DNA of 64,000 nt from assembly GCF_003581425.1 (NCBI RefSeq), contig NZ_QXTG01000001.1, positions 186,001 through 250,000 on the forward strand. Direction: 5' to 3'. Positions 1-64,000 of this stretch are shown here, one piece after another (within the stretch, counting starts at the first letter, position 1; the number at the start of each line of letters is the position of its first letter). The notes under the pieces are model-generated. The model was not told the DNA's origin, ran no database searches, and was given only the letters and a program-made list of their open reading frames with translations. The DNA is from Amnibacterium setariae (GTDB lineage: Bacteria > Actinomycetota > Actinomycetes > Actinomycetales > Microbacteriaceae). A program made the position numbers and the translations under genes.

Positions 1-585
1 ACGCTGAACTCGGACGACTACGTCGGCAAGCAGTACGCGACGGTGAAGAGCCAGCTCGAGGCGAAGGGCCTCGAGGTGGTGGGCGACGAGCAGGAGCCCA
101 CGGACTCCTCCACCTCCGGCCGGGTGACGAAGGTCACGCCGCTGAGCGTCCCGGCAGGCGGCACCGTCACCGTGACGTACTTCGGGCAGTCGAGCGCCCC
201 CTCGGCCCCGACGTCGGCGCCCAGCACCTCGAGCCGGACCGTCGCGAGCGGCCAGCAGTTCACCGTCTCCTGGTCGGCGTACTCCTGCGCGGCCGGCACC
301 GGCGGCTCCCTCTCGGGCTACACCGTGAAGCCCTCGGGCGCGGTCGCCAGCACGGACGAGATCCCGCTCGGCTCGGAGCGCAGCACCACCATCACGGCGG
401 CGACGCTCGCACCGGGCGCGAAGAACGGCACCATCACGGTCCGCTACTCCGCGAACTGCGGCGCGAACGAGACGCCGGACTCCCCGCCGCTCAAGGTGAC
501 CGTGACGGCGCCGCCGGCCCCGGCCTCCTCCGCCCCGCCGGCCTCGACCCCGGTCCCGACCGACACCGCGCCCGCCGGGCAGTGA
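1..585 (+). CDS. C-terminal part of a PASTA-domain Ser/Thr protein kinase (5' end outside window)
   Basis: The reading frame is open from base 1 to a TGA at 583-585. The first 60 or so residues form one PASTA domain (YVGKQYATVKSQLEAKGLEV and a following proline/glycine turn), the extracellular peptidoglycan- or lipid II-binding unit of actinobacterial kinases. A Ser/Pro/Thr linker follows, then a beta-rich segment with two cysteines (SAYSC and SANCG) that could form an Ig-like fold, and a Pro/Ala/Thr tail. No kinase catalytic motif lies inside the window. The stop overlaps the pknB start (GTGA), so the two are translationally coupled. In actinobacteria the gene before pknB is usually the PknA-type kinase of the cell-division/cell-wall cluster. 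That identity is inferred from position and the PASTA domain. Confidence 0.8.
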   Translation, partial: TLNSDDYVGKQYATVKSQLEAKGLEVVGDEQEPTDSSTSGRVTKVTPLSVPAGGTVTVTYFGQSSAPSAPTSAPSTSSRTVASGQQFTVSWSAYSCAAGTGGSLSGYTVKPSGAVASTDEIPLGSERSTTITAATLAPGAKNGTITVRYSANCGANETPDSPPLKVTVTAPPAPASSAPPASTPVPTDTAPAGQ

Positions 586-2378
586 ACGTGGACGAGACCG
601 CGCCGGCCGCCGCCGTCACGGGGCCGATCCTGGCCCTGACCGGCGGCGAGCGCCTGCTCGCCGGCCGGTACCGCGTCGAGCAGCACATCGGCCGCGGCGG
701 GATGGCGGAGGTGCACGTCGGCACCGACACCCGCCTCGGGCGCAAGGTCGCGATCAAGCTGCTGAAGTCGTCCCTCGCGAACGACCCGACCTTCCGCATG
801 CGGTTCCGGCAGGAGGCGCAGGCCGCCTCCCGGATGACCCACCCGACGATCGTCCGCGTCTTCGACGCGGGCGAGGAGACGGTGATCGAGTCCGGCGGCG
901 GCGAGGCCCAGCTGCCGTTCATCGTGATGGAGTTCGTCGACGGCAAGCTGCTGAAGGACCTCATCAAGGACGGCCCGATGACAGCGCAGGAGGCCGGCCA
1001 CATCATCGGCGGCATCCTCACGGCCCTCGAGTACTCGCACCGGGCCGGCGTCGTGCACCGCGACATCAAGCCCGGCAACGTCATGGTCACGCGGTCCGGC
1101 CAGATCAAGGTCATGGACTTCGGCATCGCCCGGGCGATCAGCGACTCGTCCGCGACCGTCGCCCAGACGAGCGTCATCCTCGGCACCGCGCAGTACTTCT
1201 CGCCCGAGCAGGCGAAGGGCGAGACGGTCGACTTCCGCAGCGACCTGTACTCGACCGGCGTCGTGCTGTTCGAGATGCTGACCGGCCGCGCGCCGTTCCG
1301 CGGGGACAGCCCCATCGCCGTGGCGTACCAGCACGTCTCCGAGCGCCCGGAGGTGCCCAGCCGCATCAACCCGGCGCTCACCGAGCAGATGGACGCCGTC
1401 GTCCTCCGCGCCCTCGAGAAGGACAAGAGCCGCCGGTACCAGTCCGCGGAGGAGTTCCGCGAGGACGTCGACGCGGTGCTCGCGGGGCGCACGCCCACGG
1501 CGCGCCTCCCCACCGCGGAGATCCACCAGGAGCTCTTCGGCGGCGCGGAGGAGACCGTCGACTCGACGGTCCGCCGCCTGGCCTTCGACGACCCCGGTCC
1601 CGCCAGCACCTCGAGCAAGCCGCCGGTCGCCTGGATCTGGGCGGGCGTCCTGGTCGTCGCCGCCATCGTGGTCGCCGTCGCGCTGTGGGTCGTGTCCCTC
1701 GCGACCGGCGGCTTCGGCGCGGACAACCGCACCGTGCCCGCCGACCTCGCGGGCTCGACGCAGACGAGCGCCGAGCACACCATCCGCGGCCTCGACCTGC
1801 GGCCGCTGCTGCACCAGGAGCCGAGCAGCTCCGTGCCGAAGGGCGTCGTCATCCGCGCCACACCGGCCGCGGGTACCGTCCTGACGAAGGGTCAGTCGGT
1901 CAGCCTCTGGGTCTCCACGGGGACGCCGCAGGCGACCGTGCCGACGCTCGCCGGGCTCACGCAGGACGCGGCGAAGCAGGCCGTCGCCCAGGCGGGGCTG
2001 AAGGTCGGCGACGTCACCTCCGACGAGTCGAAGGACGTGCCGGACGGCACCGTCATCTCCGCCTCGGAGCAGGCCGGCGCGAAGGTGGACGAGGGCACCT
2101 CCGTCGACCTGGTCGTCTCCAACGGCAAGGTGCAGCTGCCCGACCTGACGGGTCGCACGATCACCGACGCGCAGGCAGTGCTCAGCGGTCTCGGGCTCAG
2201 CGCCGACGTGCAGCAGGCCGAGAACTGCGGCGCGGCGGGCGACACGGTGGTCTACCAGGGCACGCAGGCCGGGCTCGTCGACCAGGGGTCGCAGGTCGTG
2301 CTGCAGCAGTGCTCCGGGAACTCCACGCCGGGTCAGGACCCGAGCGCGACGCCGACCCCCACGGCCCCGGTCGGCTGA
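582..2378 (+). CDS. pknB: PknB-type serine/threonine protein kinase with PASTA domains
   Basis: This is a 598-residue membrane kinase that phosphorylates cell-wall and division proteins in response to peptidoglycan fragments. Visible motifs are the glycine loop GRGGMAEVH (37-45), catalytic lysine in VAIK (K59), HRDIKPGN (from 159), DFGIA (from 179) and SPEQ (207-210). A single transmembrane segment spans about 349-371. Three PASTA repeats follow at about 383-446, 450-514 and 516-577, the last with a Cys pair. A Thr/Pro tail ends the protein. The GTG start at 582 overlaps the preceding stop, and the residues after it run straight into the kinase fold, so this start is preferred. The number of PASTA repeats (3) is at the short end for PknB. 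Confidence 0.95.
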   Translation: MNVDETAPAAAVTGPILALTGGERLLAGRYRVEQHIGRGGMAEVHVGTDTRLGRKVAIKLLKSSLANDPTFRMRFRQEAQAASRMTHPTIVRVFDAGEETVIESGGGEAQLPFIVMEFVDGKLLKDLIKDGPMTAQEAGHIIGGILTALEYSHRAGVVHRDIKPGNVMVTRSGQIKVMDFGIARAISDSSATVAQTSVILGTAQYFSPEQAKGETVDFRSDLYSTGVVLFEMLTGRAPFRGDSPIAVAYQHVSERPEVPSRINPALTEQMDAVVLRALEKDKSRRYQSAEEFREDVDAVLAGRTPTARLPTAEIHQELFGGAEETVDSTVRRLAFDDPGPASTSSKPPVAWIWAGVLVVAAIVVAVALWVVSLATGGFGADNRTVPADLAGSTQTSAEHTIRGLDLRPLLHQEPSSSVPKGVVIRATPAAGTVLTKGQSVSLWVSTGTPQATVPTLAGLTQDAAKQAVAQAGLKVGDVTSDESKDVPDGTVISASEQAGAKVDEGTSVDLVVSNGKVQLPDLTGRTITDAQAVLSGLGLSADVQQAENCGAAGDTVVYQGTQAGLVDQGSQVVLQQCSGNSTPGQDPSATPTPTAPVG

Positions 2379-2417
2379 GCCCCCGTCGGTCCAGCCGCCG
2401 CAGCGCGGCCGGCCCGG

Positions 2418-3053
2418 TCAGCCGGCCATCCGCGGGCCGAGCCCCTCCGCGCGCGCGACCGCGTCCTCGTCCCCGACGACGCGCAGCCAGTTCGCGAGCA
2501 TGCGGTGCCCGCCCTCGGTCATCACCGACTCGGGATGGAACTGCACGCCGTAGACCGGGGCCTCCCGGTGCTGCAGGCCCATGATCACGCCGCCCTCGGT
2601 GCGCGCGGTCACCGCGAGCTCCACGGGGACGGTGCCGTCGACGACGGCGAGCGAGTGGTAGCGGGTCGCGGTGAAGGTGTCGGGCACGCCCTCGAACAGC
2701 GCGCTGTCGTCGTGCACCACGCGCGAGGTCTTGCCGTGCATCAGCTCCTCGGCGTTCGTCACGACGCCGCCGAACGCCTCCGCGATCGCCTGGTGCCCGA
2801 GGCACACCCCGAGCAGCGGCACCCCCGCCGCGACGGCCGTGCGCACGATCGGGATCGAGACCCCCGCGTCGGACGGCTTGCCGGGGCCCGGTGACACGAG
2901 CACGCCGTCGTACTCGCGGATCCGGTCGGCGAGCTCGTCGACCGGCACGGTGTCGTTGCGCACGACGTCCGTCTCCGCGCCGAGCTGCCGGAGGTAGCCG
3001 TTCAGCGTGTACACGAAGCTGTCGTAGTTGTCGACGACGAGCACCCTGGTCAT
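2418..3053 (-). CDS. trpG: Class I glutamine amidotransferase, TrpG/PabA type
   Basis: This 211-residue amidotransferase subunit hydrolyses glutamine and passes ammonia to an anthranilate or aminodeoxychorismate synthase large subunit. The N-terminus VLVVDNYDSF, the oxyanion motif GPGKP (56-60), nucleophile GVCLGHQ (C84) and the catalytic pair in QFHPES (H173, E175) are all present. No trpE or pabB partner lies in the window. In actinobacteria a lone trpG-like gene next to pknB is common, and whether it serves tryptophan or folate is unclear. The ATG at 3053 is chosen because the family starts right at this beta strand. A -10-like TAGGAT on the minus strand (3066-3061) ends 7 nt before the ATG, which suggests a leaderless transcript. 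The gene converges with pknB and diverges from crgA. Confidence 0.9.
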   Translation of the reverse strand: MTRVLVVDNYDSFVYTLNGYLRQLGAETDVVRNDTVPVDELADRIREYDGVLVSPGPGKPSDAGVSIPIVRTAVAAGVPLLGVCLGHQAIAEAFGGVVTNAEELMHGKTSRVVHDDSALFEGVPDTFTATRYHSLAVVDGTVPVELAVTARTEGGVIMGLQHREAPVYGVQFHPESVMTEGGHRMLANWLRVVGDEDAVARAEGLGPRMAG

Positions 3054-3116
3054 CCCCGGAATCCTACGCAGCCGCAACCCCCGTCCGGCGCGGGTCCGCC
3101 CGGTACCATGTCGGCC

Positions 3117-3365
3117 ATGGCCCGCCTGAAGAGCTCGCCCGTCCGCCGCGAGGACCGACGGGCCGCCGGGGACGGCGCGAACCCGGTCTGGTTCAAGCCC
3201 CTGATGTTCGGCTTCATGCTGCTCGGCCTGCTGTGGATCGTCGTGTTCTACATCTCGGGCGGCACGCTGCCGATCCCGTTCCCCGCGGAGCAGTCCAGCT
3301 GGAACATCCTGATCGGCTTCGGCATCGCCTTCGTCGGGTTCCTCATGACCCTCGGGTGGCGCTGA
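3117..3365 (+). CDS. crgA: Cell division protein CrgA
   Basis: CrgA is a small membrane protein of the actinobacterial divisome that interacts with FtsZ and penicillin-binding proteins. The product (82 aa from 3117) has a basic N-terminus, the conserved PVWFKPLMFGFMLLGLLWIVVF first transmembrane segment region, a short GGTLPIP loop and a second transmembrane segment near the C-terminus. An in-frame ATG at 3108 would add three residues. I prefer 3117 because TACCAT at 3104-3109 looks like a -10 box, placing the transcript start at about 3116-3117 (leaderless). Position beside pknB/trpG matches other actinobacteria. Size and topology fit the family closely. Confidence 0.88.
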   Translation: MARLKSSPVRREDRRAAGDGANPVWFKPLMFGFMLLGLLWIVVFYISGGTLPIPFPAEQSSWNILIGFGIAFVGFLMTLGWR

Positions 3366-3403
3366 CCCCCGTCCGGAGGCGACCCGATCGCGGGCTTGCG
3401 GAA

Positions 3404-3448
3404 GCACAGCCCTGTGATTCTCCACACGGTGCACAAGCCTGTGGATAA
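3404..3448. promoter_or_regulatory. DnaA-box-like cluster between crgA and the rhomboid gene
   Basis: The stretch holds a perfect DnaA box on the minus strand (TTATCCACA, complement of 3440-3448), a one-mismatch box on the plus strand (TTCTCCACA, 3418-3426) and an inverted repeat CACAG-CC-CTGTG (3404-3415). It lies about 19 kb from oriC, between the 3' ends of two convergent genes. Binding by DnaA is inferred only. Confidence 0.45.
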
Positions 3449-3484
3449 CTCCGTGGACGGCCCGTGGAGGAGCCGTGGAGTGCT

Positions 3485-3538
3485 GGGGGATCAGACCAGG
3501 GCGGGGGATCAGACCAGGGCGGGGGATCAGACCAGGGC
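3485..3538. repeat. Three perfect tandem copies of an 18-bp unit
   Basis: Units at 3485-3502, 3503-3520 and 3521-3538 are identical (GGGGGATCAGACCAGGGC). The third copy contains the last codons and stop of the minus-strand rhomboid gene; the other two lie just after it and repeat the same stop triplet. The unit length is a multiple of three. Confidence 0.95.
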
Positions 3539-4255
3539 GGCCGGTGCCAGGGCGAGCACGAGCAGCACCGCGGTGATGACGCCCGCGCCGGCCCACGCGC
3601 GGCGGTCGCGGCGCGGCCCGCGGTTCGAGACGAACAGCCAGCCGGTCACGGCGCCGACCACCAGCCCGCCGACGTGCGCCTGCCAGGCGATGCCCGGCAC
3701 CACGAAGCCCAGGGCGAGGTTGATGGCGATCAGCAGGAGCAGGGTGCGGACGTCGACGCCGAGCCGGCGCTGCACCGCGGCGACCGCGCCGAGCACCGCG
3801 AAGACCGCGCCCGACGCGCCGTAGACGAGCGTGTCGGGCCGCATGAGCCCGACGAGGGAGGCGGAGAGCACGCCGACCGAGCCGCCGAGCGCGCCGAGGA
3901 CGTAGATGGTGATCAGCCGTCGGGCGCCGATGACGCCCTCGAGCGGACGGCCGAACGACACCAGCGCGATCATGTTGAACGCGATGTGGGTGATGCCGAT
4001 CAGCGACCCGGGGATCGAGATCGGCTGGTGGATCAGCGCCGACGTCAGCATCCGCCACGGCTCGAACGCGATGCCGGTCGACGGCAGCGAGTAGGCCGGC
4101 GCGTAGGCGAGCAGCAGCTCGAGCACGCCGCCCGACAGCAGCTGCACGACGTACGCGGCGACCGTGACCGCCGCGATCCAGCCGGTGGCGGTGCGCGGGC
4201 GGTACCGCGCGGACCGCCGCCAGTACCGGCGGAGATCGGCGCGGACGTCGCTCAT
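3527..4255 (-). CDS. Rhomboid family intramembrane serine protease
   Basis: This 242-residue polytopic membrane protein should cleave substrates within the membrane. The rhomboid signatures are present in order: HIAFNM in the second core helix (H90, N94), GASG nucleophile motif (S148) and AHVGG with the catalytic histidine (H194). The soluble N-terminal 22 residues are Arg-rich and cytoplasmic. About seven hydrophobic helices can be drawn, consistent with a 6+1 topology, so the last helix (about 222-241) is the extra one. The start ATG at 4255 lies 4 bp after the cyclophilin stop, so the two are probably cotranscribed. The C-terminal codons lie in the last of three 18-bp tandem repeats. Substrates cannot be guessed. 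Confidence 0.9.
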   Translation of the reverse strand: MSDVRADLRRYWRRSARYRPRTATGWIAAVTVAAYVVQLLSGGVLELLLAYAPAYSLPSTGIAFEPWRMLTSALIHQPISIPGSLIGITHIAFNMIALVSFGRPLEGVIGARRLITIYVLGALGGSVGVLSASLVGLMRPDTLVYGASGAVFAVLGAVAAVQRRLGVDVRTLLLLIAINLALGFVVPGIAWQAHVGGLVVGAVTGWLFVSNRGPRRDRRAWAGAGVITAVLLVLALAPAALV

Positions 4256-4259
4256 CGGA

Positions 4260-4802
4260 TCAGGTGCGCTGCTGGACGTCGACGCTCGACAGCACCTGCT
4301 GCTCGAGCGGCCGGTCAGCGCGGTCCGTCGGCACCGAGCCGAGCTTGTCGACGACGTCGCGCGAGGCCTGGTCCGCGACCACGCCGAAGATCGTGTGCGC
4401 GCCCTGCAGCCACGGCGTCGGCGCGGTGGTGATGAAGAACTGCGAGCCGTTGGTGCCGCGGCCGCCCCGCTTGCCGGCGTTGGCCATGGCGAGCACGTAG
4501 GGCTTCGTGAAGTCGAGGTCCGGCGCGATCTCGTCGTCGAACTCGTATCCGGGACCGCCGGTGCCGTTCCCGATCGGGTCGCCGCCCTGGATCATGAAGT
4601 TCGGGATGATCCGGTGGAAGACGAGGTCCTTGTAGAGGGGACCGGTCTCCTCCTGGCCCGTCTGCGGGTTGCGCCACGTCTGCTCGCCGGTCGCGAGACC
4701 GATGAAGTTCCGCACGGTCTTGGGCGCGTGCAGGCCGAACAGGTCGACGGTGATGTCCCCCTGCGTGGTGTGGAGGACGGCGGTCGCGGTGACGTCGGGC
4801 AT
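4260..4802 (-). CDS. ppiA: Peptidyl-prolyl cis-trans isomerase, cyclophilin type
   Basis: This 180-residue cytoplasmic protein (no signal peptide) is a cyclophilin that catalyses prolyl isomerisation during protein folding. The active-site segment FHRIIPNFMIQGGDP (R64, F69, Q72), GPGYEFDDE, the NGSQFFIT core and a C-terminal HTIFG-containing segment are all present. Length matches the single-domain actinobacterial PpiA. It starts an apparent operon with the rhomboid protease. A CAGACT hexamer on the minus strand ends 6 nt before the ATG, again compatible with a leaderless start. The assignment to family is firm. Confidence 0.93.
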   Translation of the reverse strand: MPDVTATAVLHTTQGDITVDLFGLHAPKTVRNFIGLATGEQTWRNPQTGQEETGPLYKDLVFHRIIPNFMIQGGDPIGNGTGGPGYEFDDEIAPDLDFTKPYVLAMANAGKRGGRGTNGSQFFITTAPTPWLQGAHTIFGVVADQASRDVVDKLGSVPTDRADRPLEQQVLSSVDVQQRT

Positions 4803-4997
4803 GCCGCCAGTCTGGCATCGACGCGCCGATGCGCTGCTCCGGTGCGCGCGCTCCTCAGGCGGATCCGAGGCCGCGCAGAGGATCGGCCGACCCTTCGCCG
4901 ACTTTCAGGTCGCATGCAGCGCACTCGATGCGAGGATGGCTCGCACCGCGTCGACGTGATCGTCGGCGTGCCACCGACGACGCCGAGGAGCGCAACG

Positions 4998-5654
4998 ATG
5001 GTCTCGCAGAAGAAGCAGGTGAAGCGGTTGAAGAAGGACGCGCAGCGTCTCTGGAGCGACCAGCAGGCGCTGTTGACGCGGGCGAACTCCGTCGGTCGGG
5101 ACGCCCTGCCGCACGTGCAGCGGTTCGCCAAGGACAACCTCGACGGCTTCGTGCCCGGCGCGCGCACGGCCGTCGTCGAGAAGGTCGCCCCCGCGGTGAC
5201 GAAGGCGGGCAAGGCCGCAGGCACCTACGCCGCCTCCACGGCGAAGGACGGCTTCACCGGCGTGCTCGCGCCCGCCGTGACGAGCGCCGCGGCCGCGGCG
5301 GTCGCGCTGGCGGAGGAGGCGGGCAGCCGCCTCGGCCTGTCCGACGGCGTCGTCAAGCAGGGCGACAAACTGACGAAGGGGCTCGACGTCGCGACCAAGG
5401 CCGGTCACAAGGCGGGTGCCAAGGGCGGCGCCAAGCTGCGCGCCGCGGCGAAGGCGGGCGGCGCAGCCGCGAAGCACGGCGCGAAGGCCGCCAAGGGCGA
5501 GAAGGGCGGCGTCGGCTTCGGCGGCACGCTCGGCATCCTGCTCGGCGTGGGGATCGTCGCGGGCATCGCCTACGCGGTCTGGCAGACCCTGCGGGCGGAC
5601 GACGACCTGTGGGTCGCGGACGAGGACCCGGAGACCACGAGCGGCACGAACTGA
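4998..5654 (+). CDS. Ala/Lys-rich single-pass membrane protein of unknown function
   Basis: I do not recognise this 218-residue protein. The N-terminus is a basic amphipathic helix (KKQVKRLKKDAQRL). The middle is dominated by Ala, Lys and Gly, with repeated KAG, KAA and KGG steps about residues 120-170 that resemble histone H1-like or elongated helical segments. A glycine-rich transmembrane helix follows near residues 172-194, then a short acidic tail (RADDDLWVADEDPETT). The charge layout (basic then acidic after the helix) suggests the long basic part stays in the cytoplasm and could touch nucleic acid or the membrane surface. A GAGGAG motif precedes the ATG at 4998. It is monocistronic, ending at a strong hairpin terminator. 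Confidence 0.7.
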   Translation: MVSQKKQVKRLKKDAQRLWSDQQALLTRANSVGRDALPHVQRFAKDNLDGFVPGARTAVVEKVAPAVTKAGKAAGTYAASTAKDGFTGVLAPAVTSAAAAAVALAEEAGSRLGLSDGVVKQGDKLTKGLDVATKAGHKAGAKGGAKLRAAAKAGGAAAKHGAKAAKGEKGGVGFGGTLGILLGVGIVAGIAYAVWQTLRADDDLWVADEDPETTSGTN

Positions 5655-5669
5655 CCCGTCCCGCTCGAC

Positions 5670-5705
5670 ACGGAGGGGACCCGCCGGACGGCGGGTCCCC
5701 TCCGT
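5670..5705. terminator. Bidirectional hairpin terminator
   Basis: A perfect 16-bp stem (5670-5685 with 5690-5705) encloses a GGAC loop. It lies 15 bp after the plus-strand gene ending at 5654 and 4 bp before the minus-strand lysR stop, so it can serve both. Confidence 0.85.
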
Positions 5706-5709
5706 CGTC

Positions 5710-6588
5710 TCAGGCCGCGGCCTCCTCGAGCGCCCGGCGCAGCGCGACGACGGCGGGACGGTCCGCGCCGGACGTCCTGGCGGCCGTGAAGATCCGCCGC
5801 TCGGGCGAGCCCGGCGGCAGGACCGGGCGGCCGGGCGCGGTCCGGCCGCTCCAGACGAGGTCGGGCAGCATCGCGACCGCGTGCCCCGACTCGACGAGCC
5901 GCATGTGCACCTCGAGGTCCGCGGACTCGTAGCGCACGTCGGGCTCGAACCCCGCGAGCCGGCACTGCTGCTCCGCCCAGTGGCGCGAGGCCGCGCCCCG
6001 GGGCTCCAGCACCCAGGCCGCATCGGCGGCGTCCGCGAGGGACTCGACCCGCGACGCGACCGGCACGAGCAGCCGGAGCGGGTCCTGCACGAGCGGCCGC
6101 CGGTCGAGCCCGTCGTGCCGAGCGGTCGCGTGGCCCGGATACTCCTCCGCCACCACCAGGTCGAAGTCCCGCGTCGCGGTCCGCTGCAGCGCGGCCTCCG
6201 GCTCGTGCTGGACCACCTCCACGCGGACGCCGGGGTGCTCCCGCGCCATCGTCGTCAGGGTCGCGGGCAGCAGCGCGATCGCCGCGGACTGGAAGATGGC
6301 GAGCCGCACGGTGCCCGCCACCGCCGTCGTCCGCGCCGCGATCTCGGACTCGGCGCGCTCGAGCAGCGCGAGCACCTCGCCCGCGCGGTCGGCGAGCGCC
6401 TGCGCCTCCGGCGTCAGCGCCACGCGACGGCCGGACGGCACGAGCAGCGGCACGCCCACCTCCTGCTCGAGCAGCGCGAGCTGCTGCGACACGGAGGAGG
6501 GGCTGAAGTGCAGGGCGGCCGCGACCTCCGCCAGCGTGCCGCGGTCCGCCAGCTCCTTGAGCAGGCGGAGTCGGCGGACGTCGTACAT
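5710..6588 (-). CDS. LysR-family transcriptional regulator, divergent from putA
   Basis: This 292-residue protein has an N-terminal winged helix-turn-helix of LysR type (VRRLRLLKELADRGTLAEVA and SPSSVSQQLALLEQEVGVPLL, residues 4-50), followed by the two-lobed effector-binding domain starting near residue 90. It is transcribed away from putA across an 84-bp gap with a perfect dyad, the usual arrangement when a LysR regulator controls its neighbour. Proline or a proline metabolite as effector is inferred from context only. The ATG at 6588 directly starts the HTH. Length is normal for the family. Confidence 0.9.
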   Translation of the reverse strand: MYDVRRLRLLKELADRGTLAEVAAALHFSPSSVSQQLALLEQEVGVPLLVPSGRRVALTPEAQALADRAGEVLALLERAESEIAARTTAVAGTVRLAIFQSAAIALLPATLTTMAREHPGVRVEVVQHEPEAALQRTATRDFDLVVAEEYPGHATARHDGLDRRPLVQDPLRLLVPVASRVESLADAADAAWVLEPRGAASRHWAEQQCRLAGFEPDVRYESADLEVHMRLVESGHAVAMLPDLVWSGRTAPGRPVLPPGSPERRIFTAARTSGADRPAVVALRRALEEAAA

Positions 6589-6623
6589 CGCGGAGCACCC
6601 TTCGGTCGAGCTGAACGATACTC

Positions 6624-6638
6624 GTGACGAATCGTCAC
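6624..6638. promoter_or_regulatory. Candidate LysR operator between lysR and putA
   Basis: The bases form a perfect 15-bp dyad GTGACGA-A-TCGTCAC in the 84-bp gap between the divergent genes. An outer ACGAT/ATCGT pair (6615-6619, 6631-6635) overlaps it. Confidence 0.5.
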
Positions 6639-6660
6639 CGATCCCGATGCGTCGTCGTCC

Positions 6661-6666
6661 GATACT
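6661..6666 (+). promoter_or_regulatory. putA -10 box, leaderless start
   Basis: GATACT ends 6 nt before the putA ATG at 6673, so transcription would start at the A of the start codon. No Shine-Dalgarno sequence precedes the ATG. Confidence 0.4.
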
Positions 6667-6672
6667 GCACGG

Positions 6673-9600
6673 ATGAGCGGAACCGTCATGGAGACCGGCC
6701 CGGCGTCGAGCCCGGCGTCGTCGATCGGCGAGGTGGAGGCGCTCGTGCGCCGCTGGCTCGCGCAGGCGGCGGACGCGCCCACCGACCCGGCGGCCGCGCG
6801 CCTCGCCGGCGTGCTGCGCGATCCCAAGGGCCTGGCCTTCACTGTCGGGTTCGTCGACGGCGTCGTGCGCCCGGAGGACCTCCGCGCCGCCGCGCACCGG
6901 CTCGCGCAGCTCGCGCCCGACGTGCCCCGCTTCCTCCCCCTCCCCCTGCGTCTCGCGGTCCGCCTCGGCGGCCTCACCGCGCCGCTGCTGCCCTGGATCG
7001 TCGTGCCCGCGGCGCGGATCGCGCTGCGCCGCATGGTCGACCACCTCGTCATCGACGCCACGCCCGCACGACTCGGCCGGGCGATCGCGCGCATCCGCTC
7101 CCGCGGGGTGCGGCTCAACCTCAACCTCCTCGGCGAGGCCGTGCTCGGGCAGAAGGAGGCGGACCGGCGCCTGGCCGGGACGCTCGCGCTCATCGAGCGC
7201 CCCGACGTCGACTACGTGTCGATCAAGGTGTCCGCCGCGGTCGCGCCCCACGCGGTCTGGGCCTTCGACGCCGCGGTCGACGACGTCGTCGCCCGCCTCA
7301 CCCCGCTCTACGAGGCCGCGCGCCGGACCGGCACCTTCATCAACCTCGACATGGAGGAGTACAAGGACCTCGACCTCACGATCGCGGTCTTCCAGCGGAT
7401 CCTCGACGCCCCGCGGTTCACGGACTACCGCGCGGGGATCGTGCTCCAGGCGTACCTGCCGGACGCCCTCTCGGCGATGATGCGGCTGCAGGAGTGGAGC
7501 GCCGCACGGCGGGCCCGGGGCGGTGCGCCGATCAAGGTCCGGCTCGTCAAGGGCGCGAACCTCCCGATGGAGCGGGTCGAGGCCGCGATCCACGACTGGC
7601 CGCTCGCCACCTGGCACGAGAAGGTCGAGAGCGACACCAACTACAAGCGCGTCCTCGACTGGGCGCTGACGCCCGAGCACACCGACGCCGTGCAGCTCGG
7701 CGTCGCCGGCCACAACCTGTTCGACGTCGCCCACGCCTGGCTGCTCGCCGGCGAACGGAGCGTCCGCGACGCCGTCGAGTTCGAGATGCTGCTCGGCATG
7801 GCCACGGGCCAGGCCGAGGCGGTCCGGCAGGACGTGGGCGGCCTGCTCGTCTACACGCCGGTCGTCCACCCGCGCGAGTTCGACGTGGCGATCGCCTACC
7901 TCGTCCGCCGCCTCGAGGAGGGCGCGAGCGAGGACAACTTCATGTCGAGCGTGTTCGACCTCGCGAGCAGCGAGCGCCTCTTCACCCGCGAGCGCGACCG
8001 TTTCGCGGCGTCGATGGCGGCCCTCGACGCCGCCGTGCCCCCGTCGCACCGCGTGCCCCGCGTAGTGGCCGCGACCCCGCCGGACGCGCCGTTCCGCAAC
8101 GCCGTCGACACGGACCCGGCCGTGCCCGAGCACCGCGCCTGGGCGGCGGAGGTGCTGGAGCGAGCCGCACGGTCCGACGAGGGCGTCGCGACCCTCGAGC
8201 AGCACACCGTCGTCGACGAGCAGGTGCTCGACCGCCTGCTCGGCGAGACCGCCGAGGCCGGCCGTGCCTGGGGCGCGCGCCCCGCCGCCGAGCGGGCCGC
8301 GGTGCTGCAGCGCGCGGGCGACGCCCTCGAGGCCGCACGCGGCAGGCTCATCGAGGTCATGGCGAGCGAGGCCGCCAAGACGTTCGACCAGGCGGACCCC
8401 GAGGTGAGCGAGGCGATCGACTTCGCCCGCTACTACGCCGAGCGGGCCCGCGAGCTCGACCACGTCGACGGCGCGCGCTTCGAGCCCGCCGCACTCACGC
8501 TGGTCACCCCGCCCTGGAACTTCCCCGTCGCCATCCCGGCCGGCGGCGTGCTCGCCGCCCTCGCCGCGGGCAGCGGCGTGGTGCTGAAGCCCGCTGGCCC
8601 GGCGAGCCGGTGCGGTGCGGTGCTCGCCGAGGTGCTCTGGTCCGCCGGGGTCCCGCAGGACGTGCTGACCCTCCTCCAGGTCGACGAGGAGACCCTCGGG
8701 CGCCGGCTCGTGGCGGACCCGCGCATCGACCGCGTCGTGCTGACCGGCGCGTGGGAGACCGCGCGGCTCTTCCGCGACTTCCGGCACGACCTCCCCGTGC
8801 TCGCGGAGACCAGCGGCAAGAACGCGATGGTCGTCACCCCCTCCGCGGACCTGGACCTCGCCGTGAAGGAGCTCGTGGCGAGCGCCTTCGGCCACGCGGG
8901 CCAGAAGTGCAGCGCGGCGAGCCTCGCGATCCTGGTCGGCCCGGTCGCGCGGTCGAAGCGGTTCCTCGGCCAGCTCGTCGACGCGGTCTCCTCGCTCGAG
9001 GTCGGCGCGCCCTGGGTCGCGACGACCCGCATGGGCCCGGTGATCGAGCCCGCGAGCGGCAAGCTGCTCGAGGGGCTCACGACCCTCGGCCCCGGCGAGC
9101 GCTGGCTGCTCGAGCCGAAGCGCCTCGACCGCGAGGGGCGGCTCTGGACGCCCGGCATCCGGACCGGCGTGCGCCGCGGCTCCGACTTCCACCGCACCGA
9201 GTACTTCGGCCCGGTCCTCGGCATCATGACGGCGAACGACCTCGACGAGGCGATCGCGATGCAGAACGAGGTCGCCTACGGGCTCACCGCCGGGCTGCAG
9301 TCCCTCGAGCCCGAGGAGATCGGCCGCTGGATCGACCGCGTCGAGGCCGGGAACGTCTACGTGAACCGCGGGACGACCGGGGCGATCGTGGGACGCCAGC
9401 CCTTCGGCGGCTGGAAGCGGTCCTCGGTCGGCGCGGGCACCAAGGCCGGCGGCCCCAACTACCTCGTCGGGCTCGGCACGTGGCACCGCAGCGCGACCGC
9501 GGACACGCCGAGCGCCCGCCTGGAGCCGACCGTCGCCCGCATCGCGCGCGCGGCGGTGGCACTCGGCGACGAGGCCCGCGCCTTCGTCTCCACGGGCGCA

Positions 9601-10077
9601 GCGAGCGACCAGGCCGCGTGGCAGGAGGAGTTCGGCGTCACCCGCGAGCTCGCCGGCCTCGGCGTCGAGCGGAACCTCCTCCGGTACCGCACCGTGCCCG
9701 TCACGGTGCGGATCGCCGCCGACGCGGAGGCGGGCGACGTGCTCCGCGTCCTCGCCGCGGCGACCCGGGCCGGCGGGCCGTTCGAGGTCGTCGCGGAGGA
9801 GCCGCTGCCCGCCCCGCTCGCCGGCGCGCTGAGCGACCTGGGCGTCACGCACCGCATCGAGGCCGCGCCCGTGCTCTCGGGCCGCGTGCGGCTGATCGGG
9901 GGCTCCGCCTCCGCCCTGCTGGACGCCGCCGGGGGCGACCCCGACCTGGCGATCTGGTCCGGCGAGGTCACCGCGGCGGGCCGGATCGAGCTGCTGCCGT
10001 TCCTGCACGAGCAGTCGGTCAGCATCACGGCGCACCGCTTCGGCACGCCGAACGGCCTCACCGACGGCGTCATCTGA
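6673..10077 (+). CDS. putA: Bifunctional proline dehydrogenase / delta-1-pyrroline-5-carboxylate dehydrogenase
   Basis: This 1134-residue enzyme oxidises proline to glutamate in two steps. The FAD-dependent proline dehydrogenase barrel lies at roughly residues 90-430 (RLNLNLLGEAVLGQKEA, YVSIKVSA, NLDMEEYKDLDLT). The NAD-dependent aldehyde dehydrogenase domain covers about 490-960, with PWNFPVAIP, the general base in ETSGKNA (E712) and nucleophile in GHAGQKCSAAS (C746). The C-terminal 170 residues contain a further domain seen in long PutA proteins. There is no N-terminal ribbon-helix-helix, so unlike E. coli PutA it is not its own repressor; the divergent LysR protein is the likely regulator. 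A second in-frame ATG at 6688 is possible. A hairpin follows the stop. Confidence 0.95.
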   Translation: MSGTVMETGPASSPASSIGEVEALVRRWLAQAADAPTDPAAARLAGVLRDPKGLAFTVGFVDGVVRPEDLRAAAHRLAQLAPDVPRFLPLPLRLAVRLGGLTAPLLPWIVVPAARIALRRMVDHLVIDATPARLGRAIARIRSRGVRLNLNLLGEAVLGQKEADRRLAGTLALIERPDVDYVSIKVSAAVAPHAVWAFDAAVDDVVARLTPLYEAARRTGTFINLDMEEYKDLDLTIAVFQRILDAPRFTDYRAGIVLQAYLPDALSAMMRLQEWSAARRARGGAPIKVRLVKGANLPMERVEAAIHDWPLATWHEKVESDTNYKRVLDWALTPEHTDAVQLGVAGHNLFDVAHAWLLAGERSVRDAVEFEMLLGMATGQAEAVRQDVGGLLVYTPVVHPREFDVAIAYLVRRLEEGASEDNFMSSVFDLASSERLFTRERDRFAASMAALDAAVPPSHRVPRVVAATPPDAPFRNAVDTDPAVPEHRAWAAEVLERAARSDEGVATLEQHTVVDEQVLDRLLGETAEAGRAWGARPAAERAAVLQRAGDALEAARGRLIEVMASEAAKTFDQADPEVSEAIDFARYYAERARELDHVDGARFEPAALTLVTPPWNFPVAIPAGGVLAALAAGSGVVLKPAGPASRCGAVLAEVLWSAGVPQDVLTLLQVDEETLGRRLVADPRIDRVVLTGAWETARLFRDFRHDLPVLAETSGKNAMVVTPSADLDLAVKELVASAFGHAGQKCSAASLAILVGPVARSKRFLGQLVDAVSSLEVGAPWVATTRMGPVIEPASGKLLEGLTTLGPGERWLLEPKRLDREGRLWTPGIRTGVRRGSDFHRTEYFGPVLGIMTANDLDEAIAMQNEVAYGLTAGLQSLEPEEIGRWIDRVEAGNVYVNRGTTGAIVGRQPFGGWKRSSVGAGTKAGGPNYLVGLGTWHRSATADTPSARLEPTVARIARAAVALGDEARAFVSTGAASDQAAWQEEFGVTRELAGLGVERNLLRYRTVPVTVRIAADAEAGDVLRVLAAATRAGGPFEVVAEEPLPAPLAGALSDLGVTHRIEAAPVLSGRVRLIGGSASALLDAAGGDPDLAIWSGEVTAAGRIELLPFLHEQSVSITAHRFGTPNGLTDGVI

Positions 10078-10093
10078 CGCCTTCCCCCACCGC

Positions 10094-10132
10094 GCGCCGC
10101 GGCCGGGTCCCTGCGGATCTCGGCCGCGGCGC
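10094..10132 (+). terminator. putA terminator hairpin
   Basis: A perfect 12-bp GC-rich inverted repeat (10094-10105 with 10121-10132) with a 15-nt loop lies 16 bp after the putA stop. Confidence 0.6.
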
Positions 10133-10204
10133 CGCCGTCTCAGGCGCATTCCAGGTCCGAGGACAGAATTCCCCTATCGCTCGCCGACGACAGGGGGTCG
10201 CCCC

Positions 10205-10753
10205 ATGACCGATTCGCTCCTCCAGCAGACGATCACCGCACCGGTCGGGCTGCGGACCCGATGGCGGGACCGTCGGCGGCTGCAGCGGATCGACCGGCTC
10301 GGCGCTCGCCTCGCTCGGATCGACGCCGTCGAGGAGCTGCTCGTCCGCGCGCACGACCGGCTCGCCGCCGGCTGGGTGCAGGACGCCTGGTTCACGACCA
10401 TCGACGAGCAGGGCGTCCGGCTGCACGTCGGCACCCTCCGGGCCCACGACGGCGAGCGCAGCGAAAAGGCCTGCCTCGTCGCCGCGGTCGCCATCGAGGC
10501 CCTGCCGGGCAGCATCACGGGGCCGGTCGGGCAGCGGGCCATCGGCACGCTGTGGAACGTGCTCCACGGCGGCGGTCCCATCGGCGACTGGAGCACCCCG
10601 CCGGGCGTCACGGCCGCGCGCGCCTACGACCTGGTGCGCTGGAACGACGCGGCCGACCGCCGGCAGTCCGACGTGCTCGCGCTGATGGACGCGGGTCGCT
10701 CCGCGCTCGGCCGCACGGGCGACGCGGTCCGCACGGAGCTGGCGCGCGCCTGA
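10205..10753 (+). CDS. Hypothetical protein, 182 aa, possibly DUF6197-like
   Basis: The product is soluble, with a basic N-terminal helix (RTRWRDRRRLQRIDRLGARLARI) and a compact domain containing WVQDAW, CLVAAVAIEAL, WNVLHGG and YDLVRWNDAADR. This pattern, with an early aromatic motif, a Cys-containing helix, and an NDA/W-rich helix, recalls small actinobacterial DUF6197 proteins, but I cannot confirm membership. An AGGGGG-type Shine-Dalgarno precedes the ATG. The gene converges with the SipW-LamG gene; the stops are only a few bases apart (TGA at 10751-10753, opposing stop at 10756). Function is unknown. Confidence 0.65.
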   Translation: MTDSLLQQTITAPVGLRTRWRDRRRLQRIDRLGARLARIDAVEELLVRAHDRLAAGWVQDAWFTTIDEQGVRLHVGTLRAHDGERSEKACLVAAVAIEALPGSITGPVGQRAIGTLWNVLHGGGPIGDWSTPPGVTAARAYDLVRWNDAADRRQSDVLALMDAGRSALGRTGDAVRTELARA

Positions 10754-10755
10754 CC

Positions 10756-12228
10756 TCAGTGCCGGCGGTCGACGATCGCCTGCTGCTCGGTCGTCGTGAG
10801 CACGGCCGAGTACACCTGCGTCTCGTCGAGGTCGCCCGTGAACCACGCCCTGCTGCCCCGGTTCGGGTAGGCCGACGCGATCGTGTCGTAGCCGAGGCGC
10901 CACCACGTGGTGGTGCCGCTGAGCAGCGACAGGTTGACGAGCGACGAGTTCGTCGCCGCCGAACCGACGGGGGTCGTCCCGTCGACGGCCACGGTGCACC
11001 CGGTGGACGCGCTGAAGGTCGCGATCAGCAGGTGCCAGGTCCCGTTGGCGTACCCGCTCGGGCTCCGGCAGGTCATCACGGTCACCACGCCGCCCGCGAC
11101 GACCGCCGTCGGGACACCGATGACGACGGACCCGTTCGAGTCCAGGTACACCACGACGCTGCTCAGCGAGCTGCCGGTCGACCCCTGCCCGCTGTTCCCG
11201 AGGTCGGCGATGACGCCCGAGGCGGTCGAGGTCCGGAACCACGAGGCGATGGTGACGCCGCCGGACGGCATCGTCGAGGAGGTCGGCGAGACGAGCCCGC
11301 TCGCCCCCGCCGTGCCGAGGGTGAGGAACGGCGACGCGTCGGTCGTGCACGTGCCCGCACCGCGCACCACCGTGCCGTAGGTGGAGACGGAGGTGCCGCC
11401 GACGCGGTTCACCGTCGTCGACCCGCTGCTCTCCATGAAGTTGAAGTAGGCCAGTGCGGACGACGGCAGGGTCCCGCGCAGCGGCCAGTCCCAGCAGCCC
11501 GTCACGACGCTCGGACCGTTCGAGGTGGCGTTCGCGAACGAGGCCTGCGCGGGCGCCACGGCCCGGCCGGCCGTCGCGAGCAGGACCAGCACCAGGGTCG
11601 ACGACGCCGCGAGGCGGTGCCGCGCCTGGCGCCGACGCCGGGCCTCCGAGTCGGGAGCGACGTGCCGTCCGGTCAGGAAGCGCCGGTCGAGCAGCGTGCC
11701 GACGGCGAGCAGCACCGCGGCCGTGCCGGTCAGGAGCAGGGGCTGCAGCTGTCCGGTCCGGATCCAGTAGGCGGGCAGCCCCGCGTAGGGGACCCGGAGG
11801 AAGCCGACGCCCTGCACGGCGGAGAAGGGCACCGTGCTCGAGTCGCGGACGTCGTTGGCGTCGCCCTTCGTCGTCAGCACCTGCCCCCGGGCTGCGACCA
11901 GCCGGTGCATCCGGAGGGCCCCGCGCTCGTCCGGGTCGTCGAAGAGCAGCACCTGACCGATGGCGAGGTCCGCGCGCTGCACCGGCTTCGCGACGACCGC
12001 GTCGCCGACCTGGAACCGCGGCTCCATCGAACCGCTCATCACGGTCGTGGCGTGGAGCCCGACGAGGCCGGGCACCACGGTCCACGACGCGAGTGCGACG
12101 CCGGTCAGCAGGAGGCTGCGGCACAGCCCCGCGATGACGACCAGGACCCACCCCGCCGCGGACGGAGCCGGAGCGGGGCGGCCCGCGGACGGACGTCGCC
12201 CTCGGACTAGTTGTTCTGCGCTTCCCAT
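10756..12228 (-). CDS. SipW-type signal peptidase I fused to a LamG-like domain
   Basis: This 490-residue protein joins two parts. Residues about 26-185 are a signal peptidase I of the SipW/ER type: a transmembrane helix, catalytic Ser in VMSGSMEP (S67), the base as His rather than Lys (MHRL, H108), the TKGDAND box (120-126) and a second hydrophobic helix (162-180). A basic stretch and a third hydrophobic helix (207-222) follow, ending in an APAQA-S site that looks like a cleavable signal sequence. The remaining 260 residues, Ser/Thr/Gly-rich with VTIASWFRT, GTWHLLIATF and DLDETQVYSAVL, match a concanavalin-like LamG_3 jelly roll. Its start overlaps the upstream SipW-type substrate gene by 22 bp, so they form one module. 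The fused LamG part is unusual for a processing enzyme. Confidence 0.85.
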   Translation of the reverse strand: MGSAEQLVRGRRPSAGRPAPAPSAAGWVLVVIAGLCRSLLLTGVALASWTVVPGLVGLHATTVMSGSMEPRFQVGDAVVAKPVQRADLAIGQVLLFDDPDERGALRMHRLVAARGQVLTTKGDANDVRDSSTVPFSAVQGVGFLRVPYAGLPAYWIRTGQLQPLLLTGTAAVLLAVGTLLDRRFLTGRHVAPDSEARRRRQARHRLAASSTLVLVLLATAGRAVAPAQASFANATSNGPSVVTGCWDWPLRGTLPSSALAYFNFMESSGSTTVNRVGGTSVSTYGTVVRGAGTCTTDASPFLTLGTAGASGLVSPTSSTMPSGGVTIASWFRTSTASGVIADLGNSGQGSTGSSLSSVVVYLDSNGSVVIGVPTAVVAGGVVTVMTCRSPSGYANGTWHLLIATFSASTGCTVAVDGTTPVGSAATNSSLVNLSLLSGTTTWWRLGYDTIASAYPNRGSRAWFTGDLDETQVYSAVLTTTEQQAIVDRRH

Positions 12229-12806
12229 GTCAGCGCGACGGTGGCGTTCTTGCCCTGCGCGGCGTCCGGCGTGTTCTGGTCCAGCGTCCAGGTGACCCGG
12301 AACACCTTCGACTCGGATGCGGCCCCCGTGGTCGTCCAGTTGGCGCTGTACCCGTTGGCGTAGCTCGTCGCCCCGAGGTTGTTCAAGGTGCCGTTGAAGA
12401 CGTTCGACGTCCCGGACGCCGGGGTGAACCCGGTGCAGGTGCCGAACCCGCCGCCCGTGCCGGTCTCGATCTGCAGGTTGACGTACGGCGCGAGCCCGGT
12501 GCTGGTGACCGCGCCCCAGACCTTCACCGCCGACGGGAGGGACCCGGAGGACGTCACCGTGATGCAGTTGGACGCCGTCTGCCCGGGCTTCACGTTGGCG
12601 TTCGCCGCGGCGGTGAAGAGCGCCGTGCCGGAGTCGTCGTCAGCGAGCTTCACGGAGCCGGAGGTCCAGTTGTTCGACGAGTTGCTCGTCTGCGCGCTGA
12701 AGCTCGAGTACGAGGCCGACATCACGAACGCGCCGCTGCCCACGACCGCGATGCCCGCAGCCGCGAGCGTCGACAGCCGGCTGAACCGTCGCAGAGTCCT
12801 GTGCAC
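12207..12806 (-). CDS. Secreted protein with SipW-cognate signal peptide (TasA/CalY-like)
   Basis: This 199-residue protein starts with a basic n-region and hydrophobic helix (LSTLAAAGIAVVGSGAFVMSA), followed by YSSFSAQTSNSSNNWTSGSV. That helix-then-aromatic/Ser-Asn pattern is typical of substrates cleaved by SipW peptidases, such as TasA and camelysin. The mature part is beta-rich with KLADDDSGTALF and a cysteine pair (NCIT and GTCTG). TasA-like proteins assemble into extracellular fibres or matrix. That role is inferred, not shown. A strong GAGGAG Shine-Dalgarno is followed by the ATG at 12806, and a minus-strand TAGCCT (12851-12846) is a plausible -10 box. The SipW-LamG gene overlaps its end, which argues that the peptidase processes this protein. 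Confidence 0.75.
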   Translation of the reverse strand: MHRTLRRFSRLSTLAAAGIAVVGSGAFVMSASYSSFSAQTSNSSNNWTSGSVKLADDDSGTALFTAAANANVKPGQTASNCITVTSSGSLPSAVKVWGAVTSTGLAPYVNLQIETGTGGGFGTCTGFTPASGTSNVFNGTLNNLGATSYANGYSANWTTTGAASESKVFRVTWTLDQNTPDAAQGKNATVALTWEAQNN

Positions 12807-13146
12807 CGTGTCCTCCTCGTTCCCCCATGAAGCGGTGACGGGGCGAGGCTATGGGGCCGTCCGAGGGGCGCTTCCCCAGGGTCGGTGCACGGAACCGCGT
12901 GCGCGCCGACGGTTCAGCGCGTCGTGGACGTCCTGGGACCGCGATTGCACGCGGCAGCGGACCCGCGTGCACGGAGGAACGTGAGGGGGCCGTCCCCCGG
13001 AGGAGGCGATCGGCGCATCGCGTGCACGACACCCCATTCCGGGACGCAGCGCGCGGCTCGGCGTGTCGGAGCTCGGCCGGCCTCGGCACCGCAGCACGAA
13101 CCATTGCGGCACAACGACGTCCGCCGGATCGGCGGAGCGGGAACGG
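12807..13146. other. Intergenic region upstream of the TasA-like gene
   Basis: About 340 bp without a supported gene. It holds the Shine-Dalgarno and -10-like TAGCCT of the TasA-like gene close to 12806-12851 and several short G/C inverted repeats. No -35 box, tRNA or conserved site is recognised in the rest. Confidence 0.6.
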
Positions 13147-13219
13147 TGGAGACAAGGGGACTCGAACCCCTGACCCCCTGCTTGCAAAGCAGGTGCTCTA
13201 CCAACTGAGCTATGCCCCC
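13147..13219 (-). tRNA. tRNA-Ala(TGC)
   Basis: The minus strand folds as a 73-nt cloverleaf: acceptor GGGGGCA with TGTCTCC plus discriminator A, D arm with AGCTCAGTTGGTAGAGC, anticodon loop TTTGCAA giving anticodon TGC, and T arm GGTTCGAGTCC. CCA is not encoded (CCC follows on the minus strand). Confidence 0.97.
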
Positions 13220-13260
13220 GGAGGGTGAGCCGAGTCTAGGTGACCCGCTCCCACGGAACA

Positions 13261-13288
13261 GGCCCCCGGTCCGTGTGGACCGGGGGCC
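13261..13288 (-). terminator. Terminator between tRNA-Ile and tRNA-Ala
   Basis: A perfect 12-bp stem (13261-13272 with 13277-13288) with a GTGT loop lies 8 bp after the 3' end of tRNA-Ile on the minus strand. It separates the two tRNA transcripts. Confidence 0.8.
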
Positions 13289-13296
13289 TGCGTTCG

Positions 13297-13370
13297 TGGG
13301 GCTACCAGGACTTGAACCTGGGACCTCTTCGTTATCAGCGAAGCGCTCTAACCGCCTGAGCTATAGCCCC
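13297..13370 (-). tRNA. tRNA-Ile(GAT)
   Basis: The minus strand gives a 74-nt cloverleaf with acceptor GGGGCTA paired to TAGCCCC, discriminator A, D arm AGCTCAGGCGGTTAGAGC, anticodon stem-loop CTTCGCTGATAACGAAG with anticodon GAT, and T arm GGTTCAAGTCC. Ile and Ala tRNA genes next to the gyrA end are typical for this region. Confidence 0.97.
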
Positions 13371-13831
13371 GAGTGGGTGGCCCTCGACGGGCCGGCGGGC
13401 CCGATCGGGCCGCAGAAGAGCGTACCAGCCCTCAGCCGTTCTTGAATCCGACGAGGATCCCGCCGGTGATGCGCACCGACAGGTTGTAGAGCACGCACGC
13501 GATCGCGCCGAGCACGGTGCCGACGACGACGTTCAGCGCCGCGATGACGAGCGTGAAGCCCATCACCTGCGCGAAGGAGACGACGTTGCTGACGTTGCTG
13601 TTCGGGTCGCCGGAGACGTCCCGCATCAGCGTCGAGATCTGGTTGAAGACGCCGGTCGACGTCAGCACGGTCCAGATCAGCAGGACCGCCACGAGGATGA
13701 TCACGCCCACCGCGGCCGCGATGAGGAACGAGAACTTCACCGCCGACCAGAAGTCGATGTAGACCAGCTTCAGCCGGACCTGCTTCGTCGGCGCCGCCTT
13801 GGGGGCCCGCTCCGACAGCTTGTCCGCCACG

Positions 13832-16336
<2,505 letters not shown>

Positions 16337-16355
16337 TGAGGGTCCTATCGATCAT

Positions 16356-16448
16356 CCGCTGGTTGAGGAGGCCGTCCAGGGCCGTCTCGAAACCAGTCCG
16401 ACGGAGTGGTTTCGACACGGGCGCGGGGGCGCCCGGCTCAACCAGCGG
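16356..16448. repeat. Palindromic repeat element between gyrB and gyrA
   Basis: The 93-bp element is bounded by perfect 12-bp inverted arms CCGCTGGTTGAG (16356-16367) and CTCAACCAGCGG (16437-16448). Inside, a second near-perfect pair reads CCGTCTCGAAACC and GGTTTCGACACGG. The whole can fold into one long hairpin. Similar GGTTGAG/TCGAAACC palindromes are, as I recall, dispersed in Microbacteriaceae genomes; only one copy is seen in this window. Confidence 0.8.
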
Positions 16449-16461
16449 GGTGAGGGAACGG

Positions 16462-18681
<2,220 letters not shown>

Positions 18682-18775
18682 TCACTCGGCCTCCTCGGCG
18701 ACACGCGGCCGATTCGCCCGTCAGATCGATCTGCGGACCGGTTCCGCCGAGAGCGAGAATCGCGCTCCGGAGGGG

Positions 18776-19255
18776 TCAGCCGTAGGTGTCGCGGGGACCG
18801 CGGCCCTGCACGCTCCGCGGGCCGTGGTTCCAGCTCGGCGTGTTGGGCCCCAGGAAGCGGATCGAATCGACCCCCGCGTCCGGGAAGTCCTTCGCGATCC
18901 GCTCGGCGATCTGGGAGCGCATGAGCGACAGCTGCGTCGCCCACGCGGTCGAGTCGCAGCGCACGAGCAGCACGCCGTCGGCGTAGCCCTCGACCTCCGC
19001 GTGCTTCGCGGTCTCCGCGCCGGCGATCGACCGCCAGGCCGCGGCGAGGTCCGTGCGGGCGAGCGGGGTGCGCCACCCGAGCGAGTCGGTCACGCGGTCG
19101 AGCACGGTCCCGACCGAGAGCGGGTCGCGGCCGGCGGCGAAGGGCGTCGTGCCCGGCCGATCGGCGACGACCCGGCGGCGCGGACGGGACCCGCCGAAGA
19201 CCGAGCGGAGCCGGGTCCACACCCGCTGCGCCTCCGTGCGGGCGTCGTCGGTCAC
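18776..19255 (-). CDS. DUF721 / DciA-like protein
   Basis: The 159-residue protein holds a DUF721 domain (about 50-140): VLDRVTDSLGW, LARTDLAAAWRSIAGAETAKHAEVEGYADGVLLVRCDSTAWATQL and a following helix. DUF721 proteins located between recF and gyrB are related to DciA, the replicative-helicase operator used by bacteria lacking DnaC/DnaI. A role in DnaB loading is inferred from the family. The GTG at 19255 overlaps the recF stop as GTGA. An Arg-rich N-terminal segment precedes the domain. The 199-bp gap after it, before gyrB, carries no gene. Confidence 0.88.
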   Translation of the reverse strand: MTDDARTEAQRVWTRLRSVFGGSRPRRRVVADRPGTTPFAAGRDPLSVGTVLDRVTDSLGWRTPLARTDLAAAWRSIAGAETAKHAEVEGYADGVLLVRCDSTAWATQLSLMRSQIAERIAKDFPDAGVDSIRFLGPNTPSWNHGPRSVQGRGPRDTYG

Positions 19256-20415
19256 GCGGTCGATCCTGCCCGCTCGGCCGCCCCCGCGGGCCCGTCGGCC
19301 GCGGGCTCGGGCTCGGGCTCGTCGACCACGCTGCCGGCGCGGATGCGCGTGACGCGGCCGGCGAGCGCGGGCGGGATGTCCGCCTCCACCGCGGCGGTGA
19401 CGATGACCTGCTCGTAGCGGGCGACCCGGTCCGCGAGGCGGACGCGCCGCCGCTCGTCGAGCTCCGCGAACACGTCGTCGAGGATCACGATCGGGTCGCC
19501 GGTCTCGAGGGCGTGCCGCAGCAGCTCCACGGAGCCGAGGCGCAGCGCGAGCGCGAGCGACCACGACTCCCCGTGGCTCGCGTATCCCCGGGCGGGCAGC
19601 CCGTTGATCGTGAGCAGCACGTCGTCCCGGTGCGGGCCGACCAGGGTGATGCCGCGCTCGATCTCGCGGCGCCGGACCCGGGCGAGGGCGGCGGTGAACC
19701 GCTCGACGGTCGTGCCCTCGTCCGACTCGTCGTCGATCGTGCGCTGCGCCGCCACGGCGACCCGCTGGTCGGCGCCCGCGACGACCGCGTACTGCTCGGC
19801 GATCAGGGGCTCAAGGTCGGCGAGCAGGGCGGTGCGGGCGTCGAGCAGCTCGGAGCCCGTCGCGACGAGGCGCTCGTCCCAGACCGCGAGCGACTCGACG
19901 TCGACGAGCCCGCGGCTCCCGCGGAGCAGGCCGTTGCGCTGCCGGAGCGCCTTCTCGTAGTCGGAGACGGTGCCCGCGAGCCGCGGGGCGCGCTGCACGA
20001 GCAGCTCGTCGACGAAGCGGCGGCGGGCGGAGGGCTCGCCGCGCACGATGGCGAGGTCCTCCGGCGCGAACAGGACGCTCGAGACGTTCCGCGTGATCTC
20101 GCGCGGACGCACCGCAGACCGGTTGAGCTGCGCGCGGTTGGCGCCCACGCGGTTGACGAGGACCTCGGCGAGGACCTCGCGCTCCCCCGCGACGACGGTC
20201 GCCCGGATCACCGCGGCGTCGGCGCCCGCGCGCACGAGGGCCGCGTCGCCCGCGACCCGGTGCGAGCCCAGGGTCGTGAGGAAGCCGATCGCCTCGACGA
20301 GGTTCGTCTTCCCCTGCCCGTTGCTGCCGGCGAGCACGTTCGCTCCCGGTGCGAACGAGACGTCCGCGGCGGCGTAGTTGCGCCAGTCGGTCAGCCGCAG
20401 GTTCGCGATGCGCAT
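19252..20415 (-). CDS. recF: DNA replication and repair protein RecF
   Basis: RecF is an SMC-like ABC ATPase that helps load RecA at gaps. The 387-residue product has Walker A GSNGQGKTNLVEAIG (starting about 31), the VGPHRDD motif, the signature SHGESWSLALALRL and Walker B VILDDVFAELD near residue 310. The N-terminus MRIANLRLTDWRNY is canonical. The C-terminal 25 residues are a low-complexity Glu/Pro/Ala tail. It lies between gnd and the dciA-like gene, in the classic dnaA-dnaN-gnd-recF order. Confidence 0.96.
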   Translation of the reverse strand: MRIANLRLTDWRNYAAADVSFAPGANVLAGSNGQGKTNLVEAIGFLTTLGSHRVAGDAALVRAGADAAVIRATVVAGEREVLAEVLVNRVGANRAQLNRSAVRPREITRNVSSVLFAPEDLAIVRGEPSARRRFVDELLVQRAPRLAGTVSDYEKALRQRNGLLRGSRGLVDVESLAVWDERLVATGSELLDARTALLADLEPLIAEQYAVVAGADQRVAVAAQRTIDDESDEGTTVERFTAALARVRRREIERGITLVGPHRDDVLLTINGLPARGYASHGESWSLALALRLGSVELLRHALETGDPIVILDDVFAELDERRRVRLADRVARYEQVIVTAAVEADIPPALAGRVTRIRAGSVVDEPEPEPAADGPAGAAERAGSTA

Positions 20416-20487
20416 CAGGGGTCGCTCCGTCCGGGGCTGCAGGGGGCCGGCGGGCCGGGATCCCGGCAGCCCCGGACGAGAAGGGGT

Positions 20488-21408
20488 CTAGCGCTTGGTC
20501 GGGTGCATCTGCTGCGCGGTCTCGACCTCCGCGGCCTTGACCGCGTGGCCGCCGAACTGGTTGCGCAGCGCGGCGACCGCCTGCATGGCGGGGGACTGCT
20601 CCTGCCGCGACACGAAGCGGGCGAAGATCGAGGCGCTGATGGCGGGCATCGGCACGGCGTGGTCGATCGCCTCCTCGAGCGTCCAGCGGCCCTCGCCGGA
20701 GTCGTCGACGTAGCCGTCGATCTCGGCGAAGTCGGGGTCCTGCTCGAGGGCGCGGACCATCAGCTCGAGCAGCCAGGAGCGGACGACCGTGCCGCGCTGC
20801 CAGGCCTTGAAGGTGCCGGTGACGTCGATGCCGCGGTCCGAGGCGTGGAGCAGCTCGTAGCCCTCCGCGTACGCCTGCATGATCGCGTACTCGATGCCGT
20901 TGTGGACCATCTTCGTGTAGTGGCCGGCGCCGACCGGGCCCGCGTGCACGAAGCCCTCGTCGCGGGGGCCCTCCGGGCGCAGCGCGTCGAAGACCGGCAT
21001 GACCCGCTCGACCTGCTCGTCGCTGCCGCCGACCATCAGGCCGTAGCCGTTCTCGAGGCCCCACACGCCGCCGGAGACGCCGACGTCCATGAAGGAGATG
21101 CCCTTCGGGTCGAGCTGCTTCGCGTGCTTCTCGTCCTCGGTGAAGCGGGAGTTGCCGCCGTCGATGATCAGGTCGCCCGGCTCGAGCACCTGCTCCAGCT
21201 CGTCGATGACCGACTGGGTGATCCTGCCCGCGGGCACCATGACCCAGACGGTGCGCGGCGTCGGCAGCGCGGCGGCGAGCGCCGCGTAGTCCGGCACGTC
21301 GCTGACGTCCGGGTTGGTGTCGTAGCCGACGACGTCGATGCCGCTCTTCTTCAGACGGGCGCGCATGTTGTTGCCCATCTTGCCCAGGCCGACGAGTCCG
21401 ATCTTCAT
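20488..21408 (-). CDS. gnd: 6-phosphogluconate dehydrogenase, decarboxylating (short, NAD-type)
   Basis: This 306-residue enzyme of the pentose phosphate pathway converts 6-phosphogluconate to ribulose 5-phosphate and CO2. It has the Rossmann motif GLVGLGKMGNNM (4-15), the substrate loop DGGNS (83-87), and the catalytic segment GAGHYTKMVHNGIEYAIMQ (K166, N170). The short length (about 300 rather than 470) places it in the GntZ/YqeC-like group that usually prefers NAD. The gene lies between dnaN and recF as in many actinobacteria. An upstream in-frame codon at 21423 could extend it by 5 residues; ATG 21408 starts directly at the fold and has AGGGA upstream. Confidence 0.94.
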   Translation of the reverse strand: MKIGLVGLGKMGNNMRARLKKSGIDVVGYDTNPDVSDVPDYAALAAALPTPRTVWVMVPAGRITQSVIDELEQVLEPGDLIIDGGNSRFTEDEKHAKQLDPKGISFMDVGVSGGVWGLENGYGLMVGGSDEQVERVMPVFDALRPEGPRDEGFVHAGPVGAGHYTKMVHNGIEYAIMQAYAEGYELLHASDRGIDVTGTFKAWQRGTVVRSWLLELMVRALEQDPDFAEIDGYVDDSGEGRWTLEEAIDHAVPMPAISASIFARFVSRQEQSPAMQAVAALRNQFGGHAVKAAEVETAQQMHPTKR

Positions 21409-21448
21409 TCCGCTGTCCCTCATGCTCGGTTGGGCCGCGGCGCCGGGT

Positions 21449-22588
21449 TCAGCGCAGCAGCAGGTTCGGCTGGAGCAGGTAGCGGAATTCCTCGCTGCCC
21501 GCGTCCTCCCGCGACTTCTGGCCGGTGATGAGCACCGGACCAGGCTTGTTCGGGTTCTCCGTCTTCGTGAACGAGATTCGCACGAAGTCCGTGTGGACGC
21601 CCGAGAGCCCGTCGAGCAGGAACTGGGGCTTCAGCGAGACGACGATGTCGTCGCCGACGAGGACCGCGTCCAGCTGCTCGGACGCCTGCGCCTGCTCGGA
21701 GCCGGCCGCCTCGAGCACGAGGCCCTCGGAGGAGAAGGAGTACCGGAGCGCGGCCTCGCGCTCCAGGACGAGCTGCACGCGCCGCGTCGCCTCGACGAGC
21801 TCCGCCGTGCCGATGACCGCGTAGTGCTCGGTGGTGTCGGGGAACAGCCGCTTGACCGGCGGGAAGTTGCCCTTGATCAGCAGCGAGGTGACCGTGCGGC
21901 GGTCGGAGGCGAACGCGATGAGCTCGCGGTCGCCGCCGCGGGTGATGCCGATGCTGACGTCGCCGCTGCCGGCGAAGGTGCGGCCGACCTCCTGGAGCGT
22001 GCGGGCCGGCACGAGCGCGCTGACCGGCTCCTTCGCGTCGCTCGTCCAGGGGAGCTCGCGCACGGCGACGCGGTAGCGGTCGGTCGCCGTCAGGGAGATC
22101 GATCCCGCCGTCGCCTCGAGCTGCACGCCGGTGATCACGGGGGTGACGTCGTCGCGCGAGGCGGCGACGACGACCTGCGCGATCGAGCCGGAGAAGGTCC
22201 CCGCGGGCACGACGCCGGTGGACTCGCCGACCGGGGGCAGCGACGGGTACTCCGCGACGGGCATGGAGAGCAGCGTGAACCTGGCGCTGCCGGCGCTGAC
22301 GAGCACCCGGTTCTCCTGCGTCGAGACCTCGACCGGGACGCCGGGGAGACGGTTCGCGATGTCCGCGAGGAGGCGGCCGGAGACGAGCACGCGGCCCGGC
22401 TCGTCCACCTGCGCGTCGATGCGCACGCGGGCGCTCACCTCGTAGTCGAAGGAGGAGAGGGAGAGGCCGTCGTCCGTCGTCTCGATCAGCACGCCCGAGA
22501 GGATCGGCAGCGTGGTGCGCTGCGGAAGCAGGCGGACGGCGAACGACACGGCGTCGCTGAAGACGTCCCGGTTCGCGTGGAATCGCAC
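21449..22588 (-). CDS. dnaN: DNA polymerase III beta sliding clamp
   Basis: The 379-residue clamp tethers the polymerase to DNA. It shows the three repeated clamp domains of about 120 residues, beginning MRFHANRDVFSDAVSFAVRLLPQRTTLPILSG and ending with FVRISFTKTENPNKPGPVLITG and a short C-terminus. It starts at GTG 22588, preceded by AGGGAG at 7 nt spacing. It is the first gene after the oriC gap and leads toward gnd and recF. Confidence 0.97.
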   Translation of the reverse strand: MRFHANRDVFSDAVSFAVRLLPQRTTLPILSGVLIETTDDGLSLSSFDYEVSARVRIDAQVDEPGRVLVSGRLLADIANRLPGVPVEVSTQENRVLVSAGSARFTLLSMPVAEYPSLPPVGESTGVVPAGTFSGSIAQVVVAASRDDVTPVITGVQLEATAGSISLTATDRYRVAVRELPWTSDAKEPVSALVPARTLQEVGRTFAGSGDVSIGITRGGDRELIAFASDRRTVTSLLIKGNFPPVKRLFPDTTEHYAVIGTAELVEATRRVQLVLEREAALRYSFSSEGLVLEAAGSEQAQASEQLDAVLVGDDIVVSLKPQFLLDGLSGVHTDFVRISFTKTENPNKPGPVLITGQKSREDAGSEEFRYLLQPNLLLR

Positions 22589-22786
22589 CGTCGCACTCCC
22601 TGTTCCGTTGGGCCCGGGATCGCGCCGGGGGTGTCCTGCCGTAGGTCGGTGAGCATCGTAGCGGGTGGCCTCGGCCCGCCTTCATGCCCCTGACGCCCGG
22701 ACGGGGGTCGCAGTCCACAGCGCGGAATCGAGTGGAGGGAGGAAGAGAAGGAGAAGGACAACCACACTCTTAACAGGTGTGCACAC

Positions 22787-22795
22787 TGTGGATAA
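22787..22795 (-). promoter_or_regulatory. DnaA box, perfect consensus
   Basis: The complement reads TTATCCACA. It lies 28 bp from a 25-nt polypurine tract and close to the dnaN promoter. Confidence 0.8.
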
Positions 22796-22955
22796 CTCGT
22801 GCGGAGCCGCCTGCCGAGCGGGAACTACAGGGCTGTCAGATGTTGGAACCGTGCGGACGGACGGCGGAGTCGTGCGCCCTGCCATGTTGACGTCCCCGGA
22901 CCGGTTCCACATCGCCCCAGGGGGAGGGGGCCCCGCACGGGGGTGCCGACCGGAG

Positions 22956-22964
22956 TTATCCACA
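22956..22964 (+). promoter_or_regulatory. DnaA box, perfect consensus
   Basis: Reads TTATCCACA on the plus strand, 160 bp from the other perfect box and in the opposite orientation. Confidence 0.8.
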
Positions 22965-23192
22965 CCTCCCTCACATGGGGGTGGATTCCGGCTCCGGGCG
23001 AGGAGAACTCCCTGATCGCAGCCCGATGCGCCCGCCCCGACCGCTGTCCGAGCCCCCGGGTACCGCTCTGCGACCCGACCCGCGCGTCCCTCGCACGCGG
23101 GGTGCCGCCGGCTCCGCGCCCCGCATCCCCGCTGACGCCGTCACGCGGTCGCTGCGACGCCAGGGGTACCGCACGAGAGGGCGCGGGCGGGC

Positions 23193-24635
23193 TCAGCGGC
23201 GGTAGCGCTGCTCCTGCTTGATGCGGCTCGTCAGCTCGGTGACCTGGTTGTAGATCGAGCGGCGCTCCTTCATGAGCTCGCTGATCTTCTTGTTCGCGTA
23301 CATCACGGTGGTGTGGTCGCGACCGCCGAACAGCTGGCCGATCTTCGGCAGCGACAGGCTCGTCAGCTCGCGGCACAGGTACATCGCGATCTGGCGGGCG
23401 GAGGCGATCTGCTGCGACCGGCTCGACCCGAAGAGGTCGTCGGTCGAGAGCTTGAAGTACGCCGCGACCGCCTCGATGATGTCGCCCGGCGCGATGACGT
23501 TGTCCTCGTCGAGGGTGATGAGGTCCTTCAGCACCGTCTGCACCAGCTGCAGGTCGACCGGGGCCCGGGTCAGGCTCGCGTAGGCGGTGACCCGGATCAG
23601 CGTGCCCTCGAGCTCCCGGATGTTGCTCGAGACCTTCGAGGCCATGAACTCGAGGATGTCGTCGGGGACCTGGATCTGCTCGTTCTGCGCCCGCTTGCGG
23701 AGGATCGCGATGCGGGTCTCGAGGTCCGGGATCTGCACGTCCGTGATCAGGCCCTGCTCGAAGCGGGACCGCATCCGGTCCTCGAACCCCGTCAGCTGCC
23801 GCGGCGCGAGGTCGGAGGTGATGACCACCTGCTTGTTGTGGTCGTGCAGGGTGTTGAAGGTGTGGAAGAAGGCCTCCTGCGTGGAGTCCTTGCCCGACAG
23901 GAACTGGATGTCGTCGATCAGCAGGACGTCGACGTCCCGGTAGCGCGCCTGGAACTGCTGCGTCCGGTTCGTCGCGATCGAGTTGATGAAGTCGTTCGTG
24001 AACTCCTCGCTCGACACGTACCGCACCCGGATCCCGGGGTAGAGGCCCATCGAGTAGTGCCCGATGGAGTGCAGGAGGTGGGTCTTGCCGAGGCCGGAGC
24101 CGCCGTAGATGAAGAGCGGGTTGTAGGCCTTCGCGGGCGACTCCGCGACCGCGAAGGCCGCGGCGTGCGCGAAGCGGTTCGACGAGCCGATGACGAACGT
24201 CTCGAACGTGTACCGCTCGTTGAGGCGCGACTCCGTGCCCGCCGGGACGACCGGCGTCTCGGGCGCCGCCTCCACGGCCACCGACGCGGTGCGGGCGGCG
24301 GGCGAGGCGGAGGAGGCGGGGGCCGCGGCCGGCACCGGTGCGGGCGCCGGGGCCGAGGAGTAGTCCGGGACGATGTCGGGGTTCACCGTGACGGCGAAGG
24401 TGTGGATCTCGAACTCGCCGTCGAGCGCGGAGATCGCCTCCGTGAGCGGGACGCGCCCGCGCTGCTCGAGCATCGAGCGCGAGAAGTCGTTGGGCACCTC
24501 GAGGTAGAGCACGCCGGCCATGACGCCCTTGGGCTCGACGAGGCTGACGAAGCCCTGCAGCTGCGGGCCGACGCGGGGATCGGTGGCGAGGGTGGCGCGG
24601 ATCCTGGTCCACGCGTCCACGGCCACGTCCGTCAT
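23193..24635 (-). CDS. dnaA: Chromosomal replication initiator protein DnaA
   Basis: The 480-residue initiator binds DnaA boxes and opens oriC. Domain I covers about 1-85, a Pro/Ala/Ser linker (domain II) about 90-145, and the AAA+ domain follows with Walker [16 protein letters not shown] and Walker [13 protein letters not shown]. Domain IV ends with the DNA-binding signature [18 protein letters not shown] 24635 has a GAGGAGGG Shine-Dalgarno 8 nt upstream. The gene reads leftward into oriC, so if replication starts in the dnaA-dnaN gap, dnaA itself is transcribed against the rightward fork. Confidence 0.98.
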
Positions 24636-25015
24636 CGACCCATCCCTCCTCGATCTCCCGGGGTGCGTGCGCGACGAAGGCGGCGCACGGGGGCGGCGCC
24701 TGGCGGAGACCTGCGCTCCAGTCGGGTGCCGGGAGCGACGAGGGCCCACCGTAACGCCCGCCTGTTTCCGCAGGCAAGTCTCCACAGGCGCGCTTCCTGT
24801 GTGTGGAGAAACGCCGCGGAGGAGCCCGGAAGCACGAGCCCAGACCTGGGGACAACGACGAATCACACCTGTGGAATTCGTCCCTCGTCCGAGGGGTGGG
24901 GGAGCCGTGATGTAGTGTGTTCCGGTTCCGCGGCGCGTTCTTCGCGCCCCACGACTTCGCGCCCCGCCCGGGCCCCCGGGCGCTGCGGCGCAGCCGATCA
25001 CACGAGGTGACCAGA
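24636..25015. promoter_or_regulatory. Divergent dnaA / rpmH regulatory region with DnaA-box-like sites
   Basis: This 380-bp gap carries the dnaA and rpmH promoters. Box-like sites are GTCTCCACA (24778-24786, two mismatches) and the complement of 24802-24810 (TTCTCCACA, one mismatch). A 26-bp dyad at 24857-24882 has GACGAAT/ATTCGTC arms. A plus-strand TAGTGT at 24913-24918 may be the rpmH -10 box. DnaA autoregulation is a plausible inference. Confidence 0.5.
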
Positions 25016-25153
25016 GTGACGAAGCGCACGTTCCAGCCGAACAACCGCCGCCGGGCCAAGGTGCACGGCTTCCGCCTGCGCATGCGCACCCGCGCCGGCC
25101 GCGCCATCCTCTCCGCGCGCCGCGCCAAGGGCCGCACCGAGCTCTCGGCGTAG
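25016..25153 (+). CDS. rpmH: 50S ribosomal protein L34
   Basis: The 45-residue basic protein reads [20 protein letters not shown] and ends [10 protein letters not shown], the complete L34 sequence. It starts at GTG 25016. L34 opens the conserved rpmH-rnpA-yidD-yidC-jag-rsmG-parAB string that diverges from dnaA. It is a small structural protein of the large ribosomal subunit. Confidence 0.97.
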
Positions 25154-25171
25154 GGGCCCGACCCTCCCCCC

Positions 25172-25510
25172 GTGCTCGCGAAGGCGAACCGGATCGTCTC
25201 GGCGACGGACTACCGCCGCCTGGTCCGCTCCGGCCGGAAGGCCCGCGGTGCGCTGGTGCTCGCCTACGGGCGGCGCTCCTCCCCCGACTCGCCGATGCGG
25301 ATGGGGGTCATCGTCGCGCGCAACGTCGGCAAGGCCGTCGTGCGCAACAAGGTCCGGCGCCGCATGAAGGCCGTCGGCTGGTCGCTCGCGCAGGACGTGC
25401 GCGGGCTCGACGTCGTCGTCCGCGCCCTGCCGTCCGCGGCGTCGGCCGACTTCGACCAGATCGACGGCGAGCTGCGCCGGCTGGTCGGCGTGCTGCAGGA
25501 GCGCGCATGA
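25172..25510 (+). CDS. rnpA: Ribonuclease P protein component
   Basis: The 112-residue protein assists RNase P RNA in trimming tRNA 5' leaders. It begins [26 protein letters not shown] and contains the RNA-binding signature RNKVRRRMK (about 53-61). It starts at GTG 25172, 18 bp after rpmH. Its end overlaps the yidD ATG (ATGA), indicating coupled translation. Confidence 0.95.
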
Positions 25511-25806
25511 CGACCCTGCTGCTCCTGCCGCGCAACGCCCTGATCGCGGTGCTGCGTCTGTACCGCGCCGTGGTCTCGCCCCTCTACGGCGACGTCTGCA
25601 GGTACCATCCCTCCTGCTCCCGCTACGCCCTCGAGGCCGTGCAGCAGTCGGGAGCCGTCGTCGGAACGTCTCTGGCGGTGTGGCGCGTCCTCCGCTGCAA
25701 CCCGTGGTCGCGCGGCGGGGTCGACGACCCGCCCGCCCGGCTCCGTCCCTCGTACCGCATCACCACGCACGGCTTCGTTCGGCCGGCAGAGCAGCCGGGA
25801 GGCTGA
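25507..25806 (+). CDS. yidD: Membrane protein insertion efficiency factor YidD
   Basis: The 99-residue protein is a small membrane-associated factor that aids YidC-dependent insertion. It carries the family core YRAVVSPLYGDVCRYHPSCSRYALEAVQ (cysteines at the two C..C positions), WRVLRCNPWSRGGVDDP. The ATG at 25507 overlaps the rnpA stop. The yidC start lies 5 bp after its stop. Confidence 0.95.
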   Translation: MTTLLLLPRNALIAVLRLYRAVVSPLYGDVCRYHPSCSRYALEAVQQSGAVVGTSLAVWRVLRCNPWSRGGVDDPPARLRPSYRITTHGFVRPAEQPGG

Positions 25807-25811
25807 ACCCC

Positions 25812-26819
25812 ATGGGCATCCCAGACATCTTCGGCCTCGTCCTGTGGCCGTTCAAATGGGTGATCGAGGCGATCCTGGTCGGCTTCCACGCCTTCTGGTC
25901 CTCGATCGGCCTGCAGCCCGGCGACGGCCTGACCTGGATCCTGTCGATCCTCGGCCTCGTGATCGTGGTCCGCTCGGCCCTGATCCCCCTCTTCGTCCGG
26001 CAGATCAAGAGCCAGCGCAAGATGCTGGAGCTGGCGCCGCAGCTGAAGAAGATCCAGGAGAAGTACAAGGGCAAGCGCGACCAGTTCTCCCGCGAGGCGA
26101 TGAGCCGGGAGACGATGGAGCTCTACCGCCACCACGGGACGAGCCCGTTCTCCTCCTGCCTGCCGCTCGTCGCGCAGATGCCGATCTTCTTCAGCCTGTT
26201 CCAGGTGCTGGAGACCGCGCAGCGCGACCCGGACCGCGGCGGCGTCGGCCTGCTCACCCCGGACCTCGCGAACTCCTTCGGCGCCTCGAGCCTGTTCGGC
26301 GCCCCGCTGCACGAGACCATCGGCTCCGGCATCAACGCCCTGGGCAAGGGCGGCACCTCGGGCGACCTGCTCGTCGTGATCGTCGGCATCTTCATGGTCG
26401 CGCTGATGACGGTCACGCAGTTCATCACGCAGCTGCAGATCATGTCGAAGAACGTCTCGCCCGAGACGGCCGCGAGCCCCATGTACCGCCAGCAGAAGAT
26501 GCTGCTGTACATCCTTCCGCTGGTCTTCATCTTCTCCGGCATCGCGTTCCCGCTGGGCGTGATGTTCTACTGGGTCTTCTCCAACCTGTGGACGATGGGC
26601 CAGCAGTTCATCGTGATCCGCAACTCGCCGACGCCGGGCAGCGAGGCCGCCAAGGCCCGCGAGGCGCGTCTCGCGAAGAAGGCGGAGCGCAAGCGCGAGC
26701 GCACCGGCGAGCCGCTGGAAGCGCCCGAGGTCGAGGCCCCGCAGCCGCGGGCGAACACGCAGCGCACGCAGCCGGTGGGCCGCGCGCGGGCCAAGCGGAC
26801 GGGAGAACGACGGGCATGA
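25812..26819 (+). CDS. yidC: Membrane protein insertase YidC
   Basis: The 335-residue insertase folds proteins into the cytoplasmic membrane. It has about five transmembrane helices: one near the N-terminus, a pair around 35-55, the cytoplasmic helical hairpin KSQRKMLELAPQLKKIQEKYKG, then SPFSSCLPLVAQMPIFFSLF, and late helices around 195-275. The C-terminal 60 residues are basic and charged (KKAERKRERTGEP to KRTGERRA), as in actinobacterial YidC, which may bind ribosomes. No large periplasmic P1 domain, as usual in Gram-positives. Its end overlaps the jag-like gene start. Confidence 0.95.
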   Translation: MGIPDIFGLVLWPFKWVIEAILVGFHAFWSSIGLQPGDGLTWILSILGLVIVVRSALIPLFVRQIKSQRKMLELAPQLKKIQEKYKGKRDQFSREAMSRETMELYRHHGTSPFSSCLPLVAQMPIFFSLFQVLETAQRDPDRGGVGLLTPDLANSFGASSLFGAPLHETIGSGINALGKGGTSGDLLVVIVGIFMVALMTVTQFITQLQIMSKNVSPETAASPMYRQQKMLLYILPLVFIFSGIAFPLGVMFYWVFSNLWTMGQQFIVIRNSPTPGSEAAKAREARLAKKAERKRERTGEPLEAPEVEAPQPRANTQRTQPVGRARAKRTGERRA

Positions 26820-27352
26820 CACTTCGAGAGCCTCAGCACGGCGCGGACGCGAACACCCCGGTCGAGGACGACGTGACCGGCCTGCAGGCCGCGCTCGACG
26901 CCGAGGCGGGCAGCGAGGACATCGGCGACATCGCCGCGGACTACGTCGAGGAGCTGCTCGACATCTCCGACCTCGACGGGGACATCGAGATCGAGGACGA
27001 GCACGGCCGCACGACGATCAAGGTGACGGGCGGCGACCTGCGGCTGCTGTCCGCGCCCGAGACCGTCGGCGCGCTCCAGGAGCTCACCCGGCTCGCGGTG
27101 CAGACCCGCACCGGCGGCTTCGCCCGCCTCACGCTCGACATCGGCGGCAGCCGCGACCAGCGCTCCCGCGAGCTCGCCGGGCTCGTCGAGTCGGCGGCCG
27201 CGCGCATCGCCGACGGCGCCGACGCCGTGCCGTTCGAGCCGATGTCGTCGTACGAGCGGAAGCTGGTGCACGACCTCGCCGCGGAGCGCGGGCTCCAGTC
27301 GCACTCCGAGGGGGAGGGCTCCGACCGGCACATCGTGCTGACACCGGCGTGA
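26816..27352 (+). CDS. Jag-like R3H single-stranded nucleic-acid-binding protein
   Basis: The 178-residue protein follows yidC directly (ATGA overlap), as Jag/SpoIIIJ-associated proteins do. An acidic N-terminal segment (about 1-60) precedes a KH-like part (IEDEHGRTTIKVTGGDLRLLSAPETVGALQELTRLAV) and an R3H domain with PFEPMSSYERKLVHDLAAERGLQSHSEG, including the Arg and His of the R3H signature. Jag/KhpB proteins bind RNA and affect cell elongation in Gram-positives. The role here is inferred. Confidence 0.88.
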   Translation: MTLREPQHGADANTPVEDDVTGLQAALDAEAGSEDIGDIAADYVEELLDISDLDGDIEIEDEHGRTTIKVTGGDLRLLSAPETVGALQELTRLAVQTRTGGFARLTLDIGGSRDQRSRELAGLVESAAARIADGADAVPFEPMSSYERKLVHDLAAERGLQSHSEGEGSDRHIVLTPA

Positions 27353-27996
27353 GCGAGGAGCCCCGCTCCGAGGCGCTCGAGCCGGAGCCGCCGGAGGCCG
27401 CGCAGGTCTTCGGCGACCGGCTGCCCGTGGTCCGCCGCTACGTCGCCGACCTCGCCGAGCACGGCATCGTCCTCGGGCTGATCGGCCCGCTCGAGCCGTC
27501 GCGGCTCTGGTCGCGGCACGTCGTGAACAGCGGTCTGCTGTCCCCCTTCCTGCCGCAGGGTGCGACCGTCGCCGACGTCGGCAGCGGCGCCGGCCTGCCG
27601 GGGCTGGTGATCGCCGCCGCGCGCCCCGATCTGCGCGTGACCCTGATCGAGCCGATGGAGCGCCGCGTCGCCTGGCTCGAGGAGGAGACGGCGCGCCTCG
27701 GGCTGAAGAACGTCGTGGTCGAGCGGTCCCGGGCCGAGGACGCGCCGCGCGGCCGGTTCGACGTCGTCACCGCCCGTGCGGTCGGCGCGCTGAGCGGGCT
27801 GCTGCCGATCACGGCGCCGCTCGCGAGGCCGGGCGGCCGGCTCGCGCTGCTGAAGGGCGCCTCCGTGGAGGCGGAGATCGCGAAGGCGGAGAAGGCGATC
27901 CGCCGCCTGGGGCTCGAGGACGTGCACGTCGAGATCGCAGGACGCGGCATGGCGTCCCTCGAAACCCGGGTCCTGGTGGCTACTCTGCCGGTTTGA
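27349..27996 (+). CDS. rsmG: 16S rRNA (guanine527-N7)-methyltransferase RsmG
   Basis: The 215-residue SAM-dependent methyltransferase modifies G527 in 16S rRNA. Motif I is VADVGSGAGLPGLVIAAARPD, followed by LIEPMERRVAWLEE and a late SRAEDAP and ARAV segment. It starts at GTG 27349 with GTGA overlap. Loss of this enzyme confers low-level streptomycin resistance in other bacteria; here the gene looks intact. It is the last ribosomal gene before parAB. Confidence 0.95.
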   Translation: MSEEPRSEALEPEPPEAAQVFGDRLPVVRRYVADLAEHGIVLGLIGPLEPSRLWSRHVVNSGLLSPFLPQGATVADVGSGAGLPGLVIAAARPDLRVTLIEPMERRVAWLEEETARLGLKNVVVERSRAEDAPRGRFDVVTARAVGALSGLLPITAPLARPGGRLALLKGASVEAEIAKAEKAIRRLGLEDVHVEIAGRGMASLETRVLVATLPV

Positions 27997-28035
27997 CCCC
28001 TGTTCGGGGTACACCCACTTGACCTGAGGATCGAA

Positions 28036-28950
28036 GTGACACCCAGCTCAGCGCTCGACTCGCGAGGGTCGGGCTTCGACGAGTCGACGCCCCTCGCCCG
28101 CGAGCTCGCGGACCTCACCGCGCGGCGCGCGCGCCTGAAGGGCAACGCGCTGCCGAGGCCCCGCGAGACGCGCATCTTCACCGTGGCGAACCAGAAGGGC
28201 GGCGTCGGCAAGACGACGACGACCGTCAACCTCGCCGCCGCGCTCGCGAAGTCGGGCATGCGCGTGCTCGCCATCGACCTCGACCCGCAGGGCAACGCCT
28301 CCACGGCGCTCGGGGTCGAGCACCGGCACGACACCATCAGCGTCTACGACGTCATCGTCGGCGACGCCCCGCTGTCGGACGTCGTGCAGAAGAGCCCGGA
28401 GTTCGACACGCTCTGGTGCGCCCCCGCCACGATCCACCTCGCCGGCGCGGAGATCGAGCTCGTCTCGCTCGTCGCCCGCGAGCAGCGCCTCCGCACCGCC
28501 CTCAGCGCCTACCTGCAGAGCGCGGAGGAGCGCTTCGACTACGTCTTCATCGACTGCCCGCCGTCGATCGGCCTGCTGACGATCAACGCGTTCGTCGCGG
28601 CGACCGAGGTGCTCATCCCGATCCAGTGCGAGTACTACGCGCTCGAGGGCCTGTCGCAGCTGCTGCGCAACGTCGACCTGATCGAGAAGCACCTCAACCC
28701 GACCCTCTCGGTCTCGACGATCCTGCTCACGATGTTCGACGGCCGCACGCGCCTCGCGAACGACGTGGCCGACGACGTGCGGAAGCACTTCCCCGAGCAG
28801 GTGCTCGGCAGCGTCATCCCGCGGGCGGTCCGCATCTCGGAGGCCCCGAGCCACGGGCAGAGCGTGATCACCTACGACCCCAACTCCCCCGGCGCGATCT
28901 CGTACCTCGAGGCCGCCGGCGAGATCGCCCGACGGGCGGTCGCGGCGTGA
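28036..28950 (+). CDS. parA: Chromosome partitioning ATPase ParA/Soj
   Basis: The 304-residue ATPase drives segregation of the ParB-bound origin. It has a 45-residue N-terminal extension, then the deviant Walker A KGGVGKTTTT (54-63, signature lysine K54 and K59), DLDPQGNAS, and Walker B VFIDCPPS. It starts at GTG 28036 with GAGGA 5-9 nt upstream. Its stop overlaps the parB GTG. Confidence 0.96.
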   Translation: MTPSSALDSRGSGFDESTPLARELADLTARRARLKGNALPRPRETRIFTVANQKGGVGKTTTTVNLAAALAKSGMRVLAIDLDPQGNASTALGVEHRHDTISVYDVIVGDAPLSDVVQKSPEFDTLWCAPATIHLAGAEIELVSLVAREQRLRTALSAYLQSAEERFDYVFIDCPPSIGLLTINAFVAATEVLIPIQCEYYALEGLSQLLRNVDLIEKHLNPTLSVSTILLTMFDGRTRLANDVADDVRKHFPEQVLGSVIPRAVRISEAPSHGQSVITYDPNSPGAISYLEAAGEIARRAVAA

Positions 28951-29981
28951 GCGCGGCGCGGCCCTCCGGCCAGGCCGCCCCGGCGCGGTCCCAGCGGCTC
29001 GGTCGCGGCATCGGCGCGCTGCTGATGCCGGACGACGACCGGCCCCTGGACCAGACCCGGCCCTCCGACGTCTACTTCGGCCGCGCGCCCGAGGCGCCCG
29101 CCGACGACCTGCAGCCGGTCCCGGGCCTGCGCCTGGTCGCGCTCGTCCCCGACGAGATCCGGCCGAACCCGCAGCAGCCCCGGCGCGAGTTCGACGAGCA
29201 GGGCATGGCCGAGCTCGTGCACTCGGTGCAGGAGAACGGCGTCCTGCAGCCGATCGTGGTGCGGCCGCTGCCCGAGGGCGAGGACGCGAAGTTCGAGCTC
29301 GTCATGGGCGAGCGCCGCCTCCGCGCCTCCAAGGCGGCCGGCCTGCGCTTCATCCCGGCGGTCGTCAAGGACACCGCCGACGAGCAGATGCTGCAGGAGG
29401 CGCTCCTCGAGAACCTCCACCGCCTGCAGCTGACGCCGCTGGAGGAGGCGAGCGCCTACCAGCAGCTGATCGACGACTTCGGCATCACGCACGAGGAGCT
29501 CGGGATGCGCATCGGGCGCAACCGGACGACGATCACGAACACGATCCGGCTCCTCCGCCTCCCCGAGCACATCCAGCGCAAGGTCGCGTCGGGCGTCATC
29601 ACGCCTGGCCACGCCCGCGCGGTGCTGTCCGTCGTGGACCCGGAGCTGATGGACCGGCTCGTCGACAAGATCGTCGTCGAGGACCTCAACGTGCGGCAGG
29701 CGGAGGCCGCGGCGATCCGCCTGGCGGGCCCCGCGAAGCCGAAGAAGGCGACCGGCCGCCGCAACGAGGGGCTCGACCACATCGCCGACAAGCTCGGCTC
29801 GCGCTTCGACACCCGCGTCCGCGTCGACCTCAACGCGAAGAGCGGCCGGATCGTCATCGACTTCGGGTCGGTCGCGGACCTCAACCGCATCCTCGAGGAG
29901 ATCGGCGAGGAGAAGTGGGAGGAGGGCGAGGCGCGCGAGCGCATGCTCGCCCAGCGCACGGCGGCCCTCCGCCGCAAGTAG
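28947..29981 (+). CDS. parB: Chromosome partitioning protein ParB
   Basis: The 344-residue protein binds parS and, as a CTP-dependent clamp, spreads along DNA. It shows RLGRGIGALL near the N-terminus (ParA-stimulating motif), the CTPase box GERRLRASKAAG (121-132), an HTH around ITHEELGMRIGRNRTTITNTIRLL and a C-terminal dimerisation domain. It starts at GTG 28947, overlapping parA. No consensus parS (TGTTTCACGTGAAACA-type) was found by reading the window. Confidence 0.96.
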   Translation: MSAARPSGQAAPARSQRLGRGIGALLMPDDDRPLDQTRPSDVYFGRAPEAPADDLQPVPGLRLVALVPDEIRPNPQQPRREFDEQGMAELVHSVQENGVLQPIVVRPLPEGEDAKFELVMGERRLRASKAAGLRFIPAVVKDTADEQMLQEALLENLHRLQLTPLEEASAYQQLIDDFGITHEELGMRIGRNRTTITNTIRLLRLPEHIQRKVASGVITPGHARAVLSVVDPELMDRLVDKIVVEDLNVRQAEAAAIRLAGPAKPKKATGRRNEGLDHIADKLGSRFDTRVRVDLNAKSGRIVIDFGSVADLNRILEEIGEEKWEEGEARERMLAQRTAALRRK

Positions 29982-29988
29982 GCCACGT

Positions 29989-30041
29989 TGCTCACGCTTC
30001 TGGACGCCGCGCCGCCGCGAAGGCGTCCAGAAGCGTGAGCA
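29989..30041. terminator. Long hairpin after parB that includes the next gene's start codon
   Basis: A perfect 20-bp stem (29989-30008 with 30022-30041) and 13-nt loop lies 7 bp after parB. It is an apparent terminator. The GTG of the following comB-like gene (30035-30037) lies within its right arm. Confidence 0.75.
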
Positions 30042-30793
30042 CCTCGCAGGCCGGGAGCCGCATCCGCTTCGAGCAGGGGCTCGAGGGCGGGCGCGCGATC
30101 GCCACGGGCGACGCCGTGCTGGTGGTCGTGGTCGACGTGCTGTCCTTCACGACCTGCGTCAGCGTCGCCGCCGACCGGGGGATCGCCGTGATCCCCGCGC
30201 CGCTGCGCGACGAGCGCGCGGCGCGGCTCGCGGAGGAGCACGGGGCGGTGCTCGCGGGGCCGCGGACCGGATCCGGCACGAGCCTGTCGCCGGCGTCGAT
30301 CCGGCGGGCGCGAGGCGTGGAGCGGCTCGTGCTGCCGTCGCCGAACGGGGCGACGCTCAGCGCGGCGCTCGCGGAGCGGGGCGAGGTCGTCGCGGGGTCC
30401 CTCCGCAACGCGTCCGCCGTCGCCGCGGCCTGCGCGCAGCATCTCGCGCGCGACGCGGCCGCGTCGGTCGCGGTCGTCGCTGCGGGGGAGCGCTGGAGCG
30501 ACGGATCGTCGCGTCCCGCGTGGGAGGACGTGTGGGGCGCCGGGGCGGTGCTGGCCGCGCTCGGACGCGACCGGCTCGCCTCGCCCGAGGCGCTCGCGGC
30601 GGCGGACGCCTACCGGAGCGCCGCCCGCCGTGCCCTCCCCCTCGCCGGGCTGGCGAGCGCGCTCGAGCTGTCGGAGGCGGGCTTCGCGGAGGACGTCGCG
30701 ATCGCCGCGGAGGAGGACGCGAGCACCGCCGTCCCCCGCCTCGTCGACGGCGTCTTCACGCACCAGGGGTTCACGGAGCAGGGGATCCGGTGA
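30035..30793 (+). CDS. 2-phosphosulfolactate phosphatase family protein (ComB-like)
   Basis: The 252-residue protein has the ComB fold signature: VVVDVLSFTTCVSVAADRG, LPSPNGATLSAALA, VVAGSLRNASAVAAA and a C-terminal DVWGAGAVLAAL. ComB removes phosphate from 2-phosphosulfolactate, a coenzyme M precursor step in methanogens; in actinobacteria the physiological substrate is not known, so the reaction is uncertain. The GTG at 30035 is chosen because upstream residues in the same frame are Ala/Arg-rich noise. It lies in the right arm of a 20-bp hairpin, which could limit its translation on a read-through transcript. Confidence 0.8.
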   Translation: MSTSQAGSRIRFEQGLEGGRAIATGDAVLVVVVDVLSFTTCVSVAADRGIAVIPAPLRDERAARLAEEHGAVLAGPRTGSGTSLSPASIRRARGVERLVLPSPNGATLSAALAERGEVVAGSLRNASAVAAACAQHLARDAAASVAVVAAGERWSDGSSRPAWEDVWGAGAVLAALGRDRLASPEALAAADAYRSAARRALPLAGLASALELSEAGFAEDVAIAAEEDASTAVPRLVDGVFTHQGFTEQGIR

Positions 30794-30827
30794 CCGGACC
30801 CCTGACCCGTGAACACGATCGCGCGGA

Positions 30828-31778
30828 TCAGGCCTCGGCGAGGGCGCGCTCCGTGATCGCCGCGTAGGCGGAGGAGAGGTCCCGACCGGTCGACAGGATC
30901 GCCTGCGGCAGGAGGCTCGTCTCGGTCAGCCCGGGCATCACGTTCGACTCCAGGAACCACGGCCGTCCCGACGCGTCGACGATGAGGTCCGCCCGCGAGA
31001 GGTGCCGCAGGCCCATCGCGCGGTGCGCGAGCACGGCGAGCTCCCCCGCCGCGGCCGCCACGGCCGGATCGAGCCGCGCGGGCGTGTAGAAGCGCGTCTC
31101 CCCCGCGGTGTAGCGCTCCTCGAACCCGTAGAACCCGCTGCGGGGCACGATCTCGACGGCCGGCAGCGCGGCCGGGCCGTCGTCGCCGTCCAGCACGCCG
31201 ACGGCGATCTCGGTGCCGACGACCCGCTGCTCGATGAGCGCCTCGTCCGCGTACGTGAACGCGTCCATCAGGGCGCGCGGCAGCTGCTCGGCCGTGTCGA
31301 CGACGGTGACGCCCTGCGCGGAGCCGCCGCGGGCCGGCTTCACGACCAGCCCGTCGGTCATCGACCCGAGGATCGTGTCGATCGCGCTGCGGGCGCCGAT
31401 CTCCCGGAACACCTCCCGCGTCAGGGTGACCGAGGCGGGCGTCGCACCGCCGGCGACCTCCACGAGCCGCTTGGCGGTCGGCTTGTCCCAGGCCAGCCGG
31501 GCCGCGGGGCCGCGGCTGCCGATGTAGGGGAGGCCGGACACGTCGAGCAGCGCCCGCAGGGAGCCGTCCTCCCCGCTCGCGCCGTGCAGCGCCGGCCAGA
31601 CGACGTCCGGGCGGCGCTCGAGGAGGAGCGGCAGCAGCTTCGCGTCCGGCTCCGCCGTGCTCACCCGCCAGCCGAGCCGGGACAGCGCGTCGACCACGCG
31701 CCGCCCGGACCGCAGGGACACGTCGCGCTCGTGCGAGATGCCGCCCGAGAGCACCACCACGGAGGTCGTTCCGGCCAT
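30828..31778 (-). CDS. D-alanine--D-alanine ligase family protein
   Basis: The 316-residue ATP-grasp enzyme should join two D-alanines for peptidoglycan, though a true ddl may exist elsewhere. It has VVVLSGGISHERDVSLRSG, LHGASGEDGS, the nucleotide loop PARGGSAQGV, VEIVPRSGFY and the metal site LIVDASGRPWFLESNVMPGLTETSLLPQ. It is at the short end of the Ddl family (about 310-370). ATG 31778 has a GAGGAG Shine-Dalgarno. It lies just downstream of the aminotransferase gene on the same strand (17-bp gap), so the two are likely cotranscribed. Confidence 0.88.
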   Translation of the reverse strand: MAGTTSVVVLSGGISHERDVSLRSGRRVVDALSRLGWRVSTAEPDAKLLPLLLERRPDVVWPALHGASGEDGSLRALLDVSGLPYIGSRGPAARLAWDKPTAKRLVEVAGGATPASVTLTREVFREIGARSAIDTILGSMTDGLVVKPARGGSAQGVTVVDTAEQLPRALMDAFTYADEALIEQRVVGTEIAVGVLDGDDGPAALPAVEIVPRSGFYGFEERYTAGETRFYTPARLDPAVAAAAGELAVLAHRAMGLRHLSRADLIVDASGRPWFLESNVMPGLTETSLLPQAILSTGRDLSSAYAAITERALAEA

Positions 31779-31795
31779 GAGTTCTCCTCGGGGTC

Positions 31796-33115
31796 TCAGC
31801 GCAGGTCGGGCGGCGGGGCGCCGACGGCCCGGTCGTCCCGTCGCGGCGCGAGCGAGCCGGTGCCGGCGAAGGCGCGGACGAGCTCCAGCTCCCCGTTCAC
31901 CACGGTCGCGAGCCGCTGGATGCCGATCGCGATGTCCTCCGGCGTCGGGTAGCAGAACGAGAGCCGCATCTCACGGCCGCCGGAGCCGTCGGCGTAGAAG
32001 CCGGTGCCGGGCGTGTAGGCGACGAGCTCGCGCACGGCGCGGGGCAGCATCTGCTTCGAGTGCAGCTCGCCCGGCAGGCCCACCCAGATGTAGAAGCCGC
32101 CGTTCGGCTCGTTCCAGGTGAGGTTCGGCAGGTACGTCTGCAGCGCGGCGAGCATGGCGTCGCGGCGCTCGCGGTACACGTCGCGGAACCGGGCGATCTG
32201 GGCGCGCCAGTCCACCGTCTCCAGGTACTCGGCGATCAGGAGGTGGTTGAAGCTCGACGGCGAGAGGATCGCCGACTCGGCGGCGAGCACGAGCTTCTCC
32301 CGGATCGCGTGCGGCGCGACGGCCCAGCCCACGCGGAAGCCGGGCGCGAACGTCTTCGAGAACGACCCGAGGTAGACGACGCCCTCCGGATCGAGGGTCT
32401 GCAGCGGCGGGGGCGGCGGCGCGTCGAACCAGAGCAGCCCGTACGGGTTGTCCTCGACGATCAGCACGCCGAGGCGACGGCAGATCTCGACGACCCGGGG
32501 CCGGCGCTCGGCGGAGAGCGTGATGCCGGCGGGGTTGTGGAAGTTCGGGATCGTGTAGAGGAACTTGACCGTGCGTCCCGCGGCGCGCTGCTCGAGGATC
32601 GCCGCCTCGAGCACCTCCGGCACCAGGCCGTCGGCGTCCATGGGCAGGTGGACCACCCGCGCCTGGTACGACTTGAAGACGCCGAGGGCGCCCACGTAGC
32701 TCGGCCCCTCGGCGAGGATCACGTCGCCCGGGTCGATGAAGAGCTTCGTGACGAGGTCGATCGCCTGCTGCGACCCGGTCGTCGTCACGACGTCGTCGGG
32801 GGAGGCGGCGATGCCCTCCTCCGCCATCACCTCGACGATGTGCTCGCGCAGCCGGGGGAGGCCCTGGCCGGAGCCGTACTGGAGCGCGGCGGGCGCGTCC
32901 GCGAGCAGCATCCGGTCGATCGCGCCCGCGACGAGCTCGCGCGGGATCGCGCGGACGTAGGGCATGCCGCCCGCGAGGGAGACGACCTCGGGGCGCGAGG
33001 CCACGGCGAACAGCGCCCTGACCTCGCTGGCGGCCAGGCCGGAAGCCCGCTCGGCGTACGTGGCGAGCCACGGGTCGAGGTCGGTTCCGGTGCCGGTCGG
33101 GCGGAGGTCGCTCAC
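31796..33115 (-). CDS. PLP-dependent aminotransferase, class I/II fold
   Basis: The 439-residue enzyme belongs to the aspartate-aminotransferase fold. The pyridine-binding Asp lies in VLIVEDNPYGLLWF, the catalytic lysine in YLGSFSKTFAPGFRVGW and the carboxylate-binding Arg in MRLSFCY. It resembles 2-aminoadipate/MocR-type aminotransferases lacking a GntR domain. The substrate cannot be read from sequence; closeness to ddl-like suggests but does not prove an amino acid for the cell wall. A Pro-rich insertion DAPPPPPLQ follows the Asp motif. It starts at GTG 33115. Confidence 0.9.
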   Translation of the reverse strand: MSDLRPTGTGTDLDPWLATYAERASGLAASEVRALFAVASRPEVVSLAGGMPYVRAIPRELVAGAIDRMLLADAPAALQYGSGQGLPRLREHIVEVMAEEGIAASPDDVVTTTGSQQAIDLVTKLFIDPGDVILAEGPSYVGALGVFKSYQARVVHLPMDADGLVPEVLEAAILEQRAAGRTVKFLYTIPNFHNPAGITLSAERRPRVVEICRRLGVLIVEDNPYGLLWFDAPPPPPLQTLDPEGVVYLGSFSKTFAPGFRVGWAVAPHAIREKLVLAAESAILSPSSFNHLLIAEYLETVDWRAQIARFRDVYRERRDAMLAALQTYLPNLTWNEPNGGFYIWVGLPGELHSKQMLPRAVRELVAYTPGTGFYADGSGGREMRLSFCYPTPEDIAIGIQRLATVVNGELELVRAFAGTGSLAPRRDDRAVGAPPPDLR

Positions 33116-33161
33116 GTCAGTGCCTTCTCAGTGCTTCCTCGCACGCGGTGCGCGCGAGGCC

Positions 33162-33238
33162 CCAGCAGGACGAATGCACCGGAGGCAGGAGGGATCCAAG
33201 ACTGGTCTCGTCCTGCTGGAGTCGATTCGTCCTGCCGG
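33162..33238. terminator. trxA terminator region with alternative hairpins
   Basis: A perfect 12-bp inverted repeat CCAGCAGGACGA (33162-33173) and TCGTCCTGCTGG (33208-33219) lies after trxA on the minus strand. A third copy, 33225-33238, matches the extended left arm (33162-33175) with one mismatch, so the left arm can pair with either right arm. Confidence 0.5.
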
Positions 33239-33307
33239 GGTGCTGGCCCCCGCCCGTGGATCCCGCCCGTCGCGGGGCGACGAGAAGGCCGATCGGATCG
33301 GGGGCTG

Positions 33308-33625
33308 TCAGGCCAGGACGGCGGCGAGGTCGGCTTCGATGGCGGGCTTCGGCTTGGCGCCGATGACCGTCTTCACGACCTCGCCGTTCGAGTAGAGCTT
33401 CATCGCCGGGATCGAGGTGATCTGGTACTTCATCGCCGTCTCGGGGTTCTCGTCGACGTTGAGCTTGACGATCTCGATCTTGTCGGCGTGCTCCTCGGCG
33501 ATCTCGGCGAGCACCGGACCGACCCGGCGGCACGGACCGCACCACGCGGCCCAGAAGTCGACGAGGACCGGCTTGTCGGACTTGAGGACGTCCTGCTCGA
33601 ACGTCGCATCCGTCACTTCGCGCAT
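33308..33625 (-). CDS. trxA: Thioredoxin
   Basis: The 105-residue thiol-disulphide reductant has the active site WCGPC (C29, C32) in [15 protein letters not shown] and the cis-proline region [11 protein letters not shown]. Length and fold match standard thioredoxin 1. It is downstream of trxB on the same strand with a 42-bp gap, forming the trxB-trxA pair, so reductase and substrate are made together. It acts in the cytoplasm. Confidence 0.96.
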
Positions 33626-33667
33626 CGCGCAATCACTCCTAGTGATGAAGAGGAACGAGTGGGCACT

Positions 33668-34699
33668 CTACGCCTGGCCGACCAGGGTGCCGTCCGGCGT
33701 GAACGTCGCGCCGGAAGCCGGCGCCTCGCCCGGCCGGGTGTCGCCCTTCGCGCGGCTCAGCAGGTCCGCGGGGAGGGAGGCCAGGTAGTGCTCCGCGTCG
33801 AGGGCCGCGACCGTGCCGGACGCGGCGGCGGTGATCGCCTGCCGGTACGTCGGGTCGATCACGTCGCCCGCGGCGAAGACGCCGGGGATCGAGGTGCGCG
33901 ACGAGCGGCCCTCGACCTTGATGGTGCCCTCGGGGGTCAGCTCGAGCTGGTCCTTGACGAGGTCCGTGCGCGGGTCGTTGCCGATCGCGATGAAGACGCC
34001 GTCGAGGGGCAGGTGCCGGTCCTCGCCGCCGTTCGTCGACTTGAGCGTCACGCCGTCCACGAGGTCGCCGCCCTGGATCTCCTCGATCGTCGAGTTCCAC
34101 TGGAACTCGATCTTCGGGTCCTCGAACGCGCGGTCCTGCATGATCTTCGACGCGCGCAGCGAGTCGCCGCGGTGGATCAGGTGGACCTTGTCGGCGAACT
34201 TCGTGAGGAAGGTCGCCTCCTCCATCGCCGAGTCGCCGCCGCCGACGACCGCGATCTCCTTGCCGCGGAAGAAGAAGCCGTCGCAGGTCGCGCACCACGA
34301 GACGCCGTGGCCGGACAGGCGGTCCTCGCCGGTCACGCCGAGCTTGCGGTACGCGGAGCCGCTGGCGACGACGACCGTCAGGGCCTCGTAGACCTTGTGG
34401 TACTTGCCCTCGCCGACGTGGACGCGCTTGACGTCGCCGTCGAGCTCCACCGCGGTGACGTCCTCGAGCACGATCTCGGTGCCGAACTTCTCGGCCTGGA
34501 GCCGCATGTTCTCCATGAGGTCCGGGCCCATGATCCCCTCGGGGAAGCCGGGGTAGTTCTCGACGTCGGTGGTGTTCATGAGCTCGCCGCCCGCCTCGAC
34601 CGAGCTGGCGATGAGCAGCGGCTCCAGCTGGGCGCGGGAGGCGTAGATCGCCGCGGTGTACCCCGCGGGGCCCGACCCGATGATGATCACCTGACGCAT
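33668..34699 (-). CDS. trxB: Thioredoxin reductase
   Basis: This 343-residue FAD enzyme transfers electrons from NADPH to thioredoxin. FAD motif GSGPAGYTAAIYASRA (8-23), redox-active CATC (C136, C139), NADPH motif GGGDSAMEEATF and the C-terminal GVFAAGDVIDPTYRQ are present. It extends about 25 residues beyond the usual end with a PGEAPASG tail. ATG 34699 has AGGGAG upstream; a GTG two codons earlier (34705) is less likely. It precedes trxA. Confidence 0.96.
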   Translation of the reverse strand: MRQVIIIGSGPAGYTAAIYASRAQLEPLLIASSVEAGGELMNTTDVENYPGFPEGIMGPDLMENMRLQAEKFGTEIVLEDVTAVELDGDVKRVHVGEGKYHKVYEALTVVVASGSAYRKLGVTGEDRLSGHGVSWCATCDGFFFRGKEIAVVGGGDSAMEEATFLTKFADKVHLIHRGDSLRASKIMQDRAFEDPKIEFQWNSTIEEIQGGDLVDGVTLKSTNGGEDRHLPLDGVFIAIGNDPRTDLVKDQLELTPEGTIKVEGRSSRTSIPGVFAAGDVIDPTYRQAITAAASGTVAALDAEHYLASLPADLLSRAKGDTRPGEAPASGATFTPDGTLVGQA

Positions 34700-34796
34700 G
34701 TCCACTCCCTGTCTCGACCTGCGGGGGGTGAAACGGTAACCGGCGGAGCGCTATTCCGCCCGTCGGGGTCGCGCCCCCGGTCGGGGGAGGATCGGG

Positions 34797-36413
34797 TCAG
34801 CGGCGCAGCCGCGACCGCACGAGGTCCGTCGCCATGCGGATCTCGGGGGCCCGCAGGAGGGCCAGGACGATCGCGTAGACCGCGGCGCAGACGACGGCGA
34901 TGAGCAGGGCGCCGACCGCGCCGCCGATCGTCGACGAGACGGACCAACCGTCCGCCAGGCCGCCGGTCGCCCAGAGCACGAGCACCCCGGCGGCGAGCGC
35001 GGGCACTCCGGCCAGCGCGATGCGCCGCAGCCCTGCGGCGAGGTGGCGGTCTCCGAGGGGCCCGAGGCGGCGGCGCAGCAGCGCGAGCGCGACCACGAGC
35101 TGCACGGTGCCGCCGATCGAGATCACCGCAGCGATGCCGACCGCGGTCCACGCGTGCGGCAGCAGCGTGCAGGCGAGGATGCCCGGCACGACCACGACCA
35201 GCTGGACGAGCGTGAACCGGAACGGGGTGCGCGTGTCCGCCAGCGCGTAGAAGCAGCGCTGCACGACGTACAGGACGGTGAAGGGGATCAGGCCCAGCAC
35301 GTACGCGACGAGCACAGGAGCCACGGCGTGCGCCTCCGCCGCCGTGCTGAGGTCCTTCGTCCCGCTGAAGATCGCGGTCACCGGCGCCGCCGCCGCGAGC
35401 AGGACGGCGGTGGCGAGGCCGATCACCAGCAGCACCGTGCGCAGCACCGTGCTCAGGTCGTCCCGCAGCGCAGGCAGGTCCCCCTCTGCGGCGTGCTCGC
35501 TCATCCGGGGATAGAAGACGGTCGCCAAGGACACGGTGATGATCGAGTGCGGCAGCATGAACAGCAGCCAGGAGTTCGCGAGTGCGAACGTCGACGGCGT
35601 GGTCGGCCCCGAGGCGCCGGTCGCGACGTAGCCCTGCAGGAACCCGGCGGCCTGCGTCAGGACGAGCATCCCGAAGGTCCACCCCGCGGCCTGCCCCGTC
35701 GCCCGCAGACCGACGCCCCGCCAGTGGAAGTCCGGCCGGAACGACAGGCCGGCGCGCTTCCACACCAGCGCCAGGACCAGCGCCTGCACCGCGATGCCCG
35801 CGGTGGTGCCGCCGGCGAGCACCGCCGTCTGCGCCGGATCGAGCGGGGTGCTGCGGAACTTGGACACGCTGCCGAACAGCACGAGGAAGATCGCCAGCAC
35901 CGCCACCGCGATCACGTTGTTCGCGACCGGAGCCCAGGTGTAGGCGCCGAAGCGGCGACGCGCGTTCAGGACCTCGCCGAGGACGGCGTACATGCCGAGG
36001 AAGAAGATCTGCGGCATCGACCAGAACGCGAACGGCACTGCGACCTCGTAGGTGCGGCGGTCGCTGATGGTGAGGTGCATCAGCAGCGGCGCGGCGATCG
36101 TCAGCACGACGGTCAGCAGTCCGATCGCGACGATGGCGATGGTCAGCAGCTTGTTGACGTAGGCGACGCCGCCGTCCGCGCCCCGACTCGCGCGGATGGT
36201 CTGCGGCACGAGCACCGCGCTCACGAGACCGCCTCCGATCAGCGCGTAGAGGCTCGTCGGCATCTGCGTCGCGTTCGTCAGCGCGTTCCCGACGATGGTG
36301 GTCTGGCCGCTCAGCACGCCGGTCAGCACGATGGTGCGGGTGAAGCCGAGGACCCGGGACACGATCGTCCCGGACGCGAGGAGCGCGCTCGCCCTGCCGA
36401 CGCCGCTGCTCAT
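34797..36413 (-). CDS. murJ: Lipid II flippase MurJ (MviN family)
   Basis: The 538-residue polytopic membrane protein, about 14 transmembrane helices, should flip lipid II to the outer face of the membrane for peptidoglycan synthesis. It starts SGTIVSRVLGFTRTIVL, typical of MviN/MurJ, and carries NALTNATQMPTSLYALIGGG with functionally important arginines and YALADTRTPF. It lacks the long C-terminal kinase-like extension of mycobacterial MviN. Its ATG at 36413 overlaps the stop of the upstream DUF6049-like gene. The pair lies head-to-tail next to pcnB, a known actinobacterial arrangement. Confidence 0.93.
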   Translation of the reverse strand: MSSGVGRASALLASGTIVSRVLGFTRTIVLTGVLSGQTTIVGNALTNATQMPTSLYALIGGGLVSAVLVPQTIRASRGADGGVAYVNKLLTIAIVAIGLLTVVLTIAAPLLMHLTISDRRTYEVAVPFAFWSMPQIFFLGMYAVLGEVLNARRRFGAYTWAPVANNVIAVAVLAIFLVLFGSVSKFRSTPLDPAQTAVLAGGTTAGIAVQALVLALVWKRAGLSFRPDFHWRGVGLRATGQAAGWTFGMLVLTQAAGFLQGYVATGASGPTTPSTFALANSWLLFMLPHSIITVSLATVFYPRMSEHAAEGDLPALRDDLSTVLRTVLLVIGLATAVLLAAAAPVTAIFSGTKDLSTAAEAHAVAPVLVAYVLGLIPFTVLYVVQRCFYALADTRTPFRFTLVQLVVVVPGILACTLLPHAWTAVGIAAVISIGGTVQLVVALALLRRRLGPLGDRHLAAGLRRIALAGVPALAAGVLVLWATGGLADGWSVSSTIGGAVGALLIAVVCAAVYAIVLALLRAPEIRMATDLVRSRLRR

Positions 36414-38428
36414 GCGGTCGCCGCCGAGCGCGGCGAGCGCCGGCGCGTGATGTTCCGGTAGACGCCGATCGCGAGCAGCAGGGCGAGGGCGCCGAGCAGG
36501 ATCCCCGCGACGACGGCGTCGAACCCGGCCTGGACGGCGACGTCGCGCTGGTCCTGCGCGAGCAGCACGCCGTCGGCGGTCTGCAGCCGGAGGGTCACCA
36601 CGGTGGAGCCGTTGGTGATCGACTTGTACGCGATCTTGGCGACGTTGCCCGCGCGGGCCGGCACGGTCACGGTCGAGGAGCCGTCCTGGAACTGCAGGCG
36701 GCCGTTGCTCGCGGACGCCCTGACGGTCAGCACGACCGGCTCGGGCAGGTCGTTCGTGACCCGCACCCGGAGGGTGCCGTCGGTGCCGATCGCGTTGCTC
36801 TCGGCGCCGGACGCGAGCTTCACGGCGCCGGTCACGCCGGAGAACGCCTGCTCCGCGGTCTGCGCCGCGGCGCGCCACCCCGTGTCGTCGCTCCGCCACG
36901 ACGACGAGAGCACGCCGAGCAGCGCGAGCCGCTGCGGGTCCACGACCTGGCCGGCGTCGCCGGTGATCGCCTTGCCGAGCTGCCGCACCTCGCGCTCGCC
37001 GCCCAGGAGCTCCTTCGCGGTCGCGACGCGGGACGGCGCGACCGAGCCGCCCTTCAGGCGGACGCCCTGCGGGTCGTCGGCGCCCAGCAGGGCCGGCAGG
37101 TCCCGGCCGCGGATCCACGGCTGATCGCCGAGCAGCGACAGCACCCGCGCGAGCTGCGCGGTGTCGCTGCCTCGCCCCACCGCGGCGAGGTAGGCGTCGG
37201 TCTCGCCGCTCACGGCCGCAGCGGCCAGCACGCCGACCAGCGTCGACAGCGCGGCGTCGCCGGGGGTGCCGCCGGCGCTCGCCGTGGCGAGCAGGGCGGA
37301 CGCGGTGCTGTCGGCGACGAGCACCCGGGTCGAGCCGATCCGGGCGAGCGGACCGGCGGTGCGCCGCGCGGTCGTGTCCGCGACGTCGTCGGAGGAGAGG
37401 AGGACGGCGCCGTCCCCGCCGAGCGGGCCGAGGTCGGCCGACCGCACCGTGCCCGGCACGGGCCACGCGACCTCCTCGTCCGACCACCGCCAGGCGGTGA
37501 CGGACCCCGTCGACGGCCCCTCGGCGCCCGTGGTCGCCGTCGGGGCGGGCGTCGCGGCGGCCTGGTCCGCCGCGGCGAAGGAGACGCCGGCGAACCCGGA
37601 GGGGCCCATCGGAGCCGTCGCGCCCGCGGCGCGCTCGAGCGTCAGGTCCTGGTCGGCGTAGGGGAGCTCGACGAACCGGTTCGGGAGCCCGTCCAGCTGC
37701 GCGAGCAGGTCCAGGGCGTCCTGCGGCGCGGCGTCGCCTGCGAGGCGGACGGACGCGAGGACGGCGGGATCGAGCGCGATCGTCGCGGTCGGGTCGGCGC
37801 GCGCGGCGTCGAGCACCCGGGACCAGGCGCCCCCGGGGGCGGCCAGCTGCTGCTGCGTGGCGGCGTCGACGAGGCCTGTGGTCCCCTCCGGCGCGAGCAG
37901 CGGCAGGACCGTCCCGAAGCCGACGGACGCCGTCGTGCCCCCGGCCATCTTCACGACGGCGGCGGCGGCGATCACGCGGGTCGCGCCGTTCTGCTCGCGG
38001 AACTGCACGTACAGGCGGCGGGCGCCGCTCGCGGACGTCAGGAGGGTGGTGAGGTCCTCCTTCGACAGCGTCGCGCGGACGGTCCGGCTGCCGCCGACCG
38101 GGATCGCGGGGACGGCGGCGGTCGCCTCGGCGCGGTAGCCCTGGAGCTGCTCCGGCGGCGTGCGGATCGAGTTCAGCAGGGCGGCCGTGCTCGCGACCGG
38201 TGCCGGGTCGAGCGAGAAGGTCAGCCGGCCCGCCTTCAACATGTCCCGGCCCGTGTTCGTCACGGTGACGCCGACACCCAGCGCCTTGTCCTTGCGGATG
38301 ATCCCCCCGCCGTCGGGGGCGACCACGAGGGAGGCGTCCTCGGTCGCGGCGGCCGCCGGCTGCGCGGCGAGGCCGACCGTCGCGGTGACGGCCACGAGCG
38401 CTGCCGCGAGGAGGCGCCGGCCCCTCAC
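36410..38428 (-). CDS. DUF6049-like secreted, membrane-anchored envelope protein
   Basis: From GTG 38428 the product is 672 residues: a signal peptide (RRLLAAALVAVTATVGLAAQPAAAATED), a long beta- and Ala-rich extracytoplasmic part, and a C-terminal transmembrane helix (VVAGILLGALALLLAIGVYRN) with a basic tail. Size, topology and position before murJ match DUF6049, whose function is unknown and may relate to cell-wall assembly. The frame is open to ATG 38521, but that start would leave only 11 bp to the divergent pcnB and add an unlikely Arg-rich leader, so 38428 is favoured. Confidence 0.8.
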   Translation of the reverse strand: MRGRRLLAAALVAVTATVGLAAQPAAAATEDASLVVAPDGGGIIRKDKALGVGVTVTNTGRDMLKAGRLTFSLDPAPVASTAALLNSIRTPPEQLQGYRAEATAAVPAIPVGGSRTVRATLSKEDLTTLLTSASGARRLYVQFREQNGATRVIAAAAVVKMAGGTTASVGFGTVLPLLAPEGTTGLVDAATQQQLAAPGGAWSRVLDAARADPTATIALDPAVLASVRLAGDAAPQDALDLLAQLDGLPNRFVELPYADQDLTLERAAGATAPMGPSGFAGVSFAAADQAAATPAPTATTGAEGPSTGSVTAWRWSDEEVAWPVPGTVRSADLGPLGGDGAVLLSSDDVADTTARRTAGPLARIGSTRVLVADSTASALLATASAGGTPGDAALSTLVGVLAAAAVSGETDAYLAAVGRGSDTAQLARVLSLLGDQPWIRGRDLPALLGADDPQGVRLKGGSVAPSRVATAKELLGGEREVRQLGKAITGDAGQVVDPQRLALLGVLSSSWRSDDTGWRAAAQTAEQAFSGVTGAVKLASGAESNAIGTDGTLRVRVTNDLPEPVVLTVRASASNGRLQFQDGSSTVTVPARAGNVAKIAYKSITNGSTVVTLRLQTADGVLLAQDQRDVAVQAGFDAVVAGILLGALALLLAIGVYRNITRRRSPRSAATA

Positions 38429-38520
38429 CGACCCGTGCCGGGCGCGCGCGAGAGGGGCTCCGACATGCGGGCGAGTGTACGGAACGCCTCCCCCGACCGG
38501 GGGACGCCGCGCCCGTTCCA

Positions 38521-38526
38521 TAGGCT
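38521..38526 (+). promoter_or_regulatory. -10 box of pcnB, leaderless
   Basis: TAGGCT ends 6 nt before the pcnB ATG at 38533; no Shine-Dalgarno is present. Confidence 0.45.
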
Positions 38527-38532
38527 GGAGCC

Positions 38533-39963
38533 ATGCATCCGGTGGCCGCCGCCGTGCCGCGGCTGACGGCGCTCGCGGAACGCGAGTCCGTCCGGCGCGT
38601 GGTCGACGCCTTCACCGCCGCCGGGCACGAGATCGCCCTGGTCGGCGGGCCCGTCCGCGACGCCCTGCTCGATCGGCCGGTCACCGACCTCGATCTGACG
38701 ACCTCCGCGCGCCCGGACGAGTCCGCCGCGATCCTGAAGCCCGTCGCCTCCGCGATGTGGGACGTCGGCCGCGCCTTCGGCACCGTCGCCGCGCGGGTCG
38801 CCGGCGACTCGGTGGAGGTCACGACGTACCGCCAGGACGCCTACACGCCGTCCTCGCGCAAGCCGGAGGTCGTGTTCGGCGACACACTCGACGGCGACCT
38901 CCGCCGCCGCGACTTCACGTCGAACGCGATCGCGGTGCGCCTCCCCTCGCTCGCGATCGTCGACCCCTCCGACGGCATCGCCGCGATCCTCGACCGCCGG
39001 CTGACGACGCCCTCCCCCGCCGTCGAGTCGTTCGACGAGGACCCGCTGCGCATGCTGCGCGCCGCCCGCTTCACCGCCCAGCTCGGCTTCGTGCTCGACG
39101 ACGAGGGCGTCCGCGCCATGACGGCGCTCGCGCCCCGGATCGAGGTGGTGTCCGCCGAGCGCGTGCGGGAGGAACTCGTGAAGCTCGTCTCCACGGACCG
39201 GCCCGGGCACGGGCTCGAGCTGCTCGTCGACACGGGCCTCGCGGACCTCGTGCTGCCGGAGCTGCCGGCGCTGCGCCTCACCAGCGACGGCGAGCACCGG
39301 CACAAGGACGTCTATCAGCACAGCCTCCAGGTGCTGCAGCAGGCGATCGACCTCGAGCACGAGCGGTTCCCCGGAGCGGTGCCCGACGTGGTGCTCCGGT
39401 TCGCGGCGCTGCTGCACGACATCGGGAAGCCGTCGACCCGGCGGTTCGAGCAGGGCGGCGTCGTGACCTTCCACCACCACGACGTGGTCGGCGCGAAGAT
39501 GGCGCGGAAGCGGCTGAAGGCCCTGCGGTTCCCGAACGCGGAGGTCGACCGGATCGCGAAGCTCATCGAGCTGCACCAGCGGTTCTTCGGGTACGGCGAG
39601 GGCGCGTGGACGGACTCGGCCGTCCGCCGCTACGTGCGGGACGCGGGCGACCTCCTGCCGCAGCTGCACATCCTCACCCGGGCCGACGTCACCACGCGGA
39701 ACGAGCGGAAGGCGCGGCGCCTCGCGGCCGCGTACGACGAGCTGGAGGAGCGCATCGAGCGCCTGCAGGAGCAGGAGGAGCTCGACTCCATCCGGCCGGA
39801 CCTCGACGGCGAGGCGATCATGCGCGAGCTCGGCCTGCGGCCGGGGCCCGACGTCGGCGCCGCCTACCGGTACCTGCTCGACGTGCGGATGGAGGAGGGC
39901 CCCCTCGGCGAGGAGGAGGCGGTCCGCCGCCTCCGCGCCTGGTGGGAGCAGCGCCAGGCCTGA
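38533..39963 (+). CDS. CCA tRNA nucleotidyltransferase
   Basis: The 476-residue enzyme should add or repair the CCA end of tRNAs. The N-terminal nucleotidyltransferase domain shows ALVGGPVRDALL (35-46), metal-binding TDLDLT (D52, D54), and RRDFTSNAIAV; RRRFTAQ-type basic motif follows as ARFTAQLGF. A C-terminal HD domain has FAALLHDIGKPSTRRF and further His/Asp sites. This class II, bacterial arrangement with HD domain is standard next to murJ in actinobacteria. tRNAs in this window do not encode CCA, consistent with need for it. Confidence 0.94.
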   Translation: MHPVAAAVPRLTALAERESVRRVVDAFTAAGHEIALVGGPVRDALLDRPVTDLDLTTSARPDESAAILKPVASAMWDVGRAFGTVAARVAGDSVEVTTYRQDAYTPSSRKPEVVFGDTLDGDLRRRDFTSNAIAVRLPSLAIVDPSDGIAAILDRRLTTPSPAVESFDEDPLRMLRAARFTAQLGFVLDDEGVRAMTALAPRIEVVSAERVREELVKLVSTDRPGHGLELLVDTGLADLVLPELPALRLTSDGEHRHKDVYQHSLQVLQQAIDLEHERFPGAVPDVVLRFAALLHDIGKPSTRRFEQGGVVTFHHHDVVGAKMARKRLKALRFPNAEVDRIAKLIELHQRFFGYGEGAWTDSAVRRYVRDAGDLLPQLHILTRADVTTRNERKARRLAAAYDELEERIERLQEQEELDSIRPDLDGEAIMRELGLRPGPDVGAAYRYLLDVRMEEGPLGEEEAVRRLRAWWEQRQA

Positions 39964-40058
39964 CCTCGGGCCCGAGCGGAGCGTCGCCCGCGTCGGGTAC
40001 GCTGTTGCGGTTGCCCGGGCTGCGTCAGCATGCCCGAGCGCAGGTTCACACCCTCCTG

Positions 40059-40075
40059 CCGCGGATCGTCCGCGG
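40059..40075 (+). promoter_or_regulatory. Leader hairpin of the rpsF-ssb-rpsR-rplI operon
   Basis: CCGCGGA-TCG-TCCGCGG forms a perfect 7-bp stem 27 nt before the rpsF start. It could be part of an autoregulatory ribosomal leader (an S6:S18-binding motif is known for rpsF operons), but the match is unproven. Confidence 0.35.
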
Positions 40076-40101
40076 CCGTTCAGACCAGAGGAGGTGGGGT
40101 A

Positions 40102-40509
40102 GTGACGCAGAAGTACGAGCTCATGGTCATCCTGGACCCGAGCATCGACGAGCGGACCGTCGCGCCCAGTCTGGACCGGTTCCTCGGTGTCATCCGCAAC
40201 GACGGTGGCACGGTCGACAACGTCGACATCTGGGGCCGGCGCCGACTGGCGTACGAGATCGCGAAGCACACCGAGGGCATCTACGCCGTCGTGCAGCTCA
40301 CCGCGACGAGCGAGTCCACGCAGGAGCTGAACCGTCAGCTGGGCCTGTCCGAGGCGGTGCTGCGCACGAAGGTGCTGCGCGCCGACGAGGCGGTCGCCCG
40401 CATCGGCAAGCCCAACGACAACGCCGGCGAGCCCCGCCCGGAGCGCTCCGAGCGCCCCGACCGCGGTTCGCGCGGTCCCCGCGCGCCCCGTCCCGCCTCC
40501 GCGAGGTAG
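40102..40509 (+). CDS. rpsF: 30S ribosomal protein S6
   Basis: The 135-residue protein binds S18 and 16S rRNA in the small subunit. The fold starts [10 protein letters not shown] and includes [18 protein letters not shown]. The last 35 residues are a charged, disordered tail rich in Arg, Pro and Glu. It starts at GTG 40102 after GAGGAGG (40088-40094). It leads the rpsF-ssb-rpsR-rplI operon. Confidence 0.96.
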
Positions 40510-40515
40510 TCGGCC

Positions 40516-41070
40516 GTGGCGGGCGAGACCATCATCACGGTCGTCGGCAACCTGACCAGCGACCCGGAGCTGCGGTACACGCAGAACGGGCTCGCGGTGG
40601 CGAACTTCACGATCGCGTCGACGCCGCGCACGTTCGACCGCCAGTCGAACGAGTGGAAGGACGGCGAGGCGCTGTTCCTCCGCGCGAGCGTGTGGCGCGA
40701 CTTCGCCGAGCACGTGGCCGGCTCGCTGACGAAGGGCTCCCGCGTCATCGCGACCGGGCGCCTCAAGCAGCGCAGCTACCAGGACCGCGAGGGCCAGAAC
40801 CGCACCGCGATCGAGCTCGAGGTCGACGAGATCGGCCCCTCGCTCCGGTACGCGACGGCGCAGGTCACCCGCGCGAGCGGCGGCGGCGGCGGCGGAGGTC
40901 GCGGCCAGGTCGGTGGTGGCAGCGGCGGTGGCGGCGGTCGTCCGCAGGCGCAGCAGCAGGACGACCCGTGGGGCGCCCCGTCGGGCGGCTCCTCGGGCGG
41001 TTCCGGCGGTGGCGGCGGCAACGACGGCTGGAGCACCCCCGGCGCCTACGACGACGAGACCCCGTTCTGA
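40516..41070 (+). CDS. ssb: Single-stranded DNA-binding protein
   Basis: The 184-residue protein coats ssDNA. OB-fold motifs [22 protein letters not shown] and [12 protein letters not shown] are present, then a Gly-rich linker with GGGGGGGRG runs (residues about 120-165), and the acidic C-terminal tip DDETPF for partner binding. It starts at GTG 40516, 6 bp after rpsF. Confidence 0.97.
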
Positions 41071-41116
41071 GTCCCGCGTCCCCTCACAACATCTTCTTCT
41101 GACGTAAGGAAACGAA

Positions 41117-41374
41117 ATGGCTGGCAAGTCGCGCGGCGACAGCCGCAAGCCGCGGACGAAGGGCGGCAAGCCCGTCGCTCCCGCGAAGCGCATCAAGGTC
41201 GGGGTGATCGACTACAAGGACGTCGCCACCCTGCGCAAGTTCATCTCGGAGCGCGGCAAGATCCGCGCCCGCCGCATCACGGGCGTCTCCGTGCAGGAGC
41301 AGCGGCTCATCGCCCGCGCCGTCAAGAACGCGCGCGAGATGGCGCTGCTCCCCTACTCCGGCTCCGGCCGCTGA
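41117..41374 (+). CDS. rpsR: 30S ribosomal protein S18
   Basis: The 85-residue basic protein ([24 protein letters not shown]) is the standard zinc-free S18 that pairs with S6. A GTAAGGAAACGAA leader precedes ATG 41117. It is the only rpsR in the window and lies in the regular ribosomal operon, not in the Zur cluster. Confidence 0.97.
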
Positions 41375-41387
41375 TCGGAGGGTCGCA

Positions 41388-41846
41388 ATGGCAACCACGA
41401 AGCTGATCCTCACGCACGAGGTCTCCGGCCTCGGCAGCGCGGGCGACATCGTCGAGGTGAAGGGCGGCTACGCCCGCAACTACCTCGTCCCCCAGGGCCT
41501 CGCCACGGCGTGGACCCGCGGCGGCCAGAAGCAGGTCGACCAGATCGCGAAGGCGCGCCGTGCGCGCGCCGCCGCGTCCCTCGAGGAGGCCCAGGCCATC
41601 AAGGCGCGGCTCGAGGCGCAGCCGATCCGCATCTCGGTGCGGACCGGTCAGGCCGGCCGCCTGTTCGGCTCGGTGTCCACCGCCGACGTCGCCGACGCGG
41701 TGTCGGAGGCGGGCCTCGGCTCGATCGACCGCCGCACGGTGGAGTTCTCGGCGCCGGTCCGCGCGGTCGGCACGCACGAGGCCACCGTCCGCCTGCGCGA
41801 GGACGTCACGGCGTCCCTCACGCTGGAGGTCGTCGCGAAGCGCTGA
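41388..41846 (+). CDS. rplI: 50S ribosomal protein L9
   Basis: The 152-residue protein has the L9 N-terminal domain ([36 protein letters not shown]) and the long helix and C-terminal domain. An 18-bp-stem terminator follows, so the operon ends here. Confidence 0.97.
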
Positions 41847-41860
41847 GCAGCGCTCCGCAT

Positions 41861-41898
41861 CGAACGGCGCCGGTCCCCGCGGGGGCCGGCGCCGTTCG
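41861..41898 (+). terminator. Terminator of the rpsF-rplI operon
   Basis: An 18-bp stem (41861-41878 with 41881-41898) with one G-T pair and a 2-nt central loop starts 14 bp after the rplI stop. Confidence 0.88.
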
Positions 41899-42299
41899 GC
41901 CTTCCCGCCCCGGTCGGATCGGTCCCCGAACGGTGTCGGAGGCTCGCCGTACCGTCATCGGCAGGACACCCGCTCGACGCCGACACGCCCACCGCGCGTG
42001 GTGCGATCTTTCTCGACGCGACTTATCCCCAGGCGCGCCTGTGCACTTCTGCGCCCCTGGTCAGACGGTCTTCTCGGCCTGCTCGCAGGGTTCGGAGACC
42101 GCAGTTCTCCACAGGTGCTCCACATGGGGAGAGGCCGTTCGCGCGCGCGTCGTCCACAAGGCCGTGCACAGGCCCTCGCGTACGGTCTCCTGACCGGCGC
42201 GGCGCAGGGCGTGTCCGGGCCCGGTGCTAGACCACAGGGAGTGCGCGGGGCGGCGGAGTGGATCCCCGGGCGCACGTGCGGGAGGAGGAGCGGACCGGC
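41899..42299. promoter_or_regulatory. dnaB upstream region with DnaA-box-like sites
   Basis: This 400-bp gap carries TTATCCCCA (42023-42031, one mismatch), TTCTCCACA (42105-42113, one mismatch), TGCTCCACA (42116-42124) and TCGTCCACA (42150-42158) on the plus strand, with further CCACA motifs. It ends in the strong GGAGGAGGAG Shine-Dalgarno (42281-42290) of dnaB. No gene is supported inside. Confidence 0.5.
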
Positions 42300-43679
42300 A
42301 TGTCGATGACCGATTGGGACACCGCTGCGCCCGAGAGCGGGCCGTGGGACGAGCAGAGCACCCGCAAGGAGCGCACCCCGCCGCACAACCTGCTGGCGGA
42401 GCAGAGCGCGCTCGGCGGCATGCTGCTGTCGACGGACGCCGTCGCGGACGTGCTCGAGGTCGTCGTCGGCGCGGACTTCTACGTGCCGAAGCACGAGGTC
42501 ATCTTCCAGGCGATCCTGAGCCTCTACTCCCGCGGTGAGCCGACCGACGCGATCACCGTCGGCGACGAGCTCGCCCGCACGGGCGACGTGCAGCGCGCGG
42601 GCGGCGAGGCGTACCTCCACACCCTCACGAACATCGTCCCCACCGCGGCGAACGCGGGCTACTACGCGCAGATCGTCGCCGAGCAGGCCGTGCTGCGACG
42701 GCTGACCGAGGCCGGCACGCACATCGCGCAGATGGGCTACGCGGCCGAGGGCGACGCGATGGACCTGCTGAACCAGGCCCAGGCCGAGGTCTTCGCCATC
42801 GCCCGCGAGTCGGCGACCGAGGACTACGCGCCCCTGTCGGAGGCGGTCACGATCGCCATCGACGAGATGGAGGCGGCGACCGGCCGGGACGGCGAGCTGA
42901 CGGGCGTCCCCACCGGCTTCAAAGGCCTCGACGAGCTCACGAACGGGCTGCACCCGGGCCAGATGATCATCATCGGCGCTCGACCCGCGATGGGGAAGTC
43001 GACGCTCGCGCTCGACTTCGCCCGGCACGCGAGCGTCAAGGCGAACATGCCGACGATCTTCTTCTCGCTCGAGATGGGGCGCAGCGAGATCGCCATGCGG
43101 CTCATGGCCGCCGAGGCGACCATCTCCATGCAGGACATGCGCAAGGGGCGGCTCAGCACCGACGACTGGACGAAGATCGCCGCGACGCGCGGCCGCATCA
43201 ACGACGCCCCCCTGTACATCGACGACAGCCCGAACATGACCCTGGTCGAGATCCGGGCCAAGTGCCGCCGGCTCAAGCAGAAGGTCGGGCTGAAGCTCAT
43301 CGTCATCGACTACCTGCAGCTGATGTCGAGCGGGAAGCGCGTCGAGAGCCGGCAGCAGGAGATCAGCGAGTTCTCGCGAGCGCTGAAGCTGCTCGCGAAG
43401 GAGCTGGGCGTGCCGGTCATCGCGCTCTCGCAGCTGAACCGCGGGTCCGAGCAGCGCGCCGACAAGCGGCCGGCGATCTCCGACCTGCGCGAGTCCGGCT
43501 CGATCGAGCAGGACGCGGACATCGTGATCCTGCTGCACCGCGAGAGCGCCTACGACCGTGACCAGCCGAACCCCGACGCGGACCTGATCGTGGCGAAGCA
43601 CCGCGCCGGCCCCACCGACACGATCACGGTGGCGTTCCACGGCCGGTACTCCCGGTTCGCGGACATCGCCGCGGTCTGA
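42300..43679 (+). CDS. dnaB: Replicative DNA helicase DnaB
   Basis: The 459-residue hexameric helicase unwinds DNA at the fork. It has an N-terminal helical domain (PHNLLAEQSALGGMLLS), linker, and RecA-like domain with Walker A GARPAMGKSTLALDFARHA, Walker B LIVIDYLQLM, and the late SDLRESGSIEQDADIVILLHR. There is no intein, unlike mycobacterial DnaB. ATG 42300 has a strong GGAGGAGGAG at 42281-42290. The frame extends to GTG 42258, less likely. Confidence 0.96.
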   Translation: MSMTDWDTAAPESGPWDEQSTRKERTPPHNLLAEQSALGGMLLSTDAVADVLEVVVGADFYVPKHEVIFQAILSLYSRGEPTDAITVGDELARTGDVQRAGGEAYLHTLTNIVPTAANAGYYAQIVAEQAVLRRLTEAGTHIAQMGYAAEGDAMDLLNQAQAEVFAIARESATEDYAPLSEAVTIAIDEMEAATGRDGELTGVPTGFKGLDELTNGLHPGQMIIIGARPAMGKSTLALDFARHASVKANMPTIFFSLEMGRSEIAMRLMAAEATISMQDMRKGRLSTDDWTKIAATRGRINDAPLYIDDSPNMTLVEIRAKCRRLKQKVGLKLIVIDYLQLMSSGKRVESRQQEISEFSRALKLLAKELGVPVIALSQLNRGSEQRADKRPAISDLRESGSIEQDADIVILLHRESAYDRDQPNPDADLIVAKHRAGPTDTITVAFHGRYSRFADIAAV

Positions 43680-43821
43680 ACGCGCAGCGGGCGGCCGTAC
43701 GCTTGTCCTACGGCTTGTAGAACGCGAGCCGGGTCCGCGGCCGGCTCCGGTCCGCGGCGAGCCGTGCCTCCCCTTCCCGCCCGTCGGCGACGCGGGGCGC
43801 GGTGCAGGAGAGGGACCTGAC

Positions 43822-44382
43822 GTGACGACGATCCGAGGAGACCGGCCGCGGCCGGCGATCCCGACGGCGGTGGCCGCACGGGCCGTCGCGGCGGCGGTCC
43901 TCGCGGCGGTCGTGACGTTCGCGCTCGACCACGGCGCTCCGGCGGCCTTCGGGCTGATCGTGCTCGGCGGCTACCTGGTCCTGCAGGCGGTCGTCCTGGC
44001 GGCCTGCAGCCCCGGGCTCGCGCGCACCCGCGCCGGGCGCGGGCTCGTCCTGGTGCGCGCCCTGGTGTCGCTGGCCGGTGGCGTCGTCGCCCTCGCGGGC
44101 TCCGGCGCGGGGCTCGACCTCCTGCGTCCGCTCGAGGCGCTCGTCTTCCTCGCGCTCGGCGCGCTCGAGATCGTCGGCGGACTGCTGCGCGCCGAGCGCG
44201 CCGAGCTGAGCGGCGACGCGGTCGTCGTCGGCGGGCTGCAGGTGCTCGTCGGCGTGCTGCTCGTCGTGCTCAACCCCGACGCGCTCTTCGCCGTCGGCGT
44301 GCTCTCCGCCTGGGGCGCGCTCGTCGCGGTCTACCTCGGCATCTCCGCGGTCAACCTCCGTCGCCGGGGCGTGCGCGCGTGA
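43822..44382 (+). CDS. Small polytopic membrane protein of unknown function
   Basis: This 186-residue protein has five or six hydrophobic helices with short loops and resembles DUF308/HdeD-type membrane proteins in size and in its repeated alanine/leucine/valine helices (ALVFLALGALEIVGGLLRAER, LQVLVGVLLVVLNPDALFAVGVL). No catalytic motif is visible. It starts at GTG 43822, and its end overlaps the next gene's GTG, so the two are coupled. The family assignment is uncertain. Confidence 0.7.
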   Translation: MTTIRGDRPRPAIPTAVAARAVAAAVLAAVVTFALDHGAPAAFGLIVLGGYLVLQAVVLAACSPGLARTRAGRGLVLVRALVSLAGGVVALAGSGAGLDLLRPLEALVFLALGALEIVGGLLRAERAELSGDAVVVGGLQVLVGVLLVVLNPDALFAVGVLSAWGALVAVYLGISAVNLRRRGVRA

Positions 44383-44654
44383 CCCGGCCGTCCCTGCGGG
44401 AGCGCCTCAAGCCGCTCGAGCTCGTGGCGATGGCGGCGGTCCTCGGCGCGTTCGCCGGGGTCATCGCCCTCGTGGGCAGCCGGTCGATCGAGGTCGCGGG
44501 CGTGCTCGCGGGCGTCGCGTTCATCGCGGCGCTGCTGGTGCTCGCCATGCTCGCGCTGGCGGCCGGTGACCCGACGCCTCCCGAGGGGGAGGAGCGGCCG
44601 GTCCTCGAGCGGGAGAAGGCGCCTCGACGCTCCCGGCGCTCGCGCCGCGGCTGA
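44379..44654 (+). CDS. Small two-helix membrane protein of unknown function
   Basis: The 91-residue protein has a short cytoplasmic N-terminus (RPSLRERLKPLE), two transmembrane helices (about 14-34 and 40-63) and a charged C-terminal tail ending RRSRRSRRG. It starts at GTG 44379 overlapping the previous gene and is likely made with it. I do not recognise the family. Confidence 0.7.
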   Translation: MTRPSLRERLKPLELVAMAAVLGAFAGVIALVGSRSIEVAGVLAGVAFIAALLVLAMLALAAGDPTPPEGEERPVLEREKAPRRSRRSRRG

Positions 44655-44666
44655 CGGGCGCCGCCC

Positions 44667-45872
44667 TCAGCCGACCGGCAGCGTCTCGCGGCGTCCCGCC
44701 GTGCCGATGACGATCGCCTCGACCGCGTGGGCGCGCTCCCGCAGACGATCCAGGTCCACGGAGTCCGCGTCGCGCGGCCCGCGGTCGAGCAGGCAGAGCG
44801 CCCCGATCGCGGTGCCGTCCTCCCCGTGCAGCGGGACGCCCGCGTAGAACTCGGCGCCCGCCAGGTGCAGGTAGGCGCGCTCGATGAAGCGCGGGTCGGC
44901 GCCCGCGTCCTCCACGACCAGCTCCTCGCCCGTGGCGACGACGGTCTCGCAGCACGTCAAGGCCCGTTCCGCCTCGACGCGCTCCAGCCCGGTGCTCGTG
45001 ACGCGCCAGCGCCGCTCGCCGTCGAACAGCGAGACCAGGGCCTCGGGCACGCCGAACTCGGCCGCGGTGCGCTCGACGAGCACCTGGATCGCGAAGCGGT
45101 CCGACTCGTCGGCGGCCTCCACGACGCCGCGCACCTCGTCGCGGTCGAAGCGGTCCTCGAGGACGCCGGTCCGCGCGACGCCGGCGTCGCGGAGCGCCGA
45201 CGCGAGCGCCGCGGCGAGCGGCAGCGCGAACGCCGACACGAGCTCCCCGGTCGGTCGTCGACCGGCGAGGCTGCCGAGCCGGGGCGCGGCCAGGTGCACG
45301 ACGCCGGGCCGGAGGGAGGCGAGTCGCCGGGCGACCCGGTCGAGGCGCTGCGCGTGCCGGAGGGCCGGCGCGCTCAGCGACCGCACGCGGTCCGGGACGT
45401 GCACGTCGCCGACGCCCACGAGCAGCACGGGCGCGCCCTCCGGGAGCATCGCCTGCACGGCGTTCAGCAGGTCGACGAGCCGGGCGCCCCACTCGGCCAC
45501 GGGGGTGAGCCGCAGCGCGTCCTCGGTGCCCACGGCGACGATCGCCGCGGAGAACGGGGTCGCCGGCTCCGGCAGGTCGACGAGGGCGGCGGCCTCGTGC
45601 GTCGACGGGGTGTGCTGCACCGCGCAGTCGACGCCCGTGATCGCCCGCACGCTCCGCGCGAGCTCCGCGGCCGGCGCGAGCCGGCGGCGGGCGTGCCGGG
45701 AGGAGAACGCGAGACCGTCGCCGACGAGGAGCAGGCGCAGCGCGCCGTCGCTCCAGGACCGCGTCCACGAGGACCCGCCCACGCGGATGCCCCCGCCGCG
45801 CCGCGCGCGGGCCGCCGTCGTCACCGGCGCTGCCGAGCGGGTGCGGGAGGCGGACGGAGGGAGGTGGTTCAC
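44667..45872 (-). CDS. SGNH-hydrolase-like / GAF domain protein
   Basis: From GTG 45872 the 401-residue product has an N-terminal part with LRLLLVGDGLAFSS (SGNH block I, but Gly in place of the Ser nucleophile), AAIVAVGTEDALRLTP (block III-like) and GAPVLLVGVGDVHVPD, followed by a C-terminal GAF domain about 250-390 (FGVPEALVSLFDGERRWRVTSTGLE, ALTCCETVVATGEELVVEDAGADPRF, FYAGVPLHGEDGTAIGALCLLD). The loss of the Ser suggests a non-catalytic or altered SGNH fold. GAF domains sense small molecules or redox state. A GTG at 45905 is an alternative start. No signalling output domain is attached. Confidence 0.75.
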   Translation of the reverse strand: MNHLPPSASRTRSAAPVTTAARARRGGGIRVGGSSWTRSWSDGALRLLLVGDGLAFSSRHARRRLAPAAELARSVRAITGVDCAVQHTPSTHEAAALVDLPEPATPFSAAIVAVGTEDALRLTPVAEWGARLVDLLNAVQAMLPEGAPVLLVGVGDVHVPDRVRSLSAPALRHAQRLDRVARRLASLRPGVVHLAAPRLGSLAGRRPTGELVSAFALPLAAALASALRDAGVARTGVLEDRFDRDEVRGVVEAADESDRFAIQVLVERTAAEFGVPEALVSLFDGERRWRVTSTGLERVEAERALTCCETVVATGEELVVEDAGADPRFIERAYLHLAGAEFYAGVPLHGEDGTAIGALCLLDRGPRDADSVDLDRLRERAHAVEAIVIGTAGRRETLPVG

Positions 45873-45976
45873 GGGGACCAGCCTGGCTTGACCCGATCGG
45901 TTCACGCGGCCCCCAGTGCACGGGGAACCTCCCGTGCAGCCCGCCCCCGCGGGCCGTGCACGGGATGCGTCACGAC

Positions 45977-47359
45977 TCAGCGGACGTGGTCGACGAGCTC
46001 CTCGGCCAGACCCGTGTACGTCGCAGGCGTCAGAGCCGCGAGCCGCGACGCGGCCGCGGGGTCCAGGTCGAGCTCCCCGACGAACTCCCGCATCCGCTCC
46101 GCGGTCACCCGGCGGCCTCGGGTGAGCGCCTTGACGAGCTCGTACGGGTTGGTCGCGGCGCTGCGCCCGGCGACGATCTCCGCCCGGACCACCGTCTGCA
46201 CCGCCTCGCCGAGCACCTCCTGGTTCGCGTCGAGGTCGTCGAGCAGCCGCTGCCGGTCGAGCTCGATCTCCTGCAGCCCCCGCGCGATGTTGTCGAGCGC
46301 GACGAGGCCGTGGCCGAGCCCGACGCCGATGTTGCGCTGGGTCGTCGAGTCCGTGAGGTCCCGCTGCCAGCGCGACGTCACGAGCGTGCGGCGCAGGGTG
46401 CCGAGCACGCCCTCCGCGAGCTCGAGGTTCGCCTCCGCGTTCTCGAAGCGGATCGGGTTCACCTTGTGGGGCATGGTCGAGCTGCCCGTGGCGCCCGCCT
46501 GCGGCACCTGGATCAGGTAGCCCTCGGCGATGTACATCCAGACGTCGGTGCAGAGGTTGTGCAGCACGCCGCCGACGTGCTCGATCCGCCCGTAGAGCTC
46601 GACCTGCCAGTCGTGCGACTCGATCTGCGTCGTGAGGGGGTTCCACACGAGGTCGAGGCCCTCCACGAACCGCCGGGTCAGGGCCTGCCAGTCGACCTCG
46701 GGAGCCGCCGCGACGTGCGCGGCGAAGTCGCCGCTCGCCCCGTTGGCCTTGCCGAGCACCTCGACCTCGAGCACCCGCTCGCGGAGCCGCTGGAGGCGGT
46801 GCACGAACACCGCGAGCTCCTTGCCCATGGTCGTCGGCGTCGCCGGCTGCCCGTGCGTGCGGGCGAGCATCGGCGCGTCGGCCCAGCGGAGCGCGAGCCC
46901 CCGGAGGCGCTCGACCACCGCGTCGAGCGCGGGCACCCACACCTCCTGCACGGCGGTGCGCACGGTGGTGGCGACCGCGAGGTTGTTGATGTCCTCGCTG
47001 GTGCAGGCGAAGTGGACCAGCTCCGACAGCCGCTCCAGGCCGAGCTCGGCGAGCCGGTCGCGGAGGTAGTACTCGACCGCCTTCACGTCGTGCCGGGTGA
47101 CCGCCTCGTGGGCCGCGAGCCGCTCGACGTCGGCGGGGCCGAAGTCCCGGACGACCGCGCGCAGGGCCTCGCGCTGCTCCTCGGGGAGCGGCGCGGTGCC
47201 GGCCACGCCCGCGTCGGTGAGCGCGAGCAGCCACTCGACCTCCACCCGCACACGGGCGCGGTTGAGCCCGGCCTCGGAGAGGTGCGCGGCGAGGGGGGCG
47301 GTCGCGGCGCGGTAGCGCCCGTCGAGCGGGGAGAGCGGCTGGTCGGCCTGGTCGGTCAT
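45977..47359 (-). CDS. purB: Adenylosuccinate lyase
   Basis: The 460-residue enzyme acts twice in purine synthesis, removing fumarate from SAICAR and adenylosuccinate. The fumarase-family signature SSTMPHKVNPIRFENAEANLELA is near residue 290, with TSEDINNLA and RTHGQPATPTTMGKE upstream. The length matches the E. coli-like PurB type. It has no purine neighbours; a dozen or so bases after its start the strand switches. Confidence 0.96.
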   Translation of the reverse strand: MTDQADQPLSPLDGRYRAATAPLAAHLSEAGLNRARVRVEVEWLLALTDAGVAGTAPLPEEQREALRAVVRDFGPADVERLAAHEAVTRHDVKAVEYYLRDRLAELGLERLSELVHFACTSEDINNLAVATTVRTAVQEVWVPALDAVVERLRGLALRWADAPMLARTHGQPATPTTMGKELAVFVHRLQRLRERVLEVEVLGKANGASGDFAAHVAAAPEVDWQALTRRFVEGLDLVWNPLTTQIESHDWQVELYGRIEHVGGVLHNLCTDVWMYIAEGYLIQVPQAGATGSSTMPHKVNPIRFENAEANLELAEGVLGTLRRTLVTSRWQRDLTDSTTQRNIGVGLGHGLVALDNIARGLQEIELDRQRLLDDLDANQEVLGEAVQTVVRAEIVAGRSAATNPYELVKALTRGRRVTAERMREFVGELDLDPAAASRLAALTPATYTGLAEELVDHVR

Positions 47360-47472
47360 CGGGCCTCCTTGTCCCCTCCATTCTTCCGGTCCCGAGCGGC
47401 CGTCCCTCCCTCCCCAGCCCGGATCCCCCGCAGGCCCGTCCGACGGGGCGGGGCGGGGCGCAGGATCCCTGC

Positions 47473-47685
47473 GTGCTCCCCGCCGCCGCTCCCGCCCAGG
47501 ACCCCGCCGACGCCGCCGAGCTCGCGCGGCTCGAAGGGCTCGTCGCCGCCGTGCGCCTGCCGTCCCCGCTGCTGCCCGGATGGCAGTCGCTCACCGCGCT
47601 CGAGTACGCGGCGGCGGTCCACGAGCTGTCCGGGCTCCTCGGCACGGTCGCGACGGCGCTCGCCGCGGCCAGGGCCGCGGCATGA
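47473..47685 (+). CDS. Small helical protein, possible partner of the following hydrolase
   Basis: The 70-residue product is almost all alpha-helical (DAAELARLEGLVAAVRLPSPLLPGWQSLTALEYAAAVHELSGLLGTVATALAAARAAA), with a W in the centre. Size and helix-turn-helix shape recall WXG100-like small proteins or a helical bundle partner, but the WxG motif itself is not present. It starts at GTG 47473 and ends within the start of the next gene (ATGA overlap), so the two are coupled. No function is known. Confidence 0.55.
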   Translation: MLPAAAPAQDPADAAELARLEGLVAAVRLPSPLLPGWQSLTALEYAAAVHELSGLLGTVATALAAARAAA

Positions 47686-49013
47686 GCGGAGCCGTGGACG
47701 CGCCGGGGCCCTCCGTCGGCGGCGGCGGAGCGATCGCGATCGACACGGACGCGATGCTCCAGGCGGCGAGGGCGCTCGCCGTCGCGGTCGACGGCCTCCG
47801 ATCGGCGGCCGCGCAGGGCGCGGGCTGCGCGCCCGCGGCGCCCGCGGCCCGGTCGAGGGTCGAGGAGGCGGTCGGCCTCCTCCGCCGCGCCGTCGACCTC
47901 GCGGAACGGGCGGAGTCGGGGCTGCGCGTGGCCGCCGAGCGCTACGGAGCCGTCGAGCACCTCGTGCAGGACGGCCAGCGCGTCGTCGCGGCCGGCGCCG
48001 CCGCGGCCACGGGCGGGCTGCTGCGCACGCTGCTGCCGGTGCTCGGCCCGATCGGCACCGGCTTCGTCGCCGTCGGGCTGGTCGGGATCGCCGCGACCCT
48101 CGTCGTGCTCCGGACCGCGCAGCGCACGCTCGAGACCGGCCGGCTCGCGCCGCAGTCGGACCCGGTCCTGCGGCGCGCCGCCGCCCTCGTGATCGGCTCG
48201 CTCGACGACGGGATCCGGGGCGCCCTGGTGCTCGAGCGCCCCCAGGACCTGCTCGAGGACGACCCCGCCGCGCCGATCGGCAGCGAGCGCATCGCCGCGG
48301 TCCTCGCCGCGCTGGTGCTGCACCCCGCCGGAGCGGCCCTGACAATCACGTGCACGCGGCGGACCGCCGCCCGGCCGCCCGCGAGCGTCGCCGAGCTGGC
48401 CGACCGGCTGCCCGACGGCGGCGAGCCCGCGGGGCAGGTTCGCATCGAGCGGTACGACGGCCCGGACGGTGCGCGATGGATCGTCTACATCGCGGGCACC
48501 GTGACCTTCGCGCGGGACAGCGGCGACGAGCCCTTCGACCTCGCGTCCGACGTGCTCGGGGTCGCGCACCGCCCGAGCGACTCGGAGCGCGCGGTGCTGC
48601 AGGCGATGGCGGAGGCGGGGGTGGGGCCGGAGGACCCGGTGCTGCTGGTCGGGCACTCCCAGGGCGCGCTCGACGCCGTGCGCGTCGCGCAGGACGGCGG
48701 CTACCGGATCGGCGGCGTCGTCGGGTTCGGGGGCCCGACCGGGCAGATGGTGCTCCCGGACGACGTGCCCGTCCTCGCGGTCGAGCACGACGAGGACCTC
48801 GTGCCGGTGCTCGGCGGCGTCCCGGCCTCCGGCTCGGCCGGGCTGCGGCGGCTCGTGGTCCGCCGGTCGCTGCCGGACGGCGGCTTCGGCGTGCCGACCT
48901 CGCCGGCGACCGCCGCGTTCCCGGCGCACGACCTGGGCGCCTACCGGCGCACGACCTGGGCGCCTACCGGCGCACGACCGCCGCGGCCGAGGCGTCGGGC
49001 GATGCGCGCGTGA
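47682..49013 (+). CDS. Alpha/beta-hydrolase-like protein with N-terminal helical domain; C-terminus frameshifted
   Basis: The 443-residue protein has an Ala-rich helical N-terminal part (1-95), a hydrophobic pair near 100-150 (LLRTLLPVLGPIGTGFVAVGLVGIAATLVVL), and a hydrolase-like region with nucleophile elbow VGHSQG (S326), DHDEDLVPVLGG and HDLGAYRR with the presumed His. The last residues (WAPTGARPPRPRRRAMRA) follow a 23-bp tandem duplication at 48923-48968. Without one copy the frame would continue as HDLGAYRRTTAAAEASGDARVTAFRSR to a stop at 49147. So the C-terminus is probably altered in this strain. Type VII-like export of the N-terminal part is only a guess. Confidence 0.7.
   Translation: MSGAVDAPGPSVGGGGAIAIDTDAMLQAARALAVAVDGLRSAAAQGAGCAPAAPAARSRVEEAVGLLRRAVDLAERAESGLRVAAERYGAVEHLVQDGQRVVAAGAAAATGGLLRTLLPVLGPIGTGFVAVGLVGIAATLVVLRTAQRTLETGRLAPQSDPVLRRAAALVIGSLDDGIRGALVLERPQDLLEDDPAAPIGSERIAAVLAALVLHPAGAALTITCTRRTAARPPASVAELADRLPDGGEPAGQVRIERYDGPDGARWIVYIAGTVTFARDSGDEPFDLASDVLGVAHRPSDSERAVLQAMAEAGVGPEDPVLLVGHSQGALDAVRVAQDGGYRIGGVVGFGGPTGQMVLPDDVPVLAVEHDEDLVPVLGGVPASGSAGLRRLVVRRSLPDGGFGVPTSPATAAFPAHDLGAYRRTTWAPTGARPPRPRRRAMRA
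48923..48979 (+). repeat. 23-bp tandem duplication causing frameshift
   Basis: Units 48923-48945 and 48946-48968 are identical, and the first 11 bp of a third copy follow at 48969-48979. Because 23 is not divisible by three, the second copy shifts the frame of the hydrolase-like gene near its end. Confidence 0.9.
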
Positions 49014-49088
49014 CGGCCTTCCGCTCCCGCATCGAGCCGTTCCTCTCCGGAGCGCCCGGCGTCGCGACCCGGTGGCGGGCGCGGCGCG

Positions 49089-49508
49089 TCAGTCCGGGTC
49101 CCGGCCCGACAGCGGCCGCAGGATCAGCCCCACGACCCAGCCGATGATCCCGAGGACCAGGGCCCCGAGGACGCCCCACCAGAAGCCGTCGACGACGAGG
49201 CCGAACCCGATCGCCCCGCTGATCCAGGCGACCAGCAGGAACAGCAGGCCGTTCACGACCAGCGAGATCAGGCCGAGCGTGAGGAGGTAGAGCGGGAATG
49301 CGACGATGCGGATGGCGGTGCCCAGCACGCCGTTCACGAGCCCGAAGATGAGGCCGAGGAGCAGGTAGGTCAGCACGGACGCGACCGGGTCGTCGGCGCG
49401 GTAGGGCACCACGCGGACGCCGTCCCCCTGGCCCAGGGCCGAGAAGAGCAGCGTCGTGAGCCACAGGGCGATCGCGTTCACGATGGCCCGCACGACGAAC
49501 CGGCGCAT
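49089..49508 (-). CDS. Phage-holin-family / 4-TM membrane protein
   Basis: The 139-residue protein has four transmembrane helices with the pattern VLTYLLLGLIFGLVNGVLG, RIVAFPLYLLTLGLISLVVNGLLFLLVAWISGAIGFG and GFWWGVLGALVLGIIGWVVGLIL. It matches the actinobacterial phage-holin-4-like family, widespread on chromosomes and not evidence of phage by itself. ATG 49508 is the natural start (MRRFVVRAIVNAIALWLTT). The plus-strand hydrolase gene converges on it. Confidence 0.82.
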   Translation of the reverse strand: MRRFVVRAIVNAIALWLTTLLFSALGQGDGVRVVPYRADDPVASVLTYLLLGLIFGLVNGVLGTAIRIVAFPLYLLTLGLISLVVNGLLFLLVAWISGAIGFGLVVDGFWWGVLGALVLGIIGWVVGLILRPLSGRDPD

Positions 49509-49618
49509 TCGACCACTATGGCAGCCGGGACCCGTGCACCGCGGACGCCGTTCCGCTGCAGCCGCCTCGCTCTCGTCGCTGTCGTGCATGAGATCCGGGT
49601 CCGCTTTGTGGACATCCT

Positions 49619-49663
49619 CCAGCGGTGGGGCTCCGCTGGCTCGGTACTGTCCACGGATACAGT
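49619..49663. promoter_or_regulatory. Paired inverted repeats in the promoter of the 2-oxoacid dehydrogenase operon
   Basis: CCAGCGG (49619-49625) pairs with CCGCTGG (49633-49639), and ACTGT (49646-49650) pairs with ACAGT (49659-49663). Both lie in the 225-bp gap before the E1 alpha gene. They could be operators; TACTGT at 49645-49650 also resembles a -10 box. Confidence 0.4.
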
Positions 49664-49733
49664 GATCGCCGGGCCGCTCGGCCCAGGGCCCGCCCTGTCG
49701 CGGCGGCGCTGCAGCACCACGTGAGGAGCGCAG

Positions 49734-50849
49734 GTGGCGGAAGCCTCCGAGACCGTGAGCGTGCTCGACGAGCACGGCGCCTTCCGGCCGTCGCCGGCCG
49801 CGGAGCAGTACGCCGACCGCGCGCTCGCGCTGACGCTCGACGAGCGCGTCGGGTTCCTCCGGGACATGGTCCGGACGCGCGCGTTCGACGTCGGTGCGGC
49901 GAACCTCCAGCGGCAGGGGCACCTCGCCCTCTGGGTGCCGAGCTACGGGCAGGAGGCCGCGCAGGTCGGCTCCGCCCGGGCCACCCGTCCCCAGGACTCG
50001 GTGTTCCCGGCCTACCGGGAGCACGCCGTCGGCATGATCCGCGGCCTCGACCCGATCGAGATCATCCGCATGTACCGGGGCACCGTGCACGGCGCGTGGG
50101 ACCCGGCCGCCAACGGCAACTTCCACCAGTACTGCCTCGTGATCGGTTCCCAGACGCTGCACGCGACCGGCTACGCGATGGGCGTGCAGTTCGACGGCAC
50201 GACCGCGACGGGGGACCCCGAGCGCGACGAGGCGGTCATCGTCTACTTCGGCGACGGCGCCACCTCCCAGGGCGACTCGAACGAGGCGCTCGTGTTCGCG
50301 GCGAGCTACCAGACGCCGCAGGTCTTCTTCATCCAGAACAACCACTGGGCCATCTCGGTCCCGGTGGAGCGGCAGTCCCGGGTCCCGCTCGCGCAGCGCG
50401 CCACCGGGTTCGGCCTGCCGGGGGTGCGGCTGGACGGCAACGACGTGCTCGCCTCCTACGCCGTGACGGCCGCGCTGCTCGACGACGCGCGCGCCGGCCG
50501 CGGGCCCGCGCTCATCGAGGCGCTCACGTACCGGATCGGCGGCCACTCGTCCTCCGACGACCCGACGAAGTACCGCACGCAGGAGGAGCTCGAGTGGTGG
50601 AGCGGGCGCGACCCGCTGCTGCGCCTCCGCCGGCACCTCGAGGGCGAGGGCGTGGGCGCGGAGGTCTTCGAGTCGATCGACGCGGAGGGCGCCGACCTCG
50701 CCGCGGACGTCCGCCGCCGGACGATCGAGATGCCGGACCCGCCCATGAGCGAGATGTTCGAGTTCGTGTACACGGACCCGCACCCCGTGACGGAGGCGCA
50801 GCACGCCTGGCTCCGGGACTACGAGGCGTCCTACGGGAGCGAGCAGTGA
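49734..50849 (+). CDS. 2-oxoacid (pyruvate or branched-chain) dehydrogenase E1 component, alpha subunit
   Basis: The 371-residue subunit binds thiamine diphosphate and decarboxylates the 2-oxo acid. TPP motif GDGATSQGDSNEALVFAASYQTPQVFFIQNNHW is clear; GGHSSSDDPTKYR near the C-terminus forms part of the phosphorylation-loop region of heterotetrameric E1. It starts at GTG 49734. Pyruvate versus branched-chain acids cannot be separated by eye; actinobacterial oriC-near copies are often annotated PdhA or BkdA. It is coupled to E1 beta by GTGA overlap. Confidence 0.93.
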   Translation: MAEASETVSVLDEHGAFRPSPAAEQYADRALALTLDERVGFLRDMVRTRAFDVGAANLQRQGHLALWVPSYGQEAAQVGSARATRPQDSVFPAYREHAVGMIRGLDPIEIIRMYRGTVHGAWDPAANGNFHQYCLVIGSQTLHATGYAMGVQFDGTTATGDPERDEAVIVYFGDGATSQGDSNEALVFAASYQTPQVFFIQNNHWAISVPVERQSRVPLAQRATGFGLPGVRLDGNDVLASYAVTAALLDDARAGRGPALIEALTYRIGGHSSSDDPTKYRTQEELEWWSGRDPLLRLRRHLEGEGVGAEVFESIDAEGADLAADVRRRTIEMPDPPMSEMFEFVYTDPHPVTEAQHAWLRDYEASYGSEQ

Positions 50850-51820
50850 CGACGATGCCGATGGTCCGCGCGCTGAACGCGGGCCTCAAGAAGGCCATGG
50901 CCGACGACCCGAAGGTCCTCCTGATGGGGGAGGACGTGGGCACGCTCGGCGGCGTCTTCCGCGTGACGGAGGGGCTGAAGACGGAGTTCGGGCCGAAGCG
51001 CGTGCTCGACACCCCGCTCGCCGAGTCCGGCATCGTCGGCACGGCGATCGGCCTCGCGATGCGCGGCTACCGGCCGATCTGCGAGATCCAGTTCGACGGC
51101 TTCATCTACCCGGGCTTCGACCAGATCACCTCGCAGCTCGCCAAGATCACGAACCGGCACCGCGGCGCGCAGGCGATGCCCGTCGTCATCCGCGTGCCCT
51201 ACGGCGGCCACATCGGCGCCGTCGAGCACCACCAGGAGAGCCCCGAGACGCTGTTCGCCCACACGGCGGGCCTGCGGGTCGTGAGCCCGTCCACGCCGAA
51301 CGACGCCTACTGGATGATCCAGCAGGCCGTCGCGTCGAACGACCCCGTGATGTTCTTCGAGCCGAAGGGCCGCTACTGGCCGAAGGGCGAGGTCGACCTC
51401 GACGCGCCCGCCGTCGGCCTGCACGACTCGCGCGTGGTCCGCGCGGGCACCGACGCGACGCTCATCGGGTACGGCCCGATGGTCAGCGTGCTGCTCGCCG
51501 CGGCCGGCGTCGCCGCCGAGGAGGGACGCAGCCTCGAGGTCGTCGACGTGCGCTCGCTCTCCCCCGTCGACTGGGACCCGATCGTCGCGAGCGTCGAGAA
51601 GACCGGGCGCGCGATCGTCGCCCACGAGGCCTCCGGCTTCCTCGGCATGGGGGCCGAGATCGCGGCGCAGCTCACGGAGCGCGCCTTCTACTCGCTCGAG
51701 GCCCCCGTGCTCCGCGTGACGGGCTTCGACATCCCGTTCCCGGCTGCGAGACTCGAGAAGCTCCACCTGCCCGACGCCGACCGTGTCCTGGAAGCCGTCG
51801 ACCGCGCCTTCGCGTACTAG
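50846..51820 (+). CDS. 2-oxoacid dehydrogenase E1 component, beta subunit
   Basis: The 324-residue subunit completes the E1 active site and contacts E2. It shows [67 protein letters not shown] and the C-terminal transketolase-like fold ending [25 protein letters not shown]. It starts at GTG 50846. The stop is followed 7 bp later by the E2 start. Confidence 0.94.
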
Positions 51821-51827
51821 GAGACCC

Positions 51828-53129
51828 GTGACCACGTCCCACTTCGCCCTGCCCGACGTCGGCGAGGGCCTCACGGAGGCGGAGATCGTCTCCTGGAAGG
51901 TCGGCCCCGGCGACGAGGTGGAGGTGAACCAGGTCATCGTCGAGATCGAGACGGCGAAGTCCCTGGTCGAGCTGCCGTCGCCCTACGCGGGGACCGTGGC
52001 CGAGCTGCTCGTCGCGGAGGGCGACACGGTCGCGGTCGGCACGCCGATCGTCGCGGTCGCGTCCGGCGCCGCCGAGCAGCTCGCCGCGCCGCTGCAGACC
52101 CCGGCCCAGGCCGCGTCGCCCGTCGAGGTGCAGGTGCGCGAGCCCGCCGAGCAGGTGGAGGAGGGCTCCGGCGCGGTCCTCGTCGGCTACGGCGTCGACG
52201 CGCACGCCAAGAGCCGTCGCGGTCAGCGGCGGGGGCCCGTCTCCAGCCCGGTGCCGCCCAGGCCGCAGGTCGCGGCGCCGGTGAAGCCGCCGATCCGCAA
52301 GCTCGCGAAGGACCTCGGCGTCGACCTCGCGCGGGTCGCCCCGAGCGGCCCCTCCGGCGAGGTGACCCGCGACGACGTGCTGCGCACGAAGCAGCAGGAG
52401 AGCGTGTTCCGCAACGTCGAGACGCCGGCATGGCCGGACAGCCGCGAGGAGCGCATCCCGGTCAAGGGCGTGCGCAAGGCGATCGCGAGCGCGATGGTGA
52501 AGAGCGCGTTCACCGCGCCCCACGTGAGCGTGTTCGTCGACGTCGACGCCACCCGCACCATGGAGTACGTCAAGCGGCTGAAGGCGTCGCCCGACTTCTC
52601 CTCGGTGAAGATCTCGCCGCTGCTCGTCATGGCGAAGGCCGTGATCTGGGCGGTGCGCCGGAACCCCACGGTCAACTCGACGTGGACCGACGCGGAGATC
52701 GTGGTCCACCACTACGTGAACCTCGGGATCGCCGCCGCGACGCCGCGCGGGCTCATCGTGCCGAACGTGAAGGACGCGCAGTCGCTGTCCATGCGGAACC
52801 TCGCGGGCGCGCTCGAGCAGCTGGTCATCACCGCGCGCGACGGCAAGACCACCCCCGCCGACATGGCGCAGGGCACGATCACCATCACGAACCTCGGCAG
52901 CTTCGGCATGGACACCGGTACGCCGATCCTGAACCCGGGCGAGGTGGCGATCGTGGCGCTCGGCACCATCCGGCAGAAGCCGTGGGTGGTGGACGGCGAG
53001 GTCGTGCCGCGGTACGTGACGACGATCGGCGCCAGCTTCGACCACCGCATCGTCGACGGCGACGTCGCGAGCCGCTTCCTGGCGGACGTCGCGGCGGTCG
53101 TGGAGGAGCCGGCGCTCCTGCTCGACTGA
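51828..53129 (+). CDS. Dihydrolipoamide acyltransferase (E2) of the 2-oxoacid dehydrogenase
   Basis: The 433-residue protein carries an N-terminal lipoyl domain with the lipoylated lysine in [12 protein letters not shown] (K44), a peripheral subunit-binding domain ([31 protein letters not shown], about 145-180) and the catalytic core with [10 protein letters not shown] (H406, D410). One lipoyl domain only. The E3 subunit is not in the window. It starts at GTG 51828 ([15 protein letters not shown]), and the frame upstream is shared with the E1 beta tail region. A Zur-like promoter begins after its stop. Confidence 0.94.
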
Positions 53130-53149
53130 GCCGCTCCGGCTGCTCGACT

Positions 53150-53178
53150 TGAGAATGATTGTCGTTAGCGCCTAGCCT
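53150..53178 (+). promoter_or_regulatory. Zur-box-like operator and -10 box of the zinc importer operon
   Basis: TGAGAATGATTGTCGTTA (53150-53167) resembles the Zur consensus TGAnAATGATTnTCA and overlaps the -35 position; TAGCCT (53173-53178) is a -10 box ending 6 nt before the GTG at 53185. The zur gene itself is the fourth gene of this string. Confidence 0.7.
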
Positions 53179-53184
53179 GCGAGG

Positions 53185-54087
53185 GTGAAGCGACTGCTCC
53201 CCCTCGTGCTCGCGCCGGTCCTCGTGCTCGCGGGATGCTCCGCCGCCGAGGTGGACGCCGGTGCGGCGAGCGGCGGCAGGATCCGCGTCGTCGCGTCGAC
53301 CGACGTCTGGGGCGACGTGGTGCGCCAGGTGGGCGGCTCCGCGGTCTCGGTGGACTCGATCATCACCGACCCGGACCGCGACCCGCACGAGTACCAGGCG
53401 GACCCGCGCGACCAGCTGGCGGTCTCGCGGGCGCAGCTCGTCGTCGTGAACGGCGGCGGGTACGACGACTTCCTGTCGCAGCTGCTGAAGAACGCGCCGT
53501 CGTCGACGGAGGTCGTCGACGCGGCCGACGCCTCGGGGCTCGACCGGCACCCCGCCGGCGGCGAGTTCAACGAGCACCTCTGGTACGACTTCCCCGCGGT
53601 GTCGGAGGTCGCCGGGACGGTCGCGGAGGAGCTGACGAAGGTGGATCCGGCTCGTGCCTCGACCTTCCGCTCGAGGTTGAAGGCCTTCCGCGCCTCGCTC
53701 GCGGAGCTCGAGGCGACGGCGGCGTCGATCGAGCGGACCGCGAAAGGGGAGGGCGTCGCGATCACCGAACCCGTGCCGCTGTACCTGACCGACGCGCTGG
53801 GGCTCGTGAACCGCACGCCTCCCGCCTTCAGCGAGGCGATCGAGGAGGGCGACGACGTGGCGCCCGCCGTGCTGAAGGAGCAGCTCGCGCTGTTCAGCGA
53901 GCACCGGGTCGCCGTCCTCGCCTACAACGAGCAGACGACGGGACCGACGACCGAGCAGGTGCTCGCGGCGGCGAAGCGCGAGGGCGTCCCCGTCGTCGGC
54001 GTGCGCGAGACCCTGCCGGACGGCCAGGACTACCTGCGGTGGATGCAGCACGACCTCGAGGCGTTCCGGACGGGGCTCTCCCGATGA
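53185..54087 (+). CDS. Zinc (or manganese) ABC transporter substrate-binding lipoprotein
   Basis: The 300-residue protein has a lipobox LAGC (C18 lipidated), then a ZnuA/TroA fold: ASTDVWGDVVRQVGGS, the histidine in DPDRDPHEYQADPRD, NEHLWYDFPAV with a second histidine, and a long connecting helix. The family binds Zn2+ or Mn2+ with three histidines and one acidic residue; there is no long His-rich loop. A Zur-like site upstream and the zur gene downstream favour zinc. GTG 53185 is the transcript start by the -10 spacing. Confidence 0.9.
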   Translation: MKRLLPLVLAPVLVLAGCSAAEVDAGAASGGRIRVVASTDVWGDVVRQVGGSAVSVDSIITDPDRDPHEYQADPRDQLAVSRAQLVVVNGGGYDDFLSQLLKNAPSSTEVVDAADASGLDRHPAGGEFNEHLWYDFPAVSEVAGTVAEELTKVDPARASTFRSRLKAFRASLAELEATAASIERTAKGEGVAITEPVPLYLTDALGLVNRTPPAFSEAIEEGDDVAPAVLKEQLALFSEHRVAVLAYNEQTTGPTTEQVLAAAKREGVPVVGVRETLPDGQDYLRWMQHDLEAFRTGLSR

Positions 54088-54878
54088 CGCCCGTGCTCGA
54101 GCTGGAGGGTGCCCGGCTCGCCTTCGGCGGCAGGACGCTCTGGCAGGACCTCGACCTCGCGGTGGAACCGGGGGAGTTCGTCGCCGTCCTCGGCCCGAAC
54201 GGGTCGGGCAAGACGACCCTGCTGAAGGCGGTGCTCGGGATCCAGCGCCTGTCGGCCGGCTCCCTCCGGGTGCTCGGCCGCCCGCCTGCGCGCGGCGACC
54301 GCCGCATCGGCTACATCCCGCAGCAGCGCCTCCTCGACTCGTCGACCCCGGTGCGCGGCGCGGACCTCGTCGGCTTCGGCGTCGACGGGGGCCGCTTCGG
54401 ACCGCCCTTCCGCCGCAGGGCGGACCGGGAGCGCATCGGTCGCCTCGTCGACGAGGTCGGGGCCGGCGCCTTCGCGGGCCGGGCCGCGTGGCGCCTGTCC
54501 GGCGGCGAGCAGCAGCGGCTCCGGGTGGGCCAGGCGGTCGCGGCCGAACCGGCGCTCCTGCTGTGCGACGAGCCCCTCATCTCCCTCGACCTCGCGAACC
54601 AGGCGGCCGTGAGCGAGCTGATCGACCGCCGCCGGCGCGAGCACGGCACGGCCGTGCTCTTCGTCACCCACGATGTGAACCCCGTGCTCGAGCACGTCGA
54701 CCGCGTCGTCTACCTCGTCGACGGCCGCGTGCGCATCGGCGCCCCGGAGGAGGTGCTCACGTCGCCCGTGCTGAGCGAGCTCTACCGGACGCACGTCGAC
54801 GTCGTGCGGGTGCACGACCGCATCGTGGTCGTGGGCGCCGGCCACCCCGCGGACGTGCACGTGGAGACGGCGCCGTGA
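54084..54878 (+). CDS. Zinc ABC transporter ATP-binding protein
   Basis: The 264-residue ATPase has Walker A GPNGSGKTT, Q-loop YIPQQ, signature LSGGEQQRLRVGQAVA and Walker B LLLCDEPLISLD, then the switch histidine in VTHD. It drives import by the substrate-binding and permease neighbours. The ATG at 54084 overlaps the previous stop (ATGA). The signature starts LSGGE and is canonical. Confidence 0.93.
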   Translation: MTPVLELEGARLAFGGRTLWQDLDLAVEPGEFVAVLGPNGSGKTTLLKAVLGIQRLSAGSLRVLGRPPARGDRRIGYIPQQRLLDSSTPVRGADLVGFGVDGGRFGPPFRRRADRERIGRLVDEVGAGAFAGRAAWRLSGGEQQRLRVGQAVAAEPALLLCDEPLISLDLANQAAVSELIDRRRREHGTAVLFVTHDVNPVLEHVDRVVYLVDGRVRIGAPEEVLTSPVLSELYRTHVDVVRVHDRIVVVGAGHPADVHVETAP

Positions 54879-55714
54879 CCCTCTTCGACTTCAGCGACTA
54901 CGGCGCCCTGCTCGGGCTCGTGACGAACTCGCTGATCGCCGGGGCGCTGCTCGGGATCGTCGGCGGCCTCGTGGGGTTCTTCGTGATGGCGCGGGACCTG
55001 CCCTTCGCCGTCCACGGGATCAGCGAGCTCTCCTTCGCCGGCGCGGCAGGCGCGCTGCTGCTCGGCGCCGACGTCGTCGCGGGCTCCGTCGTCGGCTCGG
55101 TCGTCGCGGCGCTGCTCATCGGGCTCCTCGGCGCCCGGGCGCGGGAACGGAACTCCGTCATCGGCGTGCTCATGCCGTTCGGCCTCGGGCTCGGGATCCT
55201 CTTCCTCGCCCTCTACCCCGGCCGGTCCGCGAACCGGTTCGGGCTGCTCACCGGTCAGGTCGTGTCCGTCGACGGCCCGCAGGTGCTCGTGCTGATCGCG
55301 GTCTCCCTCGTCGTGCTGGTCACGCTGCTGCTCGTCTGGCGCCCGCTGCTGTTCGCGAGCGTCGACGAGGACGTGGCGATCGCGCGGGGCGTGCCGACCA
55401 GGGGGCTGTCGATGCTCTTCATGGTGCTGCTGGCGCTGACCGTCTCCGTCGCCGTGCAGACCGTCGGCGCGCTGCTCGTGCTCGCGCTGCTCGTGACCCC
55501 GGCCGCCGCAGCCCTGCGGGTCGCGTCCGGCCCGCTCGCCGTCAGCCTGCTCTCGATGCTGTTCGCGACCGTCGCGGTGGTCGGCGGCATCCTGATCGCC
55601 CTCGGCTCGGCGATCCCGATCAGCCCGTTCGTCACGACCATCTCGTTCCTCATCTACGCGGTGTGCCGGATCGTCGGGAGCGGCAGGGCCTCGCGCGTAC
55701 GCTCGGCCGCATGA
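54875..55714 (+). CDS. Zinc ABC transporter permease
   Basis: The 279-residue membrane protein has eight or more transmembrane helices and the ZnuB family motifs FFVMARDLPFAVHGISELSFAGAAGALLLG and DEDVAIARGVP. It starts at GTG 54875 overlapping the ATPase stop. It completes a substrate-binding, ATPase, permease importer. Its end overlaps the Zur-type regulator. Confidence 0.92.
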   Translation: MTLFDFSDYGALLGLVTNSLIAGALLGIVGGLVGFFVMARDLPFAVHGISELSFAGAAGALLLGADVVAGSVVGSVVAALLIGLLGARARERNSVIGVLMPFGLGLGILFLALYPGRSANRFGLLTGQVVSVDGPQVLVLIAVSLVVLVTLLLVWRPLLFASVDEDVAIARGVPTRGLSMLFMVLLALTVSVAVQTVGALLVLALLVTPAAAALRVASGPLAVSLLSMLFATVAVVGGILIALGSAIPISPFVTTISFLIYAVCRIVGSGRASRVRSAA

Positions 55715-56094
55715 AGCGGCGCACCTGGCAGCGCACGGCGGTGCAGGAGGCGCTCGCGTCCCGCGACGACTTCGTCAGCGCCCAGACGCTGCACGCCGCG
55801 CTCCGCGAGGGCGGCTCCCCCATCGGTCTCGCCACCGTCTACCGGGCCCTCGCCGACCTGGCCGAGGAGGGCGACGCGGACTCGCTGCAGGCCGAGGGCG
55901 AGAGCCTCTACCGCGCCTGCGTCTCCGCCGGGCACCACCACCATCTGATCTGCCGCTCCTGCGGGCGGACGGTGGAGATCGAGGCGGACGACATCGAGTC
56001 GTGGGCCGCTGGCGTGGCCGCGCAGCACGGCTTCCGCGACCCCCAGCACGTCGTCGACGTGTTCGGAACTTGCGAGGCCTGCGCGCGCCGCTGA
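55711..56094 (+). CDS. zur: Fur-family regulator, Zur type
   Basis: The 127-residue repressor has a winged HTH (QRTAVQEALASRDDFVSAQTLHAALREGGSPIGLATVYRALADLAEEG), then a metal-binding part with HHHHLICRSCGRTVEIE (H75-H78, C81, C84) and a C-terminal CEAC (C121, C124); the four cysteines form the structural zinc site. As Zn2+-dependent repressor it should shut off the importer upstream and zinc-free ribosomal protein genes. ATG 55711 overlaps the permease stop. Zur is preferred over Fur because of the operon. Confidence 0.9.
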   Translation: MKRRTWQRTAVQEALASRDDFVSAQTLHAALREGGSPIGLATVYRALADLAEEGDADSLQAEGESLYRACVSAGHHHHLICRSCGRTVEIEADDIESWAAGVAAQHGFRDPQHVVDVFGTCEACARR

Positions 56095-56325
56095 GGGGTC
56101 GATCGCCCTCTGAAACGCAATCAGGTGTTCGAACCTCGGCGATTCACGTGTCCTCGTGTTGCACGTGGTCGGCGGGGGCCCGGGAACGCACTCCCCGACG
56201 CCGTCCTGCGACCGCCGGACCTCGCGGCGGAAGGGCACGGCTCCGGCTCTGCTAGGCTCTCCGACCGGCCGCGTCGCGGCAGTGGGGCCTCCGCACCCGG
56301 GGGTCCCGCAGACAAGTGATCTTGG

Positions 56326-56349
56326 GTGCGCACGCTGAAGCGTGTGCAC
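56326..56349 (+). promoter_or_regulatory. Hairpin in the rpmB leader
   Basis: GTGCGCACGC and GCGTGTGCAC pair over 10 bp with one wobble around a TGAA loop. It lies 6 bp before the GAGGAGG Shine-Dalgarno, after a candidate -10 box TAGGCT (56253-56258). Confidence 0.4.
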
Positions 56350-56366
56350 GGTACCGAGGAGGAATC

Positions 56367-56603
56367 GTGGCAGCAGTCTGCCAGGTGACCGGAGCCGGCC
56401 CCGGCTTCGGCAACACCATCTCGCACTCGCACCGGCGCAACCGTCGCCGGTTCGACGTCAACATCCAGAAGAAGACGTACTACGTGCCGTCCCTCAAGCG
56501 GAACGTCACGCTGACCGTCTCGGCCAAGGGCATGAAGGTCATCGACGCCCGCGGCATCGAGAGCGTCGTGGCGAGCATCATCGCCCGCGGGGAGAAGATC
56601 TGA
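56367..56603 (+). CDS. rpmB: 50S ribosomal protein L28
   Basis: The 78-residue protein begins [30 protein letters not shown] and lacks the zinc-ribbon cysteine pairs (only one N-terminal Cys), so it is the zinc-independent (C-) L28. It starts at GTG 56367 after GAGGAGG (56356-56362). Together with zinc-free L33 and S14 directly after zur it matches the pattern of Zur-regulated alternative ribosomal proteins in other actinobacteria. No clear Zur box was seen in its own leader. Confidence 0.9.
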
Positions 56604-56770
56604 TGGCCCGCCAGCAGGACGTCCGGCCGATCATCAAGCTGAAGTCGACCGCCGGGACCGGGTACACGTACGTGACCCGCAAGAACCGCCGCAACAACCC
56701 CGACCGCATCGTGCTCAAGAAGTACGACCCGGTGGTCCGCAAGCACGTCGACTTCCGCGAGGAGCGCTAA
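56603..56770 (+). CDS. rpmG: 50S ribosomal protein L33
   Basis: The 55-residue protein ([31 protein letters not shown]) has no cysteines, i.e. the zinc-independent L33 form. ATG 56603 overlaps the rpmB stop (TGATG). It lies in the rpmB-rpmG-rpsN string. Confidence 0.95.
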
Positions 56771-56772
56771 GC

Positions 56773-57078
56773 ATGGCCAAGAAGAGCAAGATCGCGAAGA
56801 ACGACCAGCGCGCGATCGTCGTCGAGCGGTACCGCACCAAGCGGCTCGAGCTGAAGAAGCAGCTCGTGGACCCGAACGGCACCGACGAGTCCCGCGAGGA
56901 GGCCCGGGTCGCGCTGCAGAAGCTGCCGCGCGACGCGTCGCCGGTCCGGCTCCGCAACCGCGACGCCGTCGACGGTCGCCCCCGCGGCAACCTCTCCAAG
57001 TTCGGGATCTCGCGCGTCCGCTTCCGCGAGATGGCGCATCGCGGCGAACTCCCCGGGATCACGAAGTCTTCCTGGTAG
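56773..57078 (+). CDS. rpsN: 30S ribosomal protein S14, zinc-independent long form
   Basis: The 101-residue S14 has no CxxC motifs and carries the insertion typical of the long type ([36 protein letters not shown]), ending [26 protein letters not shown]. It follows rpmG after 2 bp. Long S14 can replace the short zinc-binding S14 under zinc limitation. Confidence 0.95.
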
Positions 57079-57184
57079 GTTTCCGCGTGGTTCCGGCCGA
57101 CACGCCGGATCACCACGGGACTTCGACCCGCCCACCCGCCGCCGTCGAGCGGCCCGACCGTCCGACTCGAGGAGAACGACGCAC

Positions 57185-57469
57185 ATGGCAGACACCCTGA
57201 ACCGCACCGAGCTCGTGCAGGCCGTCGCGGCCGAGAGCAACCAGTCGCAGAGCACCGTCAACGGTGTCCTCGACGCGCTGTTCTCGCAGCTCGCGAAGTC
57301 CGTCGCCGACGGCACCAAGGTGACGATCCCGGGCTGGCTCGCCGTGGAGCAGACCTCGCGCGCCGCCCGCACGGGCCGCAACCCGCAGACGGGCGAGCCG
57401 ATCGAGATCGCCGCGAGCAAGTCGGTGAAGATCAGCGCCGGCAGCAAGCTCAAGGCGGCCGTCAAGTAG
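57185..57469 (+). CDS. HU-family nucleoid protein
   Basis: The 94-residue HU protein binds and bends DNA. It starts LNRTELVQAVAAESNQSQSTVNGVLDALF and has GTKVTIPGWLAVEQTSRAARTGRNPQTGEPIEI. There is no Lys/Ala-rich tail like mycobacterial HupB. A GAGGAGAACGACGCAC leader precedes the ATG. A strong terminator follows, so the gene is probably monocistronic; the 106-bp upstream gap carries no other feature. Confidence 0.95.
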   Translation: MADTLNRTELVQAVAAESNQSQSTVNGVLDALFSQLAKSVADGTKVTIPGWLAVEQTSRAARTGRNPQTGEPIEIAASKSVKISAGSKLKAAVK

Positions 57470-57487
57470 GACGACCTCCTGACCGGG

Positions 57488-57523
57488 CGGCGCCCGCTCC
57501 TCCTTCCGGGAGGGCGGGCGCCG
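57488..57523 (+). terminator. HU gene terminator
   Basis: A 16-bp stem (57488-57503 with 57508-57523, one G-T pair) with a TTCC loop lies 18 bp after the HU stop. Confidence 0.85.
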
Positions 57524-57576
57524 TTCGCGTTCCCGGGCGACCGCGCGCCGCGCTCGGCCCGCCTACCCTGAACGGG

Positions 57577-59256
57577 ATGGTCCTCGCACGCCCCGCCGCC
57601 CGCGTCGTCTGGCCCGCGGTGATCGCCGCGACGGCCCTCGCGACCGCGGTGCTGGCCGCGTCCGCGGTCGCCGGCACCGGGGACCTCCCCATCGCCCGCG
57701 TGGTGCTGCGCGCCGTGCTGGAGCTCGCCGTCGCGGGCGTGCTCGCCCCGGTCCTCCTCGCCACGACCGCGATCCCCGCCGCGCGTCGGGCCCGGCTGCT
57801 CGACGCCGCGGCGGTCGCCGCGGCCCTGTGGGCCGTCGCGGCCGCGGGCACGGCGTTCCTGCTCTTCCTCACGCAGGCGCCCGATCCCTCGTCGCCCTCC
57901 TTCGGCCCCGGTCTCGTCGCCTTCGTCGGCGAGGTGCCGGTCGGCCGCGCCTGGCTCGCCTCCGCCGTCGGCGCCGCAGTCCTGACCGCGCTGCTCGTCG
58001 GCGCGCGGTCCGCGGCCGGCGCCCGCATCGCCCTCGTCGCGGCGGTGCTCGTCGTGCTGCCGATCGTCGTCCAGAGCCCCGCGCCCGGCTCGTCGCTGAC
58101 CGCGGCGCGCGTCGTGATCGGCACCGAGCTGGTGCGGCTCGTCGCGACCGCCCTGTGGATCGGGCTCGATGCCGTCGCCGCGACCGGACGTCGCAGACCC
58201 GGACGCCGAGCGGTCGCGGGCTGGGCGGCGCTCGGTGCGGCCGCGACGGCGACGTCGCTCGCCGTCGCCGCGCTGGCGCCCGCGGGCGGCACGACGCCGC
58301 TGCTGGCGCTCCGGGTCGTCCTCCTGCTGCTCGCCCTCGGGTGCGCCGGCGGCGCGCTCGTCCGCTCCGGTCCGTCGCTGCCGCGCACCGCCGGCGTGCT
58401 CCTCGGCGCCGTGGTCGGCCTCTCCGCCGCGAGCACGGTGCTCCGTCCTGCCGGGTCGCCCGCGGGTCGCTCGACGCCCGCCGAGATCCTCACGGGGTCA
58501 CCCCTGCCGGCCCCGCTCGATCCGGCGCGGCTGCTCACCGCGTGGTCGCCGGACCCGCTGTGGCTGACCATCGCGGTGGCGCTGGTCGTCGGCGCGGCGG
58601 TCGTCCGCCGCAGCCCGACGCCCTGGCCCCGGCTCCGCGTCGCCGCCTGGGCGGCGGGCGTCCTCCTGCTCGTCTGGCTGACCTGCGGCTCCCCGGCGGT
58701 CTACGCACCGCTCCTCACGAGCGCCTGGCTGGTGCAGCACGTCGCCCTGGTCGTCGTGGTCCCCGCCCTCCTCGTCGTCGGCGCACCCGTGCGACGCGTG
58801 GACGCCCGCCCGGGCCGTGCCGTGCCGCCGGTGCCGGCCGCGTTGGTCGCGGTCGGCGGCCTGCTCCTACTCGTCGTCCCGCCGGTGCTGCGGTGGACGG
58901 TCGCCGATCCCGTCGGCACCGAGTGGTCGGTGCTGCAGTGCCTGCTGACCGGGGCGCTCCTCGCGCACGCGGTCCGCAGCGGCCCTCGGCGCCAGGCCCT
59001 CGTCGGGGCCTCGGTCGTGGTCGCCGCGGGCGTCGTGACCGCCCTCTGGGCCGCCTCCTCCGGCGGCCTGCTGCTGGCGGACTGGTTCGGCGCGGTCGGC
59101 TGGGGCACGGACGCGCGGGTCGACCAGCGCGCCGGCCTGCTGGTCGTCGCGGTCCTGGCGCTCCTCCCGCTGCTGCTCCTCGTGCGCCGGGAGCGCCGCT
59201 CGAGCGTTCCGGCCGCTCCGTCGCGGACCGCGACCACGGCGGGGGCGACCGCGTGA
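57577..59256 (+). CDS. CopD/CtaG-type copper membrane protein
   Basis: The 559-residue polytopic protein has about 15 transmembrane helices. The N-terminal part (ALELAVAGVLAPVLLATTAIPAARR, then ELVRLVATALWIGLDAV) resembles CopD, a copper-import/resistance membrane protein. The C-terminal part (LTCGSPAVYAPLLTSAWLVQHVALVVVVPALLVVGAP and ASSGGLLLADWF) resembles the CtaG/YcnJ-type cytochrome-oxidase assembly family. A role in copper supply to heme-copper oxidase is inferred from such fusions. The conserved His pattern of CtaG is reduced. A TACCCT box (57564-57569) precedes ATG 57577 by 7 nt. The stop overlaps the helicase start. Confidence 0.8.
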   Translation: MVLARPAARVVWPAVIAATALATAVLAASAVAGTGDLPIARVVLRAVLELAVAGVLAPVLLATTAIPAARRARLLDAAAVAAALWAVAAAGTAFLLFLTQAPDPSSPSFGPGLVAFVGEVPVGRAWLASAVGAAVLTALLVGARSAAGARIALVAAVLVVLPIVVQSPAPGSSLTAARVVIGTELVRLVATALWIGLDAVAATGRRRPGRRAVAGWAALGAAATATSLAVAALAPAGGTTPLLALRVVLLLLALGCAGGALVRSGPSLPRTAGVLLGAVVGLSAASTVLRPAGSPAGRSTPAEILTGSPLPAPLDPARLLTAWSPDPLWLTIAVALVVGAAVVRRSPTPWPRLRVAAWAAGVLLLVWLTCGSPAVYAPLLTSAWLVQHVALVVVVPALLVVGAPVRRVDARPGRAVPPVPAALVAVGGLLLLVVPPVLRWTVADPVGTEWSVLQCLLTGALLAHAVRSGPRRQALVGASVVVAAGVVTALWAASSGGLLLADWFGAVGWGTDARVDQRAGLLVVAVLALLPLLLLVRRERRSSVPAAPSRTATTAGATA

Positions 59257-60563
59257 ACGCCGCCCTCGAGGTCGCGCTCACCCCGGCGCAGCAGGCGGTG
59301 CTGGACGCCGTCGCCGGGGACGACCCGACGCCCCTGCTCGTGACCGGCCGGGCGGGCACCGGCAAGTCGACGGTGCTCCACCGGCTCGTCGCCGTGGAAC
59401 AGCGCAAGACCGCGGTCGTCGCTCCGACCGGCGTCGCGGCGCTGAACGTGGGCGGCCAGACGATCCACTCCTTCCTCCGGCTGCCGGTCGGCCTGATCGG
59501 CAACTCCCGCCTGTACCAGGACCGGGAGCTGCGGCGGCTGCTGCAGGCGCTCGACGTGCTGATCGTCGACGAGATCTCCATGGTCAGCGCCGACCTCATG
59601 GACGGCATCGACCGGGCGCTGCGCGAGGCGCGGGGGCGGCCGGACCCGTTCGGCGGCGTCCGCGTCGTGCTGTTCGGCGACCCCTTCCAGCTCGCGCCGG
59701 TGCCGGGCGGCGCGGAGGAGCGGGTCTGGTACGCGGAGATGTACCGGTCGCTCTGGTTCTTCGACGCGCACGTGTGGGACGCGATCGGGCTGCGGACCCT
59801 CCACCTCGACCTGATCCACCGGCAGCAGGACGAGGAGTTCCGCCGGCTGCTGACCGCGGTCCGCCACGGCGCCGTTACGCGCGAGATGGCGCAGCGCCTC
59901 AACGAGGTCGGCGCACGACCGCTGCCCGCCGATCCCCCGCTCACCCTCGCCAGCACGAACGCCGCGGTGGCGACCATCAACCGCCGCGCGCTGGCCGACC
60001 TGCCCGGGCGCGAGGCGACCGCGCTGGCGGAGGTCGACGGCGACTTCGGCGGCCGCACGTTCCCCGCGGACGAGGAGCTGCGGCTCAAGGTCGGCGCCCA
60101 CGTCATGATGCTGCGCAACGACGCCGACGGTCGATGGGTGAACGGGTCCATGGGCACCGTCGCAGAGCTCGGTCGCGGCGGGCTCCTCGTCGAGCTGAAC
60201 GGCGTGCGGCACGAGGTCGAGCCGGTCACCTGGGAGCGGCACCGCTACACCGTCTCCCCCGACGGCGGCGAGCTGCAGCGCGAGGTCGTCGCGCAGTTCC
60301 GCCAGCTGCCCGTCCGGCTCGGCTGGGCGGTCACGATCCACAAGGCGCAGGGCGCGACGCTCGAGGCGGCGCGCATCGATCTCGGGCGCAAGGCGTTCTC
60401 GCCCGGCCAGACCTACGTCGCGCTGAGCCGCCTGACGACCCTCGACGGGCTCTACCTGAACCGTCCGCTGATCCCCGGCGACGTCATCGTCGACCCGGAC
60501 GTGCGGCGCTGGGTCGAGGAGCGGCGTCGGGCAGCGGCGGCCGCCGCGGCCCCGGAGGCGTGA
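59253..60563 (+). CDS. PIF1/RecD-like superfamily 1B helicase
   Basis: The 436-residue ATPase begins with a Q motif LTPAQQAVLDAV and Walker A TGRAGTGKST (31-40), then APTGVAALNVGGQTIHSF (Ia), VLIVDEISMV (Walker B), GDPFQLAPV (III), a LNEV-type linker, motif V/VI region TIHKAQGATLE and YVALSRLTTLDGLYL. It matches PIF1/RecD2-like helicases that unwind 5' to 3', acting on G-quadruplexes or stalled forks in relatives. It starts at GTG 59253, coupled to the copper membrane gene; the biological reason for the pairing is unclear. Confidence 0.9.
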   Translation: MNAALEVALTPAQQAVLDAVAGDDPTPLLVTGRAGTGKSTVLHRLVAVEQRKTAVVAPTGVAALNVGGQTIHSFLRLPVGLIGNSRLYQDRELRRLLQALDVLIVDEISMVSADLMDGIDRALREARGRPDPFGGVRVVLFGDPFQLAPVPGGAEERVWYAEMYRSLWFFDAHVWDAIGLRTLHLDLIHRQQDEEFRRLLTAVRHGAVTREMAQRLNEVGARPLPADPPLTLASTNAAVATINRRALADLPGREATALAEVDGDFGGRTFPADEELRLKVGAHVMMLRNDADGRWVNGSMGTVAELGRGGLLVELNGVRHEVEPVTWERHRYTVSPDGGELQREVVAQFRQLPVRLGWAVTIHKAQGATLEAARIDLGRKAFSPGQTYVALSRLTTLDGLYLNRPLIPGDVIVDPDVRRWVEERRRAAAAAAAPEA

Positions 60564-60573
60564 AACCCGGGGG

Positions 60574-61050
60574 TCAGTGCATCATCGGCATCGAGCCGCC
60601 CACCGACGTCGCCGCGAGGCTCTGCGTGGTGACCACGGCGACGACGCCGGCGCCCAGCGCGGCGGCCAGGAGGAACCGCACGGGTCCGCCGCCCGCCGGT
60701 CGGCGCAGGCCCGCGGCCTGCAGCGCGAGGAGGACGCCGAGCACCAGGTCGAGGACCGCGGCGCCGGCGAACGCGATCGCGGGGACGCCGAGGTCGACGA
60801 CCGAGCCGTGACGGGCGGCCGATCCGGGCAGCAGCAGGGCCACGACGGACAGCACGAGCACGACGGCGAGGGCCCCGGTGCCGATCCGCGCGGCCGGCGG
60901 CTCGTCCCGCGCCAGGGCGAGGATCCCGAAGAGGACCTCCGCCGCACCGACCGCGGAGAGCGGGACGAGCACGGCGATCGGGGCGCCGGACGCGCTCCCG
61001 AGGTGGATCAGGCCGGCGCCGATCGCGGCCAGCCCCGGCCAGGTGCGCAC
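60574..61050 (-). CDS. Four-helix membrane protein of unknown function
   Basis: The 158-residue protein has four or five hydrophobic helices (LAAIGAGLIHLGSASGAPIAVLVPLSAVGAAEVLFGILAL and further). It ends MPMMH, with two Met and a His that could bind copper. It lies after the DUF4383 protein gene, GTG 61050 being 9 bp downstream of that stop, so the two are cotranscribed. No family was recognised. Confidence 0.65.
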   Translation of the reverse strand: MRTWPGLAAIGAGLIHLGSASGAPIAVLVPLSAVGAAEVLFGILALARDEPPAARIGTGALAVVLVLSVVALLLPGSAARHGSVVDLGVPAIAFAGAAVLDLVLGVLLALQAAGLRRPAGGGPVRFLLAAALGAGVVAVVTTQSLAATSVGGSMPMMH

Positions 61051-61059
61051 GGGGGCCGA

Positions 61060-61548
61060 TCAGACGTGCAGCGGCTCCGGCTCCGGCTGCTCCCGGGCGC
61101 GGGTCGCGCCGCGGTCGGCGCCGAGGCCGGTCGCGAGCAGCAGCAGCGCCGAGGCGAGGTGGAGGATGTGGTCCGGCACGTTGAGCGACAGGAAGTTGAT
61201 CGGCGAGCGGCCGCCGTCGGGCGCCGTGAGGAAGAAGCCGACGATGCCGAGCAGCAGGTAGAGGGCGCCGACCGTGCTGTTCGCGGCGCGCGCCGAGGCG
61301 GCCGTCCCGGCTCCGGCGATGAGCAGCGCGGAACCGATCAGCAGGTGCGCGATGTTGTGCAGCGGGTTCACCTCGAAGATCCCGAGGATCGCGTTCGAGC
61401 CGTCGCCCGGTCCCGCGAACGGGACGCCGTTGACCCAGAAGAAGCCGAGCAGGCCGACCAGCACGTAGACCGCGCCGAACAGCGTCGCGATGATCCGGTT
61501 CGGGGATCGGTGGAACGCGGTTCCGGGGTTGATCTGGTTGATCTGCAC
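61060..61548 (-). CDS. DUF4383 membrane protein
   Basis: The 162-residue protein has four transmembrane helices. ATLFGAVYVLVGLLGFFWV, EVNPLHNIAHLLIGSALLI, STVGALYLLLGIVGFFL and DHILHLASALLLLATG match DUF4383, a common small actinobacterial membrane family of unknown role. GTG 61548 is chosen because a strong GAGGAGG (61558-61564) lies 8-9 nt upstream; a GTG at 61572 extends the frame by 8 residues but has no such site. Confidence 0.85.
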   Translation of the reverse strand: MQINQINPGTAFHRSPNRIIATLFGAVYVLVGLLGFFWVNGVPFAGPGDGSNAILGIFEVNPLHNIAHLLIGSALLIAGAGTAASARAANSTVGALYLLLGIVGFFLTAPDGGRSPINFLSLNVPDHILHLASALLLLATGLGADRGATRAREQPEPEPLHV

Positions 61549-61641
61549 GACGGGTGCCTCCTCGATTCTCACCGCCCGCGGCGGCGCCTCAACGATGGCA
61601 GGCGTCGCCGAGAGTTCGCCACTCCGCGGTCGGGGGAGGGC

Positions 61642-62055
61642 TCAGGGCGCGACGGCCGCCGCGAGCCCGTTCAGGCGGAGTCGGGTGCCGCCGCGCACGT
61701 GCGCGAGGTCGTCCTCCGGACGCTCGGACGGGACGAGGAAGGACACCTGCTCGGTCCAGCGCACCTCGGTCGCGTCGTCGACGAGCGCCGCGACGGCGTG
61801 GACCAGCCGCCGCTCGGAGACGAGGAGGTGGGTCGTGCGGTTCTCGAGCCGCTGGTCCCCCGTCGGCAGCCGGAACGTCCTGGTCGCGACATCGGTGCCG
61901 CCGACCCGGACGTCGTCCTCGTAGCGCGCGCCCGAGCCGGGCATGCGGATCCACCGGCGGCGCCGCTCCGGCTCGACGAACGCCGCCAGCACCCGCGGCG
62001 GCGGTGCCTCCACCGCGATCCGGACGGTGGACTCGTCGTGCCGGGCGTCCGCCAT
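61642..62055 (-). CDS. SRPBCC (START/Bet v1-like) domain protein
   Basis: The 137-residue protein has the Aha1/SRPBCC ligand-pocket fold: VRIAVEAPPPRVLAAFVEPERRRRWI, ENRTTHLLVSERRLVHAVAAL and RWTEQVSFLV. The family binds hydrophobic ligands; no catalytic residues are assigned. It starts at ATG 62055 and is divergent from the DUF3467 gene with only 35 bp between the starts. Confidence 0.82.
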   Translation of the reverse strand: MADARHDESTVRIAVEAPPPRVLAAFVEPERRRRWIRMPGSGARYEDDVRVGGTDVATRTFRLPTGDQRLENRTTHLLVSERRLVHAVAALVDDATEVRWTEQVSFLVPSERPEDDLAHVRGGTRLRLNGLAAAVAP

Positions 62056-62078
62056 GCGCCCATGCCGGCAGCGGGCCC

Positions 62079-62084
62079 TAGCGT
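62079..62084 (+). promoter_or_regulatory. -10 box of the DUF3467 gene, leaderless
   Basis: TAGCGT ends exactly 6 nt before the ATG at 62091. Confidence 0.4.
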
Positions 62085-62090
62085 GGGGCC

Positions 62091-62417
62091 ATGACCGATG
62101 AGGCCGGGGCGCCCCCCATCGCCGTGACCGTGCCGCCGAAGCAGGAGGTCGGCTCCTTCGCCGACTTCGCCGGCATCTGGCACACGCCGAACACGTTCGT
62201 GCTCGACTTCCTCTCCCTCACCTCGCCCGGGCCGCAGCAGCAGCTCGACGAGGACGGGGACGTCGTCGGCGCCATGCCCGCCCGGGTCGCGGCCCGGGTG
62301 CGCGTGCCGGCCGAGCAGGTGTTCCAGCTGATCGCGGCGCTGCAGCAGCAGGCGGACCAGTGGCTCGAGGAGACCGGCCGCTCGGAGCCGCCCGAGTCCT
62401 GGCTCCCCCACCGGTAG
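62091..62417 (+). CDS. DUF3467 protein
   Basis: The 108-residue protein has the DUF3467 pattern: SFADFAGIWHTPNTFVLDFLSLT, ARVAARVRVPAEQVFQLIAALQQQ and a C-terminal SWLPHR. DUF3467 proteins are small, widespread and uncharacterised. It starts at ATG 62091 without a Shine-Dalgarno but with a -10 box at 6 nt spacing. Confidence 0.88.
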   Translation: MTDEAGAPPIAVTVPPKQEVGSFADFAGIWHTPNTFVLDFLSLTSPGPQQQLDEDGDVVGAMPARVAARVRVPAEQVFQLIAALQQQADQWLEETGRSEPPESWLPHR

Positions 62418-62508
62418 GGACCGCCGCGACCCCTGGTCCGGGGTCTGGGCGTCGGCGCCGCGGGAGCCCACCATCGACGGGTACCCGCTCGCCCGACCGA
62501 GGAGCGCC

Positions 62509-63027
62509 GTGACCGTCAGCACCGCCCGTCCCGTCCGCATCGACCCGCCGCCGCCCGGCTGGGACGCGAAGCGCCCCGGGACCGACGCCGACCGCACGGC
62601 GACGACCGCGATGGTCGCCGGCATCGTCTCCCTCGTCGTGAACCCGCTGCTGATCGCGTCGATCATCGGCATCGTCTCCGGCCGGAGGGCCCTCCGTGCC
62701 GGCACCGCGCTGCGGGGACGGGCGATCGCCGGCATCGCGACCGGCATCGCGGGCATCGTCCTGATCGTGCTCGCGGTCGTCGTCGGGTTCCTCATCGGCT
62801 TCCTCGGCGCCGCGGCGGCGCACCAGGGCCTCGAGTCCGGGATCGTGCGAGGGATGGCGCAGCAGGGCACGACCCTGACCGACGTGGCGTGCCCGACCTC
62901 GCCCGCTCCTCGCACGGGCACGACGCTGGTCTGCACCGGACAGGCGGCGGGCATCGGCCCCGTGCGGATCGACCTCGCCTTCACCTCCGAGACCGCCTAC
63001 ACGGCGCGCGTGGTCCGAGCGGGCTGA
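62509..63027 (+). CDS. DUF4190-type membrane protein
   Basis: The 172-residue protein has a Pro-rich N-terminus, two transmembrane helices (TAMVAGIVSLVVNPLLIASIIGIVSGRRALRAG, then IAGIATGIAGIVLIVLAVVVGFLIGF) typical of DUF4190, and an extracytoplasmic C-terminal part with a cysteine pair (DVACPTS and TLVCTG) that resembles DUF4333. GTG 62509 follows GAGGAG at short spacing. Function is unknown. Confidence 0.8.
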   Translation: MTVSTARPVRIDPPPPGWDAKRPGTDADRTATTAMVAGIVSLVVNPLLIASIIGIVSGRRALRAGTALRGRAIAGIATGIAGIVLIVLAVVVGFLIGFLGAAAAHQGLESGIVRGMAQQGTTLTDVACPTSPAPRTGTTLVCTGQAAGIGPVRIDLAFTSETAYTARVVRAG

Positions 63028-63038
63028 GGCCGGGACGA

Positions 63039-63072
63039 CGAAGCGCCCCGGTCCGCGGACCGGGGCGCTTCG
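63039..63072. terminator. Palindromic terminator after the DUF4190 gene
   Basis: A perfect 34-nt palindrome (15-bp stem with a 4-nt loop) lies 11 bp after the stop and 6 bp beyond the 3' end of tRNA-Gly on the other strand, so it may terminate both. Confidence 0.88.
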
Positions 63073-63078
63073 AGTCGG

Positions 63079-63149
63079 AGCGGGCGACGGGAATCGAACC
63101 CGCGCTACCAGCTTGGGAAGCTGGAGTTCTGCCATTGAACTACGCCCGC
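63079..63149 (-). tRNA. tRNA-Gly(CCC)
   Basis: The minus strand folds as a 71-nt cloverleaf with acceptor GCGGGCG paired to CGCCCGC, discriminator T, D arm AGTTCAATGGCAGAACT, anticodon stem-loop CCAGCTTCCCAAGCTGG with anticodon CCC, and T arm GGGTTCGATTCCC. Discriminator and 5' end fix the boundaries. Confidence 0.95.
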
Positions 63150-63211
63150 GACGCGCGGCGGACCGCGCCCGGCGAGTGTAGCAACGGCTGCGCGGCGCGC
63201 GCGGCCCCCGG

Positions 63212-63217
63212 TAGGTT
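63212..63217 (+). promoter_or_regulatory. -10 box of dcd, leaderless
   Basis: TAGGTT ends 6 nt before the GTG start of dcd at 63224; no Shine-Dalgarno is present. Confidence 0.45.
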
Positions 63218-63223
63218 CGACGC

Positions 63224-63829
63224 GTGCTGCTGTCGGATCGGGACATCGCCGCCGAGCTCTCGTCGGGACGGGTGGTGCTGGACCCCTACGAGCCCGGCCT
63301 GCTGCAGCCGTCGAGCTTCGACGTGCGGCTGGACCGCTCGTTCCGCCTGTTCGACAACCACAAGTACGCGGTGATCGACCCCGCGGAGCACCAGCCCGAG
63401 CTGACGCGGCTCGTCGAGACCAAGCCGGACCAGCCGTTCATCCTGCACCCGGGGGAGTTCGTGCTCGGGGCGACGTACGAGGCCGTCACGCTGCCCGACG
63501 ACATCGCCGCCCGGCTCGAGGGCAAGAGCTCGCTCGGCCGGCTGGGGCTGCTCACCCACTCCACGGCGGGCTTCGTCGACCCGGGCTTCACGGGCCACAT
63601 CACCCTCGAGCTGAGCAACGTGGCGACGCTGCCGATCAAGCTCTGGCCGGGCATGAAGATCGGGCAGCTCTGCTTCTTCCGCCTCAGCTCGCCCGCGGAG
63701 AAGCCCTACGGCTCGGGGGAGTACGCCTCCCGGTACCAGGGGCAGCGCGGTCCGACCGCGTCGAGGTCGTACCTGAACTTCACGAAGGCGGACGTGAGCG
63801 CCGCGGACGCCGGCGCCGCCCGGACGTGA
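63224..63829 (+). CDS. dcd: dCTP deaminase
   Basis: The 201-residue enzyme deaminates dCTP to dUTP in dTTP synthesis, possibly with a dUTPase activity as in mycobacteria. The fold begins [35 protein letters not shown] and has the nucleotide-binding [33 protein letters not shown] with the catalytic Glu, and a C-terminal [19 protein letters not shown]. It starts at GTG 63224. Confidence 0.95.
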
Positions 63830-63841
63830 ATCCGGCCGGGC

Positions 63842-64000
63842 TCAGGCCCGGGCGCTCGCGAGCTCGACGAGCTGCAGGTTCAACCACGGGCTGAACGCCC
63901 ACGGCGCCATGCTCACCGCGACCTCGAGGTCGCCGCCGTCGATCCAGCGGTGCTCCGCGACCTCGTCGGGGTCCGGCTGCACGGGATCGAGGGTCACGGC
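63842..64000 (-). CDS. idi: C-terminal end of isopentenyl-diphosphate delta-isomerase (continues beyond the window)
   Basis: Fifty-two residues are visible before the TGA. The sequence PDPDEVAEHRWIDGGDL and TPWAFSPW-like MAPWAFSPWLNLQLVELA match the C-terminus of type I Idi, a Nudix-fold enzyme of isoprenoid synthesis. The Nudix box and catalytic Cys lie outside the window. It converges with dcd. Confidence 0.8.
   Translation of the reverse strand, partial: AVTLDPVQPDPDEVAEHRWIDGGDLEVAVSMAPWAFSPWLNLQLVELASARA

Follow-up and report, generated by a model that had tools for sequence, protein, structure and literature searches.

A two-gene cassette in the window (the whole 64,000-nucleotide stretch of Amnibacterium setariae DNA analysed here) encodes a TasA-like secreted subunit (SUB) and a single polypeptide that joins a SipW-type signal peptidase to a LamG domain through an internal signal-peptide-like helix. 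With modest confidence, we read it as a TasA-like fibre cassette in which the peptidase and a second substrate, an initiator or a terminal adhesin, are made as one polypeptide and separated by SipW cleavage. Sequence analysis and comparison with relatives document the fused architecture, its predicted topology elements, a conserved site motif, a conserved partner gene, a TasA-like model fold for that partner and exchange of the cargo behind the peptidase. The initial annotation of this DNA had proposed that self-cleavage releases LamG, that the neighbouring protein is matured and that a two-component fibre and adhesin results. Our data support this reading, within which we infer cleavage, assembly and adhesion; it had not seen that the cargo is exchangeable or that the cargo's mature N-terminus is similar to the partner subunit's donor strand. 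The parts come from known families and their logic resembles that of tapA–sipW–tasA, and the covalent union of peptidase and substrate, its spread and its exchangeable cargo are new with respect to the literature searched: in open-licence PMC papers we found no earlier report of a signal peptidase–substrate fusion, none pairing SipW with LamG and, among the papers listed, none on SipW in Microbacteriaceae.

The cassette lies near the replication origin (gyrA, gyrB and dnaA-region genes), flanked by tRNA-Ala and a DUF6197 gene. Both of its genes run leftward, with SUB upstream and a 22-bp overlap at 12207–12228. The two reading frames are as first described, a small secreted protein overlapping a gene that joins a SipW/ER-type peptidase (S67, H108) to LamG, and the second frame carries both profiles above their cut-offs. 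The overlap is present in the window but does not generalise, because in relatives the two genes usually lie tens to hundreds of base pairs apart. A promoter and terminator scan found neither. The DUF6197 gene (window 10205–10753, plus strand; E = 2.7e-12) adjoins the cassette, and a similar 182-amino-acid gene occupies the equivalent place in two genomes of relatives (G001 and G004). The features of the cassette, all on the minus strand, are as follows.

10756–12228 (−): fusion gene, 490 amino acids; SipW/ER-type signal peptidase, internal signal-peptide-like helix and LamG
12207–12806 (−): SUB gene, 199 amino acids; predicted secreted TasA-like fibre subunit with a SipW-cognate N-terminus (F36, T40, W47)
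11668–12228 (−): SipW-type S26 peptidase part, residues 1–187; TIGR02228 above cut-off; AF2 helices TM1 (24–55), catalytic domain, TM2 (within 151–187)
12028–12030 (−): codon of catalytic Ser67 (VMSGSMEPR), invariant in alignments A3 and A5
11905–11907 (−): codon of catalytic His108 (MHR), invariant in alignments A3 and A5
11860–11862 (−): codon of conserved Asp123 (KGDAN), invariant
11842–11844 (−): codon of conserved Asp129, invariant
11614–11667 (−): basic cytoplasmic linker, residues 188–205, putative n-region of the internal signal peptide, from the charge pattern in homologues
11551–11613 (−): TM3, putative hydrophobic core of the internal signal peptide, about residues 206–226, from the AF2 helix 195–221 and hydropathy
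11542–11550 (−): predicted cleavage motif A227-Q228-A229, cut before S230-F231, from alignment and pattern tests
11485–11541 (−): predicted mature N-terminus SFANATSNGPSVVTGCWDW, residues 230–248, with donor-strand-like register F0, T+4, V+10/V+11; low pLDDT, probably disordered
10759–11481 (−): LamG/ConA-like jelly roll, residues ~250–490, from PF13385 and a VIA Z of 18.8 to AbnA residues 642–846

The peptidase part has the Ser/His catalytic residues, with conserved Asp, of SipW/ER-type S26 enzymes: S67, H108, D123 and D129 are invariant in an alignment of 27 full homologues. In classical bacterial signal peptidase, the position of His108 is occupied by Lys. The enzyme exceeds the cut-off of the ER-type profile TIGR02228 (E = 5.9e-16, 58.7 bits; cut-off 51.85) and falls below the equivalog cut-off of the SipW profile NF046067 (E = 1.7e-10, 40.8 bits; cut-off 190); it is a relative of Bacillus SipW, not the Bacillus equivalog. 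The gene pairing suggests that it cleaves TasA-like pre-proteins.

Fold prediction bore out the LamG jelly roll. PF13385 matches residues 311–481 (E = 5.3e-10, 40.1 bits; curated cut-off 27.6), and the model is a jelly-roll beta-sandwich with Foldseek matches to ConA-like folds at E of about 1e-7; VIA aligns 192 of its residues with the C-terminal domain of arabinanase AbnA at a Z of 18.8. The fold is that of Laminin_G_3/ConA-like carbohydrate-binding domains such as AbnA domain 4 (PDB 5HON; Z 18.4–18.8 over 192 residues), although identity to this domain is only 14%. The match list also holds the AbnA C-terminal domain alone with an arabino-oligosaccharide, and the modelled fold makes ligand binding by the window LamG plausible. 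Botulinum and tetanus binding domains appear in the same list at ~10% identity; kinship with clostridial neurotoxins was considered and rejected, because the likeness is that of a common ConA-like fold and nothing points to a toxin.

For SUB, the AF2 model (pLDDT 83.8, core above 93) had a single Foldseek match below E = 0.001, the TasA fibre 8AUR (E = 4.4e-5, rank 1), to which VIA aligned it as a TasA-type jelly roll with a Z of 9.7 over 136 residues at 3.1 Å. The next structural matches were TasA crystal structures, archaeal bundling pili and chaperone–usher pilins; these three groups mostly form donor-strand fibres. A search of the PDB with the SUB sequence profile returned no TasA match, so the link to TasA rests on fold and motif. 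Likewise, the camelysin profile PF12389 did not match the window SUB at E ≤ 1, and a relative (L035) scored 15.3 bits against a cut-off of 22.5. The motif is a donor-strand pattern with an aromatic residue at mature +2 and a second hydrophobic residue 10–11 positions on (F29 and F39 in TasA): F36 is invariant among 51 SUB sequences, and T40 and W47 are kept in at least 90% of them, in agreement with the SipW-cognate N-terminus claimed for this protein at the outset. We regard SUB as a predicted TasA-like fibre subunit that would polymerise.

In the AF2 model of the fusion protein (mean pLDDT 78.6), a helix (195–221) is followed by a low-confidence segment (221–243) holding AQA|SF and by a beta-sandwich (258–487). 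The 20 residues that precede TM3 have a net positive charge in 55 of 63 homologues; together with the number of membrane spans and the outside catalytic site, this suggests that the loop lies inside and LamG outside. Across cargos the junction is constant, with a basic linker, a helix, AxA and then F...T......[WFLV], a pattern that the fibre subunit shows at the start of its mature form and that is the donor strand in TasA. A hydrophobic helix and an AxA-type site are present in all fused proteins examined, with F, W or Y within a few residues in 62 of 63 under a loose pattern. Under a strict pattern, 46 of 63 fused proteins have the site after the post-peptidase helix. The same pattern follows 1 of the 148 remaining helices in these proteins and, among neighbouring proteins, 8 of 591 helices that are internal and 8 of 140 that are N-terminal (p = 7e-48 and 4e-23, values that are inflated, as the counts overstate independence, because the fused proteins are akin to each other). 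Several of the eight N-terminal matches are themselves SipW-type substrates, and true SUB signal peptides carry the strict pattern in 56 of 59 cases. A signal-peptide HMM built from 35 unfused SUB N-termini only placed its best match at the junction in most fused proteins, and 36 of 59 exceeded 5.1 bits, the highest score reached by any of 601 other proteins after exclusion of three that are evidently SipW-type substrates. This HMM gave no junction match in the window fusion protein itself, whereas the match is clear in two relatives of the same genus (L032, 9.2 bits; L039, 16.1 bits). Thus, of the internal signal-like helix ending in AQA|S that the initial annotation described, the helix stands in the model, but the SipW-cognate motif is weaker in the window than in relatives, and the case for the window junction rests on its alignment with L032 and L039.

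The same genome contains an unfused counterpart. About 70 kb away, a second cassette (L040:7356–9927; G000:C1:125355–127926) encodes SUB2, SIP2 (357 amino acids) and a separate LamG protein (290 amino acids) that bears a SipW-type signal peptide of its own; the last two genes overlap by 4 bp. About eighteen further loci share this order, usually also with a 4-bp overlap between sip and LamG. This cassette, which many Microbacteriaceae conserve, resembles that of the window in combining a TasA-type substrate, a SipW-like peptidase and LamG in one operon order, and differs in that its three genes are apart, SIP2 has an extra C-terminal part and I, V or L stands at +4. Because such cassettes encode LamG separately, the cargo that is fused to the peptidase in the window is found in other places as a plain secreted substrate. 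On the tree, fused LamG domains and split ones form separate clades (99*), so the fusion was not made from its present neighbour; a recent single-origin fusion of the local SIP2–LamG pair is not supported, with SIP and SIP2 also scoring apart. Split LamG weakly matches the TafC fimbrial protein family NF052521 (E = 2.7e-4, far below cut-off), and a follow-up of this match found no paper in the open-licence PMC literature. A third SipW-type system in this genome (L138; G000:C2 ~953.4 kb; ORFs 720–1460 and 1444–2028, plus strand) has a 194-amino-acid peptidase without fused cargo, which overlaps the end of a putative 246-amino-acid substrate gene.

We propose a model in which the fusion chain would have three membrane spans: TM1 would be followed by the catalytic domain on the outside, TM2 by a short basic loop in the cytoplasm and TM3 by the cargo, again outside. 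TM3 and the AxA site would together form an internal signal peptide. Cleavage after A229 by SipW, acting in cis or supplied by a nearby copy, would free LamG, and the same SipW would cut the signal peptide of the upstream, co-expressed SUB. The freed LamG would start with a disordered stretch in register with the mature N-terminus of SUB and the TasA donor strand; this strand could insert into the groove of a SUB molecule to form a fibre start or cap, in the way that TapA serves TasA, and a LamG of the carbohydrate-binding type would then sit at that fibre end. The fusion would thereby fix one initiator per peptidase. We judge cleavage at the junction very probable and, once cleavage is granted, SipW rather than LepB with high probability the enzyme responsible; docking of LamG into the fibre is likely if SipW makes the cut. 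The position in the fibre and the ligand are proposals too. A donor strand without a groove would fit one fibre end only, a restriction that we counted against this explanation.

In TasA fibres, the mature N-terminus (residues 28–38) occupies the groove of the following subunit, which F29, I32 and F39 contact, and TapA offers an N-terminus similar to this donor (PMC9674648). In TapA, a disordered donor N-terminus precedes a complete Ig fold; the protein works at the filament start only, and secretion of no more than its residues 44–57 is enough for a strain to form biofilm (PMC10151520). The SUB positions equivalent to the TasA donor strand are F36, T40 and W47. Among fused cargos, S or T stands at +4 after F, W or Y at 0 in 79%, and a hydrophobic residue is found at +10 or +11 in 53 of 56, compared with 4–21 of 56 for nearby position pairs that exclude +11. 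Position +4 is hydrophobic in 10 of 10 split LamG proteins but in 3 of 30 fused ones (Fisher 3e-7), a contrast that is confounded with the two peptidase lineages. The I, V or L of split LamG matches the hydrophobic +4 of its partner SUB2, which argues that the LamG-type domain bears the N-terminus of the co-encoded fibre subunit. This shared register is the strongest sequence argument for fibre docking; recognition by two peptidases could explain it too. The explanation built on that point, that a self-cut releases LamG as an independent carbohydrate-binding protein or adhesin outside the fibre and that the N-terminal pattern serves SipW recognition only, is in our estimation unlikely: ice-binding and GH26 cargos can act alone and the register varies with the enzyme lineage in both systems, but the conserved hydrophobic residue 11 positions past F0 is far from the cut and corresponds to the TasA contact F39 (PMC9674648), and the fibre subunit gene almost always adjoins the fusion.

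The window cargo has the sequence pattern, as distinct from the binding, of a disordered donor-like N-terminus before a complete domain. That domain is LamG rather than a V-set Ig domain, and the cargo is not TapA but may work like it. The tapA–sipW–tasA operon of Bacillus subtilis likewise includes a SipW/ER-type peptidase dedicated to the system, a subunit with the TasA fold and a further secreted protein in which a donor-strand-like N-terminus precedes a complete domain (PMC9674648, PMC10151520). By contrast, the window belongs to another phylum, its peptidase and second protein are one polypeptide, and the second domain is LamG, or another type in relatives, in place of the V-set Ig of TapA. 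The sipW–calY–tasA system of Bacillus cereus with CapP is alike in combining SipW, camelysin subunits and an accessory assembly protein, and differs in that its peptidase lacks a fusion and CapP is an accessory of another kind (PMC13082335, PMC10151520).

Two further explanations concern the cut itself. TM3 is a good membrane helix and might stay uncut, in which case LamG would remain tethered next to the peptidase and serve as a membrane-bound surface domain or as an anchor for the fibre; we hold this to be improbable, because AxA and F at +2 are kept across differing cargos, the conserved mature N-terminal stretch would be hidden, and in unfused relatives this site belongs to an ordinary signal peptide at the protein start. 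Nor do we give much credence to cleavage by LepB, the general signal peptidase, with a fusion that merely co-expresses two proteins. The window genome has one LepB-type enzyme (TIGR02227, 129.7 bits) and AxA sites suit LepB too, but the junction is closer to unfused SipW substrates than to ordinary secreted or membrane proteins, and the cargo N-terminus tracks the peptidase type.

To define the spread of the fusion, we searched 60 relatives, 398 genomes of the family, 297 of the order and a public genome set. Fused proteins occur in dozens of genomes from at least six families of Actinomycetes, including Amnibacterium, Curtobacterium, Frigoribacterium, Cryobacterium, Schumannella, Frondihabitans, Pseudolysinimonas, Arthrobacter, Phycicoccus, Flexivirga, Allobranchiibius, Modestobacter, Geodermatophilus and Microlunatus. 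On public genome contigs, a single-protein scan found none and an alignment-based scan found 78 loci. Gene calling at named-genome loci placed SUB directly upstream on the same strand in 75 of 77 fused-type peptidases; the two peptidases without it (294 amino acids each) resemble the unfused SIP2 type. Both the SipW–LamG architecture and the conserved pairing for which the initial annotation had advised a search are thus present well beyond the window. The closest genome with a full copy is that of Amnibacterium kyonggiense (G001), where the locus keeps its place. In G004, the copy at the same chromosomal place is decayed (L039:8135–9112), having lost the peptidase start, the catalytic serine and SUB, with a frameshifted C-terminus, and the locus went undetected in 4 of 6 other genus genomes searched; the fusion locus is therefore dispensable. 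This relic notwithstanding, the idea that the fusion is a frameshift, a pseudogene or an assembly error, named beforehand as what would undo the claim, is refuted: dozens of genomes, many of them independent, have the fusion intact and in frame, and its catalytic residues are invariant.

The cargo behind the same peptidase varies. LamG accounts for 34 of 65 tree rows; other cargos are an Ig-like domain of ~100 residues, an ice-binding protein (PF11999, E = 1e-26 to 3e-35; L118–L120), Big/invasin-type Ig domains (L099, L146), a GH26 domain on Pseudarthrobacter plasmid NZ_CP061722.1 (L145:5073–6536) and a camelysin-like domain. In L130:1456–2745 (G458), a SUB-family domain is itself the cargo, one chain scoring 131 bits for SIP and 79 bits for SUB, and the short flank of this locus contained no separate SUB gene. 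Four peptidases (L043, L125–L127) end about 17–20 residues past the AxA site, and three members from another family have no tail at all. The four short tails are possible minimal donor-strand peptides and, by analogy, would be natural counterparts of TapA 44–57. A quick tree of the peptidase part, in which the deep branches are weak, shows 13 changes of cargo label, and well-supported branches force at least 3 changes for LamG.

With somewhat less than even confidence, we extend the model to widespread, self-contained actinobacterial fibre systems in which a peptidase is joined to an exchangeable donor-strand terminal domain, and one self-cleavage would free both the mature enzyme and an initiator or tip, one initiator per peptidase. 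If so, a donor-strand fibre pathway with enzyme and substrate in one chain would operate in Gram-positive genera such as Curtobacterium, Frigoribacterium and Arthrobacter, and Actinomycetes would have a fibre system of the TasA type whose end domains (LamG, ice-binding, GH26 and Ig) can be exchanged. The TapA-initiator idea would become testable in a second phylum, and the architecture would offer a natural plan to display chosen domains on fibres.

Two minor observations concern individual fusions. In L118 and L119, the linkers with ice-binding cargo have RR preceding the internal helix, which resembles a Tat motif. The GH26 fusion of L145 is annotated only as 'glycosyl hydrolase', and its annotated start (MEPTVQ...) omits TM1 and the catalytic serine region; the protein probably starts further upstream. 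Our analysis corrects the annotation of at least two RefSeq proteins that are named by their cargo alone ('glycosyl hydrolase' and 'Ig-like domain-containing protein').

What the first reader, a model, noticed from the sequence alone, without database searches (positions are those of the whole stretch)
48923..48979. 23-bp tandem duplication shifts the hydrolase-like gene out of frame
Two identical 23-bp units plus 11 bp of a third lie in the coding sequence. Removing one unit restores a frame of HDLGAYRRTTAAAEASGDARVTAFRSR to a stop at 49147. With it, the C-terminus is a short Arg/Pro tail. This looks like a recent slip, possibly reversible (phase variation), or an assembly error.
Basis: seen in the sequence. 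Interest (0 to 1): 0.6.

Follow-up and report, generated by a model that had tools for sequence, protein, structure and literature searches.

The report
Recent duplication truncates a hydrolase gene
A 23-letter stretch of DNA has been copied twice in a row inside an ordinary bacterial enzyme gene, which garbles the end of the protein; the relatives examined carry one copy, so this looks like a recent copying slip and not a built-in switch.

Summary
Window 48921-48979 holds two identical 23-bp units plus 13 bp of a third, giving a 36-nt exact match at lag 23; shuffled sequence reaches 12-18 nt. It lies in the 3' part of a predicted alpha/beta-hydrolase gene (47682-49013, +) in what appears to be an Amnibacterium genome (Microbacteriaceae). 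The closest relatives, L010 and L011, lack exactly these 23 nt, and all 6 genus relatives continue in one frame. All 32 relatives inspected keep 42-71 residues after the presumed catalytic His; the window's protein has 27. The downstream frame in the window is still open to 49147 and has not evolved faster than in relatives, so the event is recent. Nothing supports evolved phase variation: no scanned relative carries the array, and the 13-nt arms match at only 7-9 of 13 positions in the nearest relatives. Reads were not available, so assembly error and clonal reversibility remain open. Best reading: a slipped-strand tandem duplication that probably inactivates a conserved hydrolase, a well-known kind of mutation. 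Low interest.

The parts
48921..48943 (+). first 23-bp unit; holds the codon of the presumed catalytic His416 (48927-48929)
   Evidence: His invariant in the 5 of 5 proteins aligned
48944..48966 (+). second, identical 23-bp unit
   Evidence: L010 and L011 lack exactly 23 nt here in the DNA alignment
48967..48979 (+). 13 nt of a third unit: the short homology that probably mediated the slip
   Evidence: in L010 and L011 the corresponding arms match at 7 and 9 of 13 positions
47682..49013 (+). predicted alpha/beta-hydrolase gene as it now reads (443 aa)
   Evidence: GHSQG motif; homologs in 7 of 7 genus genomes and 159 of 199 family genomes
48957..49013 (+). shifted Arg/Pro-rich tail (18 residues) and early stop (TGA 49011-49013)
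48977..49147 (+). abandoned but intact downstream frame that matches the C-terminus of relatives (56 codons plus stop)
47473..47685 (+). small ORF overlapping the hydrolase start by 4 nt, probably its operon partner
   Evidence: similar small ORF ending at the hydrolase start in L044

Best explanation
During replication the DNA probably slipped between two 13-nt direct repeats lying 23 nt apart in the 3' part of an alpha/beta-hydrolase gene, adding one 23-bp unit. Because 23 is not a multiple of three, translation leaves the old frame ten codons after that of the presumed catalytic His. About 55 residues are replaced by an 18-residue Arg/Pro tail. The Ser-Asp-His candidates are still encoded. 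The predicted C-terminal helices and last beta-strand of the hydrolase domain are lost, so the protein is probably misfolded or inactive. Shown: the duplication, its absence in relatives, the frame change and the intact abandoned frame. Inferred: the slippage mechanism, the loss of function, and that this is an ordinary recent mutation of this strain or species and not an evolved switch.
For: Exact 36-nt run at lag 23, against 12-18 nt in shuffles. Exactly 23 nt missing in the two nearest relatives L010 and L011. A tandem run of 14 nt or more (lags 6-79) in 0 of 30 relatives scanned. 32 of 32 relatives inspected continue 42-71 residues past the His, against 27 in the window. The downstream frame is open to 49147 and shows 4 lineage-specific amino-acid changes in 37 codons, against 4 in L010 and 2 in L011, so there is no sign of long relaxed selection. 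In the model of the A. kyonggiense protein the C-terminal helices 419-432 and 435-443 and strand 452-462 lie mostly in blocks of mean pLDDT about 80-90; in the window protein residues 369-443 are all below 50. Background: 464 kb of this genome (window plus a 400-kb sample) holds three perfect tandem runs of 36 nt or more with periods 18-23, so such slips are not unique to this gene.
Against: No reads and no second genome of the same species were available, so the duplication could be an assembly artefact or could vary within a culture. The structure comparison rests on 5 sequences and low overall confidence (mean pLDDT 57.5 and 50.5), and part of the drop may come from a poorer alignment of the shifted tail. 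Loss of function is not shown. In the four more distant genus relatives (L012-L015) the gap opposite the insertion is 17 nt, because those proteins carry two extra codons just upstream.
Confidence: 0.8

Rival explanations
1. Phase-variable gene: the 23-bp unit is gained and lost at high rate, switching the full-length hydrolase on and off.
For: A 36-nt direct repeat with period not divisible by 3 is a mechanically plausible substrate. The same kind of event, reversible intragenic duplication, causes high-frequency phase variation in pneumococcal capsule genes (Waite et al. 2001 and 2003, seen only as reference-list titles and in two sentences of PMC4243769; 2003 title also in the reference lists of PMC11272040 and PMC13410964).
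Against: 0 of 30 relatives scanned has a tandem run of 14 nt or more; arms match at 7 and 9 of 13 in the two nearest relatives. Similar perfect short tandem arrays occur at two other sites in the sampled sequence, outside coding sequence or at a gene's end. Whether the product is exposed to a selection that would favour switching is not known.
Confidence: 0.07
2. Assembly or sequencing artefact: the real chromosome has one copy.
For: Only one assembly; reads not held; a conserved gene is broken by it.
Against: A 59-bp array is shorter than common reads; expansion is a rarer error than collapse (inference). Near-complete genome in 5 contigs (completeness 99.99, contamination 0.69).
Confidence: 0.08
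3. The shortened protein is functional: the catalytic triad is kept and the new basic tail is tolerated or useful.
For: Presumed Ser326, Asp372 and His416 are upstream of the frame change.
Against: 32 of 32 relatives keep a longer C-terminus, most of them ending near a recurring (W/Y/F)-R-A-x-R-like strand; in A. kyonggiense that strand is predicted as part of the fold.
Confidence: 0.05

Closest known systems
Spontaneous intragenic tandem duplications as loss-of-function mutations (for example lrp in Xenorhabdus, PMC6786866; passages and section 8 read)
   Same: Short tandem duplications (26-116 bp there) that disrupt a coding sequence among other random loss-of-function mutations
   Different: There they arose in culture and the lrp mutations were judged not to be phase variation because no genetic reversion was found in the isolates tested; here the selection and the rate are unknown
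Reversible duplications in pneumococcal capsule genes (type 3 locus, cap8E and tts; Waite et al. 2001, 2003; known here from reference lists and two sentences in PMC4243769)
   Same: Intragenic direct duplication that abolishes the product
   Different: Reversibility and high frequency are reported there; nothing here shows reversion
Tandem-repeat copy number variation in Mycobacterium tuberculosis (PMC12817950; abstract and passages read)
   Same: Tandem duplications of tens of bp in a high-GC actinobacterium
   Different: Those emphasised are promoter repeats that vary within populations; this one is in a coding sequence and no variation is known

Membership tests
Phase-variable locus by repeat copy number | Repeat in or near the gene whose copy number changes the reading frame or expression | tested here: met
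   23-bp unit in the coding sequence, 23 mod 3 = 2; the two frames end at 49013 and 49147
Phase-variable locus by repeat copy number | Repeat retained at the locus in related strains or species | tested here: not met
   0 of 30 relatives scanned has a tandem run of 14 nt or more; no second genome of the same species was available
Phase-variable locus by repeat copy number | High-frequency, spontaneous, reversible switching (criterion as stated in PMC11868660, passages) | not testable with these tools
   no reads, no clonal data
Pseudogene by frameshift | Frame disrupted relative to orthologs with loss of conserved sequence | tested here: met
Pseudogene by frameshift | Loss of function | not testable with these tools
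   only a structural prediction
Alpha/beta hydrolase | Nucleophile elbow G-x-S-x-G and conserved acid and His in order | tested here: met
   GHSQG, Asp372 and His416 invariant in 5 of 5 aligned proteins; roles inferred
Alpha/beta hydrolase | Profile or fold match | tested here: inconclusive
   No Pfam family at E up to 1 for the window protein; Abhydrolase_1 matches 3 of the 5 proteins of alignment A1 at E up to 1, best E 0.00042; Foldseek best hits are alpha/beta hydrolases at E 0.015, none at 0.001 or below

The most novel reading that the evidence does not exclude
The array switches the conserved hydrolase by copy number. In the two-copy state the shifted ORF ends in a GTGA overlap (49010-49013) that could let ribosomes restart in the abandoned frame, making the C-terminal part as a separate small protein: a reversible split of one enzyme into two chains.
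Probability: 0.03. Interest if true: 0.5.

Novelty: new member of a known kind. Interest (0 to 1): 0.15.

Why it matters
Mainly an annotation matter: the predicted product of this gene in this genome is shortened by a recent duplication and should not be taken as a family variant with its own C-terminus. If copy number were shown to vary in culture, it would be an intragenic 23-bp switch in an environmental actinobacterium.

Tried and rejected
Programmed or ancient variant: rejected, because no relative inspected has the array or the short tail. Long-standing pseudogene: rejected, because the copies are identical and the downstream frame has no stop and no excess of changes. Against this, the downstream piece has a higher nonsynonymous-to-synonymous ratio than the piece from GHSQG to the His region (0.49 against 0.24 versus L010; 0.47 against 0.24 versus L011). 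The L010-L011 pair differs about as much there (11 of 37 residues, against 13 and 11 for the window), so this is a property of the C-terminus and not of the window.

Domain assignment by Pfam and NCBIfam gave nothing firm for the window protein and NCBIfam nothing firm for three relatives. A profile search of solved structures gave only weak matches to hydrolases, best E 0.00014 over about 50 residues. Literature searches by terms found precedents for the mechanism; none of the titles and abstract starts listed concerned this gene. In the first C-terminus script minus-strand loci were read on the wrong strand, and that output was discarded. One search missed 2 of 33 loci (L019, L028), which were read. 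The lag-23 printout for L012 was anchored at a wrong His and was not used; the L012 row of the alignment starts further upstream for the same reason.

Full report
What is there. The window contains a perfect tandem array at 48921-48979: two identical 23-bp units plus 13 bp of a third. The exact self-match at lag 23 is 36 nt long; 20 order-3 Markov shuffles of the window gave maxima of 12-18 nt, so it is not chance.

Where it is. The window is G000:C1:186001-250000 of a 3.48-Mb genome in 5 contigs. The group searched as 'genus' contains a genome whose first contig has the same length (1,649,177) as the Amnibacterium kyonggiense record NZ_SOAM01000001.1, so the window is very probably Amnibacterium (Microbacteriaceae); this is inference. 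The array lies in an ORF that I start at the ATG at 47682 and that stops at 49013, giving 443 aa. It carries the motif GHSQG. A gene for an adenylosuccinate-lyase-like protein lies upstream on the other strand (name recalled from its sequence), here and in A. kyonggiense. A small membrane-protein gene converges on it from downstream, and similar DNA follows the gene in A. kyonggiense.

Relatives. The upstream part of the protein has a match in 7 of 7 genomes of the genus, own genome included, and in 159 of 199 genomes drawn from the family, own genome included. I inspected the 33 loci fetched for the best matches: the own genome, 6 genus relatives and 26 family relatives; matches without a fetched locus were not inspected. 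Of these, 31 were read and the remaining two. After the presumed catalytic His the 32 relatives continue for 42-71 residues (for 30 of them; the two others, read, have 48 and 60 by my count). The window's protein has 27 residues there. In the DNA alignment with the six genus relatives, L010 and L011, the closest, lack exactly 23 nt opposite the array. The four more distant ones show a 17-nt gap because they carry two extra codons just upstream; all six stay in one frame. A tandem run of 14 nt or more at lags 6-79 was found in 0 of 30 relatives scanned (L019 and L028 were not scanned).

How old. The two copies are identical over 36 of 36 positions compared at lag 23. The abandoned frame is open to 49147 and aligns with relatives along its length. 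In its first 37 codons the window has 4 lineage-specific amino-acid changes, L010 has 4 and L011 has 2. The C-terminus evolves fast in all three, so its higher ratio is not a sign of decay. The event is therefore recent relative to the divergence of these species; no finer date is possible.

Mechanism. The 13-nt overhang means that before the event the sequence probably had a 13-nt direct repeat spaced by 23 nt, a usual substrate of slipped-strand mispairing (established knowledge). The corresponding arms match at 9 of 13 positions in L011 and 7 of 13 in L010, so the perfect arms are particular to this lineage. A sample of this genome (464 kb, window included) has three perfect tandem runs of 36 nt or more, with periods 18, 19 and 23. 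The 18-bp one sits at the end of a gene and includes its stop codon by my reading; the 19-bp one lies between genes by my reading. Such slips therefore happen in this genome without any switch being implied.

Consequence. The codons for the presumed Ser326, Asp372 and His416 precede the frame change. From residue 426 on there is an 18-residue Arg/Pro tail in place of about 55 residues. In the model of the A. kyonggiense ortholog the lost part forms most of a helix (419-432), a second helix (435-443) and a beta-strand (452-462), mostly in blocks of mean pLDDT about 80-90. In the model of the window protein residues 369-443 are all below 50. Both models are weak overall (mean pLDDT 57.5 and 50.5, 5 sequences), so inactivation is probable, not shown. 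Family assignment rests on the motif, on weak Pfam matches of relatives and on weak fold matches to alpha/beta hydrolases.

Known or new. Short intragenic tandem duplications that destroy a gene are a common mutation class. In Xenorhabdus lrp, tandem duplications of 26-116 bp arose among other mutations, and the authors judged that the lrp mutations were not phase variation (PMC6786866, passages and section 8). In pneumococcal capsule genes such duplications are reversible and called phase variation (titles of Waite et al. and sentences in PMC4243769). A recent review holds that high switching rates and spontaneous reversion have to be shown before a locus is called phase-variable (PMC11868660, passages); no such evidence exists here. 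I file this as a new instance of a known kind.

Noticed in passing
49010-49013: The stop of the shifted ORF (TGA) overlaps an in-frame GTG of the abandoned frame as GTGA, a layout that can allow translational restart; the GTG encodes a Val of the old frame, so this may be chance.
   Followed up: partly
3485-3540: Perfect 18-bp repeat, 3.1 copies, at the end of a rhomboid-like gene on the minus strand (name recalled); each unit seems to include the stop codon.
   Followed up: partly
L051:13522-13581 (G000:C1, about 803522): Perfect 19-bp repeat, about 3.2 copies, apparently between genes; each unit holds the palindrome GCGGATCCGC, and another GCGGATCCGC stands about 60 bases upstream of the array.
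   Followed up: partly
47473-47685: Small ORF overlapping the hydrolase start by 4 nt, with a G-W-x-S-x-x-x-L-E-Y pattern also seen in L044; no Pfam or NCBIfam match.
   Followed up: partly
49089-49147: The abandoned frame overlaps the 3' end of the convergent membrane-protein gene by 59 nt; the shifted ORF no longer does.
   Followed up: no
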